Positions 1 to 64,000 of a stretch of DNA of 64,000 nucleotides are shown one piece after another; within the stretch, counting starts at the first letter, position 1, and each line of letters opens with the position of its first letter. Both the position numbers and the translations under genes were made by a program. Source of the stretch: Lineolata rhizophorae (taxonomy: Eukaryota; Ascomycota; Dothideomycetes; Lineolatales; Lineolataceae); the NCBI GenBank assembly GCA_010093515.1, contig MU001691.1, forward strand, positions 1 through 64,000, in the 5' to 3' direction. The notes under the pieces were generated by a model. The model was not told the origin of the DNA. It did not search any database and saw only the letters and a list, made by a program, of their open reading frames with translations.

Positions 1-339
1 CAATTGAGAAAGGGCCAAGAGGAGCAGGCCAAGTTGACGGTGCTGGTGGCGGAGGAGCTCCGCCATCTCCGAGAGGCAAATGACATGCTCTCAAGACGTC
101 GGCAGCGCAAGAGGAAGCATATCAGCACTCAGAGACCTCTCAGCATGCTAGAAGGAAGGGAATTGGTCGATCATCCTGCCATTGAGGCTCAATTGCAGCA
201 AGAAATGCTGGTGGATGCACCCATCGCGGTGGGCGTCACCACCAAAAGAAGGCGATGTGGTCACTGTGGCATTGAAGGACACAACAGTCGGACATGTCAG
301 GCTGGTTCCCAAGCTGCTGGAGCTTCAAATGCTGCTTAA
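1..339 (+). mobile_element. C-terminal end of a pogo/Fot-type (Tc1-mariner) transposase, partial
   Basis: The frame is open from the window edge to a stop at 337-339. It shows a basic stretch (RRRQRKRKHI), then a linker, then a single zinc knuckle CGHCGIEGHNSRTC near the end. In fungi this order, a lysine/arginine-rich patch followed by a C-terminal CCHC knuckle, is typical of the tail of pogo-like DDE transposases. The catalytic DDE domain would lie upstream, outside the window, so activity cannot be judged. The first in-frame start-like codon is TTG, which fits an internal fragment. MULE-type transposases can carry a similar knuckle and are the main alternative. Confidence 0.6.
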
Positions 340-1063
340 AACGCTCGAATCCGATGAGTTTTGTTTGAGATATTGGCATTTTGCTGATGAAGATGCTGGT
401 GGGAGTGCCACTCGCTTGGGAATGCCACTCGCTTGTGGATTACGTTAATACTACTGTACGTGAATATATTAGGAGTAATCTAGTATAAGGTCCTTAGACC
501 CCGAATTATTTAAGGTCGCTTACCAACCCGGCGCGATTACTACTAACTAATACTTGATTATCTTAATAACCCCGCTCTATAAGCTATGAAAAATATTTCT
601 AGGACTAAATAGCCTCGTTTCCGCTTTCTACGGTACTATTTTTAGGTATTTTAAAGTCGTGGTAGGGGAGGAAGGCCGCGATATGATTATATACGCCCCC
701 GATGCGATTTTCACAGATTTGGCGGGATACGTTGGATCCAGAGCGTTTAAGGATGAACGTTGTGGACGCCTTCCAAACATGCATTTCAGAAAACATTTTG
801 CAGAGAGCGAGAGGACAAGGGAGCGTATGATCTGGCCTGTGCGGATCCAAACGACCGCAGACCATGTGTACGAAATAGATTGTGCCTTCGCACAGAGCAG
901 TTTTGTAGCCGCCTCAAGAACGCAGCGATCTTGTGACTGCTGCCATTCTTGGAATCTCGCAACTAGCCACCTTCCATCAATTTAGCTGAAGGTATACCTC
1001 ACGAGAGCAGAGTCAGACTATCATCAATTTCCTAACCAAAACCTTGCGCACAAAGAATGTGCA
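340..1063. other. Spacer with transposon end and TA-rich patch
   Basis: Just after the transposase stop, the 14-mer TGCCACTCGCTTGG/TGCCACTCGCTTGT occurs twice (about 407-420 and 423-436). This could be a subterminal repeat of the element's right end. Bases 440-650 are rich in TpA and poor in CpA, as expected of RIP. Bases 650-1,063 show no gene and probably include the 3' UTR of the following minus-strand gene. Confidence 0.4.
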
Positions 1064-4000
1064 TTAATCACCGCCAAAGACCAAAAGACTTTGGATATTG
1101 ATTCTGCCAAATCCACGTTGGCGCAACAATTCCCGACCACGGTGGACCGGGAACTCGGCCACGGTCATGATGCTGACATCCTCTAGGCCGATGCCAGCTT
1201 CATCCAATAGCTTTAGCACCGCACAAAGCGTCTCCCCTGTGGAGAACACATCGTCCACCACCACCAATGACTTGCCCCTAGGGACCACGTTCCGCTCTAT
1301 TTCGATCCGCTTCTCTTTCGAACTGTTGGATGCTGAAGACGAGACATACGACGGCGACTTGATAACAGAAACGGTGGGTGGAGGGAGCTTGCCAGCTTCG
1401 CGAATCAGCACCAAAGGCACATCGACTCGCGAGGCCAACGCCGACGCATAGACAAAGCCGCCAACCTCGCAACACGCCACCGCATGGACTTTGGCCCAGT
1501 CACCGGTGAAGTGGGTTTGCAGCAGAGACGTGCATAGGGCCAGCCCACCCGGCTGCTGTGAGATGCCGAGCACGTGGCGGAACTCGATGCCCGGACGTGG
1601 GAAGTCGGGCACTGGGCGCACCATATTTGCCAGTCGCTCCAGGTCCTCGTGGAAAAGGGGAAGCAGGTAATGTTCGGCGAATCTTTTCGCCGCCTCGTTT
1701 CCGGCCGCATCATTGTCGAAGATGAGACTGGGCCGGTAGTCCGAGTCCGTCAATTTTGATCTGCTATCATTGCTGTCCTTGTTGTCGTCACCATCATCGT
1801 CGCCGCCGTGGCACTCTCGGCGAATCTGCCGCGTCTGTTTACTGGCTCGGACGTGAACCTCGAGTAGCCTGCTGTCGGGTACCAGATGCGATAAGGCTGC
1901 GACGGGCGCCACGTCTCTCATCCCGGAGATTAGCAGCACGTCCACATCTACGGCAGCGTACACCACATTCAAAAAATGCTCCTCGGGTAGCCGAGGTCGT
2001 CGTCGCACTTGTCCCTGGAAAAATGCGGTCAATGCTGGCCGGTGTTGCTCCTTGTAGACACGATCCCAAAGCAGGCGGCTCAGGTCGGCACCGGTAGCCT
2101 CCGCGTATTCGCGCTTGGTCGCATCGCTAATGCTGACTGCACGCACTGTAAGGCTCTTCTGGGTGCATCTGATGAACACGGAGGCCCAGACGTCGGCACA
2201 ATAGTCCTTGCCGGTGCAGCTTTCGCCCGTGACAAGAATGATAAGCTTCGGTTGCATAGGCGCTTTCGGAAGCGGGCAGGCGAAAGCCAGCACGTTATGC
2301 GGGTCCAAGCTGTGTTTGAGACGGGCCAGGCGCGGCCGGTTCGGTCCAAAAGCCTTGGCCGCCAGCGCGGCGTCCCGGGGGTCCGGCCCAAGGTCGGCGC
2401 CGTAAGCTCCGCTACTCAAGGACAACAAGTCCCCGACTACGTTGTAAACCCACCGCACGGCAGATCGTGCGGCTTCGGTGCCATCTTGGTCGCGGGGCCA
2501 GACACCGGTTACGACGCAGGCAAAGTCCCAGTCTCGACAGCCAAAGGCAGTGGCATCGGCCGCAACGTTGCCGACCGCTCCTCCACCTTGCAGCAGATGG
2601 AGATAGCAGAGTGGCGAGGGGCGAGTCTCAACGGCCGCCACCAAGCGGTCGACAATGTTCGCTTCTCCGATGCGTTTTAAGAATATACATCTCTTGAATG
2701 AGGAGGTCTTGCCGCCGCCGTGCCCGCCGTGCATCCTGGACACATACATCTCGGTCTCGAACAAACCGACGCCGTCCACTGCCTTGAAACCGTCCCCCAG
2801 CCCCCAAATTGCATCCACGGGCGCGTGTGCGGGTGTTGTAAAGTTGAGCTTAGTCGTAGATTCGAACATGGCCACGCCAAGATGCAGCTGGCCGGCGTCC
2901 CAGTACAGATACGCGTCTGCAGAACAGTTCTGGGGGAGCTTCCTGCCGACGAGGTTATCAAAGTCTCTGAGCCTGAGCCGCGCCTCGAGGTTGTCGCTTA
3001 GCGGGACCACCCAGTTTCGAGTCAAGTAGGTTGGAGCCGCATAAGCCTTGAAAGTCACGCTGACAACGATGCCAAAGTTGGTCCCGGCGCCTTTCATAGC
3101 CCATAACAGATCCTGTTCGTTTTCCGGGCGAACGACACCGGCCGGCCGGTGTGGCCTTGGTACACGGCCGACGCAGAGGATCTGGCCAGAGTCGACGCTG
3201 ACCATAATGGCACCGACAATGGCATCGCATGCGAGCCCGTGCAACCTAGCCAGGTGCCCGATGCCGCCTTGTAGCCACAGCCCCGCACCTACGCTTGGGC
3301 GAGCCCCCAGGGGTACTGTCACGCCCGCCGCCATGGTCTTGTGGATGATATCCCCCGTCTTGCAGCCGGCCTCGGCGACGACCAAGGGACCGGAACCGGA
3401 ATCGGAATCTCCTACGTCCTCTCCCGCCGTGAGAATGTTTACTTGGTCAAAGGCGCCCATGTCGACGGAGAGAACGTTGGGCCAGAGGCAGTGGTCACTA
3501 TGACCCCCGCCGACGACGGTTAGGCCGACCCCGTGCTTCAGAGCCCATCGAACACACTGCTGGACTTGTTGGACCTCTGTCGGCCTAATAATCGAGGCGG
3601 GCCGGTGGAGGCGAGCCTCCCGGTTTTTAACCGTCTCGTCCCCCTTCACTAATGTCACCTGGGCCGTCAGCTCCGGCAACGTGGTGGCATGTTGGGTAAA
3701 GGCCGCCATGATGTTGGGCGAGCTGAATAAGAGATGGTCTGAGTGAGCTTCCTCGCGACGGCCTAGGGCGCGGCACTCCTTGCGCCAATCGACTCGGATA
3801 GCGTTGTCGACGTCCATATCCTGCATGACAAACCCCGCGACGAAAGGAGCAAAACTGTCCAGCACTTCATCGTTATCCGCGATGCAAACGACTCCAGTAG
3901 GGAAAGAAGCCGTTCGATGGCACACTAAGCCGTCGAGGCGCAGAGCCCCGTCGCGATGAAAAACCACTACCATTCCGCCTTGTGGCCATTCAACAAGCAG

Positions 4001-4546
4001 TTCCAGCGCTCGTTCGATGAATCTGCGTTTGGGCTTCATGCCGTACATGCTGTGGCAGAATAGGATGATGTCGTATTTTTCGTCATTATCCTTCGTACTA
4101 GTACTGGCACCGCTCTCTATGTTGTCCTGCAGAACGAATGGAATCCGATGGATGTCAGGCGGGTCTTGCATACAGGGCAGTGGGGACTCCGTCTCGCAGG
4201 TAGAGCAAAGCCATTCTTCCAACCTCGTCGCAAACAAGCCGTTAGGCTCGAATGCAGTGTATTTCCTGACCTTCTGTCTCAGACGGTCAGGAAGAAATCC
4301 AAGTAGGCTCTTCGGACCGGGTCCGATTTCCAGCACCGAAATATCGATACGCGAGTTGAAGAGAGGGATTAGCAGCTGAGATAGTTGAGGGATAATGAAG
4401 TCTTGGTACGTCGTCCATCCTGAGTCCCGCGCTAAGATTTCGAAGCCAGCGCTGTACTGTGTGTCGGACAACGGCTGCTTCGGAGACGATGTCGTTGCAT
4501 TGGCTTTCTGCCTGAGGGCCCGCTTTAATGACTCGAGGGTGGCCAT
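1064..4546 (-). CDS. Four-domain fusion: SAM methyltransferase, FAD-linked oxidase, PMK-like P-loop kinase, APRT-like domain
   Basis: One uninterrupted frame of 1,160 codons; I chose ATG at 4544-4546 because the frame upstream to 4672 has only a TTG. Counted from that ATG, the domains in order are as follows. A Rossmann methyltransferase spans about residues 25-300, with SAM motif VLEIGPGPKSLLG; it resembles histamine-N-methyltransferase-like fungal domains. A PCMH/BBE-type FAD oxidase spans about 310-755, with VVGGGHSDH containing the usual flavin-linking His; the Cys-Pro site that links FAD a second time in berberine-bridge enzymes reads GARPSVG, so only one link is predicted. A short BBE tail (SLDPHNVLAF) follows. 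A P-loop kinase spans about 765-960 (VTGESCTGKD, then KREYAEATG and YKEQHRP, the pattern of animal-type phosphomevalonate kinase). An APRT-like domain closes the protein (VPDFPRPGIEFR, then PRPP loop VVVDDVFSTGET). Substrates are unknown. Each domain call is fairly sure; a joint pathway is inference. The divergent neighbour is GTP cyclohydrolase I. Confidence 0.85.
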   Translation of the reverse strand: MATLESLKRALRQKANATTSSPKQPLSDTQYSAGFEILARDSGWTTYQDFIIPQLSQLLIPLFNSRIDISVLEIGPGPKSLLGFLPDRLRQKVRKYTAFEPNGLFATRLEEWLCSTCETESPLPCMQDPPDIHRIPFVLQDNIESGASTSTKDNDEKYDIILFCHSMYGMKPKRRFIERALELLVEWPQGGMVVVFHRDGALRLDGLVCHRTASFPTGVVCIADNDEVLDSFAPFVAGFVMQDMDVDNAIRVDWRKECRALGRREEAHSDHLLFSSPNIMAAFTQHATTLPELTAQVTLVKGDETVKNREARLHRPASIIRPTEVQQVQQCVRWALKHGVGLTVVGGGHSDHCLWPNVLSVDMGAFDQVNILTAGEDVGDSDSGSGPLVVAEAGCKTGDIIHKTMAAGVTVPLGARPSVGAGLWLQGGIGHLARLHGLACDAIVGAIMVSVDSGQILCVGRVPRPHRPAGVVRPENEQDLLWAMKGAGTNFGIVVSVTFKAYAAPTYLTRNWVVPLSDNLEARLRLRDFDNLVGRKLPQNCSADAYLYWDAGQLHLGVAMFESTTKLNFTTPAHAPVDAIWGLGDGFKAVDGVGLFETEMYVSRMHGGHGGGKTSSFKRCIFLKRIGEANIVDRLVAAVETRPSPLCYLHLLQGGGAVGNVAADATAFGCRDWDFACVVTGVWPRDQDGTEAARSAVRWVYNVVGDLLSLSSGAYGADLGPDPRDAALAAKAFGPNRPRLARLKHSLDPHNVLAFACPLPKAPMQPKLIILVTGESCTGKDYCADVWASVFIRCTQKSLTVRAVSISDATKREYAEATGADLSRLLWDRVYKEQHRPALTAFFQGQVRRRPRLPEEHFLNVVYAAVDVDVLLISGMRDVAPVAALSHLVPDSRLLEVHVRASKQTRQIRRECHGGDDDGDDNKDSNDSRSKLTDSDYRPSLIFDNDAAGNEAAKRFAEHYLLPLFHEDLERLANMVRPVPDFPRPGIEFRHVLGISQQPGGLALCTSLLQTHFTGDWAKVHAVACCEVGGFVYASALASRVDVPLVLIREAGKLPPPTVSVIKSPSYVSSSASNSSKEKRIEIERNVVPRGKSLVVVDDVFSTGETLCAVLKLLDEAGIGLEDVSIMTVAEFPVHRGRELLRQRGFGRINIQSLLVFGGD

Positions 4547-5080
4547 TTCAGTTCGTCCGGGCGCGCGAGTACCTCGCACGACGGCGACGTCGGTTGATGT
4601 GGGCCTTGTTGAGGTCAACCGCCATATATTGAAGCGGACTGATGAAGCAGTGAAAGGAGGGTTTGACTGCAAGAGCGGGGAACCTCGGCGCAGCAGCGTT
4701 ACACCAGACTGGGATGCGTTTGTGCCCGGTACATGAATATGGGCAGGCCGGGCCGTCTATGATCCACATGATGGGCGTAGCCATCTCTGACCCGCCAAAA
4801 CATGCACATGGGCCATCGACATCATCCAGGCCAGTGCAAGTTTGATTTCATTCGTCATTGAACAACACTAATACATATACCCCAAAAGCCGCCGCCTACC
4901 GTCCGAAAACTCCCCGCCATAGATCCACCGCTGTTGCCTCTGAGCCAACCTACCGAGGCTCGCGACAAGAAAGAGAGAGACTCTCTGTATGCGCAGATAC
5001 AGAACTCGGACCAGGGTCGCCAGGTCGTGAACTTCGACGGACCGAACGGATACTTCCCGAAATCATCCGCAAGCGCGAAT
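4547..5080. promoter_or_regulatory. Shared divergent promoter of the fusion gene and GTP cyclohydrolase I
   Basis: About 0.4-0.5 kb separates the two start regions, and the genes point away from each other. No clear TATA box is visible. The GTP cyclohydrolase frame continues upstream of its first in-frame ATG (5081) with sequence resembling the usual fungal N-terminus (DSLYAQIQ, NGYFPK). Part of this stretch may therefore be coding through a missed upstream exon, or be read from a non-ATG start. Confidence 0.45.
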
Positions 5081-5949
5081 ATGGATGGCAGCAACGGCTG
5101 CGAGACACATCAGATGGCACCTAGCGAGATCGACGTAGAAGGGTACAACGAGCGCAGTCCTACGACACCATTGGCTACAAGCCGCGCACAGAGCCCCTTC
5201 ATCCAGCACCCCACTATCGATTTTGATGGCTTGAGTTGGCCAAGTAGGTAGATCTCCTGGCGGAAGACCACAGGCTAACTAACAGATCCAAGGTCGAGGA
5301 ACACTCCAGAGGAAGGAGGCGACCGAGAAGGAAAAGGAAGAATGTCTAGCCAAGCTGTCAGGCGCTGTAAGGACGATCCTGGAATGCGTGGGCGAGGACC
5401 CTGACCGAGAGGGCCTGCTTAACACTCCAGAGCGCTATGCGAAGGCCATGCTCTTCTTCACAAAAGGCTACGAAGAGAACCTAAGTATCATCGTGAACGG
5501 CGCCATGTTTCATGAAGAGCACGATGAGATGGTAATCGTGAAAGACATTGAGTTCTTTTCGCTTTGCGAGCACCACCTCGTGCCATTCGCTGGGAAGGTA
5601 TGATTACTGTCTCCTTTCCTGGTCTATTATAGGCTCATAACGCCAGATGCACATCGGATACATCCCCAACCGTCGAGTAATTGGCCTCTCCAAGATCGCT
5701 AGAATAGTCGAAATGTTCTCGCGGCGACTTCAAGTCCAGGAACGGCTCACAAAGCAGGTCGCCCTTGCCCTCTCCGAAATGCTCCAGCCGCAAGGCATCG
5801 GCCTCGTTGTAGAGTCCAGCCATCTCTGCATGGTGATGCGTGGGGTGCAGAAGACTGGAGCAATTACCACCACCAGTTGCATGCTCGGCGGCTTGAGGTC
5901 GACCGCTAAAACGAGGGAGGAGTTTTTGAACCTCATCAGCCGAAAATAA
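5081..5949 (+). CDS. FOL2: GTP cyclohydrolase I
   Basis: Converts GTP to 7,8-dihydroneopterin triphosphate, the first step of folate and tetrahydrobiopterin synthesis, in the cytosol. Exons are 5081-5243, 5293-5597 and 5647-5949; introns are 49 bases each. The first intron's acceptor is chosen at 5291-5292 because it restores the conserved WPSRGT junction. The product is 256 residues from the first in-frame ATG. Zinc and catalytic residues are present in [10 protein letters not shown] and [10 protein letters not shown], as is the GLSKIAR segment. The N-terminus is uncertain: fungal homologs are longer, and homologous-looking codons continue upstream to about 4934 without an ATG. The C-terminal part ([15 protein letters not shown]) differs slightly from the usual CMLGCMRSSAK form. 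That leaves open whether this is the housekeeping copy or a paralog serving the adjacent fusion gene. Confidence 0.92.
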
Positions 5950-6918
5950 AACTGCACATTTATACTATCCTGAGCTACGAGCTACTTCTGGAGGAGATAT
6001 CGACTATCGAGGTACTGCAGACGGAATGTGGACATAGATACACAACAACTGCTACTAGGGCTTGAGCAGCCAAGTCTGTTGCCATGTATTAAGAATACCA
6101 GGACTGCTTGCTTCTACAATTAAGCCTACTACCACATTCCAACTGTAGAATAGTGACACATCGATCAAATCTTCAAAGACTTGCGAGGCCGACTTCAGAG
6201 GTCTCGTGAAACTGGAAGGAATAGTTGTACACAGACCATTACACCGCCAGCTTCAATTTTTTTTTAGGAGGTATGATGAGAATGGTTAAAATATTCGACG
6301 CAAGGGATCAGAATGATTTCGTTCAAGTTGAATGATCGCGGGACGGTTGGCACGGATCAGGTGGGGACGCAATCCTGTCCAATGCCGAACTTTTTCTGGC
6401 ACCTGCTCAACCTGCTGAGCTAGAATTCGATTCTATTGGTCGACATCCACTCATGCACACCTCAAGAGCTGTAACGAGCGATCCTGGTGACCAAAGCCAC
6501 TGTGTGACGGACTGGGCGTTGATGAGACGGCGCAGACTATTGACCGGTGATTCTGACCACTGATTTCGTAACACGCCAGCTTCTAGTCTTTCTGCACCGC
6601 ACATCTTACGTTGTGTAACAATTAAAACTTTTAGTGTTGGGACAACAGCCCACCAATGATGCTCATCGCCGATCTAATGCTTGTTAAGGTGGCGACAGGG
6701 GATACGACAGGGCACAGGGTTTGAGCAAGGGTGCAGCCATCGACAAGCATCACTGGTAGCAGTCGTCCCAATGCCGGAAGCTTGACTGTTGTACGCGGAA
6801 GCACAAGGAGCGTGATGCGTTATCAAATTACAGGTCAGAGTTGCCGGTCAATTATTCACACTGTCTAATCAATGCCCAGCCCATCACATAATCGCCGCAA
6901 ACCAACCGAACACGAAGT
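5950..6918. other. Spacer, no gene recognised
   Basis: Mixed composition with a run of nine T at about 6258. No frame resembles a known family. It holds the 3' UTR of GTP cyclohydrolase I. Confidence 0.4.
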
Positions 6919-7642
6919 ATGTACCGCGCCGGCGTCTTTGTGGATCAGGTAGTGGCTGTTTTAGATGAACCACAAGCTGCTGCACAACTTGCTGGGCTAG
7001 TATCGACATTCTGGGCCTAATCGCGAAGAAATGCACGCGAAGAAATGCACGCGAGTGCTCACTTGAGGGTGATTGGAAGGCCAGTCTGAACGGCCTCGTG
7101 AGGAGCTTAACGGACTTTTGGCCGGGCGCGCTGAAGACGCACGTGTCTGAGAAAGGTAACTTCCTCGCAATGCTAGAAGATCTCTTAGACCACATGCTAA
7201 CCTTATATAATAGTCTGGAATGAATGGGAGTCTTATTAATGCGCAGAATCAGGCCGCCATAAGTGGTGCTTCCATGCTCACGATCTTGAAGGATCTCAGT
7301 CATCAAGCGGTATGGAATGCGAGCTCGGACTCTAACTCCGGGTCTTATATGCAGGGCCTGGAGTTCATGTCGCCGTCCTCAACGCAATCAGCGATGCAAT
7401 CCAGTCCGGCACTCCGTTCCTCTATCGTAACAGAGGGCCCTTTACACGAGTTGTGGGTGCATTTTGAGCATGAAGGTGCATATTATATGGATTTCTTTGA
7501 GTCCTGGCGCACTACACGTAAATGCGATGCGAGAGGGCTTGCGCACGTTCTAGCTCGGATAATAGAATGGGGCCGAGGAAGCTTCAAGGGCAGCGGCGTG
7601 GAAAAGTTGGACAAAATCCAGAGGTGTGGGGCTTTTGGATAA
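6919..7642 (+). pseudogene. Decayed gene of unknown family
   Basis: Protein-like stretches follow one another on the plus strand but in different frames: an ATG at 6919 opens MYRAGVFVDQVVAVLDEP; around 7080-7140 comes WKASLNGLVRSLTDFWPG; around 7360-7440 comes AVLNAISDAIQSGTPF; and 7465-7560 gives EHEGAYYMDFFESWRTTRK. Each has balanced amino-acid composition, whereas the intervening frames do not. This fits one inactivated gene rather than several small ones. I do not recognise the family. Unspliced introns could explain part of the frame changes. Confidence 0.35.
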
Positions 7643-7690
7643 CTGTCCACATGAGCAGGCATAGCTTCTAGTAATATATCGTACGAGGTC

Positions 7691-7747
7691 GGGCCTTCGG
7701 CCCTCCTTCGCTGCTCGCTTTGCGAGCAGGGGCCCGCTCCACGGGCC
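7691..7747. repeat. Three adjacent GC-rich hairpins
   Basis: GGGCC-TTC-GGCCC (7691-7703), CTGCTCGC-TTT-GCGAGCAG (7711-7729) and GGCCCG-CTCCA-CGGGCC (7731-7747) are perfect short palindromes arranged head to tail in otherwise AT-rich DNA. They look like part of a repeat or mobile element, but no family is assigned. Confidence 0.7.
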
Positions 7748-7890
7748 TTCCACTACCGCCTGTTCGGCGCGGAAAAGCTTCTACTCGACTGCTAAAATTC
7801 GAATTGCGCGGTGCAGTATTGTATAGCGTTGTATATAGTAATACCAGCGTCGTAGAGCAACGTGTAGAAAGGTAACGTAGAGGTAGTAGC

Positions 7891-8038
7891 GGAGAGGCAG
7901 TATAGCGATCTGGAGGCCGTATTACGTATAGCGATAGCATAGTAACTTCTAGTTGCAAGCAGAGCGTAGCGATCTAGAAGTTACTATGCTACTATCGCTA
8001 TACTTAATACAGCCTCTAGATCGCTGTGCTATCTCTCC
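7891..8038. repeat. Large imperfect inverted repeat (arms about 62 and 65 bases, loop 21)
   Basis: The left arm 7891-7952 and right arm 7974-8038 are reverse complements apart from a few substitutions and a 3-base gap. The innermost paired end reads GTAACTTCTAG / CTAGAAGTTAC. The DNA could extrude a cruciform, and a transcript would fold into a long hairpin. It sits immediately before the minisatellite. Confidence 0.85.
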
Positions 8039-8039
8039 G

Positions 8040-8460
8040 CCCTTAGATAGTATAGGTAGCACGCAGTAGAGCATAGGAGTATACAGAGCAATAGAGGAGC
8101 ATATAGCATAGGAGGAGCATACAGAGTAGTAGAGTGTACAGAGCATACAGAATATAGAGAATATACGTATATAGAATAGTAGAGCATATGGAGCAGTAGA
8201 GCAGTAGAGCACTGGAATATACAGCGCACAGAGCATACAGAGCACAGGAGTATGTAGAGCAGTAGAGAGCATACAGATTACAGGAGTATATTGAGCACAG
8301 GAGTATACAGAGCAGTAGAGCACTGGAGGAGCACATAGTATAGGAGCATAGTGCAGGAGCATAGTACAGGAGCATAGTACAGGAGCATACAGTACAGCAC
8401 ATAGCAAGGGTATAGCAAGGGCACAGCAAGGGCACAGCAAGGGCACGTAGCAGAGGAGTA
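8040..8460. repeat. Minisatellite built on GAGCATA/ACAG motifs
   Basis: Degenerate copies of GAGCATA-CAG and related motifs fill about 400 bases with strong purine bias on the plus strand. Cleaner blocks are a 13-base unit (AGTACAGGAGCAT) at about 8,345-8,390 and an 11-base unit (AGCAAGGGCAC) repeated about four times at about 8,402-8,446. Leucine/cysteine-rich open frames on the minus strand are a product of the repeat, not genes. Confidence 0.8.
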
Positions 8461-8875
8461 AGGAGAAGAGAGCGAACAGCAGAGCAATAGCACCGGAGGG
8501 TCTCCTTATATAGATATTGCTCCTATATCTAGACTTTTCCTAGTTCGTACGCATAAGACCTTCCTAGGCATAGAGCACTACAGAGCACGGTCTCAGCGGC
8601 GTAAAGCACGGTCTCTATATACAGCTATACGTCGGAAGTCGGTACGGAAAGTGACCGAACGATTAGGCTAATCAGAACACAACTTAACGGTGTGGAATTA
8701 TTTGGACTGAAGGAAGATGTATATAAGAAAAAGATAAAAAGATGATGATGATCTAGAGGTTTTCCATAGCATACCAATGAAATAAGGTTTGTCCGATGCG
8801 ACTACCGGCCGACGTAACTAAGCCTTGAGGGTAAATTGCCCCGCTTTTTGTAGAGGCGTATCTGAAGCTTATGCC
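8461..8875. other. Spacer after the minisatellite
   Basis: AT-rich and unassigned. It contains paired motifs such as CACGGTCTC (twice, about 8,586-8,615). No gene is seen. Confidence 0.35.
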
Positions 8876-8885
8876 TATATAAATA
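8876..8885 (+). promoter_or_regulatory. TATA box
   Basis: TATATAAATA lies about 100 bases before an ATG at 8984. It is followed by a CT-rich tract (about 8,910-8,930), a common arrangement at filamentous fungal start sites. The gene it would drive appears decayed. Confidence 0.5.
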
Positions 8886-8983
8886 GAGCCTTCCGTCCCG
8901 TAAATGCCCCCTGCTTTCTCCTTCTCCGCACCCGACGGCGAAAAACTTGATCTTTGTATTCAAGCCCAAACCTAACTCCGATC

Positions 8984-9814
8984 ATGTCGACAACCTACCA
9001 GACAATCAAGGTCGCCCCGCGTGGAAAAGGTAGCGTAGCGAGAATAACCTGCGTGGATTTCCAGTCTATCCAACAGCCAGCTGAGAGAAATATATGTGGC
9101 CTTGACCAGGCATCAAGTCTTAGAACTTTCCAACAGCTACCTCACTCAGGAGCAACAGCTAGCCCTAAAGCGTCGGTTATGTGAAGCGTCAGGTGTCTCG
9201 GCGGACAATCTCCGGACTACAAAGATCACAAAGCAAGGCGAATATAGCAACTACGAGCTCGACCGGCATACCTATGGTTACTTTTCAGAGACCGGCCCTA
9301 AAATAGGCATATTGAACGCGATTACCATCCCGTCAACAGCCGTCAGCACTGGCTTCTGCAACATGATAAGTCTCTAGGAGGATATGCGGGGGACATTCAA
9401 CATGAGTTAAGGGGAAAGTCGATCTGCAATGACACCGTCTATACCCAATATAGCCGGCCTCGCAGACAGACCAAGCTGACGCCCGAAGGTTTCCGCAAAT
9501 AGCCGCACGTAGAGCATCCAATCGCCCACACTAATCCAGATGCAAGGAAAGAAGCTCTCCGTCTTGGAACGCGGAAATGGGCATTCATCAAGGGTATAGA
9601 TCAACGCCGAAGCGATGAAATTCTTGAAGAACTCTAGAAGATAGTCGATAGCGGAGAGTATACGTTTGAAGCGGAATGGCAGGAGGACATGTTGTTTATA
9701 TGGCGTAATGACCTTGTCTGGCATTTCAAGCCGAAAGGAAATGGCGAGTCAAGACTACTCGATCGGACCTCGGTCCCTAGTAGGGCGCTCGTCACGGCGT
9801 CACTGTCTTGCTGA
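8984..9814 (+). pseudogene. Decayed gene of unknown family
   Basis: After the TATA box an ATG at 8984 opens MSTTYQTIKVAPRGKGS. A second frame at about 9096-9375 carries LSNSYLTQEQQLALKRR and GEYSNYELDRHTYGYFSE. A third at about 9420-9811 carries TQYSRPRRQTKLTPEGFRK, HPIAHTNPDARKEALRLGT and AEWQEDMLFIWRNDLVWHF, interrupted by stop codons. The segments look like consecutive parts of one protein that has lost its frame; introns may account for some breaks. The family is not recognised. Confidence 0.4.
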
Positions 9815-9980
9815 AGTTTCAGATAGCTCTCTCATTTGAAATCGAACGTACCGACATTTGCTCCGTCTTAACAATCCTACGCCGTGACGATTTGGCCCGG
9901 TCCCGGCATCGCCACCCTACGCTAGTCCGGAACATGCCTCTAGCACGAGACAGCGTCGACTATCGTCGACTATGAATGTC

Positions 9981-12900
9981 TTACAAATACCCGTGCGCGC
10001 CCAGCCATTCCTGCACAACATCACGGTCGCGCTCCCTGTACGCAACCTTTCCGTGGATCGAGTCCTTGGCCACCGCGAGCCCGCGGTCAAACCCGCGACA
10101 GTCCTTGTCCTGAAAAAAATCGGCTACGTCCTTTTCGACGTCTGGAGCGGCAAAGTTGCTGAGAGCGAGGCGCAAGAAGCGCTCCAGCACGACCATATTT
10201 CCACTTAGGCGCGGATAGACGGTCGAGTCCCATTCTCTCTTAATAAACTCCCACATAGGCCGGCGGCCCGCTTGATTGGCGGCGAGAGCCGAGGCCCCCG
10301 AGTGCACGTCCTGCACGGCGACGGCGTCGGAAAAGAGGAAGGAGAGGAAGGACGAGGCGAGATCGGTGGATCGAGAGCGGCCCATAGACACGAGGCATAT
10401 CTCCTTACCATCGACAGAAGTGGTAGAGGCGTACTCGCGCTTGACGGCTTCGTAAGCGGGCTTGCCGCCATGGGCGACGGCCACGCGGAAGATGGCACCG
10501 CGCAGGCTAGGGTGAACAGCGGTCTTGTCACTCCCGTCCATGTAAGCGGCAAAGCGCGAGCGCGCCTCCGCGACGACGGCCTCGTGGCCGGAGAGGCCGG
10601 CGGAGGAGAGCAGAAGCGAACGCAGCTGGCCTTTCAGGAAATCCTCGTCCGGCGAAAACTCCCAGCCGATCTTTTCCGCAGCTGGGGACACTAGCGCGAG
10701 CATGAACTTCCGCAAGCCCTCGGAAATCTGCTCGTCGTCGGCGAAAACGGTGCGGATAGAGCCCAGCGAGCTCGTGATTTGGTTCCACACACTATAGTGT
10801 CAGCTTAGAGCTTTTCTCTCGACCAGGGTGGGACCTACAGGTAGTTTGTCTCATTACGGAAGCTCTCGACAAACGCGAGGAAGCCGGCGGTGGTGCCGTC
10901 GCCTGACTGGGCGAGCGCGGCGGCATCGCCGATGAGCCCGATCTTGTCTTCAAGGCTAAGTCGGTCCTTTGAGGCTCCCAGCTTCGCCAGGCGCTCCGGC
11001 GGATAATTGGTGCGGTAGAAGCCAGTCTGGTTCGAGTTGAGCTTGTAGAACGAGTCGTCGACGCCGCGGATCGTGTCCTCCTTGGTCGTGAGAGCTCCGA
11101 CGGAAGCGCTCGTCGTCTCGCCGGCAGTGGCCAGCCCGAGTGGAACCCACCAAGTGGTCGTGTCCTCATCCGGCGCGACATCGCCCGTAAGGAGGAAGCG
11201 GCTCTGCTTGACGCTAATCTGGCCGGGCTCCTCGGCGACCGTCAGAACCGGGAAGCCAATCTTGCGGATCCAGGGGTCCATGAAGGCAGTAACGTCTTGG
11301 TCCGACGCATCGCTCAACGCGGACCAGAGGTCGCCGGTGGTGGCGTTACCGTAGGCGTGGGCCTTGAGGTAGTTGGATACGCCGAGCAGGAACCGCTCGA
11401 TGCCTAAGTGGGCGCTGAGCATTCGGATGACGGAACTGCCCTTGAGATATGAGATGTGGTCGAAGATCTGGTCGACTTCGAGCGCGTCGCGTACGGCGAC
11501 CTCGATGGGGTGCGACTTGCGGAGGGAGTCGAGACCAAAGGCTGTTTGGTAAGACTCGGCCTGCGTGCCGTCAGCGTTCGAGTGTGGTCCGTACCTCTAG
11601 ACATGGAACGTACAACAAACTGCGCCCAGACCTTCCACTCTGTTCTTCAGTCAGCGCATCTCCAATTCAGCGGGGGCCACAAAGCGTACCGGGGTAAAAG
11701 TGGTCAGTAGCTATCCATCCTACCCACGTGGCGAAGCCCTCGTTGAGCCAGAGCTAAAGTCATTAGCAGCGTGTCACTTGTACGTGCGAGGAAAGCGTAC
11801 CTCACTCCACCAATCCATGGTGACCAAGTTGCCGAACCATTGGTGTGCAAGCTCGTGCGCGACGACGTAGGCGATGCGGTTCTTGTACTTCTGGTCCGAC
11901 TGCTCGGGGTCGAAGAGGACGGCGGTGGTCCTGGTCCAGTTAGCGAATTTCCACGACTTCTGCGGGCCACCCACCTGTAAGTGATGAGGCCCCAGTTTTC
12001 CATGGCACCGTGCGACTGTCCTGTTAGCGCGGAGTGGCAGAGCCGGTGGCAGCGACTTACGAATTCGTGTACCGCGAGCAGGTCGACCTTTGGTAGCGGA
12101 TACTCGATGCGGAAAATCTACCCTTGTCAGCGTGGCCTCGACAATAAGGTGGCGGACGCACCTCGGAAAAGTAGTCGACGATCTTGTGCGCGTTCTCGAG
12201 TGCGAACTGTCCCTGCTCCTTGAGGCCCTTGGTCGTGTAGACGCGCACCGGCAAGTTCTTCCCGCCGTACTTGCGCCGCGTGAAGTCCTCAACATACTCA
12301 AAGTCGCCAACGGCCCACGCGAGCAGGTAGGTGCTCATGACGGGCGTTCGCTCAAACGTGACCGTTTTAGTACCCGGCTTGCCGCCCGGCCGTGTCGCCT
12401 TCTCCGGCATATTGCTCAACGCGACCTGGTCCTCGGGAATCTCGATCTCAAAGTCGAAGGACGCCTTGAGGTTAGGTTCGTCGAAGCAGGGGAAGGCGCG
12501 CCGCGCGTCGCACGATTCGAACTGCGTGCTGAACATGTAATGAAACTCGTCATCGCGGGCCACGGAGGGCGCGGCGAGAACGGCCGGCTTGTAACGGGAG
12601 CGGTAGAAGCCCGCCATGAGCTGCGAACGTTAACGGGGGCCGCAGGCCGTCTTCGAAGAACCCACGTTGTTCATAGTGCCCCGGAACCGAATCACAAGCG
12701 ACGCCTGCGACGTCGCTGGAATCTCGGTGTCAAAGGCCAGCGTGACCCGGTGCCGTTTCTCGTCATATGAGATGATCGAAGCCTTGAGAACCTGCTCCGT
12801 CTTTCCATGCTCGGTGCGCACCTCGGCAGTGGAGATGTCAAGCTGGATCGAATTGAGCGTGATCCCCGCCGTGGGCTCGTTGATCTCGACATCAATGGCC

Positions 12901-13060
12901 ACAGTGCCTTGGTAACCGAAGGTGCCGCCATGCTCCAAGTCGTAGAGCGAAATGGCGTAGTTGGAAGGCTGGACGCTGCCGGAGTGTCAGTGGCGGAGGG
13001 GTGGAGATCTCGAGAGGGCACAACTCACGTTTTGGGCAGGGTGTCGCGGTCGGACGCCAT
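9981..13060 (-). CDS. AAP1: M1-family zinc aminopeptidase (puromycin-sensitive type)
   Basis: Removes N-terminal residues from peptides; relatives are yeast Aap1/Ape2. Ten exons join in frame to 883 residues: 13029-13060, 12666-12975, 12162-12620, 12061-12117, 11975-12015, 11801-11930, 11690-11753, 11614-11639, 10839-11560 and 9981-10791. Splice sites were chosen so that family motifs are rebuilt: VHEF/SHGAMENWGLITY/R, the zinc site VVAHELAHQWFGN with the downstream glutamate in LWLNEGFATW, and WKVWAQFV/AESYQTAF. The exon of 26 bases is unusually short but is needed for the conserved WKVWAQFV segment. The ERAP1-like C-terminal domain ends in LGAHGYL. The length is typical and nothing is broken. 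Confidence 0.95.
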
Positions 13061-13392
13061 GGTGTCAACGGCTGCGGTGATGCGGTGTCGACGGCGATGC
13101 GACGTGGTGTCGAGGTTGCGTTGGAAGCTCAATACGCCCCGCCCCCGCTTCGCTGGCACGGTCCACCCGAGTCACCCGCGCCACGCGAGGCTGGGCCGCG
13201 TCTCGCAGGCAAAACACCAAGGGGCTCACGTCTCGCAAAACAAATGCATTTGCGCCGGCCTTGTGGCGGTCAGGCGTGAAATCTATAGCATAGGAACCGC
13301 AAGCAACGCGTTGCACATGCCGGCCAAAAACATATCGGCCAACTCCCAACTCCTCCCGTGCAAAGTCAAGACTGCCGACGAACTCCGCCCCC
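13061..13392. promoter_or_regulatory. Promoter region of the aminopeptidase gene
   Basis: This 332-base GC-rich gap separates the aminopeptidase start from the stop of the BC10 gene on the same strand. No TATA box was seen. Confidence 0.4.
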
Positions 13393-13888
13393 CTACAACC
13401 TGACCTGCACGTCCAAGCAGGGCAGCCGCCATTCCTTCCTCCCAAAGAGCGTCCTAGCGGCGTCGAAACCGCCCGCGCCCGCCTCCGGCGCGGTACCGCC
13501 CAGCGGGGTCTTCCTCCGCCAGCCGTCCATGGCCGCCGTGGCGAGGGCGTCGAAGGTGCTGTTGACGGCCGAGGCTAGAACCGAGACCGTTTCGAGAAGG
13601 GCGGACGGGGACGTAGTGGCGGGCGGCTCCGCCGAGACGCGCGAGGCCAAAGATCGCGGCTCAAACCAGTTGCCGCCAAAGTCGAAAAGCGATATGATGA
13701 GGATGGCGAGCAGAAGCGAGCAGTAGACGCAGGGCCTGTTCAGGAAATAGGTGGCTGAGACGAAGAGGACGACGAAGACGGGCGATGCGTTGGTGCTGGG
13801 GCTTGAGCGTTAGCGGGAGCCGACGGCAGATTGCAGCTGCGGCTTACAGAAAGAAGAGCGTCGGGATCCAGCTTCGGAGGCAGAACAT
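13393..13888 (-). CDS. BLCAP: BC10/BLCAP-family small membrane protein
   Basis: Exon 1 is 13848-13888. Exon 2 begins at 13801 (or 13795 with the alternative acceptor; both keep frame) and ends at 13393, giving 149 or 147 residues. The start MFCLRSWIPTLFFL, the segment FVVLFVSATYFLNRPC, the pair C-x-x-C (RPCVYC), then a hydrophobic stretch SLLLAILIISLFDFGGNWF match the human bladder-cancer-associated protein layout: two membrane spans around a Cys-x-x-Cys and a trailing GNxF. The fungal protein adds about 80 soluble C-terminal residues. The function of the family is unknown. Confidence 0.8.
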
Positions 13889-14241
13889 GGCGGGCGGTCG
13901 TCCGCAGAGAGGGCACGGCACGAGGATGGAGTCGAATGCGAAGCACGGCGTACGATGACGGCGTCGCCAAATCCAGGGCTGCCGAGGTGGCTTGGCGCCG
14001 CGGCCCGGCGGCCTCGGTTCTCACCAATGACGTTTGCCGCACAAAGCTCTGCAAACTGGCAGGGCCCGAACTTGCGGCCGGCTGCGTACTCGAATGGAAT
14101 TCTCTTGTCTTGGTGTTGCTAATTGATGGTAAGCTGCTCGAGCTCGCAGTACAGCCGGACCGGGATCCTCGCCCGCGCAGCTCTCTTCATGCACCAACAC
14201 TGGGCTCACCGTTGAATCGACTACGTAGTATGTATGTACCT
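13889..14241. other. Spacer, no gene recognised
   Basis: GC-rich sequence upstream of the BC10 gene. It probably holds that gene's promoter and the 3' UTR of the HD-domain gene. No open frame is supported. Confidence 0.35.
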
Positions 14242-14995
14242 CTAAACGACCAGCGTCTCCTCCTCTACCCACCATGTCCGAAACGTCTTCAGCCGCTCAG
14301 TGCGCGTCCGCGCCATCTGCCGGCCCGTCTCGGTCTATTGGTCAGCTCGAGCCGCCACGTCGAACTACGTACGCGCTTACCTTCATCATATCCCCAAGAT
14401 GCTCCAGTTTGTCGCCAAAATGCTGAATTGCCTCTCCCATTCCACCTGGTGGCCCCCTGGCCGCAGCAAAGGTAAGCGCGCGGCCGACGCCAATGGCGCC
14501 GAGGGCGTCCAGCCGGTCCGCGTCCTGCACGATGGCCAGCTCCGGGTGTTGCCCAAGGATGGCCGCCGTCCGCGCCGGGTCCTTGATCTCCTTCGAGTAG
14601 GACACGTTTAGGGCGATGGTCTGTACCTTGACAGCGAGCGCGTCGGGCGCGCCGTGCTTCCGCAAGAGATCCGCGATCTCGTCCCGGTTCTCCTGCCCAG
14701 CCGGCGCGTATTTCTTGTCGCTCACGTCGTGCAACAGGCTAGCGACAAGTTAGACTCTATAAGCGGGAGTTGTTGGCGCTGCATCATCGTACGCTGCCAA
14801 CAAGACCACGTCGGTATCGTACGCCGCGCGGGCCCTCTCTCCGGCGAGGATGCGCCTCGCGAGCGCCACGACCCGGTGGATATGGTTGAAGTCGTGAGAC
14901 GCGTCGTATCGCGACATGCTTTCCCGGACGTGTTCCTGAAGCGCCTCATAGACAGCTGCTCCGGACGAACTTAGGTCCTCGTCGACCAGCGCCAT
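14242..14995 (-). CDS. HD-superfamily phosphohydrolase
   Basis: Exons 14793-14995, 14381-14738 and 14242-14334 give 217 residues. Metal-binding residues of the HD fold are visible: YDASHDFNHIHRV, then LLHDVSDKKY rebuilt across intron 1, then VQDADRLDALGAIGVGR. The C-terminal helix has TGRQMARTRTERL. This matches the YpgQ/YedJ-like HD group, often nucleotide (di/tri)phosphate hydrolases; the substrate here is not known. An upstream in-frame ATG at 15235 would add 80 unlikely residues, so I use 14995. Confidence 0.88.
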
Positions 14996-15377
14996 TCCAA
15001 AGTGCCGAAGGTGCAGGATTTGGAGCTCTCCTGAAGTTGAATACTCTCCTGGCAGCGTTCGCCGTCTGCGTTCGCCGGCCACGCACCAAACCGTGCTACG
15101 TCGGGAAATCGTACCCGAATTTGCGGTCAGCGGCGCATGCGGCCACGGCTGGCCCTCTAAGTGCAGTCTGCGTGAAAGAGTTGGTTGGGCGCCATCGGTA
15201 TGCAGCTTTGCAGCCGGCAAGACGAGGAAAGCCATGTCAGTTCAAAGCGAATACAACCATTTTCCAGCAGCTGTGGAGTCACGTGATATCCCCGCGACGC
15301 GACAGCCTCGGCAATCGCGTCGATACAAGCCCAGCCCAGCCACCCACCACCTCACCTTCATTCTCAATGCACCCGTT
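14996..15377. promoter_or_regulatory. Divergent promoter, HD-domain gene and PEX16
   Basis: A 382-base gap between two start codons pointing apart. It includes CACGTG at about 15,281-15,286, a possible bHLH/E-box site. No TATA box. Confidence 0.4.
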
Positions 15378-16619
15378 ATGAACGCTTACAGGCAGGCGGT
15401 GCCGCAGGCGCTGGCCATGCCGCCCAAGTGGCTCGGCCAGTATGCCGAATTCATCACCAAAAATGCCAGCGCCGTGTCGCAGATCGAGTCGGCCCTGAGG
15501 TCGCTCACCTACATCATACCTGGCCGTTTTCGCGAGTCCGCGATCGCCTCGGAATCGCGTACGTTGCCAGGTACCCCTCGGCGACTACCTTAGCTCACCC
15601 ATACAGTCCACAGCGGCGTCCAGCTCCTCTCCCTATACCACGACTCCCTCCTTGCCAAAGCGATTGCGCGCCTCCCGAGCGCCCAGCGGCCGCACCCTTC
15701 GCCCCACACGCGTTACACGCGCTTCTGGACCGAGCGGTCGCCGACGTACAGGCGCATCGCCGTCGTGTTGCAGATGATCCGGTACACTGAGCTGCTGTGG
15801 GAGATGGCGGCGCGGCGGAGGGGCGAGAGGGTGCGGTGGCGTGTCGTCGTACTCCTCGAGACCGTCAAGGCCGTCTGCCGTCTGCTGCTGATGCGCCTAA
15901 CCAACTCGCGGCCACTGCTGTCGCCGCCACTACCCCAGCGCGAGGTCGACCCCAGCGCACTGGAGGAACAGCCGTCCTCGGTCTCCCCATCTCTCAACGG
16001 CACCGAGAGCCCGCCCAGCGAGCGCTCGGACGACGCCGGCTGGACGATGCCCCGGACGGGCCTCTCGATGCCGAGCCTACCCGAGTCGTCCGACATCTCC
16101 AGCTATCTCCTCTCCAAGGTGCTCACGGCCGACGACGTCAAGCCGCCCAAGGCGCTGCTGCACCGCGTCTCCGGCAAGGGCGAGCTGGCCGAGATCTTGT
16201 ATATCCTGCGGCCCGTCGCCTACGCCCTCGCGATGCAGCGCTGGAGCAGCGATCGCAAGAGCTGGCGCCCCTGGCTCATCGGCGTTAGCATCGAGTACGG
16301 AGCCCGACAACTCGCCAAGAGGGACTTTCAGGAGCGCGTTGCCGGCGGGCTACGGGGCCTCACTCGGCTAGAGCGGGAGGAGCTCCGCCGGCGGGGATGG
16401 GCGATGGGGTGGTGGTTGATGCGTGGAGCGTTTTACGAGAATATCACGAAGTAAGTTTCCTCTCTGCGTGTAGCTGACCCGGCTAACCTTTGCAGGGCTT
16501 GGATCCACGGTGTGACCAAGAGGCTACGCGGAAAGCCTCTCCTGGATCTCATTGGCGGCGTTATTGAGGACTATCAATTCCTGTGGGATGAATACTACTT
16601 TTCAACTGCGACGCTCTAA
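15378..16619 (+). CDS. PEX16: Peroxisomal membrane protein PEX16
   Basis: Peroxin needed for peroxisome membrane assembly and membrane-protein import. Exons 15378-15558, 15607-16450 and 16496-16619 give 382 residues, normal for fungal Pex16. Family segments are WLGQYAEFITKNASAVSQIE, YIIPGRFRES, the rebuilt junction ASESLHSGVQLLSLYHD, then LRPVAYALAMQRW and the C-terminal LDLIGGVIEDYQFLWDEYYF. The start follows CCCGTT and the upstream frame has no better ATG. Confidence 0.95.
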
Positions 16620-19587
16620 ACTTTTCTTTGTATACAGTGCGGGTGGTAGCGAGCGTTGGTCACTTCTATTGGGACAGCAGGGACCTGCGTTGTATTTACG
16701 ACCGAGCACGTAGGTTTATGGGGAATCAGTACTTTGAAATACTACAGTAGTATCGTCATGGTCTTGCTGCAATAACTGCTGATTGAGAACGCAATTAGCA
16801 ACGCGCCTCGTTGTCGCCATCCCTTCTACCGTCTAGCGATGCGCAGCGGCTGTTCCGCGGCGGGGTCGCTCGTCGTCAAGCTTCCCCCGATATTCACGTG
16901 GATCTTCCGTCCGTGCATGGTCTGGCCGTGCTAGTAGTGTCGATGATACTAATCGTTTCTCTTACGAGACTCATCGACGCTAGCTGCGCCGAGATCTGGA
17001 TCCACAAGAAGGTTTTGGTCTCGCGTCCTCACTGCGACTTTGGGTCTCAATGACTCTTGCACCTCTCGGATCCGGCAGGGCACATTCCGCCGCGGCGGCG
17101 TGCGAGCCGCAAAACCCTGACGACAAATTGCTCCCACCCGATGACGCTACTGCAGCCATCCCACCTTTATTCCCCACCGCTTCGCTTTTGACCCTTATCG
17201 CCGAGGGCCTCAGAATGATTGCGAAACTGCTCTAGCCGCTCTTCGATCAAGTTGCGGCTCATGGAGCCGTACTATCACCGAACAGGAAGTAGAGCGCAAG
17301 GGAGGGCCAACCGCTAGCTATACATGGCATCATTTCATAGGTACTTCCGTTCAAGGCCTTCTGCCGCAATCACTACTTGCCCTCCTTGGCTGGGGCCGGC
17401 TCGATCACGCTGGGCATCTTAATCATCACCATGTCGCGAGTCAGGAAGTCTGCACCGGACCCGGCCCTACCGGCGCACCTTAGGACAGTTGCTCAAAGGC
17501 AATGCGAGGACGTTTGTATCATTTTAGATTTCCTTGTGCTCACTTGGCTATCGAGTGCACGCTTTGTATTGCCACTACCGTGGTTTCTGCGGCCGGCAAG
17601 GCCTATGTTGCCGCACAAGTTCTAGCAACCTGTCCACAATCCCGCTTCGCTACCCTCAGTGCATGTGGCTTTCACCCTAGAAGGCACCGAGCACTTTTCG
17701 CTGTCCCAGTTGACAGAACTTGAGGTTAGGTCAGTCTCTAGCTCGTGGCGTCGAGCTCTATTTTGGCACTGAGAAGAGTCCATTGTCATAAGGCTGGAAA
17801 TAGGTGGATAAATTATGTGCTGCCTCAATTGCAATGCAAAGTGGTTCACCATTACCACATCATTCAAGCATTACCAAAAGTCTACTGCTATGGTCAACTG
17901 AACACTGTCTAGGCGGGTCAGAAAGTCTCTGGCTGCGTGGAATTCTCTTCCAGGTCTGCCTATTCGGTCCACCAGCCACTATTCCCTTGTTTGCAAGTTC
18001 GCGGTCCCGCATTCGTAATTGCTTTAGCATTTAGTAAACTACAGCGGTAGTAGCCTGACTCAAAGACCCCGGAGAAATCGCACCAAGTGCATTCCGCCAG
18101 GTGATGAAGTATTCGCTTCAGCTATGCAGCGTCCCTTGGAAACAATGAACTCGTTTTATCGTCTATGGGGTGTTCTGCCACATCCGACGTCCAACTATTG
18201 CGGTCTTGAATGTCTTTGTCGACGCTATTAATACCGGCGACGGGCTCGTGATGCATTGCCCGAAGCCTTCAATTTTAGCTCAAACGCAGGATCTGGTAGA
18301 GATCTAGAACGGTATCTCGGGCCAGCAAAGCCACTTCGCAGATCCAGTGCTCGTTTGCGTCTCTGAATGCGAAGATCACGTCGTCCGCTCCACTTAGAAT
18401 CTCTTCCATCTCTGAGATTTCCTTTTTCATCTAATGAAGCATTAGATCAAATATTTACACTGCCATTTAAACAGTGACATGTAACCCGTTCAGTCGGGGG
18501 GTACTTCGATGCCGTCTTCTTGGAATCTTCCATGCGTGTGCCTTTACCAGTCTTAGACACTATGGTCGTAGGTTGAGATGTTACCGGAAAATGACATAGT
18601 ACTAGCAGCGTAGCTGTAGAGTAGGAGGTAGAACGGGATAGAATAGTGTAGTGGTCGAGGTATTATATTGAAGTCGAAGACTTCTCGTATTTCTCATACT
18701 GAAATTTAGATCATGATGTACCGGTTGCTTGAAAACTGTATCACGCATTGTGTAGATCTAGTAGACTATCCTTTGATCATATACCCTATCATGTAACAGT
18801 TTGAGCGAAGTGAGGCCAGTTCTGACAGTATCTATTTTTATCTGTTTTCTGGGGCAACCGCGCAGCTTGTTGAAATTGTGTACGATTGCTCGAAATCTAC
18901 AAAACACTTCTCACGTGATACCTAATTTACCTCTATATAGCTTCTAGGTGCTAACGCCCTATTTTCGATACAACACATATTGTCAACTTCCGTTTGCAAC
19001 CTCAGCGGCCTACGTCATGGGATGAACGCCTCTACGGTATGATAAACTACGCTCCTTTGCGCAGTAGGTTAATTTAAAAGTCTCGAGGAATCCTGCCCCT
19101 ATTCGACTAACTTTGCGTGACAGCTAATCTACGTGGCGTATATATCCTCGATCCTCATTGTTTCCCCCAATGAAGCGACAGAGATATTCCATCATATATG
19201 CTGAGTTATATCGCGGCCCTTAGCATAGTGTTGAGGTGTTTTGTCGAAAGAGAACGATGTAGAGGATTATAGACCACGATAATAGGACTTTACAAGTAAC
19301 CTAGAGTAGTGGCATGCTAAAGGCTCCATAGTAGCCAGAGGTATAACGACCAGCGAAGCTTCCAGCGTATCTGGTAGTGCCGGAAGACTACGGCGATGAC
19401 GGACTGCAATGTTCACGGCCTTTTCTGAGGCAACGTAGACCTCTGGCCCAGGTTTGTTTTGAAATTGCAATTGTATCAAAGGGTATCAGTAAAATACTGG
19501 CATCACGGTCATGCTCGTGCCGTCAAGTAGCCAGTGTACACGCTCTCGTCCAGAGAAATTTTATGGTCTTCCTTGCCTCCACGGTTA
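16620..19587. other. Gene-poor spacer with scattered coding relics
   Basis: Composition changes from mixed (16.6-18.0 kb) to TA-rich (about 18.6-19.3 kb). No gene is firmly supported. Short protein-like pieces lie on the minus strand at 17373-17486 (ending MIKMPSVIEPAPAKEGK before a stop) and 17622-17790 (NWDSEKCSVPSRVKATCTEG); a possible two-exon small gene is listed separately. These may be relics or chance frames. Confidence 0.4.
18275..18533 (-). CDS. Possible small two-exon gene or relic
   Basis: Exon A 18486-18533 opens with ATG (MEDSKKTASKYPPTER). A 55-base intron starts GTTACA and ends CTAATGCTTCATTAG, with a good branch site just before the acceptor. Exon B 18275-18430 reads MKKEISEMEEILSGADD and ends EVALLARDTVLDLYQILRLS before TAA. 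The product would be 67 residues, acidic and helical in exon B, with no known family. The frame stays open about 130 bases upstream of the ATG, so it may be the tail of a longer lost gene. Confidence 0.25.
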
Positions 19588-21084
19588 TTACCCACCATCC
19601 ATTGATTCCGTCCTAACCTGATCCCACGCATTCGAGTCCACATCTCTACCTCGGACTTGCTTCCACCCAGTCCAGCCAATCTGCTTCGATAGGTCCACAC
19701 ACATCCCTTCAATTTCCGGCTCTCCCAGACCTACCCGTACTTCCTGCCTCCGATGAGCCAGGGGTCCCAACTCAGCATGGGACCTCATGAGCGTCTGGAC
19801 ATAGTGTGCGCTCGATGTGTCATTACGAACTTGGGCCCCAAAGTAGAATCCTTTCCTGATATCGTCCTGCCCGTGGAGCTCCAACACGGGTACGGCGCCG
19901 CTACGATCAAACGCAGGCCTCATAGCGGGGGAGTTCAAGTCCGACAGGTAGAGATGCGAAAGACGTGGTACGTCCGCGCTAGAGAGCAAGTTGAAAACGG
20001 GATCCCACGAGCCGTCATTGAGCTGAATGTGCCTGAGAATTACGGATTCCAGGCCCGCACGGTGCGCGTGGAGGAACTGATGGAGGTTGTCGCCGGTGCC
20101 CGCAGGTCCGTACAAGTGGAGCTCCTTGAGAAGCGGGAAACTCAAGCCGTAGATCTCCTTGAACATCGAGCTGTAGTCGCCCTGTCGTTCGCTCTGCCAG
20201 ATTCTAAAGAACCGCAAGTGAAGATGCTCCAGGGACGGCATGAACAAGAGCAAGGAGGCGGGGCATTGATATGCGATTTTGTTGGTGGCTTGGTCGGCAT
20301 CGAAGTCCTGGCAGCTAGCGAGGCACATTTCGAATTTTTTCAGGTCCCAAAGCGCGGTGAAGAAGTATTCCCAAGGCGTGGAGCAAAAGACGGAAGCAAG
20401 AAAATCGAGAGGGAGACCACAACCCCAGGCACGACTGAAGACGTCGAACTCCTGAAGCTTCGTACCGCTCTCCGCAAGCGCGCGAATGCTGGAATGGAAC
20501 AGCGAGCCGCAAGTGTTGAAAATGGCGGCCCAATCGGGGACATTGTCCGCTGTGAGCCTCTCGCCTGGGACGCGATAGGCGACAACGTTTAAAGAGAGAG
20601 CTTTGAGGCGAGAAAACGCCGCAAAGGCGAACGTAAGAGCTTTGGCGATGACATCCTCCTTAGCCATGGCGGTTTGGGCCTCTGCGAGGGCGATGGGCTC
20701 CGCGGAACCACGTTTGGCGGCGCCGATGCCAATGCGACGGCGGCTGCGCCTCTTGAGAATGGCGAAGATGCCCTCCTCTCGGACGGGCCTGTTCCGATCC
20801 GCTTCGACGATGGGGCGAAGGTAGTCCATGTCGTAGACGACGGCCGTCAGCTTCAGGCGCTGCACGGCAGTCCGAAGGGATGCATGCTCCGCGATGTAAA
20901 GGAGGCGGCTTAGACCGTTCTCGTCGAGGTCGAATTCCTTGGCCGTGAAGAGCGCCCTAAAGGCGTCGGTCGAGCCGCGGGCCAGGGCCCGACTAGTCAG
21001 CCGCACGGAGTAGATATCCGCCCGATCGAGGCGTCCGAAGATGAGCTCCTGCAGCTCGACGCACAGCGAGGGGAAGGTAGCCAT
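19588..21084 (-). CDS. F-box-like protein
   Basis: A single exon of 498 residues. ATG at 21082-21084 is used because the frame above it starts only with TTG. The N-terminus FPSLCVELQELIFGRLDRAD has the fungal F-box pattern (L-x-x-E-L-x-x-x-I). The rest is a long leucine-patterned region (ASLLLFMPSLEHLHLRFF, FPLLKELHLYG, VPRLSHLYLSDL) resembling degenerate leucine-rich repeats. It would act as a substrate adaptor for an SCF ubiquitin ligase; the target is unknown. A stretch of the antisense strand is also open (19753-20592) but is a shadow. Confidence 0.8.
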   Translation of the reverse strand: MATFPSLCVELQELIFGRLDRADIYSVRLTSRALARGSTDAFRALFTAKEFDLDENGLSRLLYIAEHASLRTAVQRLKLTAVVYDMDYLRPIVEADRNRPVREEGIFAILKRRSRRRIGIGAAKRGSAEPIALAEAQTAMAKEDVIAKALTFAFAAFSRLKALSLNVVAYRVPGERLTADNVPDWAAIFNTCGSLFHSSIRALAESGTKLQEFDVFSRAWGCGLPLDFLASVFCSTPWEYFFTALWDLKKFEMCLASCQDFDADQATNKIAYQCPASLLLFMPSLEHLHLRFFRIWQSERQGDYSSMFKEIYGLSFPLLKELHLYGPAGTGDNLHQFLHAHRAGLESVILRHIQLNDGSWDPVFNLLSSADVPRLSHLYLSDLNSPAMRPAFDRSGAVPVLELHGQDDIRKGFYFGAQVRNDTSSAHYVQTLMRSHAELGPLAHRRQEVRVGLGEPEIEGMCVDLSKQIGWTGWKQVRGRDVDSNAWDQVRTESMDGG

Positions 21085-21691
21085 GGTGTAGCATGAGCGT
21101 GCTTGGGAGCAACGAGGCGACAACTGGTTCAGTAGACAGCTAGTGTGGTTCAGCGGGCAATCCTCTGATGGCGGCTAACTCCAGCGGGCAATTGGCCTAG
21201 TAAAGTCTGCCCCTTCGATCTCAAGTAGAACGATAGGGCCCGGAATGGGGGTACTAGACGGATAGATCAAGACTTCAGACGAGCGTGGAGGAAAGCAGAA
21301 GAAATGAAGTCGGACAGGCGCCAGGCGGCCAAGTCGTCCGGTCCTGCTGCGCTGCGGCACCGTTGGGATGGCTGTTGAGAGAGTCCCGCACGACGGTGCG
21401 ATCGTAATGGTAAATCACGGCCCCGGGTCAAGTGCTGCCGGCGCCGACGCCGGCAGCAAAATCCCTTAGTCACCAATACTACGATCCCGCCGTCGCCGGT
21501 CGTTTAAGTCTGGGGAAAGGTGATGCTCTAGGACCGCTTCAGAGGCCAATCAGACAACTCGCGGCGCACGAGCACATCAAATGACGTTCCCGCCATCACG
21601 GGACCACGCCCGGTCCTATCAACCACCATTTGGCTGTGGCTTGCTCCTCCACCGCGTCCAGTCGAGCTCGACCCGTATCGCGTCTCCGCCC
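21085..21691. promoter_or_regulatory. Divergent promoter, F-box gene and DUF1640 gene
   Basis: 607 bases between two start codons pointing apart. It contains a perfect palindrome (GCCGGCGCCGACGCCGGC) at about 21,438-21,455. An ATG at 21581 in frame with the downstream gene could extend that protein by 37 residues. Confidence 0.4.
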
Positions 21692-23093
21692 ATGGCGTCT
21701 CCACGCCTGCCGTTCCTGTACCCGTTCCTTTTCCGCGCCGTGCGCCCTGTTGGCCGCAGCGCCGCCGACCCCCCTGCTGCGGCATGCGCCTCCCGTCCGC
21801 CCTCTCGCCGCAGGCCCTTCTCGACATCAACGCCGTACAAGCAACGAGGCCGTTTACCCCGGCAGCGGTACGGCACGGCAAATGAACCGCCGCCCCATCT
21901 CGTGCAGAAGCCCGCGGCCGCGGCCGGGGATTCTGCCGACGGAAAGGGTTTTCGGAACCCTGACGACAAGCAGCCGCGCGAGGAGCATCATGGTGAAAAA
22001 CACACCGTGGGCATAGGGAGCGCGATGAGTCACAAAGGTAGCGAGCCCGCGCATGAGGATGGCGCGTTGGAGCTGGAGAATCAGGATTTGAGTAACGAGG
22101 GCGTGGCCGAAACCAGCGGCGACAGCCCAAGGTCCGAACCTGAGCCGGAGTCGTCGGTGGAGCAAGAAGGGCGCGCGACCCGCAAAGCGGACGGCACGCC
22201 GCTTGAGACGGTTCTTGCGATGCCCTCTCCCGCAGAGGAGTCCGACCGCAGCAAGCCGCCGCACTTGCAGCCGCCGCGGTACGTACACCACTTCGACACG
22301 TGGGGCTTGGTGCGGCACCTTGAGCAGGGTGGGTTCCAACAGAAACACGCCGTCACGTCTATGAAGGCCGTCCGGGCCATCTTGGCGGACAATATGGAGC
22401 TGGCGCAGCAGGGCTTGGTTAGCAAGAGCGACGTCGAAAACGTGGGTATCGGCCTCTTGCTAAGCGAGCTCCGGACTGACGAGACCAGGAGTCGTACCTA
22501 TTCCGTGCAGCCTGCAGCGAGCTCCGCACTGAGATCCAGAACAACCGTAGGACGGAGACTGAAAACATGCGCTCCCAGCGTAATCAATTGCAGCACGAGG
22601 TCGACATCCTGAACCAGCGCATGCATCAAGAGCTCTCGTCGCTCAAAGACGAGCTCAAGGGGCTCTTTGACGACCGCAAGATGACGGTGCGCATGGAGCA
22701 GCAGGCCATGGAGAACAAGGTGCGCTGGCTTGCCTCCTTTCTAAGATCGCGCTAATTCGGCCCCGCCTACAGATCCAAGAGCTGAATTACAGAATCACTG
22801 TCACCCTCAATTCGGAGGCTCGCAGCCAAGTCGAGGGCGTGCGCTGGCTGCTAACACGGCGGGCTGCCATGGCCATTGCCATCTCGGGCCTCATGGCGCT
22901 GTCGGCCATTTACATGAGCAAGAAGGAAAAGGAAATGGAGCAGCCTCCACACGCGGGTCACGACCGCACCAGCCCACAGACGGGCGGCGAGGGTCACGTT
23001 TCAGTCGGCGGTGATAAGGCCGAGCCGAAACCAGGCTCTGTCGGGGAGGGGGAGGGCATTCTCGTTAGCGAGGGAGGCATGTCTCTTAGCTAG
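21692..23093 (+). CDS. Mitochondrial DUF1640/CCDC90-family coiled-coil protein (MCUR1-like)
   Basis: Exons 21692-22441, 22489-22719 and 22773-23093 give 433 residues. The N-terminus is rich in Arg, Ser and hydrophobic residues without acids (MASPRLPFLYPFLFRAVRPV), as in a mitochondrial presequence; a low-complexity acidic linker follows. The conserved DUF1640 core begins HHFDTWGLVRHLEQGGF and continues SMKAVRAILADN, a long coiled coil (RNQLQHEVDILNQR, SSLKDELKGLFDDRK) and one C-terminal membrane span (AAMAIAISGLMALSAIYM). Relatives are animal MCUR1/CCDC90B and yeast Fmp32, inner-membrane proteins linked to calcium uptake and proline or complex IV assembly. The specific role here is not known. 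Confidence 0.9.
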
Positions 23094-23318
23094 ACTGCAT
23101 CTGCGCGAGTCGTGTTCGATGTACATGAGAACTTCGTAAATAGCAATACACAGTGGAAAAGGTCACGCCATCGCCTAGGACTGCGCTGCAAGAGTGTATC
23201 TCTAATAACCCCCGATCCTGAGCAGCTAGAACTGACTTCCAGCTCATGCTAACTCAACCGACTATCGTACGTGACTAACCGCCAATCAGCCAGGACATCT
23301 TGAGCGGGTCCGCTGCTC

Positions 23319-24309
23319 TCAGCGATACCTCCGCTCTCTAGGCGACCGCGAACGCGGAGCGTCGTAAGAATCCCTTGGCCTCCGCGAGTAACGATCTTTT
23401 CTTCGGTCTGCTGACGGCGACCTGTCGAAACGCGCATCACGCTCGCGGGGCCGACGCTCCCCATCTCGGTTGCGCGAGCGAGATCTGTTTCGTCTGGAGC
23501 GGTAGTCCCGGTCTCGAGAATGCGAGCGATCACCATAGTACCTTTCGTAGCGCCGGGTCCTGCTGCGGTCGCGATCACGAGCCAAATCCCGGTCACGTCG
23601 CCTGTCCCGGTCTCTGTCGCGGTCGCTCCTCTTCGCCTTCCTCTCCACGTCGCGGCTCCGGCTTCTGCTACGCCGCCCATGTATGCGCCTCCGTTCTTTC
23701 TTCGCCGCCGCATCGCCTCCGCCAAGCCCAACGCCAGCCAGAGTCTCCCTCTCCCCTTCGGCGCCCTTCATCCCATCATAGTGACCATATCCCAGCCCGC
23801 GCCCGCCGTGCTCGCCACCATCGTCCTCACCGGCCGGGGCGCTGGCGTGCTGAAGCACCTTCTTTACGTCGCGTTCGCCGAGCGGCGCCAGGTTCGGGTT
23901 GCTGGGCCCGCGTCTCGGAACAGGCAAGCCAAGGGCGGCGGCCATGGCGTCCTCCTCGGCGCGCTTGACGGCGGCGAGCTCGGCGGCGCGGGCGGCGGCG
24001 AGATCCTCGTCGTTTCCATCACCCTTTGACTTGGAGTACCACGTCAGGTCGCGGCCCTTTTGCCAGCGGCCGACGGCTGCGCGGCGTTAGCAGATGCTCG
24101 TAGGGGCGCGAGGCGAGTCGGGTGGGTTACGTACGCGCCATGAGCGAGTGGCCCAGGTAGTTTTCGCGGTGCTTGTCATCCTTGACGTCGTCCCACTTGA
24201 AGTCGGCGCGGCCGCCTCTGGACCTACGGTATCAGCAAATGTCTTCGAGCGCCGGGGAATCGCAAACGCACCTGCTCCCTTCCTTGCGGACCGTCTGCAG
24301 CAGATCCAT
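23319..24309 (-). CDS. MMtag-domain protein with RS/RD-rich tail
   Basis: Exons 24272-24309, 24135-24217 and 23319-24076 give 292 residues. The conserved N-terminus is [32 protein letters not shown], then [20 protein letters not shown], the signature of the multiple-myeloma-tumour-associated protein 2 family. After about residue 90 the protein turns into Arg/Ser and Arg/Asp dipeptides ([20 protein letters not shown]) like splicing-associated proteins. A nuclear RNA role is inferred from that composition. Splice sites were picked to restore the family sequence. The gene is divergent from MED6. Confidence 0.9.
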
Positions 24310-24322
24310 GCCGGTCGTCGCG

Positions 24323-24369
24323 GTGTTGGTGGCGTTGGTGGTGGTGGTGGAGGTGGTGGTGGTGGTGGA
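24323..24369. repeat. GGT/ACC trinucleotide repeat
   Basis: A nearly pure run of GGT units with a few changes lies 14 bases upstream of the MMtag start, inside its likely 5' leader, in the 255-base divergent promoter shared with MED6. Confidence 0.75.
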
Positions 24370-24564
24370 GCTGCGGCACGCGCGCTGTAGGGCTGAACGG
24401 CCCGAGCCGCGTGATTGGCCGCCGCCGAACGCCTCCAGCCAGCCACCGCCCGGGCCCCCGCCATCAACAAACATCAAGCCGCTCCGGCCATTGTCCTTCT
24501 CGCCCTCCTCCACCCCGCCGGTTCCCAGCGCCCACGGCGGAAATTTGCGACATCTACCGCAGTC

Positions 24565-25795
24565 ATGGCAACAGACGCTGAGGAGCCCGCGCTCGACGAA
24601 ATCCAGTGGCGCTCACCTCATCTAGTCGAGTTTTTCCAGGGCATCCACTCCGACACCGGTACGTGCTCCAGGTGTACATCCTGGGCGTCACGAGCGCCAG
24701 AAACAAAAATGGCGTGGAGCTAACTCTCCTAACTCCCCCAGTCATGCTCTACTTCATGGAGTCACCCTTTTTTGACCGCACGTCCAACAACTGGGCCATC
24801 CGCAGCCAGGCCCAGTTCAACGAGTCGATGCAGCACCTGCTCGCGTCGCGCGAAGCGTTCGAGACCCGCCTGCGCGAGATGCCCGGCCTCGAGTTCATGG
24901 TGGTCGCAGAGCCCCAGCCCGCGCCCGGCGGCGACAACGGCATCTGGATCATCCGCAAGCAGCAGCGCCGCAAGCGTGGGCCGGGCCTCGACGACCGCAT
25001 CACGGTGCTCGGCACCTACTTCGTCATCGGCGAGAACATCTACCAGGCCCCGAGCACCGAGGACGTGATCGGGAGCAAAATTGTAAGTTAAGCGATCGCC
25101 TCGCCGCGACCGTCCGAACGAGCGCCAACAAGGTCTAGCTCTCCGCCGCCACGGCGCTCACCAAGTTCCTCTCCACGGCGTCCTCTCTTCCCCTCTTCAG
25201 CCCCGCCCAGGGCTACTCTTACCTTCCGCCGACCACCAAATCCTCGACTGCGCCGTTCTCTGCGCGCGAGAGCCGCGCTGGCTCCCCGATGCAGCTCGAC
25301 TCCTCGCAAGCCCCTCCACTGCCATCCTCGCAGCAGTCCGCCGGGGCGTCCGGGACTGCGGGCGCCGGCAAGCCCTCGGCCGCCTCCGCGTCGAGCGCCC
25401 TCTCGGCCGCCGCGCAGAACGAGCGCGCGCTTTTCGAGAGCTTCAATCTCAGCATCCGCTACGGCGCCGAGTACATGGACGAGAACCCGCTGCTGGGTGA
25501 GCCGGGCAGCTTTGTGTTTTCCGCGACCAATGAGCGCGTCCAGGCCCGGTCGCAGCAGCAGCAGCAACAGACGACGCTGTCGCAATCGCAAACCGACGTG
25601 CAGCCGTCGCAGTCGTTCAGGTCCGGGTCGGCTGTGCCCTCGTCACAGGCCCAGGGTCAGGGGGCCGCCGTGAACAGGGGGCCTGGGGAGAAAAGTCCGA
25701 CGACGCCGTCGGCTGGGTCCCCGCCCGCGGGCGTCAAAAAGGTGCGCAGGAAGAGCAAAGCCCTCGTAAGTCCCATGAGCCCCTCCGGAGCGTGA
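24565..25795 (+). CDS. MED6: Mediator complex subunit 6
   Basis: Head-module subunit of the RNA polymerase II Mediator. Exons 24565-24658, 24742-25082 and 25139-25795 give 363 residues. The family core is intact: DEIQWRSPHLVEFFQGI, then YFMESPFFDRTSNNW rebuilt across intron 1, then GLEFMVVAEPQP and GTYFVIGENIYQAPS. The C-terminal half is Ala/Ser/Gln-rich (a run of six Gln), as usual in filamentous fungi, and ends in a basic VKKVRRKSKA. ATG context CAGTCATGG is good. Confidence 0.95.
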
Positions 25796-26627
25796 CGAGT
25801 TCTAGCCACTACGGAAAACGGTGAAGAACACATGGGGTCGAAATGTTTAGGAAGACGTCATCTTGATCGATGCGGGCGTATTGTTTTGCTGTACGCACAT
25901 ACAGGACGGCATAAGCGCGGCGCTTGCGTTGGAATTTCTGGTCTAGCTGGCGTCTGCTTTGGAAGTCTTGAGATATGACACGATGTAATGACCGCATTTG
26001 CTTTGCTCTGCAGCCTTCTTTATGCCTTTTTGGTGTTATCGTCTCTACTGCGTGGACATCTAGAGCGACCTGGTCGTCTCATAAAGTTAATAATTGTAAC
26101 TCACGCGACACATGCTGTTGCCCAAATGTGGAACTGCTCGGAAATCATGCTCATACGGACGGTCTCGTTCGTGATATTGTATATCCTCCTACTCCAAGTC
26201 TAAAGCTACTGTCTTAAAATACCTTCGAGGTCTATCTGAAGGTCCTAGTCAAGCAACAAAATTTTCAGTCCGGACGACCAAGTCATACCATGGAATAGTA
26301 CTTTCAGTTTTTTTCGTCAAGGTCCGTGGTTGTCGGAAACGGCAGCCTAGATCGAGGCCGATAAAATGTGCAATTTTCCAGCGCGAGCGATAACCATCGT
26401 AGGAAAACGGTGCATCAGCCCCTTTGCCGGTACTCTAAGGGCCCGTCCCATGGATGTCTCCTATTGCAATCAAGTGTGACTCGACAGAACCAATCTTGGA
26501 GCCAACGGCAGCTAGCCACACCATCCGCAAGTATTAAAACGCAGCGTCTCTCTTTCAGTCTCATTCATTTCTCCAATCTCTCTCAAATCCGGTATTTCTA
26601 TCCTAACTATAGTCCAGCGCTACCAAC
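25796..26627. other. Spacer, no gene recognised
   Basis: Mixed to AT-rich sequence. The last 120 bases are CT-rich (TCTCTCTTTCAGTCTC), a likely 5' leader of the following gene. Nothing else is supported. Confidence 0.4.
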
Positions 26628-27926
26628 ATGGAAATGTCCAACCCCATCGCTCCCACTTTCGCAGAAGCTATACGGGAAGATCTACTAGCTATGCTAGAAT
26701 TTATGGACCTGCGTCCACCCTATTCACCAGAGATCGAGCAATTCCTAAGGGACGTCGATCTATCCCAGTTGATTACACAGGAACGTCAAAGCCCAGCTAG
26801 CTCCTCAGAAATCGAGCAGCCTCTAGGAGACATCGACGCCACGTCCAATTTGACTTTGGATTCACTAGAGATCGAGGAACTTCTTGAGGGCCCCGACATT
26901 TCCGAAAGAACTACACAGGAACTTCAAGATACGGCATCTATCCCACCAGAGAACGAGCAATCTCTAGAGGAGGGCGGTTTCATGTCCGAAGTGGCTAGGA
27001 AAGAATGTCAAAGCCAAACACCTTTACAACGAGCGCTCTGTTCCCCGGAAACAGGCCGGTCCAACTCCATCGACGACGCAGCCGACTCTGTCGAGGATGC
27101 ATCTAAGTCCGCCGAGGGTCGATCCATATCCATCGATGACATTATGGCAGCGGCCATAAGAGAATACGAAAACCAAAGGGCAAGAGTATCTTTCAGTCGT
27201 CTCCCCGAAGTCGCCAGGGAACGAATCTATGACGAACTCTTTAAGCTAGCTAACCCTCCAGCCTGGATGCCAGGGGACACAAGGGGGTTGCCTCTCCTTA
27301 AAATTATGCACAGCTGCAAAAAAATCTGCCAGGAGGCCAAAGACCATTTCCTCCAAACTTACTCGATCCGGATCAACGCCATGAAAGCTGGCGAGGATGT
27401 AGCCTTCCTCATGTACTTCCTCACGCATTTCGCCGGCCGCTCGTATCCACCCATACGAGTCAAGAATTTGTCCGTCTACCTAGGCGCCACCGACTTGGCA
27501 TGGAACCGCGTGCAAGGCAGGCTCGAAGACGTTCACTGGACTAGCCCCGAATGCATGCTCCGCGTCGACGTCACGATGCATGAGCTGTCCAAGGCCTGCA
27601 GGTACCATGGGCTCGAGATCGTCAACCTCGAGCTTCAGTTTAGCAATCTGCATTGCTTCGCGTTCCCGTGTCCAACAGAATGCTGGGAGGCGAACCGGGA
27701 AGCCGTCCGGAGGTTCCGCCGTCACTTGCGAGGGATGGTGGTAAAGGAGCGATGCTCGGTGATATCGTACGCCCGGAAAAGCCATGAGGAGTCCAAGCGA
27801 GACGTTGAAAGCTTTGAACTTTGTGCTCTGGCTCCGCCGGGCAAGAAAGTCACTCCCGAAATGGTCCCGTTCATTCCCGAGTTCGTCCCTAGAATGGCGA
27901 CACACGAATGCCTGTGTGCATCTTGA
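26628..27926 (+). CDS. Orphan protein: acidic N-terminal repeats plus 2EXR/F-box-like domain
   Basis: A single exon of 432 residues from ATG at 26628 (ACCAACATGG context). Residues about 28-125 hold four imperfect repeats of about 27 residues headed by EIEQFLRDVD, EIEQPLGDID, EIEELLEGPD and ENEQSLEEGG, each followed by a Thr/Gln/Glu-rich spacer. From about residue 185 a fungal F-box-like or 2EXR pattern starts (FSRLPEVARERIYDELF), followed by KIMHSCKKICQEAKDHF and a region with alternating strands. No catalytic motif is seen. Proteins of this type are lineage-specific and expand in Pezizomycotina. Function unknown. Confidence 0.7.
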   Translation: MEMSNPIAPTFAEAIREDLLAMLEFMDLRPPYSPEIEQFLRDVDLSQLITQERQSPASSSEIEQPLGDIDATSNLTLDSLEIEELLEGPDISERTTQELQDTASIPPENEQSLEEGGFMSEVARKECQSQTPLQRALCSPETGRSNSIDDAADSVEDASKSAEGRSISIDDIMAAAIREYENQRARVSFSRLPEVARERIYDELFKLANPPAWMPGDTRGLPLLKIMHSCKKICQEAKDHFLQTYSIRINAMKAGEDVAFLMYFLTHFAGRSYPPIRVKNLSVYLGATDLAWNRVQGRLEDVHWTSPECMLRVDVTMHELSKACRYHGLEIVNLELQFSNLHCFAFPCPTECWEANREAVRRFRRHLRGMVVKERCSVISYARKSHEESKRDVESFELCALAPPGKKVTPEMVPFIPEFVPRMATHECLCAS

Positions 27927-28251
27927 ACACTTGGCACAACACCTGGGCAATTCAACATCTAAGTCTTGGGCTGGATCCAGACAGGTGCTCAAACCATTCA
28001 TCTGTTTTGAGGGAGAAAGGATTGGAAATATTCACCGCATGTATCTAGACAAAAACCACAGCTATCAAGCTTAACTGTCTTAGCAATCATCTCGCTAGTA
28101 CCTGGATGCTCTCTTCACATAGGTAGAGATTCATACAAATTTATCATTAAAACTACACGACCCCACACAGCGAGCAATGCCGTGATATACAAGCATGCCA
28201 GAGCCGCTGGCGATTCCACGACACCTGCCCTTCCAGCCTCAACGCTGATAC
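27927..28251. other. Convergent 3' spacer
   Basis: 325 bases between two stop codons facing each other; presumably holds both 3' UTRs. Nothing else is seen. Confidence 0.4.
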
Positions 28252-30037
28252 TTAAGTGTACCGCTGCACGTAATACAGTTCGCGTATGTCCCACAGACTG
28301 CCCATGTCCTGGTTGTTCCTCAGACAGCGGAAATCTTTCCACGCGTTGGCAATCCTGAAGCCCGCCGCCCGGCCGTCCTCGTTAGTGATCAGCATTGCGA
28401 GCCTGTACGGCTCGGCTATGATTGGGGTGCGAATGTCGTCGCCATTTGCCGGAGATGAAAACTTGTGTTGGCCGGGTGGGTACGTAAAGACAAGGCGATG
28501 GTCGTCGGCGATTTCGACAATCTGTACGCGAGTCAGCGAAAGCGCACCGAGATGCGAGGACCAAAACACACCTTAGCCTCCTTTTCTATCAGTAGCATCG
28601 GACCGTTCCGCCCGGTAGAGTTCGCCAGCTCCTCCTTAAAGCCCTTGGCAAATGAGTGCGAAAACGAAAACACGTCCCCGACCTGGATGCAGCCCTCGCG
28701 GATTAGCTCGTCCATCTTGATCTCGCTGCACGCGCCCGCGATAGCCCGGCTGAACGTCTTCTGCTTCTGGCCCCAAAACACTTCCGTCTCGCGCTCCTTC
28801 CACTCATCAAAGTCGCCGCGCGCGCGCCGCTCCATAGCCGCAAGCGCTTGCTTCTGCCATGCGGGATCGAGACGGCCGTTTAAGAGGTCTTCCTGGAAGA
28901 GACGGACATCAGACTGGAACGCGACGCTACGGACGAGGTTGGGATGGATGGCCGGCGGTGGGGACGGCGACGCGTCTTGCGAAGGCGCATCCTCCTCGGC
29001 GCCTTTTTGAGCGAGGGCCACTTCCTTCTCCGAGGCGCCGCTCTGGGGACGGACGGGAATCTTCGCAGGTCCAGGTTCCCGCTCCACCTCCGAGCCCGTC
29101 TCCGGCTGGAAGCATGCGGGAACCATGCTGGCCAGGTCTTTCTGCTGCTCCGGCTTGAGGAGCTCCCACGCGCGGGGGTCCGACAACACCTTTACCAGGT
29201 TGGCGTAGACCAGCACCGACTCCGGACTGCGGAGCACATGCTTCGGGTCCCAATTGGCAGACTTCTGGCCGCGCCGCGAACGTTTCTTGGACGCGGCTGC
29301 CTGCGACCTTGTCTTGGGCGCTGGCGTCTCGGCAACGTCGTCATCATTGGATTCGTCGTACCTCACCGGGGCCGCGCGCTTCCGGCCTGAGCGTCTGGCC
29401 TGCGTCTTCGTCTCCGGCTCCGGCGTGAGGCCCGGATTCTCGGCCGGCGGGGTCTGCTGAAGGTCAGTAATGCCTGGTTAGTTTGTAAGAGACACGTGAA
29501 ACGACGCACCACGATCGGACTTGATTCTTTGGCCTTCGCCGCCCGCCTCTTTGTGGGTCTCGGCTTGTAAGCGTCGCTGTCACCGTCGTCGTCACCGTCG
29601 TCGTCGTGCTTTCCGGTCGTCTGCCGTGTGCTGAGCCGCTTGCGGCCGCCTTTTTGCTTGGACAATCTGGCGTCCTCCTCAGATTCTTCGTCGACTAGCT
29701 TCTGTGTCGGCTTCCGGGTCCGGCCGCCTCTCCGCAGAGCAGGTTTGGCGTCCTTTCCTGGTTCTCCTCCGGCCGCGGCGTCTTCGCGTGAGCAGCGGCG
29801 CTTGGTCTTTGGCGAAGGCTGGCCTTGGCCCAGCGACGCGGCTATCGCGTCGGCCATGTCTGACTCAAGGAAGCCGTCGCGGTCACGCTTGGTGCCGGGA
29901 GATGCGGCGGGCGTCCCCGTGGTGCGAGCGCCGTTGGATTGGCCGATCTTCGCGGACTCCTCGGCGGTGTGATCTGAGTAATGGTCGTCTTCAGCCACCG
30001 GAAGCAAGACTGTCGTGGAGTCCTTCGATGAGGTCAT
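28252..30037 (-). CDS. Fungal ASX-homology (ASXH/DEUBAD) chromatin protein
   Basis: Exons 29510-30037, 28572-29456 and 28252-28521 give 560 residues; ATG at 30035-30037, as the frame above begins with GTG. The N-terminal third is disordered and charged with bipartite basic stretches (RKRAAPVR, SKKRSRRGQK), so nuclear. The ASX domain runs from about residue 240: NWDPKHVLRSPESVL, DPRAWELLKPEQQKDL, then FQEDLLNGRLDPAWQKQAL. The C-terminal domain is reached through the last intron (IVEIADDHRLVFTYPPG). In animals Asx partners activate the BAP1 deubiquitinase in the PR-DUB; the partner in fungi is not evident from this window. Divergent from SEC22. Confidence 0.85.
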
Positions 30038-30583
30038 GGTGTAGATGGAGGAAGGTTGAAATGGAACGAGGTGCCGGGGCGGAGAAGTCACGCAAGCCGA
30101 CTACTATTGCCTAACCACAAAAGCCAGACGGCTACTACTCAGAGGAGAAGGTGAATGGACTCCATGGAATTGTAGCGACCTGAGTGAGCCAGCACGTGAT
30201 GGCAAATGAAGGGTGTCGAGCGGACAAGCTGAAGGCAGCTGAAGGCAGCTAAAGGCAGCTGCTGGGCGCCGACTGTCTGACAAAGGCAGGCCACGGCGTT
30301 AGAACAGCTCGTCCTTGTGTTTAACGGGAACGGCGTGGCACAGCTGTTTCGGGCAGAGCGCGACTGTAGACTTTATATTGGAACCAAGCCCGGCGGGCGG
30401 AAGAGCTTGGGGCAGCGCGAAGCTCCCGCAGCTAAGCCCGAAGCGGCAACTATGGCGACGCGGCTGCGTCCGCGCGCCGGCCTAGCGCAACCCTAGCTGC
30501 AACCCCGGCCGCTCCTCCAAACCGCCCACATCCACGTATCTTTTCGCCCGGGCCTCGCGCCTGACGCCAGCAAAAGCGCCGCC
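30038..30583. promoter_or_regulatory. Divergent promoter, ASX gene and SEC22, with tandem decamer
   Basis: 546 bases between opposed start codons. The decamer GAAGGCAGCT is repeated three times (30231-30260, the last copy AAAGGCAGCT). The 100 bases before SEC22 are very GC-rich. Confidence 0.45.
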
Positions 30584-31395
30584 ATGATCAGATCGACGCA
30601 GATTGCACGGCTGGACGGTGGGTATCCCTCGGAGTGCATCACTATAACTCGTTCTAACCCGTTCTAACCCATCTCAAACCGTTCGCAGGGCTGATCCTGG
30701 CCGCGTCCGTCGACGACGATCAGGTACGAGCCGCGCGCTGCCCACGCCCTCCTGCGCTGACAGTTTCCAGTCGCAGGCCGAGCTGCAGGACATCAAGGGC
30801 AAGGTCAAACAGGTGATGCGGCGGCTGAGCCGCAACTCGGAGCCGCAGGCCAGCATCGAGAGCGGGCTGTACACGATCCACTACCTCATCGCCGACGCGC
30901 TCGTGTTCCTCTGCATCTGCGACAAGAGCTACCCGCGCAAGCTCGCCTTCACGTACCTGTCAGACCTGTGCTCCGAGTTTACCACGACGTACCCGAGCCA
31001 GCAGTACATGTCAGCCACGTGCCGGCCCTTCGCCTTCGTCGAATTCGACACCTTCATCCAGCGTACGAAGAAGACGTATCAGGACACCCGCGCCACCCAG
31101 AACCTCGACAAGCTCAACGACGAGCTCAAGGACGTCACGAAGGTCATGACCAAGAACATTGAGGACCTGCTGTACCGCGGTGACAACCTCGAGCGCATGG
31201 GCGAGATGAGCGGCCGCCTGCGCGAGGACAGCAAGAAGTACCGCAAAGCGGCCGTGCGGATAAACTGGGAGCTGTTGCTCAAGCAGGTAAGTCGGGCCAG
31301 GTTCCCCCTTTTGCACGTGCTGACTGGCGCAGTATGGCCCCGTTGCCGCGCTGGTGTTCATCATGGTCGTCTTCATCTGGTGGCGCTTCTTCTAA
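30584..31395 (+). CDS. SEC22: R-SNARE SEC22
   Basis: v-SNARE for vesicle fusion between ER and Golgi. Exons 30584-30617, 30689-30723, 30777-31286 and 31333-31395 give 213 residues; using the acceptor at 30769-30770 instead adds Ser-Gln, 215 in all. The longin domain comes first (STQIARLDGGLILAAS), then the SNARE helix with the zero-layer arginine in EDLLYRGDNLERMGE, then one C-terminal anchor (AALVFIMVVFIWWRFF) encoded by the last exon. Length is that of the family. The start context GCCGCCATGA is strong. Confidence 0.95.
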
Positions 31396-31559
31396 CTCTA
31401 TATCTTATAATGGCATCACTTGTACTATGCTGTAAGACGAGCAAGAGAATCACTGGGATCGTGATTATCTATCCGTGACTACTATCCGTGACTATCTATC
31501 GTGAATGTTCTAACCAGACACACGTAAACGCCCCAACCCCTAACATGCATATGCAAACG

Positions 31560-34500
31560 CTACCCCGCCCTCTTCACCAGTGCGATGCGCTCGGCCATGG
31601 GCACGAAAAACTCCTCCATGATCGCCCCCATGTAGTGCGTGTGGTTGGCATCATGGTTTGAGTACAGGTTGTGCGCGAGCTCGTGCGCGACAGTGCTCCA
31701 CCACGCAATCATGGGCGGGATCATCGCGTCAGCGCTCGCGACGAAGGAGCCGTCGGGTGCCCGCGCGAAGCGCCCCAAGTCCGCTTTCTTGAACGCTTCG
31801 TAGTTAACAAACACAGCGCCGTCGGCATTGAAGGCGATGCTGCTCGACCTGGCATCGGCGAAGACGTGCAGCTTTCCCGGCGCGAAGCCGTAGGAGGCGG
31901 CGACGTGCTCGAGCGCGGCGCCGAAGATGCGCATCCCGGGCATTTCGTCGCGGACGTAGGCCCCGCGCTCGGGCTCTGGCACGTCGCGGCTGATGAACAG
32001 CGGCATGTCGCCGACGGCCCCGGCGCGCTCCAGGCTGTGGCCGGGTTTCCGGTCGCAATACGACGCCTTGACCTCGTCCACCGTTTGTGAAAAGTCGCGG
32101 CTGTTGTGCGCCTCCCCGTTGTATGCGCGCATGCCCTTGAGCGCGCGGTTGATGCGGTCACGCGTCACGGCCGGGTTGGATTCGCCGACGCCCTGGGGTT
32201 TGCCCGTGTCGGCCCCGTCGCCGAGCAAGCCTTTGAGCGGTCCCAGCGAGTCCTGGCTCTGGTTCCAACCGAGATGGCCTTTGAGGCGGTCAAAGAGCTT
32301 CTTCCCGTCGTTGACGAGGTTCAGCTCGTTGAACGCCTCGCTCAGGTCGTCCTTGGGCTTGCTAGGCGAGTCGTCCTGTTCGAAAGCTCCGGGAATGGAC
32401 GGCTGCTTGGGCTGGAGCGGCGGCCTAGGCGGCGTCTTGGCCGCGGCCTCCAACCGGCGCCGCTCCTCCTGAGCCATTTGCTCGTTGGCAATGCGCGATT
32501 CGTACTCGCGTCGCCGGATGATGCGCTCGACGTTGTAGCCCATGTCCCGGAGGCGGGTGAGGCGGGTGAACATGATTTTCTCAAAGGCGAGCGCGTCGCG
32601 TTGTTGCGGGCGCTTAAGCAGCAGCTGCACGAGCTGCCTAGCTACTTCGAATTGATCGAAATCCGCAGTGACGCAAAGGCATTCGCGCCTGGTGCCTTCC
32701 AGTGCCGCCGTGGTCTTGCGCGAGTAGGACAACCGGCGAGTCTTGAGCGAAACGACCATCTGGATCGCAGACCGAAACTCCACCTTGAGGTGGCGGTCGA
32801 GCCACTTGTGGTCCCGCAGGATCTGGTCGTGGCTGCACTCGTGGAAAAAGAGTCGTGAGCGCTCGATGATGCGAGCCCGAAGCTGGGTAGCGTGGCCGCG
32901 GTCGGGCGTCTTGGTCCCGGTGTTGAGCCGCACGTCTACGAGCGACCCGATGAACGGGGTACCGAGGCTCGTGTAAAATGCCTCGAGGCGCTCGTCCTCC
33001 GGAGCGGCGTGCAACGAGTCCTTGAACCGCCGAAAATGCTCCACCTGATCGACGATGACAATGTCCGACGCCTTTTGTAGCGACCACTCGCGGGCGAGCT
33101 CCTCTTCGTCGTCGCTATCCACATCCGCAACCTCCACCGTGCTCGACATCATCTGCTTTTCGGGGTCCTTAGACGTAGAATTATGGGCGACGACGTCCCT
33201 GTAGCCCAGCAAAAACGGGACTTTCTTCATCTGCTGCCACAGCGCCTTGTTCTCCTTCAGCTTAGCATTGGCCGCTGCGAACGACCTGAGAAGCTCAAGG
33301 TAGCCCTCCTGCTGGAGCATGTTCAGTGTGTCCGCAGGGCTCCGGACCGTATTCTGCGCCAGCTCCTCGGTCGTGGGCTGGTGCTTGGCCCCCACCTTGA
33401 GTAGGAACAAGTTGGCCGCCGTCCCAAAGTCCACGAACGGCACGAGCCTATCGTACTTGTGCGACGAGCCAATATAGCATAGACGAGGCTGGATAAACGA
33501 CGTAGTCTCGTCCCCCTTCCGGCGGTCCTTGTAAGGGACGATGGCGCTTTCGCCAAGTCTTGCCGCCAGCGAGGTGCCGATCTCGTCCGACCGGTCGGCG
33601 AAATACTCAAAGAGCAGCCTCGCCTTCGGGCGCGAGCTCAGAAACTCGTGCGGCTTCGAGAGAAACGTCGCAGCGCAAGTCTCGATGTCGGGGTCGCGCC
33701 GGACGCCGAACATGTCGGCTCGGTTGTGGAGATCGGCGCGCAGGATCCGGAACCCCAGCCGCGCCGCCTTTTCGTTGGTGAAGCACTCGGATGGTGACAC
33801 GATTTCCGGACTGCCCTCGACGGGCAGAAACTTTAGGTTCTGGACCGTCCGCCGGTCGAAACTCAGGTAGTAGTGTAGCGATACGTTGTTGAAGAAGACG
33901 TTGAGCGCGAGGTTGTAGCGCTGCCAATCGTTGCCGGCCGTTTTGCCCATGATATCGAACAGGTCTGACGCGAAGGCGTGCCTCTTGAGGCCTAACCGGA
34001 ACAAGAGCTTGGCCTCGCCGCTGGACGGACTGAGGTACTCGGGCCACTTGAGCACCGGCAGGCCCAGGTTCTTGTTCTGCTGCTCGGGGAAGCAGAGGTC
34101 CGACACTTGGTACAAGTGGCTCGGCTCGACCTCCTTCGCGAGCTCCGCGGGACAAAACGCCTTGGTGCGGAGTCGCTTGATATCCGCCTCGGGCATGTCG
34201 TCCTGGATCGACGCCAGGTACTTGATCAAGTCGACGTGGCTCCACCTCGTCGCGACGCCGTCGCCGTCGTCCGGAGCGTCGAGGAGGTTGAAGATGACGC
34301 TAAGTTCGATCGTCTTCCGAACGCCCAGGCACACTAGGAAACGCTCCTTGACGCCCTGGACCTGCACCTGCGGTAGGTCCTTGAACAACTTCACGGAGCT
34401 AAAGTACGACTCACCCGGCTTTCGCAGGCCTTGCTTGGTGGGAATCACCGCCCGATGCGACAGGGTCTCGATGACTGTCGTCTTCATATCTGGAGGTAGT

Positions 34501-36776
34501 TGTTCCCAGCCCTTGGAGAGGTGCTGCAGGACATGAGAGGCAAAAGGCGCGGACGTGGTGAGCTCTCGCTCACATTCGCCGTGGTTCACGAGGAACATCA
34601 ACCAAGTAACGAGCGACAGCTGCACCCAACCAAAAGACTGCAGCTCCTTGTGCGTCAGACGGACGGACAGCGAGGTAGGAATGGTGTATGGAGGAAGAGG
34701 CATGCTGGCGGAGATCTTGGCCGCGTCGGCGTACGAGTTGACGTCCCGTAAATCGAGAACGCTAGGTGCCAGGCGCTTCGCCAGCGACCGCGACGTTTCG
34801 TTGGGCTGCTGGCTCTCTGCCGAGCCCTCGTCAGTAGACATAGAAATGACGGTCGAGTCTAGCAGCCTCTTGGCGATTCCGCGGTCAAAGTGCTGGCCGT
34901 CGACTTTGCCGGCTAGCCAGCGTAAAAATTCAATCCCCTGGCTTTCGCTAAGGGGGTGGCGCTCCAGCTCTAATTTGATGTCGCTGATGCCCAGCTCCTG
35001 AAGGAAACCTCGGTTGAACAGCGTTGCTATGAACATCTCGTTGGACGTCAGGATCGTCTTCGGGATGAGCGGGGTTGTCTCTATAAAGCTCATGTCCTCC
35101 TCGGTGACGCGCACGTCGGCACAGCGCAACACGCCGCGCGTCGACAGGATGTCAATATCCCGGGAGCAGTCCCAGAAGCCCTCTCCAATGATGGAGCCGA
35201 TGTGCGGCGAGGGCGTTGACTCGGTCCAGGTGTAGCGCTGCAACACGTTCACGGCGTTGGGCGCCACCTTTGCTACTTCGTCACGCCGGGGAGTCTTCGC
35301 GGAGTCGCTCACAGCCTTCGAAAGAGCGCCCTTGATCTCGGCCATCTCAGAGGCGTACAAGATGCGGCAAGCCGCCCCCGCGATTCGGAGCATGTCGATG
35401 TTCCACGTGCTCACATGGCGCGCGCTCAGGTCGACATTCTCGCGCTCCACAGTCGGGATGAGCGCAGGCGCCGAGACATGACAGTGAAGCCCCGTCGTTT
35501 GCGAAGTCGGGAAGCCGATAAATATCCTGCCGCCGGCCGTCGGGATGACGGAGGCAAAAATGTCCGCCATCTTCGCGCCGGTGAGGCCGGACGTCGTGGA
35601 CAAGGCGGCCGTCGTCTCGTCGTGCGGCGTCGTCAGCAGCGAGATCTCGGTCTGCTTGGGCGGCGCCTTCTTCGTCGCCCGCTCGAGCTCGCTAGCGATG
35701 CCGCCAACGTTCGTCTTGATAGCCACGGTGCTGACGCGGAGGAACACCGTTCCGCCGGAGACGCCGCACAGGTCCTCGACCGCCGCCTTCTGCGCCGCGG
35801 CTTCCTTCTCAGCCGCGGCGGCTTTGGCGTTGGCTTGAGGGTCTATCGACTTAGTGAGCCTCGTGAAGAACGACTTGAACCCGACGTTGGACCCGCCGGC
35901 CTTGTTCTGCGGCTTGGGGGTGCCCGCGTACGTCCCTTGGGAGTCCGGAGAGTCCGACTGCCGGTTCCAAACGATGGCATTGATCCACTGGGCGTCAATC
36001 TGGGCGCTGTGTTGGTCGACGCCCGTGATTTGCATCAACCGCCCTTTCGACTGCGTCTTGAGCCGGCTGGGGATCGGCACGGGCAGCGAAGGGGCCATCT
36101 TCTTCTTCAGGGTGATGACATTCACATCGTCGACGAACAGCTCGAGCTGCTCCAATGCTACAAAGGTCAAACTAGTAGCTAGAAACTTGCACAACGACGT
36201 AAGGTCCGGTAGGGGGGACGTCGTGTCTCGGTAGTCCAGAATGAACGACGTGTCCTTGCTCGACTGGTCCGACCCACTCATGTACTTGGTGAACAGGGCG
36301 TTGTCTTTCCAGAAGAAGGCCATGCTATTTCCCCCAGACACGACGAAGGGGTTCTCGCAGTCGTTGAAGACGCTGTAAAAACCGACGCCAAAGGCGCCAA
36401 TCTTGGTCTCGTCTGGGTTCCCCTCGGCAATGCGCTTGAGGCGGGCCCAGTCCTCGCCCGAGAACGGCTGGCCGTCGTTGGTGACGACCAGGCGCCGGAC
36501 GGTGTGGTGCTGCAGCACATGGCGGAACAGCGCAGACCGGTCCGTCGTGGACGGGAGCGGGACCGCGTGCGAGGGCAACGTGTCGAACTTGATGGTCACT
36601 TTCGAGGCCGAAGCGTCCGCGGCGTTCTGGACCAGCTCGCGCAGCGTCGTGAACTCGCTAGAGTAGCGGGCCAAGATCTTGTCGACGAGAGCGCGGATGT
36701 TGGCCGTGACGACCTCGTCGGCCCCCACCCGGAGCGTCTGCTCCCGCATGCGGGCATAGTCTACGTCCCCGGCCAT
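31560..36776 (-). CDS. Sacsin-like GHKL ATPase (DUF3684) with C-terminal HExxH domain
   Basis: A single exon of 1,738 residues; start ATG 36774-36776. The N-terminal HSP90/sacsin-type ATP-binding domain has the N-box in FTTLRELVQNAADASA (about residues 41-56) and the lid glycines in GAFGVGFYSVF (about 128). The long middle part matches the fungal DUF3684 architecture by layout. Near the end, WSTVAHELAHNLYSNHDANH (HELAH at 1698-1702, HDANH at 1708-1712) has the look of a zinc metallopeptidase site with a further His. A chaperone or quality-control role is inferred from the sacsin likeness; a protease activity is only suggested by the motif. Absence of introns over 5.2 kb is notable here. Divergent from TRS120. 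Confidence 0.9.
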   Translation of the reverse strand: MAGDVDYARMREQTLRVGADEVVTANIRALVDKILARYSSEFTTLRELVQNAADASASKVTIKFDTLPSHAVPLPSTTDRSALFRHVLQHHTVRRLVVTNDGQPFSGEDWARLKRIAEGNPDETKIGAFGVGFYSVFNDCENPFVVSGGNSMAFFWKDNALFTKYMSGSDQSSKDTSFILDYRDTTSPLPDLTSLCKFLATSLTFVALEQLELFVDDVNVITLKKKMAPSLPVPIPSRLKTQSKGRLMQITGVDQHSAQIDAQWINAIVWNRQSDSPDSQGTYAGTPKPQNKAGGSNVGFKSFFTRLTKSIDPQANAKAAAAEKEAAAQKAAVEDLCGVSGGTVFLRVSTVAIKTNVGGIASELERATKKAPPKQTEISLLTTPHDETTAALSTTSGLTGAKMADIFASVIPTAGGRIFIGFPTSQTTGLHCHVSAPALIPTVERENVDLSARHVSTWNIDMLRIAGAACRILYASEMAEIKGALSKAVSDSAKTPRRDEVAKVAPNAVNVLQRYTWTESTPSPHIGSIIGEGFWDCSRDIDILSTRGVLRCADVRVTEEDMSFIETTPLIPKTILTSNEMFIATLFNRGFLQELGISDIKLELERHPLSESQGIEFLRWLAGKVDGQHFDRGIAKRLLDSTVISMSTDEGSAESQQPNETSRSLAKRLAPSVLDLRDVNSYADAAKISASMPLPPYTIPTSLSVRLTHKELQSFGWVQLSLVTWLMFLVNHGECERELTTSAPFASHVLQHLSKGWEQLPPDMKTTVIETLSHRAVIPTKQGLRKPGESYFSSVKLFKDLPQVQVQGVKERFLVCLGVRKTIELSVIFNLLDAPDDGDGVATRWSHVDLIKYLASIQDDMPEADIKRLRTKAFCPAELAKEVEPSHLYQVSDLCFPEQQNKNLGLPVLKWPEYLSPSSGEAKLLFRLGLKRHAFASDLFDIMGKTAGNDWQRYNLALNVFFNNVSLHYYLSFDRRTVQNLKFLPVEGSPEIVSPSECFTNEKAARLGFRILRADLHNRADMFGVRRDPDIETCAATFLSKPHEFLSSRPKARLLFEYFADRSDEIGTSLAARLGESAIVPYKDRRKGDETTSFIQPRLCYIGSSHKYDRLVPFVDFGTAANLFLLKVGAKHQPTTEELAQNTVRSPADTLNMLQQEGYLELLRSFAAANAKLKENKALWQQMKKVPFLLGYRDVVAHNSTSKDPEKQMMSSTVEVADVDSDDEEELAREWSLQKASDIVIVDQVEHFRRFKDSLHAAPEDERLEAFYTSLGTPFIGSLVDVRLNTGTKTPDRGHATQLRARIIERSRLFFHECSHDQILRDHKWLDRHLKVEFRSAIQMVVSLKTRRLSYSRKTTAALEGTRRECLCVTADFDQFEVARQLVQLLLKRPQQRDALAFEKIMFTRLTRLRDMGYNVERIIRRREYESRIANEQMAQEERRRLEAAAKTPPRPPLQPKQPSIPGAFEQDDSPSKPKDDLSEAFNELNLVNDGKKLFDRLKGHLGWNQSQDSLGPLKGLLGDGADTGKPQGVGESNPAVTRDRINRALKGMRAYNGEAHNSRDFSQTVDEVKASYCDRKPGHSLERAGAVGDMPLFISRDVPEPERGAYVRDEMPGMRIFGAALEHVAASYGFAPGKLHVFADARSSSIAFNADGAVFVNYEAFKKADLGRFARAPDGSFVASADAMIPPMIAWWSTVAHELAHNLYSNHDANHTHYMGAIMEEFFVPMAERIALVKRAG

Positions 36777-37306
36777 GTTGTTGCCGCCTGCCTGCCTAGT
36801 CCGGAGCTATACTCTGCAACAACGCGGGTAAAAGCGAATGCACGACAAGATTGGAATAGCATGCGTGAAAGATGCCCGATAGCTGAGAATAAATACCGAA
36901 TGGCAGCGGAAGTCCGGGGAAGGCTGGAGAAGGTTATGGAGAGGTGAAGGGGTTACGGCGTCTCACCGGCGTTTACGCTGCCCGGCCGCGCCTATGCGCG
37001 GAGTTCCTGCCGCCACCCGCGTGCACCGCCACGATACTGCAAGCATCATCCATGCGGCGGTGTGGCGCCAGCCGCCTCCCGCCGAGTCCCCGCGGTCGTG
37101 GCGCCGCACGCGACACCCGCGCACCCTTGCCCCGGCCCCGGCATATCCCGCTCCCGCGTCGTCGGCGCACCTCACCATCTCGAGAGCTCGAGCAGCTCAC
37201 CACCTCCCGGCCGCGCATCGTTCGCACCCCCGCGCACGGATGATCCCATGAAGAAGCGCGCGCGAACCCGGCTCCCCGTCACTCCCGAGAGCCGCCAGAT
37301 GCTGCC
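36777..37306. promoter_or_regulatory. Divergent promoter, sacsin-like gene and TRS120
   Basis: 530 bases between opposed starts, strongly GC-rich over the half next to TRS120. A second ATG at 37299 is out of frame with TRS120 and overlaps its start region, so it could act as a short upstream frame. Confidence 0.4.
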
Positions 37307-40300
37307 ATGGCGGCGGCGGATCCGCTATCGCCCGTCGCTGCAGCGCGGGTGCGGGTGCAGCTGCTGCCCGTGGGCCGCATCAAGAGATGCAGCTTCAAGT
37401 CCTTTGTCGCACTGCTCGAGGCCGAGAGCACGGTCCGGCTCGGCGACGTAACGCCCGACTCCCGCCCGAATCGTACCATGTTCTCGCCACTGGCCTTCCC
37501 CAACGGCTCGCTCTTGTACGACTTCTCTACGGCGTTCCCATCCGCATCGCGCGTCGCCCTGGCGCCCTTCGAACTCTTTCGCGAACCCTTTGTCATTCTC
37601 GGTGTGGCAGACGGCGCCGAGTATAATGCCATTTCGAAACACGCCGAACACGACGATGCCCGGCCCAACGGCCTCATCAACGGTACGGATCCCGTGGAAG
37701 AGCTCAGGGACGGAGTCGCCATGCTTCGGGAGGAGCATCCCCGAGCGCTCGTCCACAACCTACTCGTGTTCAACTCGTCGTCGCCCGATAGGCATGCCTG
37801 GATGTCCGAGGAGACGATTCTAGTGCCTCCCGCGGAGCAGCTCAAGACGACGACCATGAAGACCATTATATGCGACCTAACGTCGACCCTCCTAGCCGAA
37901 ATGACCAGCTTCGCCAAGTCCATCCAGGCGCTCCCCTCCATACCGTCTCCTAGCCCGTCTTCGCATTCTTCCAGGGACACGCCCTCTCAACAACGCCCCG
38001 TCAGTCTCTCCCGGAGCAATTCTCAAATGTCCAACGGCACCCGGTCACGGTCACCGCTTCCCTCACGCAATACAGACTACAGAATGTCCATGCCCGCGCA
38101 CCTCCCTTCGAGCTCCGCCACGTCTGGCACCCCCGACTCCCTCGCAAGCTCCCAGCCGACCTCACCTAGCGAAGGAACAAAGACCCCTCCGACCACTTTT
38201 GAGGACATGCCGGGGATTGAACGGTCGTCCTCGGCGGCGAGCTCGGGGAACAGCAAGATGACACCCAGGCCTTTGCCGGGCGACATGGCAAAAAACGCGA
38301 GCAGCGATCGGGTTTCCGTCCAAGGCTTTGGGTCGGGCAGCGTTAGCGAGAGAGCTCGGAACAAGGGCAAGAGCCGGGTGGGGTTGGTGATTGGATCGTT
38401 CTACTTGCTTGCCGGCCGGTGGCAGGACGCGCTGCGGGAACTATCCGAAGGAGCCCGTATAGCGCGATCGCTCAGCGATCATCTATGGCATGCGAAGGGA
38501 CTGGAAAACGTTCTTGTCTGCTTGCTCTTGCTCGGGTGGTCTGGAATGGACTTCCAGGTATTCTCCGTCCCAGGCCAGAGGGACTGCGCGACAGCTGACG
38601 CGACATCAGATACCCCAAATCTGCTACCCAATTGCCGAAAAGACCTCGTCGACCAAGTCGCCTCACCACACTCCCTCGAGCAGCGCCACGGACGTCTCGC
38701 GCACTGACTCCTCGACGCCGTCCAGCAACGCGGTGGCCTTGCAGAACTTGGCCGCCCTCCTTCCTGATCTCATCAACATGATTCTCGGTATCTACAACCG
38801 CAGCGCCGCCTTTGCGGGAGAGGCTCTGCCCACGTTGGCTCTCTCCGAAAGCACGATCCGGCTATCCAGACTTCTAGCAACCGTGTACGTCGAAAAGGGC
38901 GCCCTCACCCAGCGGGCCCTTCGACACGCGGTGATGGGAGCTGCTCTCGACAAGCGACCCGATAATAGGAATTTCATTGCCTTTACCAAGTCGCCCTCCC
39001 GCCACGAGGTCGCTAGCATGGTGTTCCGTGCTCATCCGCTGCCGTCGGAGCTGTCGGCGCTTTCGTTCGAAGACCAAGTCGTGATCCTTGCGGGCATCTC
39101 CTCGGTCCTATCCACCCTCCAGCTCCAGCGAAAGAAAGGCATAGTAATGAAGGAAATGGTGTCGATCCTCATTAGGGGTCTCGTCCAGGCCCGCAAGGTC
39201 GGAGCCGCCGAAATGGGCGTCCACCCCGCTGCGGGCTTGTCGGCTATGAACCTCCCAGGCGCTGGCCCCGGCAGCCCCGGATCGCTCAACATGGGTGATG
39301 ATGAGGTCGACGCGGGCCTCGACAGCTTTTTGATGGCACTAGGGCGCATCTACGGCATAATAGACCTCCGAGTGGTCTCCAAGGTACTTGGGGGCCCTTT
39401 GCAGGACCCCAACTCGGACACCTTGCGGGAGCTGCTGCTCCGCAAGTCGTCACTGCGCTTCTTCGGCAGCGTTCACTTGAAGCATGACATACTACGCGCA
39501 TGCATCAATTTTTGCGAGGCCCTGCCGGACTTCCAAGGCGTACTCAACTTCTCGTCGACTCTCCTAGCCACCGCCGGACCCGGCTCGGCCCCGAGTCCGA
39601 ACAGCACCAATGTCTTCGTCGCGCTCGCGCGTGAGGAGCAGCTCAGGCTCGCAAACAACATCTCGCGGACCGTTAGCGCGGCCGCCAAGCTCGGCCTGCA
39701 GGACGTCGAGACGGACTATTGGGACGACTTCCTCGTGCGCGGCGTGCACGTGATAGATCCTCCGGCGCAACGCTTCCTAACTCCGCACAAGCAGACTGAA
39801 CTAGAACGCGCGATGGCGGGGCAGGCCAAGGAAAAGAAGAGCCCCTTCATCCACAACCCGTTCCTCAAGGAGCCGACGACGCCGACAGCGGAGCGGTTGC
39901 TGGTCGCGGGCGATCGGTTTGAGTTCGTCGTGGCGCTGCAGAACCCGTACGAGTTCGATGTCCAGATCGACGAGCTGCGCCTCAAGACGGAGGGCGTGCC
40001 GTTCGAATCGGGCCTCGACAATCTTGTTCTCGGCCCCTACCGAACACAAAAGTTCACCGTGGTTTGCACGGCGAAGGCTTCTGGGAGCCTACGCATTTAC
40101 GGTTGCGAGATCAAGGTCCGGGGCTGCCGGCTGCGAACATTTCCAATTTATTCCAAACCGTGGACGCCGGAGCGCGACACTCGAGTCAAGGCCATGGGTC
40201 TGTCTGCGACAGACCCGGCTCACTCGCGGCCCATCTCGGGCGTATCGACGTCGTCAAAAGGCAGCAAAGCCGCGCCAAACTACCCCGAAGCATCGTCGCT

Positions 40301-42002
40301 TGAGTTCACTGTCCTGGCGGAACAACCGATTCTCACGGCGCCATACGTATCGCTCCCGCAGTCCGCTCTCATGATTCTCGAAGGCGAACGCAAGATCTTC
40401 ACCGTGACGCTGCAAAATCACTCGAATACTGCGCCGGCCGATTTCGTTCATCTGTCGTTCCAGGACTCGTCGACGTCGTCGCTACAGGCTTCGCTAGGCA
40501 ATAAAGGCCTAACGCCGACCGAAATACACGAGCTAGAGTATCAGCTCGCCAAACTACCGGCTTTCCGGTGGCGCCGCACGGCGAACCAAGAAGAGGGGAC
40601 TGTGATCCTGCCCGGTGGCACCGCCACATTCGAGATCGAAGTGCTCGGAAAGCCCGGCTTGACGGACGCAGTCATCCAGTTCGATTATGCAAACATCGGC
40701 GTCCCGCGAGAAGAGGTCAAAGGTCGATTCTATACGCGCAAGTTGTCAGTTCCCATCACGGTGACTGTGAATGTTAGCGTGCAGCTGCATCGGCTGGATG
40801 TGGTGCCATTCAGCGGTGACTTTGCGTGGTGGAACCAGCAGCGCCGCTTATCTAGGAAGCATACCGGCGATGCAGGGGAAACCCCTACCAACAGGGACCT
40901 CCGATTCAAGCTTATGCTGAATCAAGTCGGTTTCGACGGCAAGAACACGGACTATTGCCTCCTCCTCCTCGACTTCCGCAATGCCTGGCCCAACCCACTC
41001 TCCATCTTCGTCCAAGTGCTCGACGACCGCATCACACCCGACACCTCCGCCGACGAAGACGCCCAGTGGGCCTCGGCCTTCACCGTCCACGACACCCTCC
41101 AACCGGGCACCGTCTCCCGACTGGTCCTCCTCCTTCCCAAGCAACACATACCGGATCCTTACGCACCCATTCCGTCCCTCAACCCGGCAAACCAGCGCCA
41201 GTTCGTCGTCAGCAACGCCAGCTCGCGCGTCTCTCCCGAAGCCGAGCGCGCCGCGCGCGAGGCCTTTTGGTTCCGCGATGCGTTACTACGCCTCGTGCGT
41301 GGAGGGTGGCGCGAGGACGCGAACCCAGCGCTCAGCCGCAGCGGCGCGATCGATCTACGCGGAGCTCGGCTAGGACCTAGCGTCGTGGAGGCGATGCGCC
41401 TCGACGACGTCGATATCGACCTCGCCGTCGAGATGTCGAGTCCCTCCTCTTCTCCCTCCCCTTTGCTACCCCGCCAGCTCGGCCGCGCCCGCTTCGCCAT
41501 CCCTATCGACCGCTTCGTGACGCTCCGCGCCTCGATCCGCAACCGCTCGCGCGGTCCCCTCCGGCCGCTACTCCGGCTGCAGCCCGCGCTGGCGGCCGCT
41601 TCATCGTCGGGTGCCGCAGCGCTCAGTCACGGCCTCGCGCTCGACCTTGACAAGCGGCTCGCGGTCAGCGGGGCGCTGCAGCGCGGGCTCGGCTGGGTGG
41701 CGCCGGGTGGGGAGGTGGCAGCAAGAGTTGCGCTGTGCGCGCTGTGCGAGGGGATGTTTGAGGTTGGGGCGAGCGTGGAGGAGATGGTGGTGGGGAGGGC
41801 GGAAGAGGACGAGGACGAGGACGAGGATGAGGATGGGGAGGGAAGCCAGGAGCGCAGGAAGAAAAGGGCGAAAGAGAGGGCGAGTTCGGCAGTTCTGAGG
41901 GATGGAATGGCGGGGCTCGGGGATGTAGGCAGGCGCACGTGGGTGGCGAGGGAGTGTTGCGAGATTATTGCGATGAATGAGGAGGGGGATCGGATTAGGT
42001 AG
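37307..42002 (+). CDS. TRS120: TRAPP II subunit TRS120 (TRAPPC9)
   Basis: Subunit of the TRAPP II exchange factor for Golgi Rab GTPases. Exons 37307-38557 and 38610-42002 give 1,547 residues. The N-terminus has RVQLLPVGRIKRCSFKSF and FELFREPFVILGVADG, typical of Trs120. A Ser/Pro-rich insert (about residues 205-350) precedes RVGLVIGSFYLLAGRWQDAL. After the intron come FQIPQICYPIAEKTSS, LPDLINMILGIYNRSA and LATVYVEKGALTQRALRHAV. The C-terminal Ig-like region has repeated FEFVVALQNPYEFDV-type strands. Close to the end an acidic run coded by GACGAG/GAGGAC repeats (41806-41838) is inserted. Nothing is broken. Confidence 0.95.
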
Positions 42003-44960
42003 AGACGTAGATTGGGAGGTTTTAGTTGATTCAGTTGGTTTGTTAGTTGGAAAGCAAGTAAATGGGGCTGTTTGCATAGATGTATAGATGGAGTGGTAGA
42101 GCGTGCTGTTATTGCCGTCGCGAACTCGAGCTTGGCAGGAGCCCTGCCGTCTGGATCCCTGAATTGGACTGTGTATTGGCTATGTAAGAACTAGCAACAC
42201 CGCCGCTTCATAGTCCTTAATGTATTGGACTAGTTCATATTGTGAACCTAACTAGTGGTGAGAGTTTATCGTCGGATTCTTATTATTAACAGTACATCAA
42301 CTATTTAGAGACTGATTGAACTTTATTTTGTCGTTTAAACGACCTAAGATGCAACATTGCTGAACCTAAGCCACACCAAAGCAAATCTCGCGTCACCACA
42401 GGCTCGTACATTTCTCTGTTCAGCTTTGATCAGACACTAACCAGTGCTAAGTCTTGAATTATAGGTACACGATGTTAATACCAGTTCCATAGGCATCCTA
42501 CGGCTTTCTTGTATTCACTCTAGACTAATAAGAACAAGGCTAACCTAAAAGTGCAAAAGATCTCTGAGAAAGGTGAATCTATCGCAGCTATTTGTGGAAA
42601 GCAGTTGCAGTCTACTCCAATTAGATATTACCTACTAGTTTTGCTAATTGAAGAGACTCCAAGAGCCTATAACACTAGTGAATTTTAACCTCATCTTATC
42701 AGATGCCTGTATTCGAAATTTAAGAGATCTATACTCAACTATCGATATAACGAAACCGCATTATCTACAGTGTCGAACCTAGTAATATTCGATAACTTTG
42801 TACTAGTTCCAGTTTTCCAGGTAGTCAAGGGCCTTTACGTAAAAGTGAGACCGCTTCTCTATTACTGTAAGCCCAGCAAGAGAGAAGATCAGTTCTGGCT
42901 CAAAGCTCGTAGTAGGGCCAGCTGAGGGGACCACGAAGTGACCCGTAGAGTGACTTGAGTCAAGGAGAAGGCTTGAGGTTAAAGGGTCAAAAATGGCTGT
43001 GTACATATATAGTAATGCGTTTGCTCTGCTGAGAAGGGAGTGAGCATCCCTTAGTAGAACAGCAAGGGGTTTCATCCATACTAGCGCAATGGGATAGTCA
43101 TAGAAATTTTGATGAGTTTCCCCTAAATACGCTGCGTAGACATCTACCTATAGTAATAGGAACTCATTCTATGGTTCATAGGCTCTCAATACCTCAGCAT
43201 CACTCTGCCAGGTTAAGCGCCTGAACTTTTCGATCTAATTAGACCCTAAGAACTCGATCGATAGATCTAGATAGTGTCAACCCCATACACTCTTGACAAC
43301 CGCTCTAGATACTCTCCACACTGATCGCAGTGTAGATATACATGTAGAAATTCTAGAGTTTTCCTTTAGGAAGCTATATAGAAGAAAGATCTTTCTCGTG
43401 ATTTCTATGTCCTGCTGTCGAGAGAGATTAAAGCAAGGGTTGATAGCGGCCATCCTAAACTTTATGTTGTAAACAAAAGCAGTTAATAGGGCAGATAGGG
43501 TCAACTTACCGTAATGGAAAGAATCGAGGATGAAAAGGGAAGGAGGTGGACGCTAGGCGATAGTAGACTTAGAAATAAAAGTTAGTAATAAGTTATCGTT
43601 AACATTTATAACTAGCTTTTCCTATCTGTTTATGTCAAGGTTGTACTTCGTAGTTAGGTACCCATCGATATACTACTATATGTTAGTTCTTGCTCCCTTC
43701 TAGTAGAAAGTCTTCTACTTATATTATGAACCTCCTCCGTTACCTTAGCATGTAAACTCCACCCGACCGACTTTCGGTATAATATATACAACTGCCTCTA
43801 GTATTAATATACGCTGCTCCTCTTCCATAATCGGGGATATATATCTAGTATCCACTTGAAAAAGGTCATAATGTCTTCCTTTCTAACTTGGACGAGGAAA
43901 AGGAGCTTGTCCTCTTTAAGGACTTCGCAGTACCTAATCTTGCTATTAGCTGCATTTCTACACAGTTTTCCTAAAGAAACGAGGTCTTACTCTATCTACT
44001 TTTTCATTAGTCCATGAATATTTTGTTTGGTAGAATTAGAGTGCACTTTCTTTACAGTACCCTTCTCAACGAGGCGCTGTCAGTGCCGTCGGTAATATTC
44101 GGAAGAATGTTAGGTAGTATATCTCTCCTTTATACACTGTGCACTTATACTCTCTTCCCTAGCGACAGCAACTTACAAAGTAGCCGCTTGTCCGTAGGAG
44201 GGGGGTTTCAAGTATACAGTATCGTGGAAAGCAAGACAAGCAGAGCTGTAGAGCTCAATAGCTATCTAAGCGAGCCAAGACCGGTTCGAGGGATAGACTA
44301 AGCTGGTGTCTAGATGACTGAGGAGTGAACAATTAATAATGTTGACTTGGCCGCAAGACCAAAGGAAGCTGGACGAGTCCTGTTCTCATAGCCGGTAGGA
44401 AGTCGGAGGTAGAGGTTATTCTTAAACGCGAGAGGCCCGCTATGATAAAGCCCAGGCAATATACCTATTACTATTTCTGAAGGGGAACGACTGCAGGGAA
44501 CCCTGGATATATGCAGGTCGGAAGCGGCAGCGCTTAGGTTGAGGCGGAGCAAGGGTTTAGACCAGGGTTTGAACCAGGGTGGATGCTTGGCAATGAGGAA
44601 AAAGTGCAGCAGAAAAAAACGGCAGAATCCTCCAAATTCGGAGGTAGGTTTCCCTTCAACTTGCGTTTTCGCGTATTCTATAATTCACGATCTATTTTTC
44701 TAACGCTTCGTATTACAAGGCCGTTCAACAAGACTGTGCGCCATGGCTGCTACCACCTAATCCCCCACTCCAAGATTACAGGTTTCACAGAATCTATTCT
44801 ATGCGGACATTGGATCCAAATACCTGACATACCACCCACGATTCCCACGACGCACACGACGTGCGAGAGCTCTTACAAAAGCGCTAGTTGTGCACCGTCA
44901 TTAGCTAAAGTCGTAGAGAAGAAAACCTAACAAGACCAACATCTATCGCGCTTACGTTGA
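42003..44960. other. TA-rich spacer with decayed repeat-like sequence
   Basis: Apart from the TRS120 3' UTR, the stretch is low in GC with many TpA steps, as after RIP. On the minus strand a protein-like run extends over 42803-43560 (for example NALLYMYTAIFDPLTSSLLL and KFRMAAINPCFNLSRQQDIE), interrupted several times. The family is not recognised. A mobile-element origin is plausible but unproven. No intact gene was found. Confidence 0.45.
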
Positions 44961-46821
44961 TCGACAACCAGGCTCAAGACTTCTTGCGCATAAATTCGCA
45001 TCTCACACCACGAGGGGTTAGGCGTCACTTTCTTTTCACGGTCAGATAGAAATACATCCCGCACGAGAATCGAGCCAAAAGGCTTCCATTCGATCGATTG
45101 AATTTATTCGTTTTACTCGGTTTCCTTCGATTCATTTTATCTCAACTAGTCCTAATCACATTTCCCACCCCCATACATATTCTTGCTAGTTTGTCCTCCC
45201 CGGTTTCTACCCATCACCGGAAAACCTTCCCTTTGCCGCTGCGGGTATACACTCATCGCCATCGACAGGGTGACAGACAACGGAACAACGCTCAAGAGCA
45301 CACGCCTTGCCTACAACTCGAATGCACACACAGACGAGCCGTGGAGTGCACCAACGGCACATATCCTAGACTGCAAGCGAGCAAACCCATGCAAAGTGCC
45401 GGCCTAGCCCAGCAAGAACAAAAAGAAAAAGGTCCCCCGAAGCGCAGGGTAGACAACCCTGCGGAACAAGCGAGATAAGATAGAAAAGCAAATAGCATCC
45501 CGACGCTCGATTCTTTTGATTCACCAGTCAAAAGTAAAGTTGGTAGACTAGCCTTCCTTTCCCCCTCACCCATGCGCGTGGCTAACTGGCTAAATGCCGG
45601 ATAGCACTAGCCTGGCCTGGCCATAAGCTATAGCCATAGCCCAACCCACGCCAGCTCGGTCATAGGCAAACAAAACCAGTTCCGTTGTCTTTTCGTTCCC
45701 GTCAGTCACAGAACCCTGTGCGTCAACATAAAACCGTGACAACGCAGGCAGGGAGATACCTAGGTAGCCTCTAGGTACAACTTGCCCTGCTTAGAAAGGA
45801 ATAACACGTCAAAATCGATCCATCGATAAGGATCATTGGAAGACAGGCCCGCTTGCATGCGTGCGTCTCTGCGTGCTTGTCGAGATGTGAGCATCATGCT
45901 CGCCGTACTCGTCAGCACGCGTGGTCTGCTCGGTAGCTTTTCGCTCTCATCGTTTCGTTCTTCATTTCATCGTGTCTCATCATTCATCATCGCAGCAGCG
46001 TGTCCATGGGTGTTGTTTAGAACCAAAACCAGGCAGCACAAAACTTTTCTAGAAGCAGGGGTTCTGTCTCTCTCTGTGTGAACGTGCATGTGAAACTTGC
46101 GTTACGCCTGAAAAGCGCACTCAAGGACGAGCCAGTTGTAACTCTGGAGCAAAGGAGCCCCAGTGCCACACCTTCGCCCTGAGACTTCTTCCCAAGCACG
46201 ACACCTAAGGTAGCCAACTTGTGGATTGAGTAGAGGAAGCAGAGACAGAAGCAAAAGAAGAAGCAAGCCAGTTCGTGAAAGTGGAAGAGAAAAGGGAGAA
46301 GGGAAGAAGGCAAGCCGACCCCAATGCAATTGTGTGCAAGTGAGAGCGTGCACTGCAGCCCGGAAGCCGCAAGAAGAAAATAAAAAAAGGCATGAGATCA
46401 GAAGCAAAGTGAGAAGAGAGGAAACAAAACTAGGGCATGATCTCATGCAGGCGTGATGGCGTCGCTTCCTTGCTCGCAGAAAAGGGGAGGGAAAAGCGTG
46501 CGCGTGCAAATGCTGTACAAGAATGGAACGCCGAAATGGGTGAATTATGAGAGGGAAGTCCGTTTTTTCGCTCTGCGTGCTTCGCCTGCTCGCCGAAAAA
46601 TTCTCGCGTCCGTTCCGTCCACTTTGAATACTTCTCTCAGCGAAAAGTTGGGTAGAAGAGGAAAAGAGTTCCCAGGCACCGCTTTCCGTCCCCGGTGCCC
46701 CACGTTTCCCATGCCAGCAGTCCATTCAGTAGTACCGTTCCATTTTCCGTTTCTAGATCGGTCCGCTCGGTCCAGCTACCACCATTCATTTAACGGCGCC
46801 ATCGTCGCCGGCGCGTGCTGC
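44961..46821. other. Long non-coding stretch 3' of GIS2
   Basis: Bases 45.1-46.8 kb are pyrimidine/purine-skewed with long but unconvincing frames on both strands. They may be an extended 3' UTR of GIS2 or a separate non-coding transcript. No protein family is recognised. Confidence 0.35.
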
Positions 46822-48125
46822 TTAGTTCGGGCACGTGGCCTGGATGTGGCCAGTCTGCTTGCACTTATAACAGGTGCGCTCGCCCGTCGACTCGGAGGGG
46901 CAGTCGCGCGACAGGTGGCCGACCTCGCCGCCTACGTGGTGCGTCCTTGGTTAGGCTGGACGAACTGGACAAAGGACGCTTCCGTTTGGACACTCACAGT
47001 TGTAGCACTTCTGGCCGTTAGTGCAATCGCGAGACATGTGGCCGAAGCCGCCGCACGAATAGCAGGTCTGGCCGCGGCCGGCGCCGCCGCCGAAGCCACC
47101 ACCGTATCCGCCGCCGTATCCGCCGCCGAAGCCGCCGGCAGGGCAGTTACGCGCAATGTGGCCGATCTTGCCGCACTTGTAGCACTCGGTGCCGGCGCCA
47201 CCGCCCATGCCACCGCCGCCCATGCCGCCGGCCTCGTTGGGGCAGTCGCGCGAAATGTGGCCCGTCTGGCCGCAGCGGAAGCACGGCCGTGGCTGCTGGG
47301 CCACGGTGCACTCGCGGCTCAGATGGCCCTTGCCGCCGCAGTTGTAGCACGTCGGGTTGCCCTTGGATGGGCAATCCTTGGCCTGGTGAGACTGGTCGCC
47401 ACCTGCGAGTGTTAGCTGAGGAACGAGATAGATGCTGCGTTGGGTACGGCTTGCCGCCGTTCGGCAGACCTCTAGAAACAAAGTAGGGAGAGAGATGCAA
47501 GTTGCTGTTCCTGCCTCCGCCGGAGAACAGATACACAGCCAGACAGGGGACTAGCGAAAGTATGAAGTGGGATTATAGAGAAAGCAGAATGTAAAAGAAA
47601 ACCAAGCCTCTTCAGAGACACAAAAGCAAACAACTGGGCTGGATGCGCTTGACAGTAGCACTAGCAAACACTGTCCAAGCATGCTGACGGAGAAGCACAA
47701 GGCCGTAGGGTCTCAAAAGTTCACGCTTTGGAAACACGATACTGCGGGACAACACAGTGTAGTTTTCTAAGCGAGTGCAACCGAGTATCCAAACCGCAAG
47801 GCGGATGTCAAAAATGCAAAGTGGCGGCACATGCTTAATAATGAAATGGGATGGTAGAACGAAGGCTGCGTCTCAAAGCCAGCCTTAAGCTGCAGCTCAG
47901 CCGTCATCGTTGTACAGAGAATTTGTGAGGCAAAGAGCAAGCGCATGCAAAACCCCGAAAGCTTTGGTGATCTGCGGTTGGGAAAGCAAATTTGCGCCGT
48001 GGCGATGCGCCAAGAAGGACGATGCAAGGACCAGGCAGGGAAGGACGGGTGAAGAAAAACGATTGAAACACGCGAGGCTTACAGTTGTAGCAGCCACGGC
48101 CGCCGGTCGGCGCGGAGTAATCCAT
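46822..48125 (-). CDS. GIS2: Seven-zinc-knuckle nucleic-acid-binding protein (CNBP/GIS2 type)
   Basis: Exons 48083-48125, 46998-47402 and 46822-46931 give 185 residues with seven CCHC knuckles (CX2CX4HX4C), from [14 protein letters not shown], split by intron 1, to [14 protein letters not shown] just before the stop. A Gly-rich linker with GGG(Y/F) repeats sits between fingers 4 and 5, like an RGG/low-complexity region. Homologs bind G-rich mRNA and single-stranded DNA and act in translation and stress granules. Both introns split a Cys codon after its first base. Intron 1 is 680 bases, more than ten times the local norm. Confidence 0.95.
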
Positions 48126-49473
48126 GATGGCTAGCGGTTGCCTGATGAAGTAGGGGTGTGCGAGTGTCCTGCGGATCGTATGAGGGCGGCGAAAGAGCGT
48201 TGAAAGAACGTCGGTGAAGCAATGTTAGGCGGTGGATGTCGAGAGAGGCGAGGACGGGCGAAGATGAAATCTGGATCTGGGGCAGCTGGATCTGTGTCAG
48301 CGGCAACCCGAACCGTGGCCGTGGGCAGGGCGACGGCGGGACGCGGCCGGCCCGAGGCCCGCTGCCCTTGGGCCGTCACGTGCCGGCGCAGCGCGGGAGA
48401 GGGCAGGCGCCACGCACCCTGGCCGCCGCCCGAGTCCCGGCGTCTTGGGCGCACGACGAAGACAGCCGAGCGGCACGGGAGCAGGCTCTTTTGGACCGGA
48501 TCGGAGCAAAGACTTACCGCAAGGTCGGGCTGCGGGTGCAGGTTTGGGCGGCGCCGACGGTCGGGCAGCTTAACCGGGCGTCCGCGGTCGTGTGTCGTGA
48601 GAGTCGAGCGGAGGACGAGGTTGAGTCGAGGGAGGAAGAAAGAGAGCCGGGGCGCGGGAGAGAACAAGGAACCGCCGCGGCAGGTGCGGAAGGGTTTTCG
48701 CTCTTTCTTTTTTCTTCCGGCCGGCGGCTCGCACGCGCGCGCTGCCCCGGCACTCCTCCAGGCGAGAGACGGGGCAGGCGCCCCGGCGCGGCGCCGACGA
48801 GGCAAAGGTGACGGTTGTGGCCCTGGACCGGGCGCCCGAGCTAAGCTAAGCGAATGCGCCGCCGCCGGTTCGAGCTCGACAGAGTGGGAACCGCTCAAAC
48901 CACCGCTGCCCGACACCTCGCCGTTGGCCCTGGCCCTGGGCCCCTAGCTCGTTTTCTTCGCCCTTTGCTTCTTTGCTGGCCTATCGGCCCACCTGATAGC
49001 CCTCCAGAATCCTGCCCGAGCAGCACGCCACCACGCGACTTTCCTATTTGCCCCGCTCCCGTGTGCGAGCAAAGGGAACCGTGCCGGAAATGAATAATAT
49101 GGGGTGCATTGAAGAACCTGAACCTGCGGCCGGCGGTCAAATCACGTCCTGCGTCTAACCGCTGTCGGTTAGTAGGCGTGGTGTGAGTATGCGAACGTGA
49201 CAAGAGCACATCCAATCATTTCCAAACCGAACAAACAATGGAAAACCAAAGACGTGCCACTGAAATCTCTACCCATCTAGACCCTCGGGCACAAACAAGC
49301 CCGACCTGTGGCCGTTTTGAACGTTGAACCCAAAATATGATGTCATGCCGTCCCAAGCGGACGGGTTTCTCAGCCTCATGCGGGGTGGGCTGGAGAACAC
49401 CAATAGCACCACCCCACCCCTGATGTAGAGAGAACATAAAAAAAAAAAATCCTGATCCCACAGCAACACCACC
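48126..49473. promoter_or_regulatory. Promoter and leader of GIS2; GC-rich spacer
   Basis: About 1.35 kb on the same-strand gap between GIS2 and the next gene. It is very GC-rich at 48.3-48.9 kb, where both strands are open by composition alone. A run of eleven A occurs at about 49,439-49,449. No gene is supported. Confidence 0.4.
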
Positions 49474-51558
49474 TCACGTGAAATCATACACCGCCAACGC
49501 CTGCCCACCGTCACACCTCTCCTTCAACACCACCACCTTTTCCTCATCAAATCCCACATATCCCCTCGCAACATCGAGATCCAGCCCCCTCCTTCTGACC
49601 CCTTTCTCCCTTTCCTTCTCGCGTTCCCGATCCGCCAACAGCCCCCTCTTCAACTCCGCCAGACCGCCCCTCCACCGCTCCAGCACCGACTCCCCCTGCT
49701 CCGGCCTCACCCGCACGCTAAAGGCCCCATCGTGAAAGACGTGCTCCCTCAGCAAGCCTCCTCCGCCTCCCGCCGCGACTCCATTAGCGCCGCCGCCGCC
49801 GCCGGCAGCCTTCCTCCCCCAGCTCAAACCCCCTTCGAGATCCCACACGCGCATCTCCTCGCCCCTCAGGCTGACGCTGACGGCCTTGCCCCGCCCGCCC
49901 ACGTGCGCGCCGCCCACGGCGCTCGTGTGGCCCCACAGCGTCGTCCCCGGCGACACGCGCAGCGCCGCCGGCGTGCTCGTCACCGTGAAGAGCAGCAGCG
50001 TGTTGTCGGGCCGGCCCGCGAGCAGGTACGGGTGCGAGTAGCTGAGGCTGGTGGTGGCGGTGGCGGCGGCAGTCGCGGCGCTGCGAGTGGCGGCCGACGT
50101 CGACGACGCCACCACGGGCGGCGGTGGCAGCTGCAGGAACGGGTTCGCCGCCGTGGCCGACAGGTCGATATCGAGGTCGAGCCCGAGGTCGACGTCGTCG
50201 AGCGTGAGGGGGTGGCCGCGCTGGTGCCGGTGGCGCTGGTCCGATTGGTACGACACGCGCGAGTCGAGCAGGGCACCCGAGGGTGAGAGCACGAGCTCCT
50301 GGATGCCGACAACAAAGGTGCCGAGCAAGGAGCGCGTCGTGAAAGCGATGGAGGCGACGGCGTTGGCAGCCATGCGGCGTAGCGAGAGTGTAAAGGGCGC
50401 GCATATCCAGTGGGACTGCAGTGAGTGGATGGGCGCGGGCGGCGCTAGTGATGATTTGTCGATGCTATCTTCTTCCGGGAAGAACTCGTAGAGCGTCATG
50501 ATGCGGCAGGCCGTGACAAGCAGTAGGTAAGGGCTACAATAGGCGACGGCCGCGACTGCCTTTCCCGGCGCCGCTGGGTGCGTGTACAAGTGCTCGAACG
50601 TGCATTCCCCGCAGTGCAGCTCGAACACGCTGAACTGTGCGTCGTTGAAGCCCACGACGACCCGCGCGCCTTCGACGCCCTTGCGCGCCCCGTCGACGGC
50701 CAGGCACGTCGGCACGGCCAGCCCTTTGCGCATGCCCTTGTCGGCCTCGAGCCGCCGCTGCGCAATCAGCAGCCGACCGCCGCCGGCTCCGCTCGCCGTC
50801 GACCACGCCCGCAGCCCGGCTAGGTGGTCCACGGTGAAGACGACAGACTCGTGCAGCGCGACAAGCAGCGGTGCCAGGCTAGCCGGCTCCGCCACGGATA
50901 TCTCGCGCAGCCCGCAGCTGCCCTTGGCCCAGTTGTCGCGCAGCCTGTACTGCCGCTTCCAGTCCGTGCTATTACCCTTGCGCACCAGGTGGGCATCATC
51001 GAGCCACTTGGCGGCCGAGACCGGGGCCGTCGCTGGCGGGGGACCGCGTCGAGTTCGGCCGTCAGCGGTGGCGGATGCAAAAGTAGATGTGGATGTGGCG
51101 TTTGTCGCCGTCGGAGCGGGACCCTGATAATGTTGCTGATGCAGCTCTTCGCCGCCAGCGGCGCTCTCACGTAGTTGGGGCTGTCGCGATAGCCGCGGCG
51201 CCACAAATCGCTCGTAATACGCTGGTCTCCATAGCTGCGAGTCACCAGCGACGGCGTAGAAGCGGCGGGAGACGCGTTGGCAGACGGTGAGGGTGGCGAC
51301 CGGCACGAAGGAGAGGACCCGGATAAGGAGCTCGTCGCTCAGCTTGGAGATGCTGTGGCGAGAAGACGCAGCGGCGACGGCTGCAGCAGCTGCGGATAGC
51401 GAGGGGGACAAGGCGGTACTTATGGCCGAGGACGATGGGGTCAAGGTGGTCCTCAAGGTCGTGGGTTGGTCGGGCTCATGGCTGGCTTCTGACCGGGGAT
51501 ATTTGGCCCGTCGAGAGCCGGCGGCGTCGTCGTCGCCGGTACGCAGTCGTTTGCCCAT
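49474..51558 (-). CDS. F-box protein with beta-propeller-like region
   Basis: A single exon of 694 residues; ATG at 51556-51558, since the frame above starts with TTG. A nuclear-type basic N-terminus (MGKRLRTGDD, RRAKYPR) and an Ala-rich run precede an F-box at about residues 70-113 (SISKLSDELLIRVLSFVP, CQRVSRRFYAVAGDSQLW). The rest has propeller-like strands (VVFTVDHLAGLRAWS, VVVGFNDAQFSVFELH, YLLAGRPDNTLLLFTVT, GEEMRVWDLEGG) and so resembles the Pof1/Cdc4-type layout in degenerate form. It would serve as a ubiquitin-ligase adaptor; the target is unknown. Divergent from SAE2. Confidence 0.82.
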   Translation of the reverse strand: MGKRLRTGDDDAAGSRRAKYPRSEASHEPDQPTTLRTTLTPSSSAISTALSPSLSAAAAAVAAASSRHSISKLSDELLIRVLSFVPVATLTVCQRVSRRFYAVAGDSQLWRPAYYERFVAPRLSRQPQLRESAAGGEELHQQHYQGPAPTATNATSTSTFASATADGRTRRGPPPATAPVSAAKWLDDAHLVRKGNSTDWKRQYRLRDNWAKGSCGLREISVAEPASLAPLLVALHESVVFTVDHLAGLRAWSTASGAGGGRLLIAQRRLEADKGMRKGLAVPTCLAVDGARKGVEGARVVVGFNDAQFSVFELHCGECTFEHLYTHPAAPGKAVAAVAYCSPYLLLVTACRIMTLYEFFPEEDSIDKSSLAPPAPIHSLQSHWICAPFTLSLRRMAANAVASIAFTTRSLLGTFVVGIQELVLSPSGALLDSRVSYQSDQRHRHQRGHPLTLDDVDLGLDLDIDLSATAANPFLQLPPPPVVASSTSAATRSAATAAATATTSLSYSHPYLLAGRPDNTLLLFTVTSTPAALRVSPGTTLWGHTSAVGGAHVGGRGKAVSVSLRGEEMRVWDLEGGLSWGRKAAGGGGGANGVAAGGGGGLLREHVFHDGAFSVRVRPEQGESVLERWRGGLAELKRGLLADREREKEREKGVRRRGLDLDVARGYVGFDEEKVVVLKERCDGGQALAVYDFT

Positions 51559-51975
51559 GAAAAGTAAATATATGGATAAGCGGAGACTAGAAGAGACTGA
51601 AAGGATGAAGCCCGTCGTTGCAGGGCAAAAGGAATGGCTGACGAGCGATCCCAACGGGCCGGAGCAAAGCCACTGGCAGGTTGAAGCCGCTATCGATAAA
51701 GCGCCACCAAGGTGCTGGCGTGCTCGGATAATCTATCGGCCGGAGTCGCCCCGAGCATGTGACCGACGCGCACCGAGCGCGTACTACGTAGTGCGGCGCG
51801 TTCTCGACGGCTCCAGGGAAAGAGCCGTCACCATCCCATCACAAATCCCGTCCCAAATCCCAACTCGAAACCCCAACAGGCCCTAGGACACCTTATTATC
51901 TAAATATCGCAGGCGTCGATACGGCGGCTCCCACCGTCACGCGCCTAACTCATTTCTTATGCCGCATCCCTTCCG
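51559..51975. promoter_or_regulatory. Divergent promoter, F-box gene and SAE2
   Basis: 417 bases between opposed starts. It includes TACGTAGT near 51,784 and a TTATTATCTAAATAT stretch at 51,891-51,905. No clear TATA box. Confidence 0.35.
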
Positions 51976-54359
51976 ATGGACGCGGATACGGCGCCTTCGG
52001 GGAAGGATCAGCTGCTAGCGGCGATCAGGTCATGGGAGGAAGGTCAAGAGAAACGGTTCGCGAAGGGTGAGTCGCTCACTTCACTCACTCATTTAATCGC
52101 CTAGTTTGAATCGGCTAACTTCCCAAAGAGCTCGCCGCTGTCGAGGCCTCCGCGCAAAAGGACAAGGAGGCGTTGCTCGAAGAGATCAACTCCCTTCGGA
52201 ATCAAGTTTCCAGGGTATCGTCTCTTGAAGACGAGAATAAGAGGCTGAAAGAGAAATTTGCCGCCGCTCTCCGTGGCGCGAGGGATGCCTCCGCGACCAG
52301 AGCTCAGCCGGAGGGTCTGCGAAACCTTAGTGACCAACTTCCGGAGGAGTCGCACCCCGATATGGTCCCTTACGAAAAGTACAGGATAGCTCGGGACAAC
52401 TTCTACGAGTGCAAAAAGGCTTACAATGCCGTTCTCGCCAGAAACAAAAGGTTCGCTGAAGCCTCGCGAGAATGGCGGAAGTTCGGCGATTCGGTCAAGC
52501 CCAGCCAAGTCTTATCTGATGATGTCGGGCCGTCAGCCTCGCAAGGAGACCCTCTCAATTCTGACCCCGCATCGGCTCGGCGCACAAGGCCAGCGGATAG
52601 TTCGCCGGATCTACCTCCTCCTAAGCATAACGAAACTGGAACTCATCGCACAAATCAAACCGAAGAGCTGCGGCTACCCTCGGTCCCCGAGCGTCAGGCC
52701 ACGGATGAATCAAAAGAACTGCCACTCATAGTGACGGACTCTAACAACCCTGAAGATGAGGAAACCCAAGACGAGCCTATGCCTTCAAGTCCGCATAAAA
52801 TTGCACCCAGCAGCGACGACTCTCCAGAGTTTGTCCTCATGCGTCCCGTACCAGGTCGGAAAACCCGTGACGAAGCCGAGACGCCCAAGCCTCGTGTCCG
52901 CATCAAACGAGAGCTTTCGAGTAGTCCTGTACTCGCCAAAATTCCGCAAAGCAGGCTTGCCCGGGTAGAGACATTCGATCTTGATGAATCCGGTTCGCCT
53001 GGGCAGACGCGGAAACGGCCAAGGCTTACTGCGTACTGGCAAACCCCGCGAGGTGTTGCGCAGCAACCAACCACGACTGTCGCCCAAGATGGGCCTCCTA
53101 AAGAGCCATCAAAAGAGCCTGCTGATGCTATTAGAGCAAGAAGCAAAGGATCCGGCGTGGTCGAGCAGTCGAGCAGCGAAGAGGAATGTGCGCGGTCTGA
53201 CCCTGGAGCTCCTCCTGAGCCAATGTCAAAAGAGCCCACGCCGATTGATCGACCTAGGACGAGCGAAGGAAAGCAACAGCCAAGGACGTCTGGCCCATCA
53301 AACAAACGTCTGCCACTAGCTCCATTAGATCGCAACGTGCTTCCCCGTACAAGCAACCCTAAACAGCGCCGACCAGACCGTCAATCACGTGGCGCCGAGC
53401 GCATTGACGTCCTGGCCGAGGACAGTGAGTCTAGACCGTCCGCTTCGAAGGACGAGGGCAAGCATGCAGAGAAGGAAGAGAAGTCTCGTCGGCAACTCCA
53501 TTCGTTACTGTTCACACCTCCGCCGGCGAGGCAATCACTACGGAATCTCCCTACGCCTCGGACGGCGGTCTCCAGACCGGCCAAAATGACATGTCCATCC
53601 CCCTTAGCACTAGCCGCCGCACCTCCACAAGGCCGGCATTCCAGCCGTTCGGGTTTTCCGACACCTCAATCCGTCAATCCCAAGCAACAGTCAAAGAAAT
53701 TCGCCTCTCCCAACCCTTCTTCTACACACCTCCGCAAACAGCAGCCACAGCAGGAATCTCGTCGGAACTACCCCAACCAAGCCCCGCTCCGGTCCAAGCC
53801 CCTCTCGGAGCTCCAGCTCTCCGACTTCAAGATCAACCCTGAAGCTAACCAGGGCCTCGACTTCGCCTACACGGACGTGGTCCGCGGCCGCGACGCCCGG
53901 CGGTGCCTCCCCGGCTGCACCAACGCCGCCTGCTGCGGCGGGCAGTTCCGCGCCCTGGTCGAGGCCGGCGGCGACGGCTTCGTCTCCAACGCCGGCGCCG
54001 GCGCCGACGCCGACGCCGAGAACGAAGAAGAGGAAAATGCGACCCTAGCCGAGTACCTCGGCGGCGCCCGGCCGGACGCCCGGGCGCGCCGCGCCGCGCG
54101 GAGCCTGCGCGGCGAGGAACGCCGCGAGACGCTCCTGCGGGCCCGCGCCCAGCGCCTGGCCGACCGCGTGGGCAAGCAGCACCGGCACGCGCACGCGCGG
54201 CGCGTGTCGCCGCCGGGGTTCTGGCGGGCGGATTTCCCGTCGACGCAGGAGGAGAGGGAGGATCGGGCGAGGGCGGAGGAGCTGGAGAGGGCGAGGGTGG
54301 AGGAGAGGTGGAGGGAAGCAATGAGGGTGGGGGGGAGATGGAAGTTTAGGGATGAGTGA
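51976..54359 (+). CDS. SAE2: SAE2/CtIP-type DNA end-resection factor
   Basis: Activates the Mre11 nuclease in double-strand-break resection. Exons 51976-52066 and 52129-54359 give 773 residues. The N-terminal coiled coil (EINSLRNQVSRVSSLEDENK) serves oligomerisation. A long disordered middle with many SP/TP sites follows, compatible with CDK control as known for the family. The conserved C-terminus is complete: FKINPEANQGLDFAYTDVVR, the cysteine cluster RRCLPGCTNAACC, then GKQHRHAHARR and PPGFWRADFPSTQEE. It ends 15-20 codons after a charged helix, slightly longer than in yeasts. Confidence 0.93.
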
Positions 54360-55573
54360 GGGGAGGGGAGAGGGGGGGGGATGTGCGGGAAGGGTAGGGT
54401 CGGAGTAGATGGAAGTTGGTGCGGGCACTATAGTGAAGACTTAGGCTGTGTTACGAGTGGATAGGAGGTGATTATGTCGTAGAAGCTGCGTAATAGTTGC
54501 TAACTGTGGGACTTAGAAGATTAGGACGACGTTGCCGGAGCATTGTGGTTGTTGTTAGACAGTTGTAGACTAGAGAATAGATCCATGAAAAAGTGGTAGG
54601 CCTTAGGCAGGCGTTATTAGCATAGCAATAAACTGTAGTTCTCAAAAAACAGTAACACATTACAAGACATCTAGGCGCCATGATTAGGAGCCAATCGTTG
54701 CGAAACGTGGTAGTCATGCTCCAGACTGTAATAATTATGGCATCGTCCAGAGCGAAGAACGAGAATTGGAACATGCTTTAGGCCTTTCGCCGACTACTAC
54801 TTTGAAGGAGCATGCTTGAGCCAAACTCTATAACTAGCAGCAGCTCATCCAATGATGCGCCCAAACATTTGCCGAGAGAGCATACTTTAGTTACTACGCC
54901 AGCCACGCCGCAACTACGCCGCCGGGAATAGCAGCAGCTCGCCCAATAGTGCGCCCAAACATACGTCGAAAGGGCACGCTGTTGGTGATGTGCCGACCAG
55001 ACTACTCCGTCTCTTGGAACCTCGCTGCGCCGCTGCGATCATAGGCCCGACGGACACTGGGCTCATTTGCTAGATCCGCGATCGCGCCTGCCTGCTCCGG
55101 AACCTTGCCGCCCGGCATTTCATCTCGGCCAGAACGATTCGCCGAGCGGCTCGCTGGCTGCCGGTTCCACGTCAGCAGCTGTGACCCGCTGTTGCATTCA
55201 ACGGCGCAGACTGCGCCGCCGGCACCAAATTCCAAACGAGGAAGGCTGTGCGGACGGTACCGAGGAAGGAGAGACGAGAAAGCAAGACTGCGGCGACGCA
55301 CTTATAGATAAAGTTCGGTCTTGCCCCAAACTTTCCCGTTGGCCCGTCGAGCTCATCAAAGCAAATCAGACGCCTCACGAGCATTTGGTACTCACTTGGC
55401 TCCCAGCCATATCGGTAAGTGGATGCCTGCTCCGAAGCTTCATTTAGACTACGTACCTGCCCAGGGAAATACGCTCTTTCAACGTTGTCGGTCACCTTGA
55501 CGTGAGAATGGAGGCACCGGTAAAAAAGGAAGGTTCACCAAAGTAGGCATTGCCATTTTCCGAATCCCCTTTT
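54360..55573. other. Convergent 3' spacer with a degenerate direct repeat
   Basis: Two copies of a roughly 50-base unit (TAGCAGCAGCTCATCCAATG... at about 54,835-54,886 and ATAGCAGCAGCTCGCCCAAT... at about 54,928-54,979) lie about 92 bases apart, with about three-quarters identity by eye. Bases 55.0-55.5 kb are GC-rich with uninformative open frames. No gene is supported. Confidence 0.5.
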
Positions 55574-58081
55574 CTATGCTGCCTGCTGCGTCGCCAGCCA
55601 ATCCTCGTGCCTCTTCTTATGTTTCTCCCACTCTTTAACCAGCTTCTTACGCCTATTCTTGGACACCACATTTCCCGCTGCGTCCACGGTCGGGATGCCA
55701 CTTTCGTCCCATTCCAAGTACTCGTCCGAGGTCCTGAACATCAGCAGGGGGTCGACCCTGGCGCGCTCGTGCAGCTCCTTCTCCCTCTCAGCCTCCCTGG
55801 CCTCCTGTTCGAGCTTGACCTTCGCCTTCGCAGTGCTAGCTGATTCCCGCTCCGCGCGCGCCTCTATAAGCGACTTATCGAGGGGTCGTACCAAAGCAGG
55901 CTGGGGGTTGCTGCGGTCCTCGAGATAGATGCCTAGGTTCCAGAGGTGTACATCGCGGAGCTGGTTGCATAGGGCGAGCAAGTCTTCCGCCGGCGCTTGC
56001 TGGGCCGCGAGGGCCTTGACGTTGGTGCGGAACTGCTGCAGCACCTGATCGTATGGTTTGGAGGACTCGACCACTGGTGTTGACGCCGCGATCGTAATTC
56101 CGTCAGCGAGCTTCGCTATAGCTGTATGATCGACCGAGCCGGAACAGGCCAAGGTTCGAACATTGTCGCGCAATTGAGATGCAGGGTAGATATAGGGTTT
56201 TGCTGGCGCGGGAATATCGAGGCCCGACCACCCTATACGCTCCAGGTTGCTGAGATCTCCCTCGGGATCCAGACCAAATATGGTGACAATGCGTGTTACC
56301 CACTGGGCGAGCAAGATGACTGTCTGATTTGAAAGTGCGTCTGCCGAGTTAGACTCGGTAACAAGATCAGAGAGGATTCTCGTGACAGCTGAAGTGTTGA
56401 AGGAATCGCAAAGAGCTGTGTCGACATCGGCTTTCGCCTTATCCAAGGCGCTTAATAATTTCTGGTCTGCGATGCCAAGCTCTTGCATTGTTGTAGGCTT
56501 GGGACTGGAATGTTTCCAGAGGTCCAAGCTCTTTAGAAAGAAGTTATTGAGCTTGCCTTCCCAGCTGACTACGGCTTTCATAAGCTCGTCTGTTACTTCA
56601 ATACCATCCTGCCAAGGCATAAGGAGGAAGCAAATTCGGAGAGAACGTGCACTCCACTCCCTTTGGGAGAGAACAGTTCTGATGGTCGTATAGTTCTTGA
56701 GGCTCTTGCTCATCTTTAAGCCTCGAATCCTACGATCTGTTAGCGCCTTTGTACGACGAAATCGGCTTTTGAAACCTCTTTACCTCAGTTGCCCCATGTG
56801 AATGAAGTAATTGGTCCACTGTACTTGGCAGCCCGGAGTCGACCAGTAAGCTTCCGATTGTGCGAGTTCGTTATCATGATGAGGGAAACGAAGATCGACG
56901 CCTCCGGAATGGATATCTATCGTCTTCCCGATCACTTCGGAGGCCATTGCAGAGCATTCAATATGCCATCCTGGCCGCCCATGACCCCATGGACTCCGCC
57001 ATGCTGGCTCGCCTGGCTTGCTGGCTTTCCACAGCGAAAAATGATTCTCGCTCCGCTTCATTGACCTTCCCTTGGACAGCGAACCTTCACCATCGGCTTG
57101 GAGGGCACCGTCATTCTTGTTCCACGGTTCCAGCCGAGAGTAACTGTGCCCAGCTTCCTCAAACGAGTCGATATCGAAATATACGGAGCCGTCAGCGGTA
57201 GCGTAACCGAAGCCGTTCGCCACAAACTTCTCAACGAAGCGGACAATCTGAGGGACATACTCGGTCACACGAGTTAGTTGGTCAGGAGCCAGGACATTAA
57301 GCGCATTCATGTCCTCGAAGAAGCGGCCTTCGAATTTCTGGCTCAGCTCCAGGTATATCTTGTGGGTATTAGAGTCCATCTCTGCGCCATACAAGGCATC
57401 GAGATATGGGAGCAAAATATCGTCCGTCTTGGCGAAAAATTCAGGCAGCTTTCCTGGGGCTTGCAGGGCCTCGACAGCCGACCGTGCCGTTCCGATATGT
57501 GCTCTCAACATCAAATCCTCGACAGTAACCGCTTGGCCCTGTTTTGCTGCTGCGGCGTCGGCCAGAGGTGGAGGCTCGGCGTTTTCCTTGTATGCCTTGT
57601 GCGCTGCCTCGGAAAAAGTCTCTGGGCTCGTGTCCGAGGGCAGAGACGGAAGGTTCTTGCCAATGTAGTGCCGGAATGCGGCTTTGGTCTCTACCAAAAC
57701 CGAATCGCTCGCCGAGTCGTCCTCAGCGGCATGCTCCTGCTTGAAGCGCGCAAGGAGGTACTGCTAGCGGCCCTTGAGGATGATCTTGTCGTCGATATCG
57801 GTCGTATTCATAACGAACTTGACACGGAAGCCGAAGTAGTCCTTCATGATGCGGCGGATGATGTCGGTCGAGACGTAATTCTTGGCATGCCCCAGATGGG
57901 CATCTTCGTACACTGTCGGCCCACACGCGTACCACGTCACCATCTTCCCTGTCGGATCGACTGGGACAAAGTCATCCTTGCTCCTCGTCAGGCTGTTGTA
58001 TATCTTCAGTCGGGGCAGCTGGGCGTCAGGTCGGGCTTTGGGGGGGATCCATGGCGGCTGTTTGCGGCCGTCGGAAGCCAT
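55574..58081 (-). CDS. CRS1: Cysteinyl-tRNA synthetase with one in-frame TAG
   Basis: Charges tRNA-Cys. Exons 56784-58081 and 55574-56729 give 818 codons including the final stop, normal for the eukaryotic cytosolic enzyme. ATG 58079-58081 is used; the codon above is TTG. The class I motifs are complete: GPTVYEDAHLGHAKNY (HIGH region), zinc/active-site segments GWHIECSAMA and SGGVDLRFPHHDNE, KMSKS in GLKMSKSLKN after the intron, and a basic C-terminal helix (KNRRKKLVKEWEKHKKRHE). Codon 106 (57764-57766) is TAG in the context GGC CGC TAG CAG TAC, where homologs read R-Q-Q-Y; the neighbouring CAG suggests one C-to-T change. No other lesion was found in 2.4 kb. Read literally, the product stops after 105 residues. 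Confidence 0.88.
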
Positions 58082-60364
58082 GCTACGTGCGCTCAACTGT
58101 TTGAGATTGAGATTTCCAACGTCAAAGGGTATCTGTCTGAGAAAGAAAGAAGAAGGGTCGTACTTTTGGAAGGGGAAAAGAGACAGCTCGACTTAGCGGT
58201 GTGATAGTATTAACGTTACTGATCCAATTCTACTTCAGCTGTTGTGTTTGGTAAATCGAGGCAGGAATGACTCACCCGAGCAATCTTATCGATTCAATGT
58301 TGGCCCCCTCGTTCCCAGCTCTCGGCAAAACTCCGGTCAAAGGAGTGATCGACACCCAATTGCTTGAACAGCTTCCCGTAAGCCGGCTTCTCCGCCTGTG
58401 ATCTGGCAGGTTTTCAAGGCGTAGATAACTTTGATAGACGACGCGTTAAGTTGCTAAGGTCGTGATGGATGAGAGCAATGTGATGGTAATGCGCGGTGTG
58501 ATGTGCGATGCGAATACGGTGAATTAAGTTAAGTCTAAACGCCGCGGCTGCCGAAGTGCTGGGAGAGACAGAATTTCCAAAATAATCCTCTACATACATA
58601 GTAACTCCCCGCTACCCCAAGGGGCAGTGCGGCTGCAAACGCTGAAGATCAGGACGTTATGCACGTGCTCATGGGTATGTAGGGGGGCAGGGTGACTTGG
58701 ACCCGGCGCTAGCGCGGTGCACGGACTGTTATGCCCGGCATAACAACCGCCGGACGTGGGATCTACCTACATTTCTAGAGGCATTCCCACGGGTGCTCAC
58801 GTTCTATACTACGTATGTAAACTATGTCATGAGAAGATGCACGGTTGAGCACTCGCGGTGCCTTGAGCCCTATATTCATTGCCCGGTTGCCCTAGTATAA
58901 GCCTGCCGTTTCCTGTAGAGGCCGGAGATATCCCTAACTATCCTACTTTATACTCTGTAAGAGCTATGTTAGTTCTTGCCAATGTGGTCATATGACTAGT
59001 ATGTAGATATAGTCTTATAAAGGCGAACTTCGTTCTTTACCCTTGCTCAACACTCTGAATTCCATATCTAGCTGTCACCACTCAGAGTCTTACATGTTCC
59101 TAACACGGTCATGCACTTCGATAAATTTTGATGAACTGCGGTGAGTCGTTTTCTCGAGTTTTCCCTTGAAATCACTCTAACTACTTGGATCTCTAGCAAC
59201 GTAGACCTTTCTATTTTAAAGCCCCCTTTAGAACAACGAGGTAATAGCTGTAAAGAGTTTGGGACTAGGCTAAGCTAAAGTATATGGGGATAATATCGAC
59301 GGTTTGAAGTAACTGCTGTCTGGCTATAAGTTGACTATCAACATTGCCCTCGCTGATGCAAGAAAGGCGGAAGTCTGACACTGGACTTTCTGGGACGGGG
59401 TCTAGGACATGAGTGAATTGTCGAGAAACCAAATCATTTTGCAAGGTGTACGCACAATTTGTCTTACTGATATCCACTAGAGTAACAGAAGCAATCACAG
59501 TTCGCAACTTAGGCATCGGCTAGATTTATGCAAGATCACTCGAACACTTATTTAGCTGCAGTCCACTTCTCAGCTTCTTGAATGCAGGCGGCTAAGATAC
59601 GTAAGTTTCTAGCGTAGTATCACGTACTCCAGAAGCACTTTCCTAACTGTCGTCTTGGAGAGATACGGACTCAATATTAGACTGCGAGAGATTGTAGTCT
59701 CGGAAGCCCTGGGAAAGTCCGGTATCTTGGAATTATAGCTCGGACTACTCGGATAGCTCGAAATTAATACTAGCTAGTAGTTGATCGATAACTAAATAGA
59801 GTCTTTTGAAATGTTCTAGTATCTAAACGTCGTAAACGTCTTTTATAACCTTGTAGGCCGTCTACTTCTCTTTGTCGTCGAGTTTGGTAAAGTTGAACAT
59901 GTGGATTGGGAACCGATAGTATGCGATCTAATAGTATAGATTAAGAATTATATATTGAGCTTATATAATTAGTTAGGTAACTATAGTCCCGTACTACCTA
60001 TAACCTTGTAGCGTAGTAATAGTATATATCTAGTAAGATAGCAAGATAGACTTAAATACCTTTATAGACGTAAGTATAATAGTTATTCTACTAAAAGAGC
60101 TCCTGTATATAGATATAGTTCTCTCTAGCTAAGAATATCGGAGCCTTTTCCTCTATCGATAGGGGATTTTCTACCTAAGCACGTTTTTAATATACTTTCT
60201 CTTGTTAGGGAACTATAATTCGATATAAGCAGTCCTTAGGCACGCTTACTAGGCATTTCAGTTATAAACATTTTTAGGGATAGCGAGGCCGGTATCTCGC
60301 TCGTATATAGATATAAACTTTCGTATCTTATTCCGTATCGATTAGACGGTTAGCTTCCCTTCCC
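58082..60364. other. Gene-poor spacer turning TA-rich
   Basis: Bases 58.1-58.9 kb are mixed and hold the synthetase promoter. From about 59.5 kb GC falls and TpA steps dominate (for example TTATATATTGAGCTTATATA), as in RIP-treated repeats. No intact frame and no RNA gene were recognised. Confidence 0.4.
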
Positions 60365-60704
60365 TAGCTTTTTATCTAGCCTTTCCGGGGTCGTACGTAC
60401 GATAGTTTCCGCAAAATGCTTTATATCTTCTATACTACACAGGTCGGAACCCGGGAATCTCCTCACATAGCTACGGTATATTAGTGGTACTTTCTATACG
60501 TAACTCTGCGATATTAGCAACGCACGCTCTCCACATTTCCATCAATGTAGTGTACTACGGTTTACTGTTGTTAGTAAGCTCTCGGTAGACCGGCGCGCTG
60601 TTAATCCCGGATTTGTCCTTAGAGAGCCTATCCTGCATAGCCGCCTCGATCTTACCGTCCAGGTCACCCTTCTTCCGACCTCGTTTTTCAGGCTGGGTAC
60701 TCAT
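60365..60704 (-). pseudogene. Decayed open frame of unknown element or gene
   Basis: ATG at 60702-60704 begins MSTQPEKRGRKKGDLDGKIE and KDKSGINSAPVYRELTN. Protein-like sequence continues into the TA-rich block (EMWRACVANIAELR, YRRYKAFCGNYRTY) with several breaks. The GC-rich 5' end and TA-rich 3' end suggest the 3' part was mutated as part of a repeat. The basic start followed by a helix recalls DNA-binding N-termini of mobile-element proteins, but the family is not identified. Confidence 0.35.
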
Positions 60705-61406
60705 GGTGTGCAGGGTGCCGACTGTGCCGAAATGGAGGCTAAATTGGAAAAGAGAAAAGGCGGTATTGTTGGAGAGATGAGGGCAGAGACGAGAAGGTGA
60801 GAGGGAGGTCGGGCATTTTCGTAGAATGGCGCGCTCTACGCCAACGACGAGGACGAGGCCAGAAGTCAATCCTACCTGGAGAGGAGCTCGAGCCTCTGAG
60901 GCTGTGAAGCCGTATGGGAGTCCCATTTAGTGGATCCGGGGACGGATCTTGGGCCTCATCGCTGAAACTTGACAATTTCTGATGAGGTGGCGCGGGACTG
61001 CGCCGCGGCGAGTGAGCAAGTGCCTGAGTAGTCCTGAGCAGAATTGAGCGGAAGCTGAGCTGGCCTGAGTCACAGGGCGATGGGTCACGCGAAGAAGGGG
61101 TGTGTTAGGGGGGGGGGGGTGGCGTGTGGATTGAGATAGCATAAAACTTTGTTTTGTTGGTAAGCACGCCCTTTAACTCCTGCATTGACGGGACACTTAA
61201 AGAAGCGCTTGTATTAGGTCCGGCTTTCTGCCTAGTTAAGTTGCCTGCCAAGTTGCTCCGCACGATGAAGGCGGAGCACAAATTTCTAACATTACACTTT
61301 CGCTTTAATTCCATCTCCCCGATACACTACACATGCAGTTCGTTAAATCCAGCCCACAAAAGCAAACTTCGACGCCGCCGGGCTCCCCACCCATGATTAG
61401 CCGACA
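60705..61406. other. Spacer, no gene recognised
   Basis: Holds a run of ten G (about 61,110-61,119). Presumably contains the 3' UTR of the RNase H2 gene. Nothing else is supported. Confidence 0.35.
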
Positions 61407-62549
61407 TCAAAACACTCCCTCGGCAACCCTCCGCCCATACCAGCCCGACAGCTCGTCGCCATCGTCCGCCTCGACAGCCCCTCCGGAGCCGATGGCCGCG
61501 CTGGAACCAGGCCCAATGGCAAAGAAATCCGTCATCCTCCTCTCGTCGTCATCCTCGTCGTCCTCGGGCCAGTCCACCCCGACGGCCGAGCCCGCGCTCC
61601 CCTCCTCGAGCATGTCCCTGGCCGTGCTCCAGCTGAAGCGACACTCGGCGCCCCAGCCGAACAGCGGATCCATGTTCCGCCTCAGCCAGGCCGAACACCT
61701 CGCGTCGGACGGATAGCCCGAGCCCCAGCCCGTCTCCGCCGCGACCGCCGCGCCGTCCCCCGCGTACGCGCCGTAGCACACGTCCAGCGCGGCGTCCCTG
61801 GAGACCTTTGCGCAGACGGAGGCGGCGCTGACGCAGGGATAGATGGCGTCGGCCTTGTTGGCGACGGTGACGCGCAGGTTGGGGAAGCGGGCGGCGAGGC
61901 GGGCCTGGTGGGCGGCGGGGGGCCCGAGGGCGTCGACGAAGACGGCGGCGACGGCGACGCCGCGGGCCAGCACGCCGGCGATCAGGCCGGCCGTCGCATC
62001 GGCGGCCTGGGCGTTGAGGTTGCGCGCGCCGCCGGCCGCGGCCGGCCGCAGCATGCCGGCCGCGATGGCCCGGGCCGACAGCGCCGCCGTGGCCCAGCCG
62101 CAGGTCCGGTGCAGGTCCGAGCCCGCGGTGCAGAGGGCGCGCATGAGCGAGGAGCGCGCGGCCGGCGTGAGCGCCTTGGAGTCGGCGAAGCGGTGCGTCG
62201 TGCGGAGGAGGGAGTCGTGCGAGGAAGCAGGCAGGTACAGGGCGGCGTAGACCATGGGGCCTGTCGGGAGTGGAGCGTCAGCAAGACTGTCCGGGTTGCG
62301 GCTCGGAAAGTGCTGTATAGTAGTGGGAGGAGGGGTGTACGTACCCAGGACGGGCCCTCGACCTGCCTCGTCAATGCCGAGCACGCATTCGGTCGTCGGG
62401 TCCTGCGCTATCACGTCGGGGACCGGCGAGTAGTGCGTGTGCGTGCGGCCGGCCAGGATCTCGTCGCGGTCGATGGAAGGCGGGATGAAGACGCCCTCGG
62501 CCGGCGTCTCCAGCGCCAGGTCCTGCGGCTCCTCGGCGACGCCGTCCAT
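61407..62549 (-). CDS. RNH201: Ribonuclease H2 catalytic subunit A
   Basis: Removes ribonucleotides from DNA and RNA from hybrids in the nucleus. Exons 62345-62549 and 61407-62260 give 352 residues. The 84-base intron has a length divisible by three and no stop, so it can be read through, but GT/AG sites and the rebuilt motif GIDEAGRGPVLGPMVYAA show it is an intron. Further active-site segments are FADSKALT, VFVDALGPP and ANKADAIYPCVSAASVCAKV. The middle is very Ala-rich (GC-driven). The C-terminal tail has an acidic run (WPEDDEDDDERR). Confidence 0.94.
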   Translation of the reverse strand: MDGVAEEPQDLALETPAEGVFIPPSIDRDEILAGRTHTHYSPVPDVIAQDPTTECVLGIDEAGRGPVLGTYTPPPTTIQHFPSRNPDSLADAPLPTGPMVYAALYLPASSHDSLLRTTHRFADSKALTPAARSSLMRALCTAGSDLHRTCGWATAALSARAIAAGMLRPAAAGGARNLNAQAADATAGLIAGVLARGVAVAAVFVDALGPPAAHQARLAARFPNLRVTVANKADAIYPCVSAASVCAKVSRDAALDVCYGAYAGDGAAVAAETGWGSGYPSDARCSAWLRRNMDPLFGWGAECRFSWSTARDMLEEGSAGSAVGVDWPEDDEDDDERRMTDFFAIGPGSSAAIGSGGAVEADDGDELSGWYGRRVAEGVF

Positions 62550-63066
62550 TGCGGTTGTTGCGGGTCAACGGGGGATGTGAGGCAGATGGCATGGAAATGC
62601 CGTGGTGGACGAGTGCGCCGGGCGACGCGTTGTCTACCTCGGAAGACGCGTCGCGGCGTAGGTGGTCCGCTTGGCGCGCCGTAGCGGCGTCGGCCAATAA
62701 GCGGGCGGGACACTGCCAAGGAAAGGTCCCCGTTGCACATTATATGAGGCCGAAGCACACAGAGAATAGCGGAATGGTGATTTCCATTTTTAAGCCAGTT
62801 CCTAGCCTGGCTGTTTCGTAGTACGCGGTGGGTGCTCTGAATGCCAACCTACAGCAGCAGTACCCATGACATCAACGCACTGTGCGCCGCCTGAGCCAGC
62901 TCTGCTCTGAACAGAACGAACGCAACCATCGTTATGCCCCTAACGCAGGCAGTCTTCCATCCTACCGCACCCCAACCGCAAATCTTCAATTGCCCGCACC
63001 CTACATAAAGGGAACCGTAAAGCGCAGCCCCACCCTCCACCCCACCCCCCATGCCCTCCACCCTCC
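62550..63066. promoter_or_regulatory. Promoter of RNH201 and 3' end of the TBCB gene
   Basis: 517 bases on a same-strand gap. No TATA box or other gene is seen. Confidence 0.35.
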
Positions 63067-63380
63067 CTACAGTTCCTCCATCTCCTCCCCCCCCAGATCC
63101 GCCAGCGGCGCAAAGTCGCCGACCTCGACCCTCTCGGGCCGGACGAAGACGCCGCGCCCCGGCCCGCCGCACTCGAAGTAGCGCCTCCCGCCGCCGGGCG
63201 CGCGGCCGTCGTTCTTGCCCACGGGCTCGTCGAGCGCGACGCCGACCCAGGGTGCGCCCTCGCCGGCGCCGCCCGCGGCGGCCGAGGGGAGCTCGGGTAC
63301 GGGGCCCACGTAGGCGACGGTGCCGCGACGGGCGTCGGTCTCGGCGGGGAGCAGCCGGCAGCGCTGGCCGGACGAGATGC
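63067..63380 (-). CDS. ALF1: Tubulin-folding cofactor B, last exon (CAP-Gly domain), partial
   Basis: The exon opens after a CAACTGACC...CCAG acceptor at 63381 with ISSGQRCRLLPAETDARRG. It then shows the CAP-Gly core (WVGVALDEPVGKNDG, RRYFECGGPGRGVFV) and the typical end RPERVEVGDFAPLADL followed by an acidic EEMEEL tail, as in TBCB, which binds alpha-tubulin during folding. The N-terminal ubiquitin-like domain is not found in the 620 bases up to the window edge, so the other exons lie beyond it. Confidence 0.85.
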
Positions 63381-64000
63381 CTGGTTTGCGGGGGGTCAGT
63401 TGAGGGGCGGAGGGACGGAGGGAAAGAAGAAAAGCTGGGCGCTGGGTGGTAGTTTTGCTGGTATGACGTAGAGTGTGGGCCGGTTCGGTGCGGCGAGGTT
63501 GGTAGGGCAAAGGCGGCGGAAGACGGAAAGGGGGTGAAGAACGGGTCCAAGGGTTGGCGTAGGCGAGTGGGTGACCGAGTGGGCGAGCGATAAGAGAGAC
63601 AGAACGGGAGGTCTGCGCATCTAGCATGCCGTCCAACGTAGCGCAAGTCCGGTCTGCTGGGACCAACGGGGCGCAAAAAAAGGGGTCGGGGTGAGGACGA
63701 CGGCCGACGTGCCCCAAGATTCTGCAGCGCGGCATAGGAAAGACAATCCCCGGGAGGGGGGCGGGGTGGGGGGTGGTTTGTTGCCGTGCATCTGCCACCC
63801 TCGTGAACGCGAACAATGGTGCGTGACCGGCCATTGTGTCCCCAGCCTCCGCCATGACGATGCAGACGCACGACATGAAGAGTGGGCTCGAATTTGCCCC
63901 CCTCCCCTCCCCCCAACCCCAGTATGCCTCATCTCGCCGTGCCGTGCCGCAGAACCGGAACACCTCGCATATACCATCTCGTCCCATCCGGCATCACCCG
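63381..64000. other. Probable long intron of the TBCB gene
   Basis: GC-rich, with overlapping frames on the minus strand that show no family features. It lies between the CAP-Gly exon and the missing 5' exons. If it is one intron it exceeds 600 bases, similar to GIS2 intron 1. Confidence 0.4.

Follow-up and report, generated by a model that had tools for sequence, protein, structure and literature searches.

A four-domain fusion gene next to a second GTP cyclohydrolase I gene in Lineolata rhizophorae, with a possible role in pterin-type metabolism

Judged from its sequence, one open reading frame near the start of contig C22 of Lineolata rhizophorae encodes a genuine, unusual multi-enzyme protein, which carries from N- to C-terminus a probable SAM methyltransferase, an FAD oxidase of the PCMH/BBE type, a P-loop domain resembling animal-type phosphomevalonate kinase and a phosphoribosyltransferase (PRT) domain similar to APRT. 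A paralogue of the GTP cyclohydrolase I gene, here called folE2, lies divergently beside it. The favoured reading, to which a probability of about 40% is given, is that the fusion and FolE2 make a specialised metabolite of the pterin kind (a pteridine or lumazine). Each domain of the fusion belongs to a known family; their combination, and its position so close to folE2, are apparently new, at least to us, and no paper describing the four-domain architecture was found in the open-licence literature, which was covered in part. The stretch of DNA analysed (the window) comprises the first 64,000 nt of C22, in a genome of 31 Mb and 48 contigs; the folE2 introns, the TTAGGG telomeres and the gene content agree with a fungal source. 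Its features in this region are as follows.

1-447, no strand: fragment of a transposon-like repeat element truncated at the contig start; the final ~51 bp are a terminal inverted repeat
457-714, no strand: subtelomere-like repeat; C1, C13, C14 and C23 carry the whole or a part of it close to a contig end
1064-4546, minus: fusion protein gene, one open frame of 1,160 aa (ATG at 4546, stop ending at 1064)
1067-1684, minus: APRT-like PRT domain, residues 955-1160 (PF00156, APRT structures, PRPP-type motif)
1667-2254, minus: phosphomevalonate-kinase-like P-loop domain, residues 765-960 (PF04275, GESCTGKD at 774)
2252-3649, minus: PCMH-type FAD oxidase with BBE-like C-terminus, residues 300-765 (PF01565 and PDB matches)
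3647-4546, minus: probable class I SAM methyltransferase, residues 1-300 (PF13489 below cut-off, and motifs)
4547-4767, no strand: intergenic stretch of 221 bp between the start codons of the two divergent genes, putatively a shared promoter
4768-5949, plus: folE2, a paralogous GTP cyclohydrolase I gene of 343 codons with the stop counted (profile match, FolE1 comparison)
4768-4833, 4889-5243, 5293-5597 and 5647-5949, plus: folE2 exons (exon 1 and intron 1 from splice motifs and frame only)
about 7680-8780: dispersed repeats
8986-9766: degraded TauD-type dioxygenase relic

Gene structure of the fusion

The initial annotation had placed four families in order in a single intronless frame of 1,160 codons. 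This was borne out on the minus strand, with three Pfam domains above the cut-off and the methyltransferase weak; 'intronless' means here that the frame needs no intron. From stop to stop the frame spans 1,230 codons (1067-4756), whereas the longest open run in 300 mononucleotide shuffles of the same interval was 317 codons. In the Pfam search of the whole fusion FAD_binding_4 (E 4.7e-12, residues 316-457), P-mevalo_kinase (E 1.2e-20, residues 772-889) and Pribosyltran (E 1.1e-16, residues 995-1119) were found together, all three exceeding the gathering cut-off. Small-molecule tailoring, as first proposed, is the natural reading of such an architecture. Over every one of the four domain segments the fusion frame had a coding score above zero and outscored the other five frames, so that no segment appears decayed. 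An assembly or annotation artefact that merged two or more genes is very improbable: the contig start, only ~1 kb away, speaks for it, but the frame is uninterrupted and both composition and coding score are similar over all four segments, and with this continuity a join within the fusion is unlikely.

Regarding relatives in other collections, a pattern for the kinase-PRT half matched 40 stretches in GTDB contigs, none of which was confirmed (prokaryotes, which say little about fungi), and a whole-fusion pattern gave no match in IMG/VR (viruses, which likewise say little about fungi). Forty plasmid records matched the fusion; coverage reached 80% in none of them, and the matches in the 30 records listed lay in the PRT part only. 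Such absence is expected for a fungal gene in prokaryotic, viral and plasmid collections. Single-sequence structure models had a mean pLDDT of 36, too poor for use, and were set aside.

Features of the domains

Residues 1-300 are probably a SAM methyltransferase. PF13489 scored 18.1 bits in the whole fusion (E 0.0024) and 21.1 bits on these residues alone (E 2.7e-4), against a cut-off of 27 bits, and LEIGPGPKS (at 72) and FEPNG (at 99), which we take to be methyltransferase motifs, occur in order. The best match in a PDB search of this domain (E 0.2) was a response regulator, not a methyltransferase.

The oxidase domain alone matched PF01565 with an E-value of 5.4e-13, and its PDB matches included EncM (E 5.7e-15), chitooligosaccharide oxidase (E 6.9e-15) and 6-hydroxy-D-nicotine oxidase (E 7.2e-15). 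With these enzymes it shares the PCMH FAD domain and the flavin-linking histidine motif (GGGHS at 346-350), whereas its middle, substrate-side part is unmatched in all three alignments. The cysteine of bicovalent members is absent, with GARPSVG at 414 in its place, and the flavin is therefore predicted to be histidyl and probably monocovalent, the roles of the flavin-linking and bicovalent residues being assumed. The BBE C-terminal domain scored 18.9 bits, under the cut-off of 20.6.

The kinase-like domain, taken alone, matched PF04275 with an E-value of 5e-22 (78.4 bits; gathering cut-off 33.8) and is the sole match to that family in the genome at E 0.001; phosphomevalonate kinase 3ch4 in the PDB, presumably the human enzyme, matched with an E-value of 0.0031. 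The TIGR01223 equivalog cut-off was missed (25.2 against 188.15 bits). Like the animal-type enzyme, the fusion has the P-loop family, GKD with its lysine and aspartate (within GESCTGKD, 774), YKE..R and an SRQQR-like stretch (QTRQIRR at 904, aligned with human QSRQQR). It differs from 3ch4 in basic residues that we take to lie on the substrate side, with ESC for KRK in the P-loop and RD for RR at 877-878, in an acidic low-complexity stretch beyond residue 910, and in being fused.

The PRT domain alone matched PF00156 with an E-value of 3.9e-18 (65.7 bits; cut-off 26.3), and the PDB matches included the APRT structures 4x45 (E 1.9e-18) and 1ore (E 2.6e-18), the latter presumably human APRT. APRT models were all below their cut-offs among the matches listed (25 of 29 families), with 80.6 against 185.85 bits for TIGR01090 and 92.6 against 125 bits for NF002636. 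The likeness to 1ore extends over the whole domain and includes a PRPP-type motif (VVVDDVFSTGET at 1095) in which D1098, D1099, T1103, G1104 and T1106 are kept, whereas the fusion PRT carries a 9-residue loop insertion and is part of a longer protein. Relative to human APRT, R67 is replaced by G1029, K88 by E1050 and E104 by S1066; the genome's own APRT (C21) retains R, K and E at these sites. R27 is shared by human APRT and the fusion but missing from the genome's own APRT, and so is not diagnostic. With the exception of Glu104, the roles of active-site residues in the PRT and kinase-like domains are our assumption. Glu104 of human APRT contacts adenine according to a table in PMC7414151, and the loss of this residue together with R67 and K88, all kept in the genome's own APRT, makes adenine an unlikely substrate of the PRT domain and ordinary APRT catalysis doubtful. 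The initial annotation had not noted the loss of these residues. In both the kinase-like and the PRT domain, motifs of the ATP and PRPP type are kept while substrate positions are altered.

Such a pattern could also point to non-catalytic domains. The PRT fold is used for sensing in PurR of Bacillus. By analogy, the last two domains might form a regulatory tail that senses PRPP or nucleotides, attached to a methyltransferase-oxidase, a reading considered unlikely. It would account for a PRT domain that retains the PRPP-type motif but has no counterparts of R67 and E104, and PurR is among the weaker matches of the PRT domain (TIGR01743, E 3.2e-6; 1p4a, E 1.6e-6). The P-loop GKD and QTRQIRR are, however, kept beyond the needs of a dead domain, and Pfam found no DNA-binding domain in the fusion.

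Cytokinin oxidases are PCMH enzymes, and a FAD oxidase with an APRT-like domain was considered for a cytokinin pathway. This is not favoured: no chain named as a cytokinin oxidase was among the PDB matches listed (all 39 at E 1e-4, plus the best 60 of 94), and the PRT domain has lost the adenine-contacting glutamate.

The folE2 gene

A family search gave two GTP cyclohydrolase I sites in the genome, at C17:277420-278010 (folE1) and C22:5361-5937 (folE2). FolE2 matches PF01227 over the cut-off, has the CEHH and SSHLC motifs, and is identical to FolE1 at 165 of 201 residues (82%) of the catalytic part, with pN 0.12 and pS 0.80 (saturated) between the genes. The introns after 5243 and 5597 are placed as in folE1; the first intron has no counterpart there. 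On this comparison folE2 is an intact, old, retained and constrained paralogue. The initial annotation had missed this gene, which starts divergently 221 bp upstream of the fusion. A sigma-70 and terminator scan of the 221-bp stretch gave no match, a bacterial-type scan being not meaningful for a fungus.

The PTPS/QueD family (PF01242) gave no match in the genome; the same search was positive in 9 of 14 control genomes. The product of FolE2 is therefore unlikely to go to tetrahydrobiopterin or to queuosine-type deazapurines. GTP cyclohydrolase together with a PRT recalls 7-deazapurine pathways. Both a pathway of that kind (toyocamycin- or queuosine-like) and a supply of tetrahydrobiopterin by FolE2 are held unlikely on the same ground.

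Chromosomal setting

The fusion and folE2 are probably among the outermost genes of a chromosome arm. Window positions 1-447 have four other genome copies at 99% and one at 98% over 1-435, and 397-447 also matches the opposite strand near several copies of the element. The adjoining repeat has matches near contig ends in C13 (457-714), C14 (504-714) and C23 (522-656). In C1, parts of 565-656 are matched at ~0.9 kb or less from a contig end formed by a TTAGGG tract, and the order there from 656 to 64 toward the telomere is that of the window. Bases 1-1,100 of the window contain no TTAGGG or CCCTAA, and the examined ends of C13, C14 and C23 had no terminal telomere repeats.

The pair is isolated: repeats flank it on both sides, together with the contig start at one end and the dioxygenase relic at the other. 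From 9984 (~10 kb) onward there are housekeeping genes, including an ERAP1-type aminopeptidase, Pex16, a DUF3684/sacsin-like protein, Trs120, a pof12-like F-box protein, Sae2 and a class I (C) tRNA synthetase. No NRPS was found among the 20 long window frames scanned, and neither these nor two short frames in 1-1060, six frames of 6000-9000 and three of 8850-9980 revealed an NRPS, a transporter or a regulator next to the pair.

Subtelomeres gather unrelated genes, and the two could be neighbours by chance at a gene-poor contig end, with folE2 as extra folate-pathway capacity and the fusion in an unrelated pathway. That FolE2 is a conservative paralogue would fit; the start codons, however, are divergent and 221 bp apart in two otherwise isolated genes, and chance is judged quite unlikely. 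The four-domain architecture and the folE2 neighbour are present in the DNA itself, whereas the functional link and the product are what we infer; for the link, the adjacency and the short divergent stretch are circumstantial evidence.

Comparison with known systems

By function, the pseudoiodinine cluster of Pseudomonas may serve as a precedent for a pterin product: as far as the parts of PMC9911603 consulted describe it, the cluster has a GTP cyclohydrolase (type II-like) and two methyltransferases, and toxoflavin is compared with it. These azapteridine sets thus combine a cyclohydrolase with methyltransferases as here, but they are bacterial, the cyclohydrolase is of type II, and no PRT or phosphomevalonate-kinase-like gene is among the seven psd annotations seen in that source (PMC9911603).

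Lumazine compounds, the other kind of product proposed here, include the penilumamides, the closest comparison among fungi, whose cluster is reportedly the subject of a later paper, Heard 2023. In the parts consulted, PMC9861175 describes the penilumamides as lumazine (pteridine) peptides of Aspergillus and Penicillium, thought to be made by an NRPS, and calls their cluster uncharacterised; this presumed NRPS origin sets them apart from the fusion-folE2 pair.

In the literature consulted, the closest functional parallel to the C-terminal half is Cns3 of cordycepin biosynthesis in Cordyceps, in which a nucleoside kinase is joined to a HisG domain (PMC8719641, seen in part). Cns3 likewise unites a kinase with a phosphoribosyltransferase in fungal specialised metabolism; its kinase and PRT families are others, and the sections consulted mention no methyltransferase, FAD oxidase or folE partner (PMC8719641). 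This fungal nucleoside pathway is a point in favour of a nucleoside-type product also for the present fusion. In such a pathway the PRT domain would couple PRPP to a modified base other than adenine, the kinase-like domain would phosphorylate the nucleotide or nucleoside, the methyltransferase and oxidase would modify base or sugar, and folE2 would be a bystander or supply a base precursor. The kept PRPP-type residues (D1098, D1099, T1103, G1104, T1106) and the P-loop lysine and aspartate of the kinase-like domain agree with it, but the missing R67, K88 and E104 counterparts, which make ordinary APRT catalysis doubtful, and the unexplained folE2 neighbour leave it on the unlikely side. The nucleobase- or nucleotide-like metabolite suggested initially was of this type; it fits the PRT domain, but folE2 points equally to a pterin (pteridine or lumazine).

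Proposed pathway

A pterin or lumazine product is favoured since the tetrahydrobiopterin and deazapurine routes are unlikely without PTPS/QueD. FolE2 would provide a dedicated supply of 7,8-dihydroneopterin triphosphate, the oxidase domain would oxidise the dihydropterin ring or a side-chain alcohol, and the methyltransferase domain would N- or O-methylate the pterin compound. The PRT and kinase-like domains may convert a purine base to NMP and then NDP, feeding FolE2; alternatively, they may add ribose phosphate and then phosphate to an intermediate. No precedent for a PRT or kinase-like domain in a pterin pathway was found in the literature, of which part was covered.

The order of steps could also be reversed, which is regarded as improbable. 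The fusion would then convert a methylated or oxidised purine-like base to a nucleotide and phosphorylate it, the PRT domain making the nucleotide and the phosphomevalonate-kinase-like domain acting as nucleotide kinase, and FolE2 would rebuild the product into a modified pteridine. If true, a natural product would arise by diversion of nucleotide salvage toward pterin synthesis.

As far as we know, phosphomevalonate-kinase-like domains have so far had no role other than in the mevalonate pathway. If the favoured pterin product is real, the fusion would provide one, in a small fungal pathway that has a GTP cyclohydrolase of its own. The four-domain architecture is a search handle for loci that cluster finders centred on NRPS and PKS could miss and, with only two genes, the pair is directly testable by heterologous expression.

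Repeats, a gene remnant and a large protein in the window

Features of the window
1-714: cut transposon-like element and adjoining subtelomere-like repeat
6496-6895: inverted repeat with 77-nt arms, behind folE2
7680-8780: dispersed repeat, with pieces on many contigs
8986-9766 (+): degraded TauD/TfdA-type dioxygenase, PF02668 matches in two frames
31563-36806 (-): 1,748-codon frame for a large protein that carries DUF3684 and a sacsin-type ATPase domain; ordinary, though its function is little known

The dioxygenase frame is broken by stops and frame shifts (PF02668, E 5.2e-12 in one frame and E 0.018 in another); this relic is possibly a third gene, since lost, of the fusion/folE2 locus. The dispersed repeat, whose pieces show identities of roughly 68-89%, includes a 49-bp inverted repeat (7889-8040) and looks like an old element that has decayed. 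The inverted repeat behind folE2 (arms 71% complementary, spacing 246 nt) may be a small, decayed element. The terminal inverted repeat of the transposon-like element measures about 51 bp, and the telomeric end of C1, another contig of this genome, carries this element and the subtelomere-like repeat in the same order.
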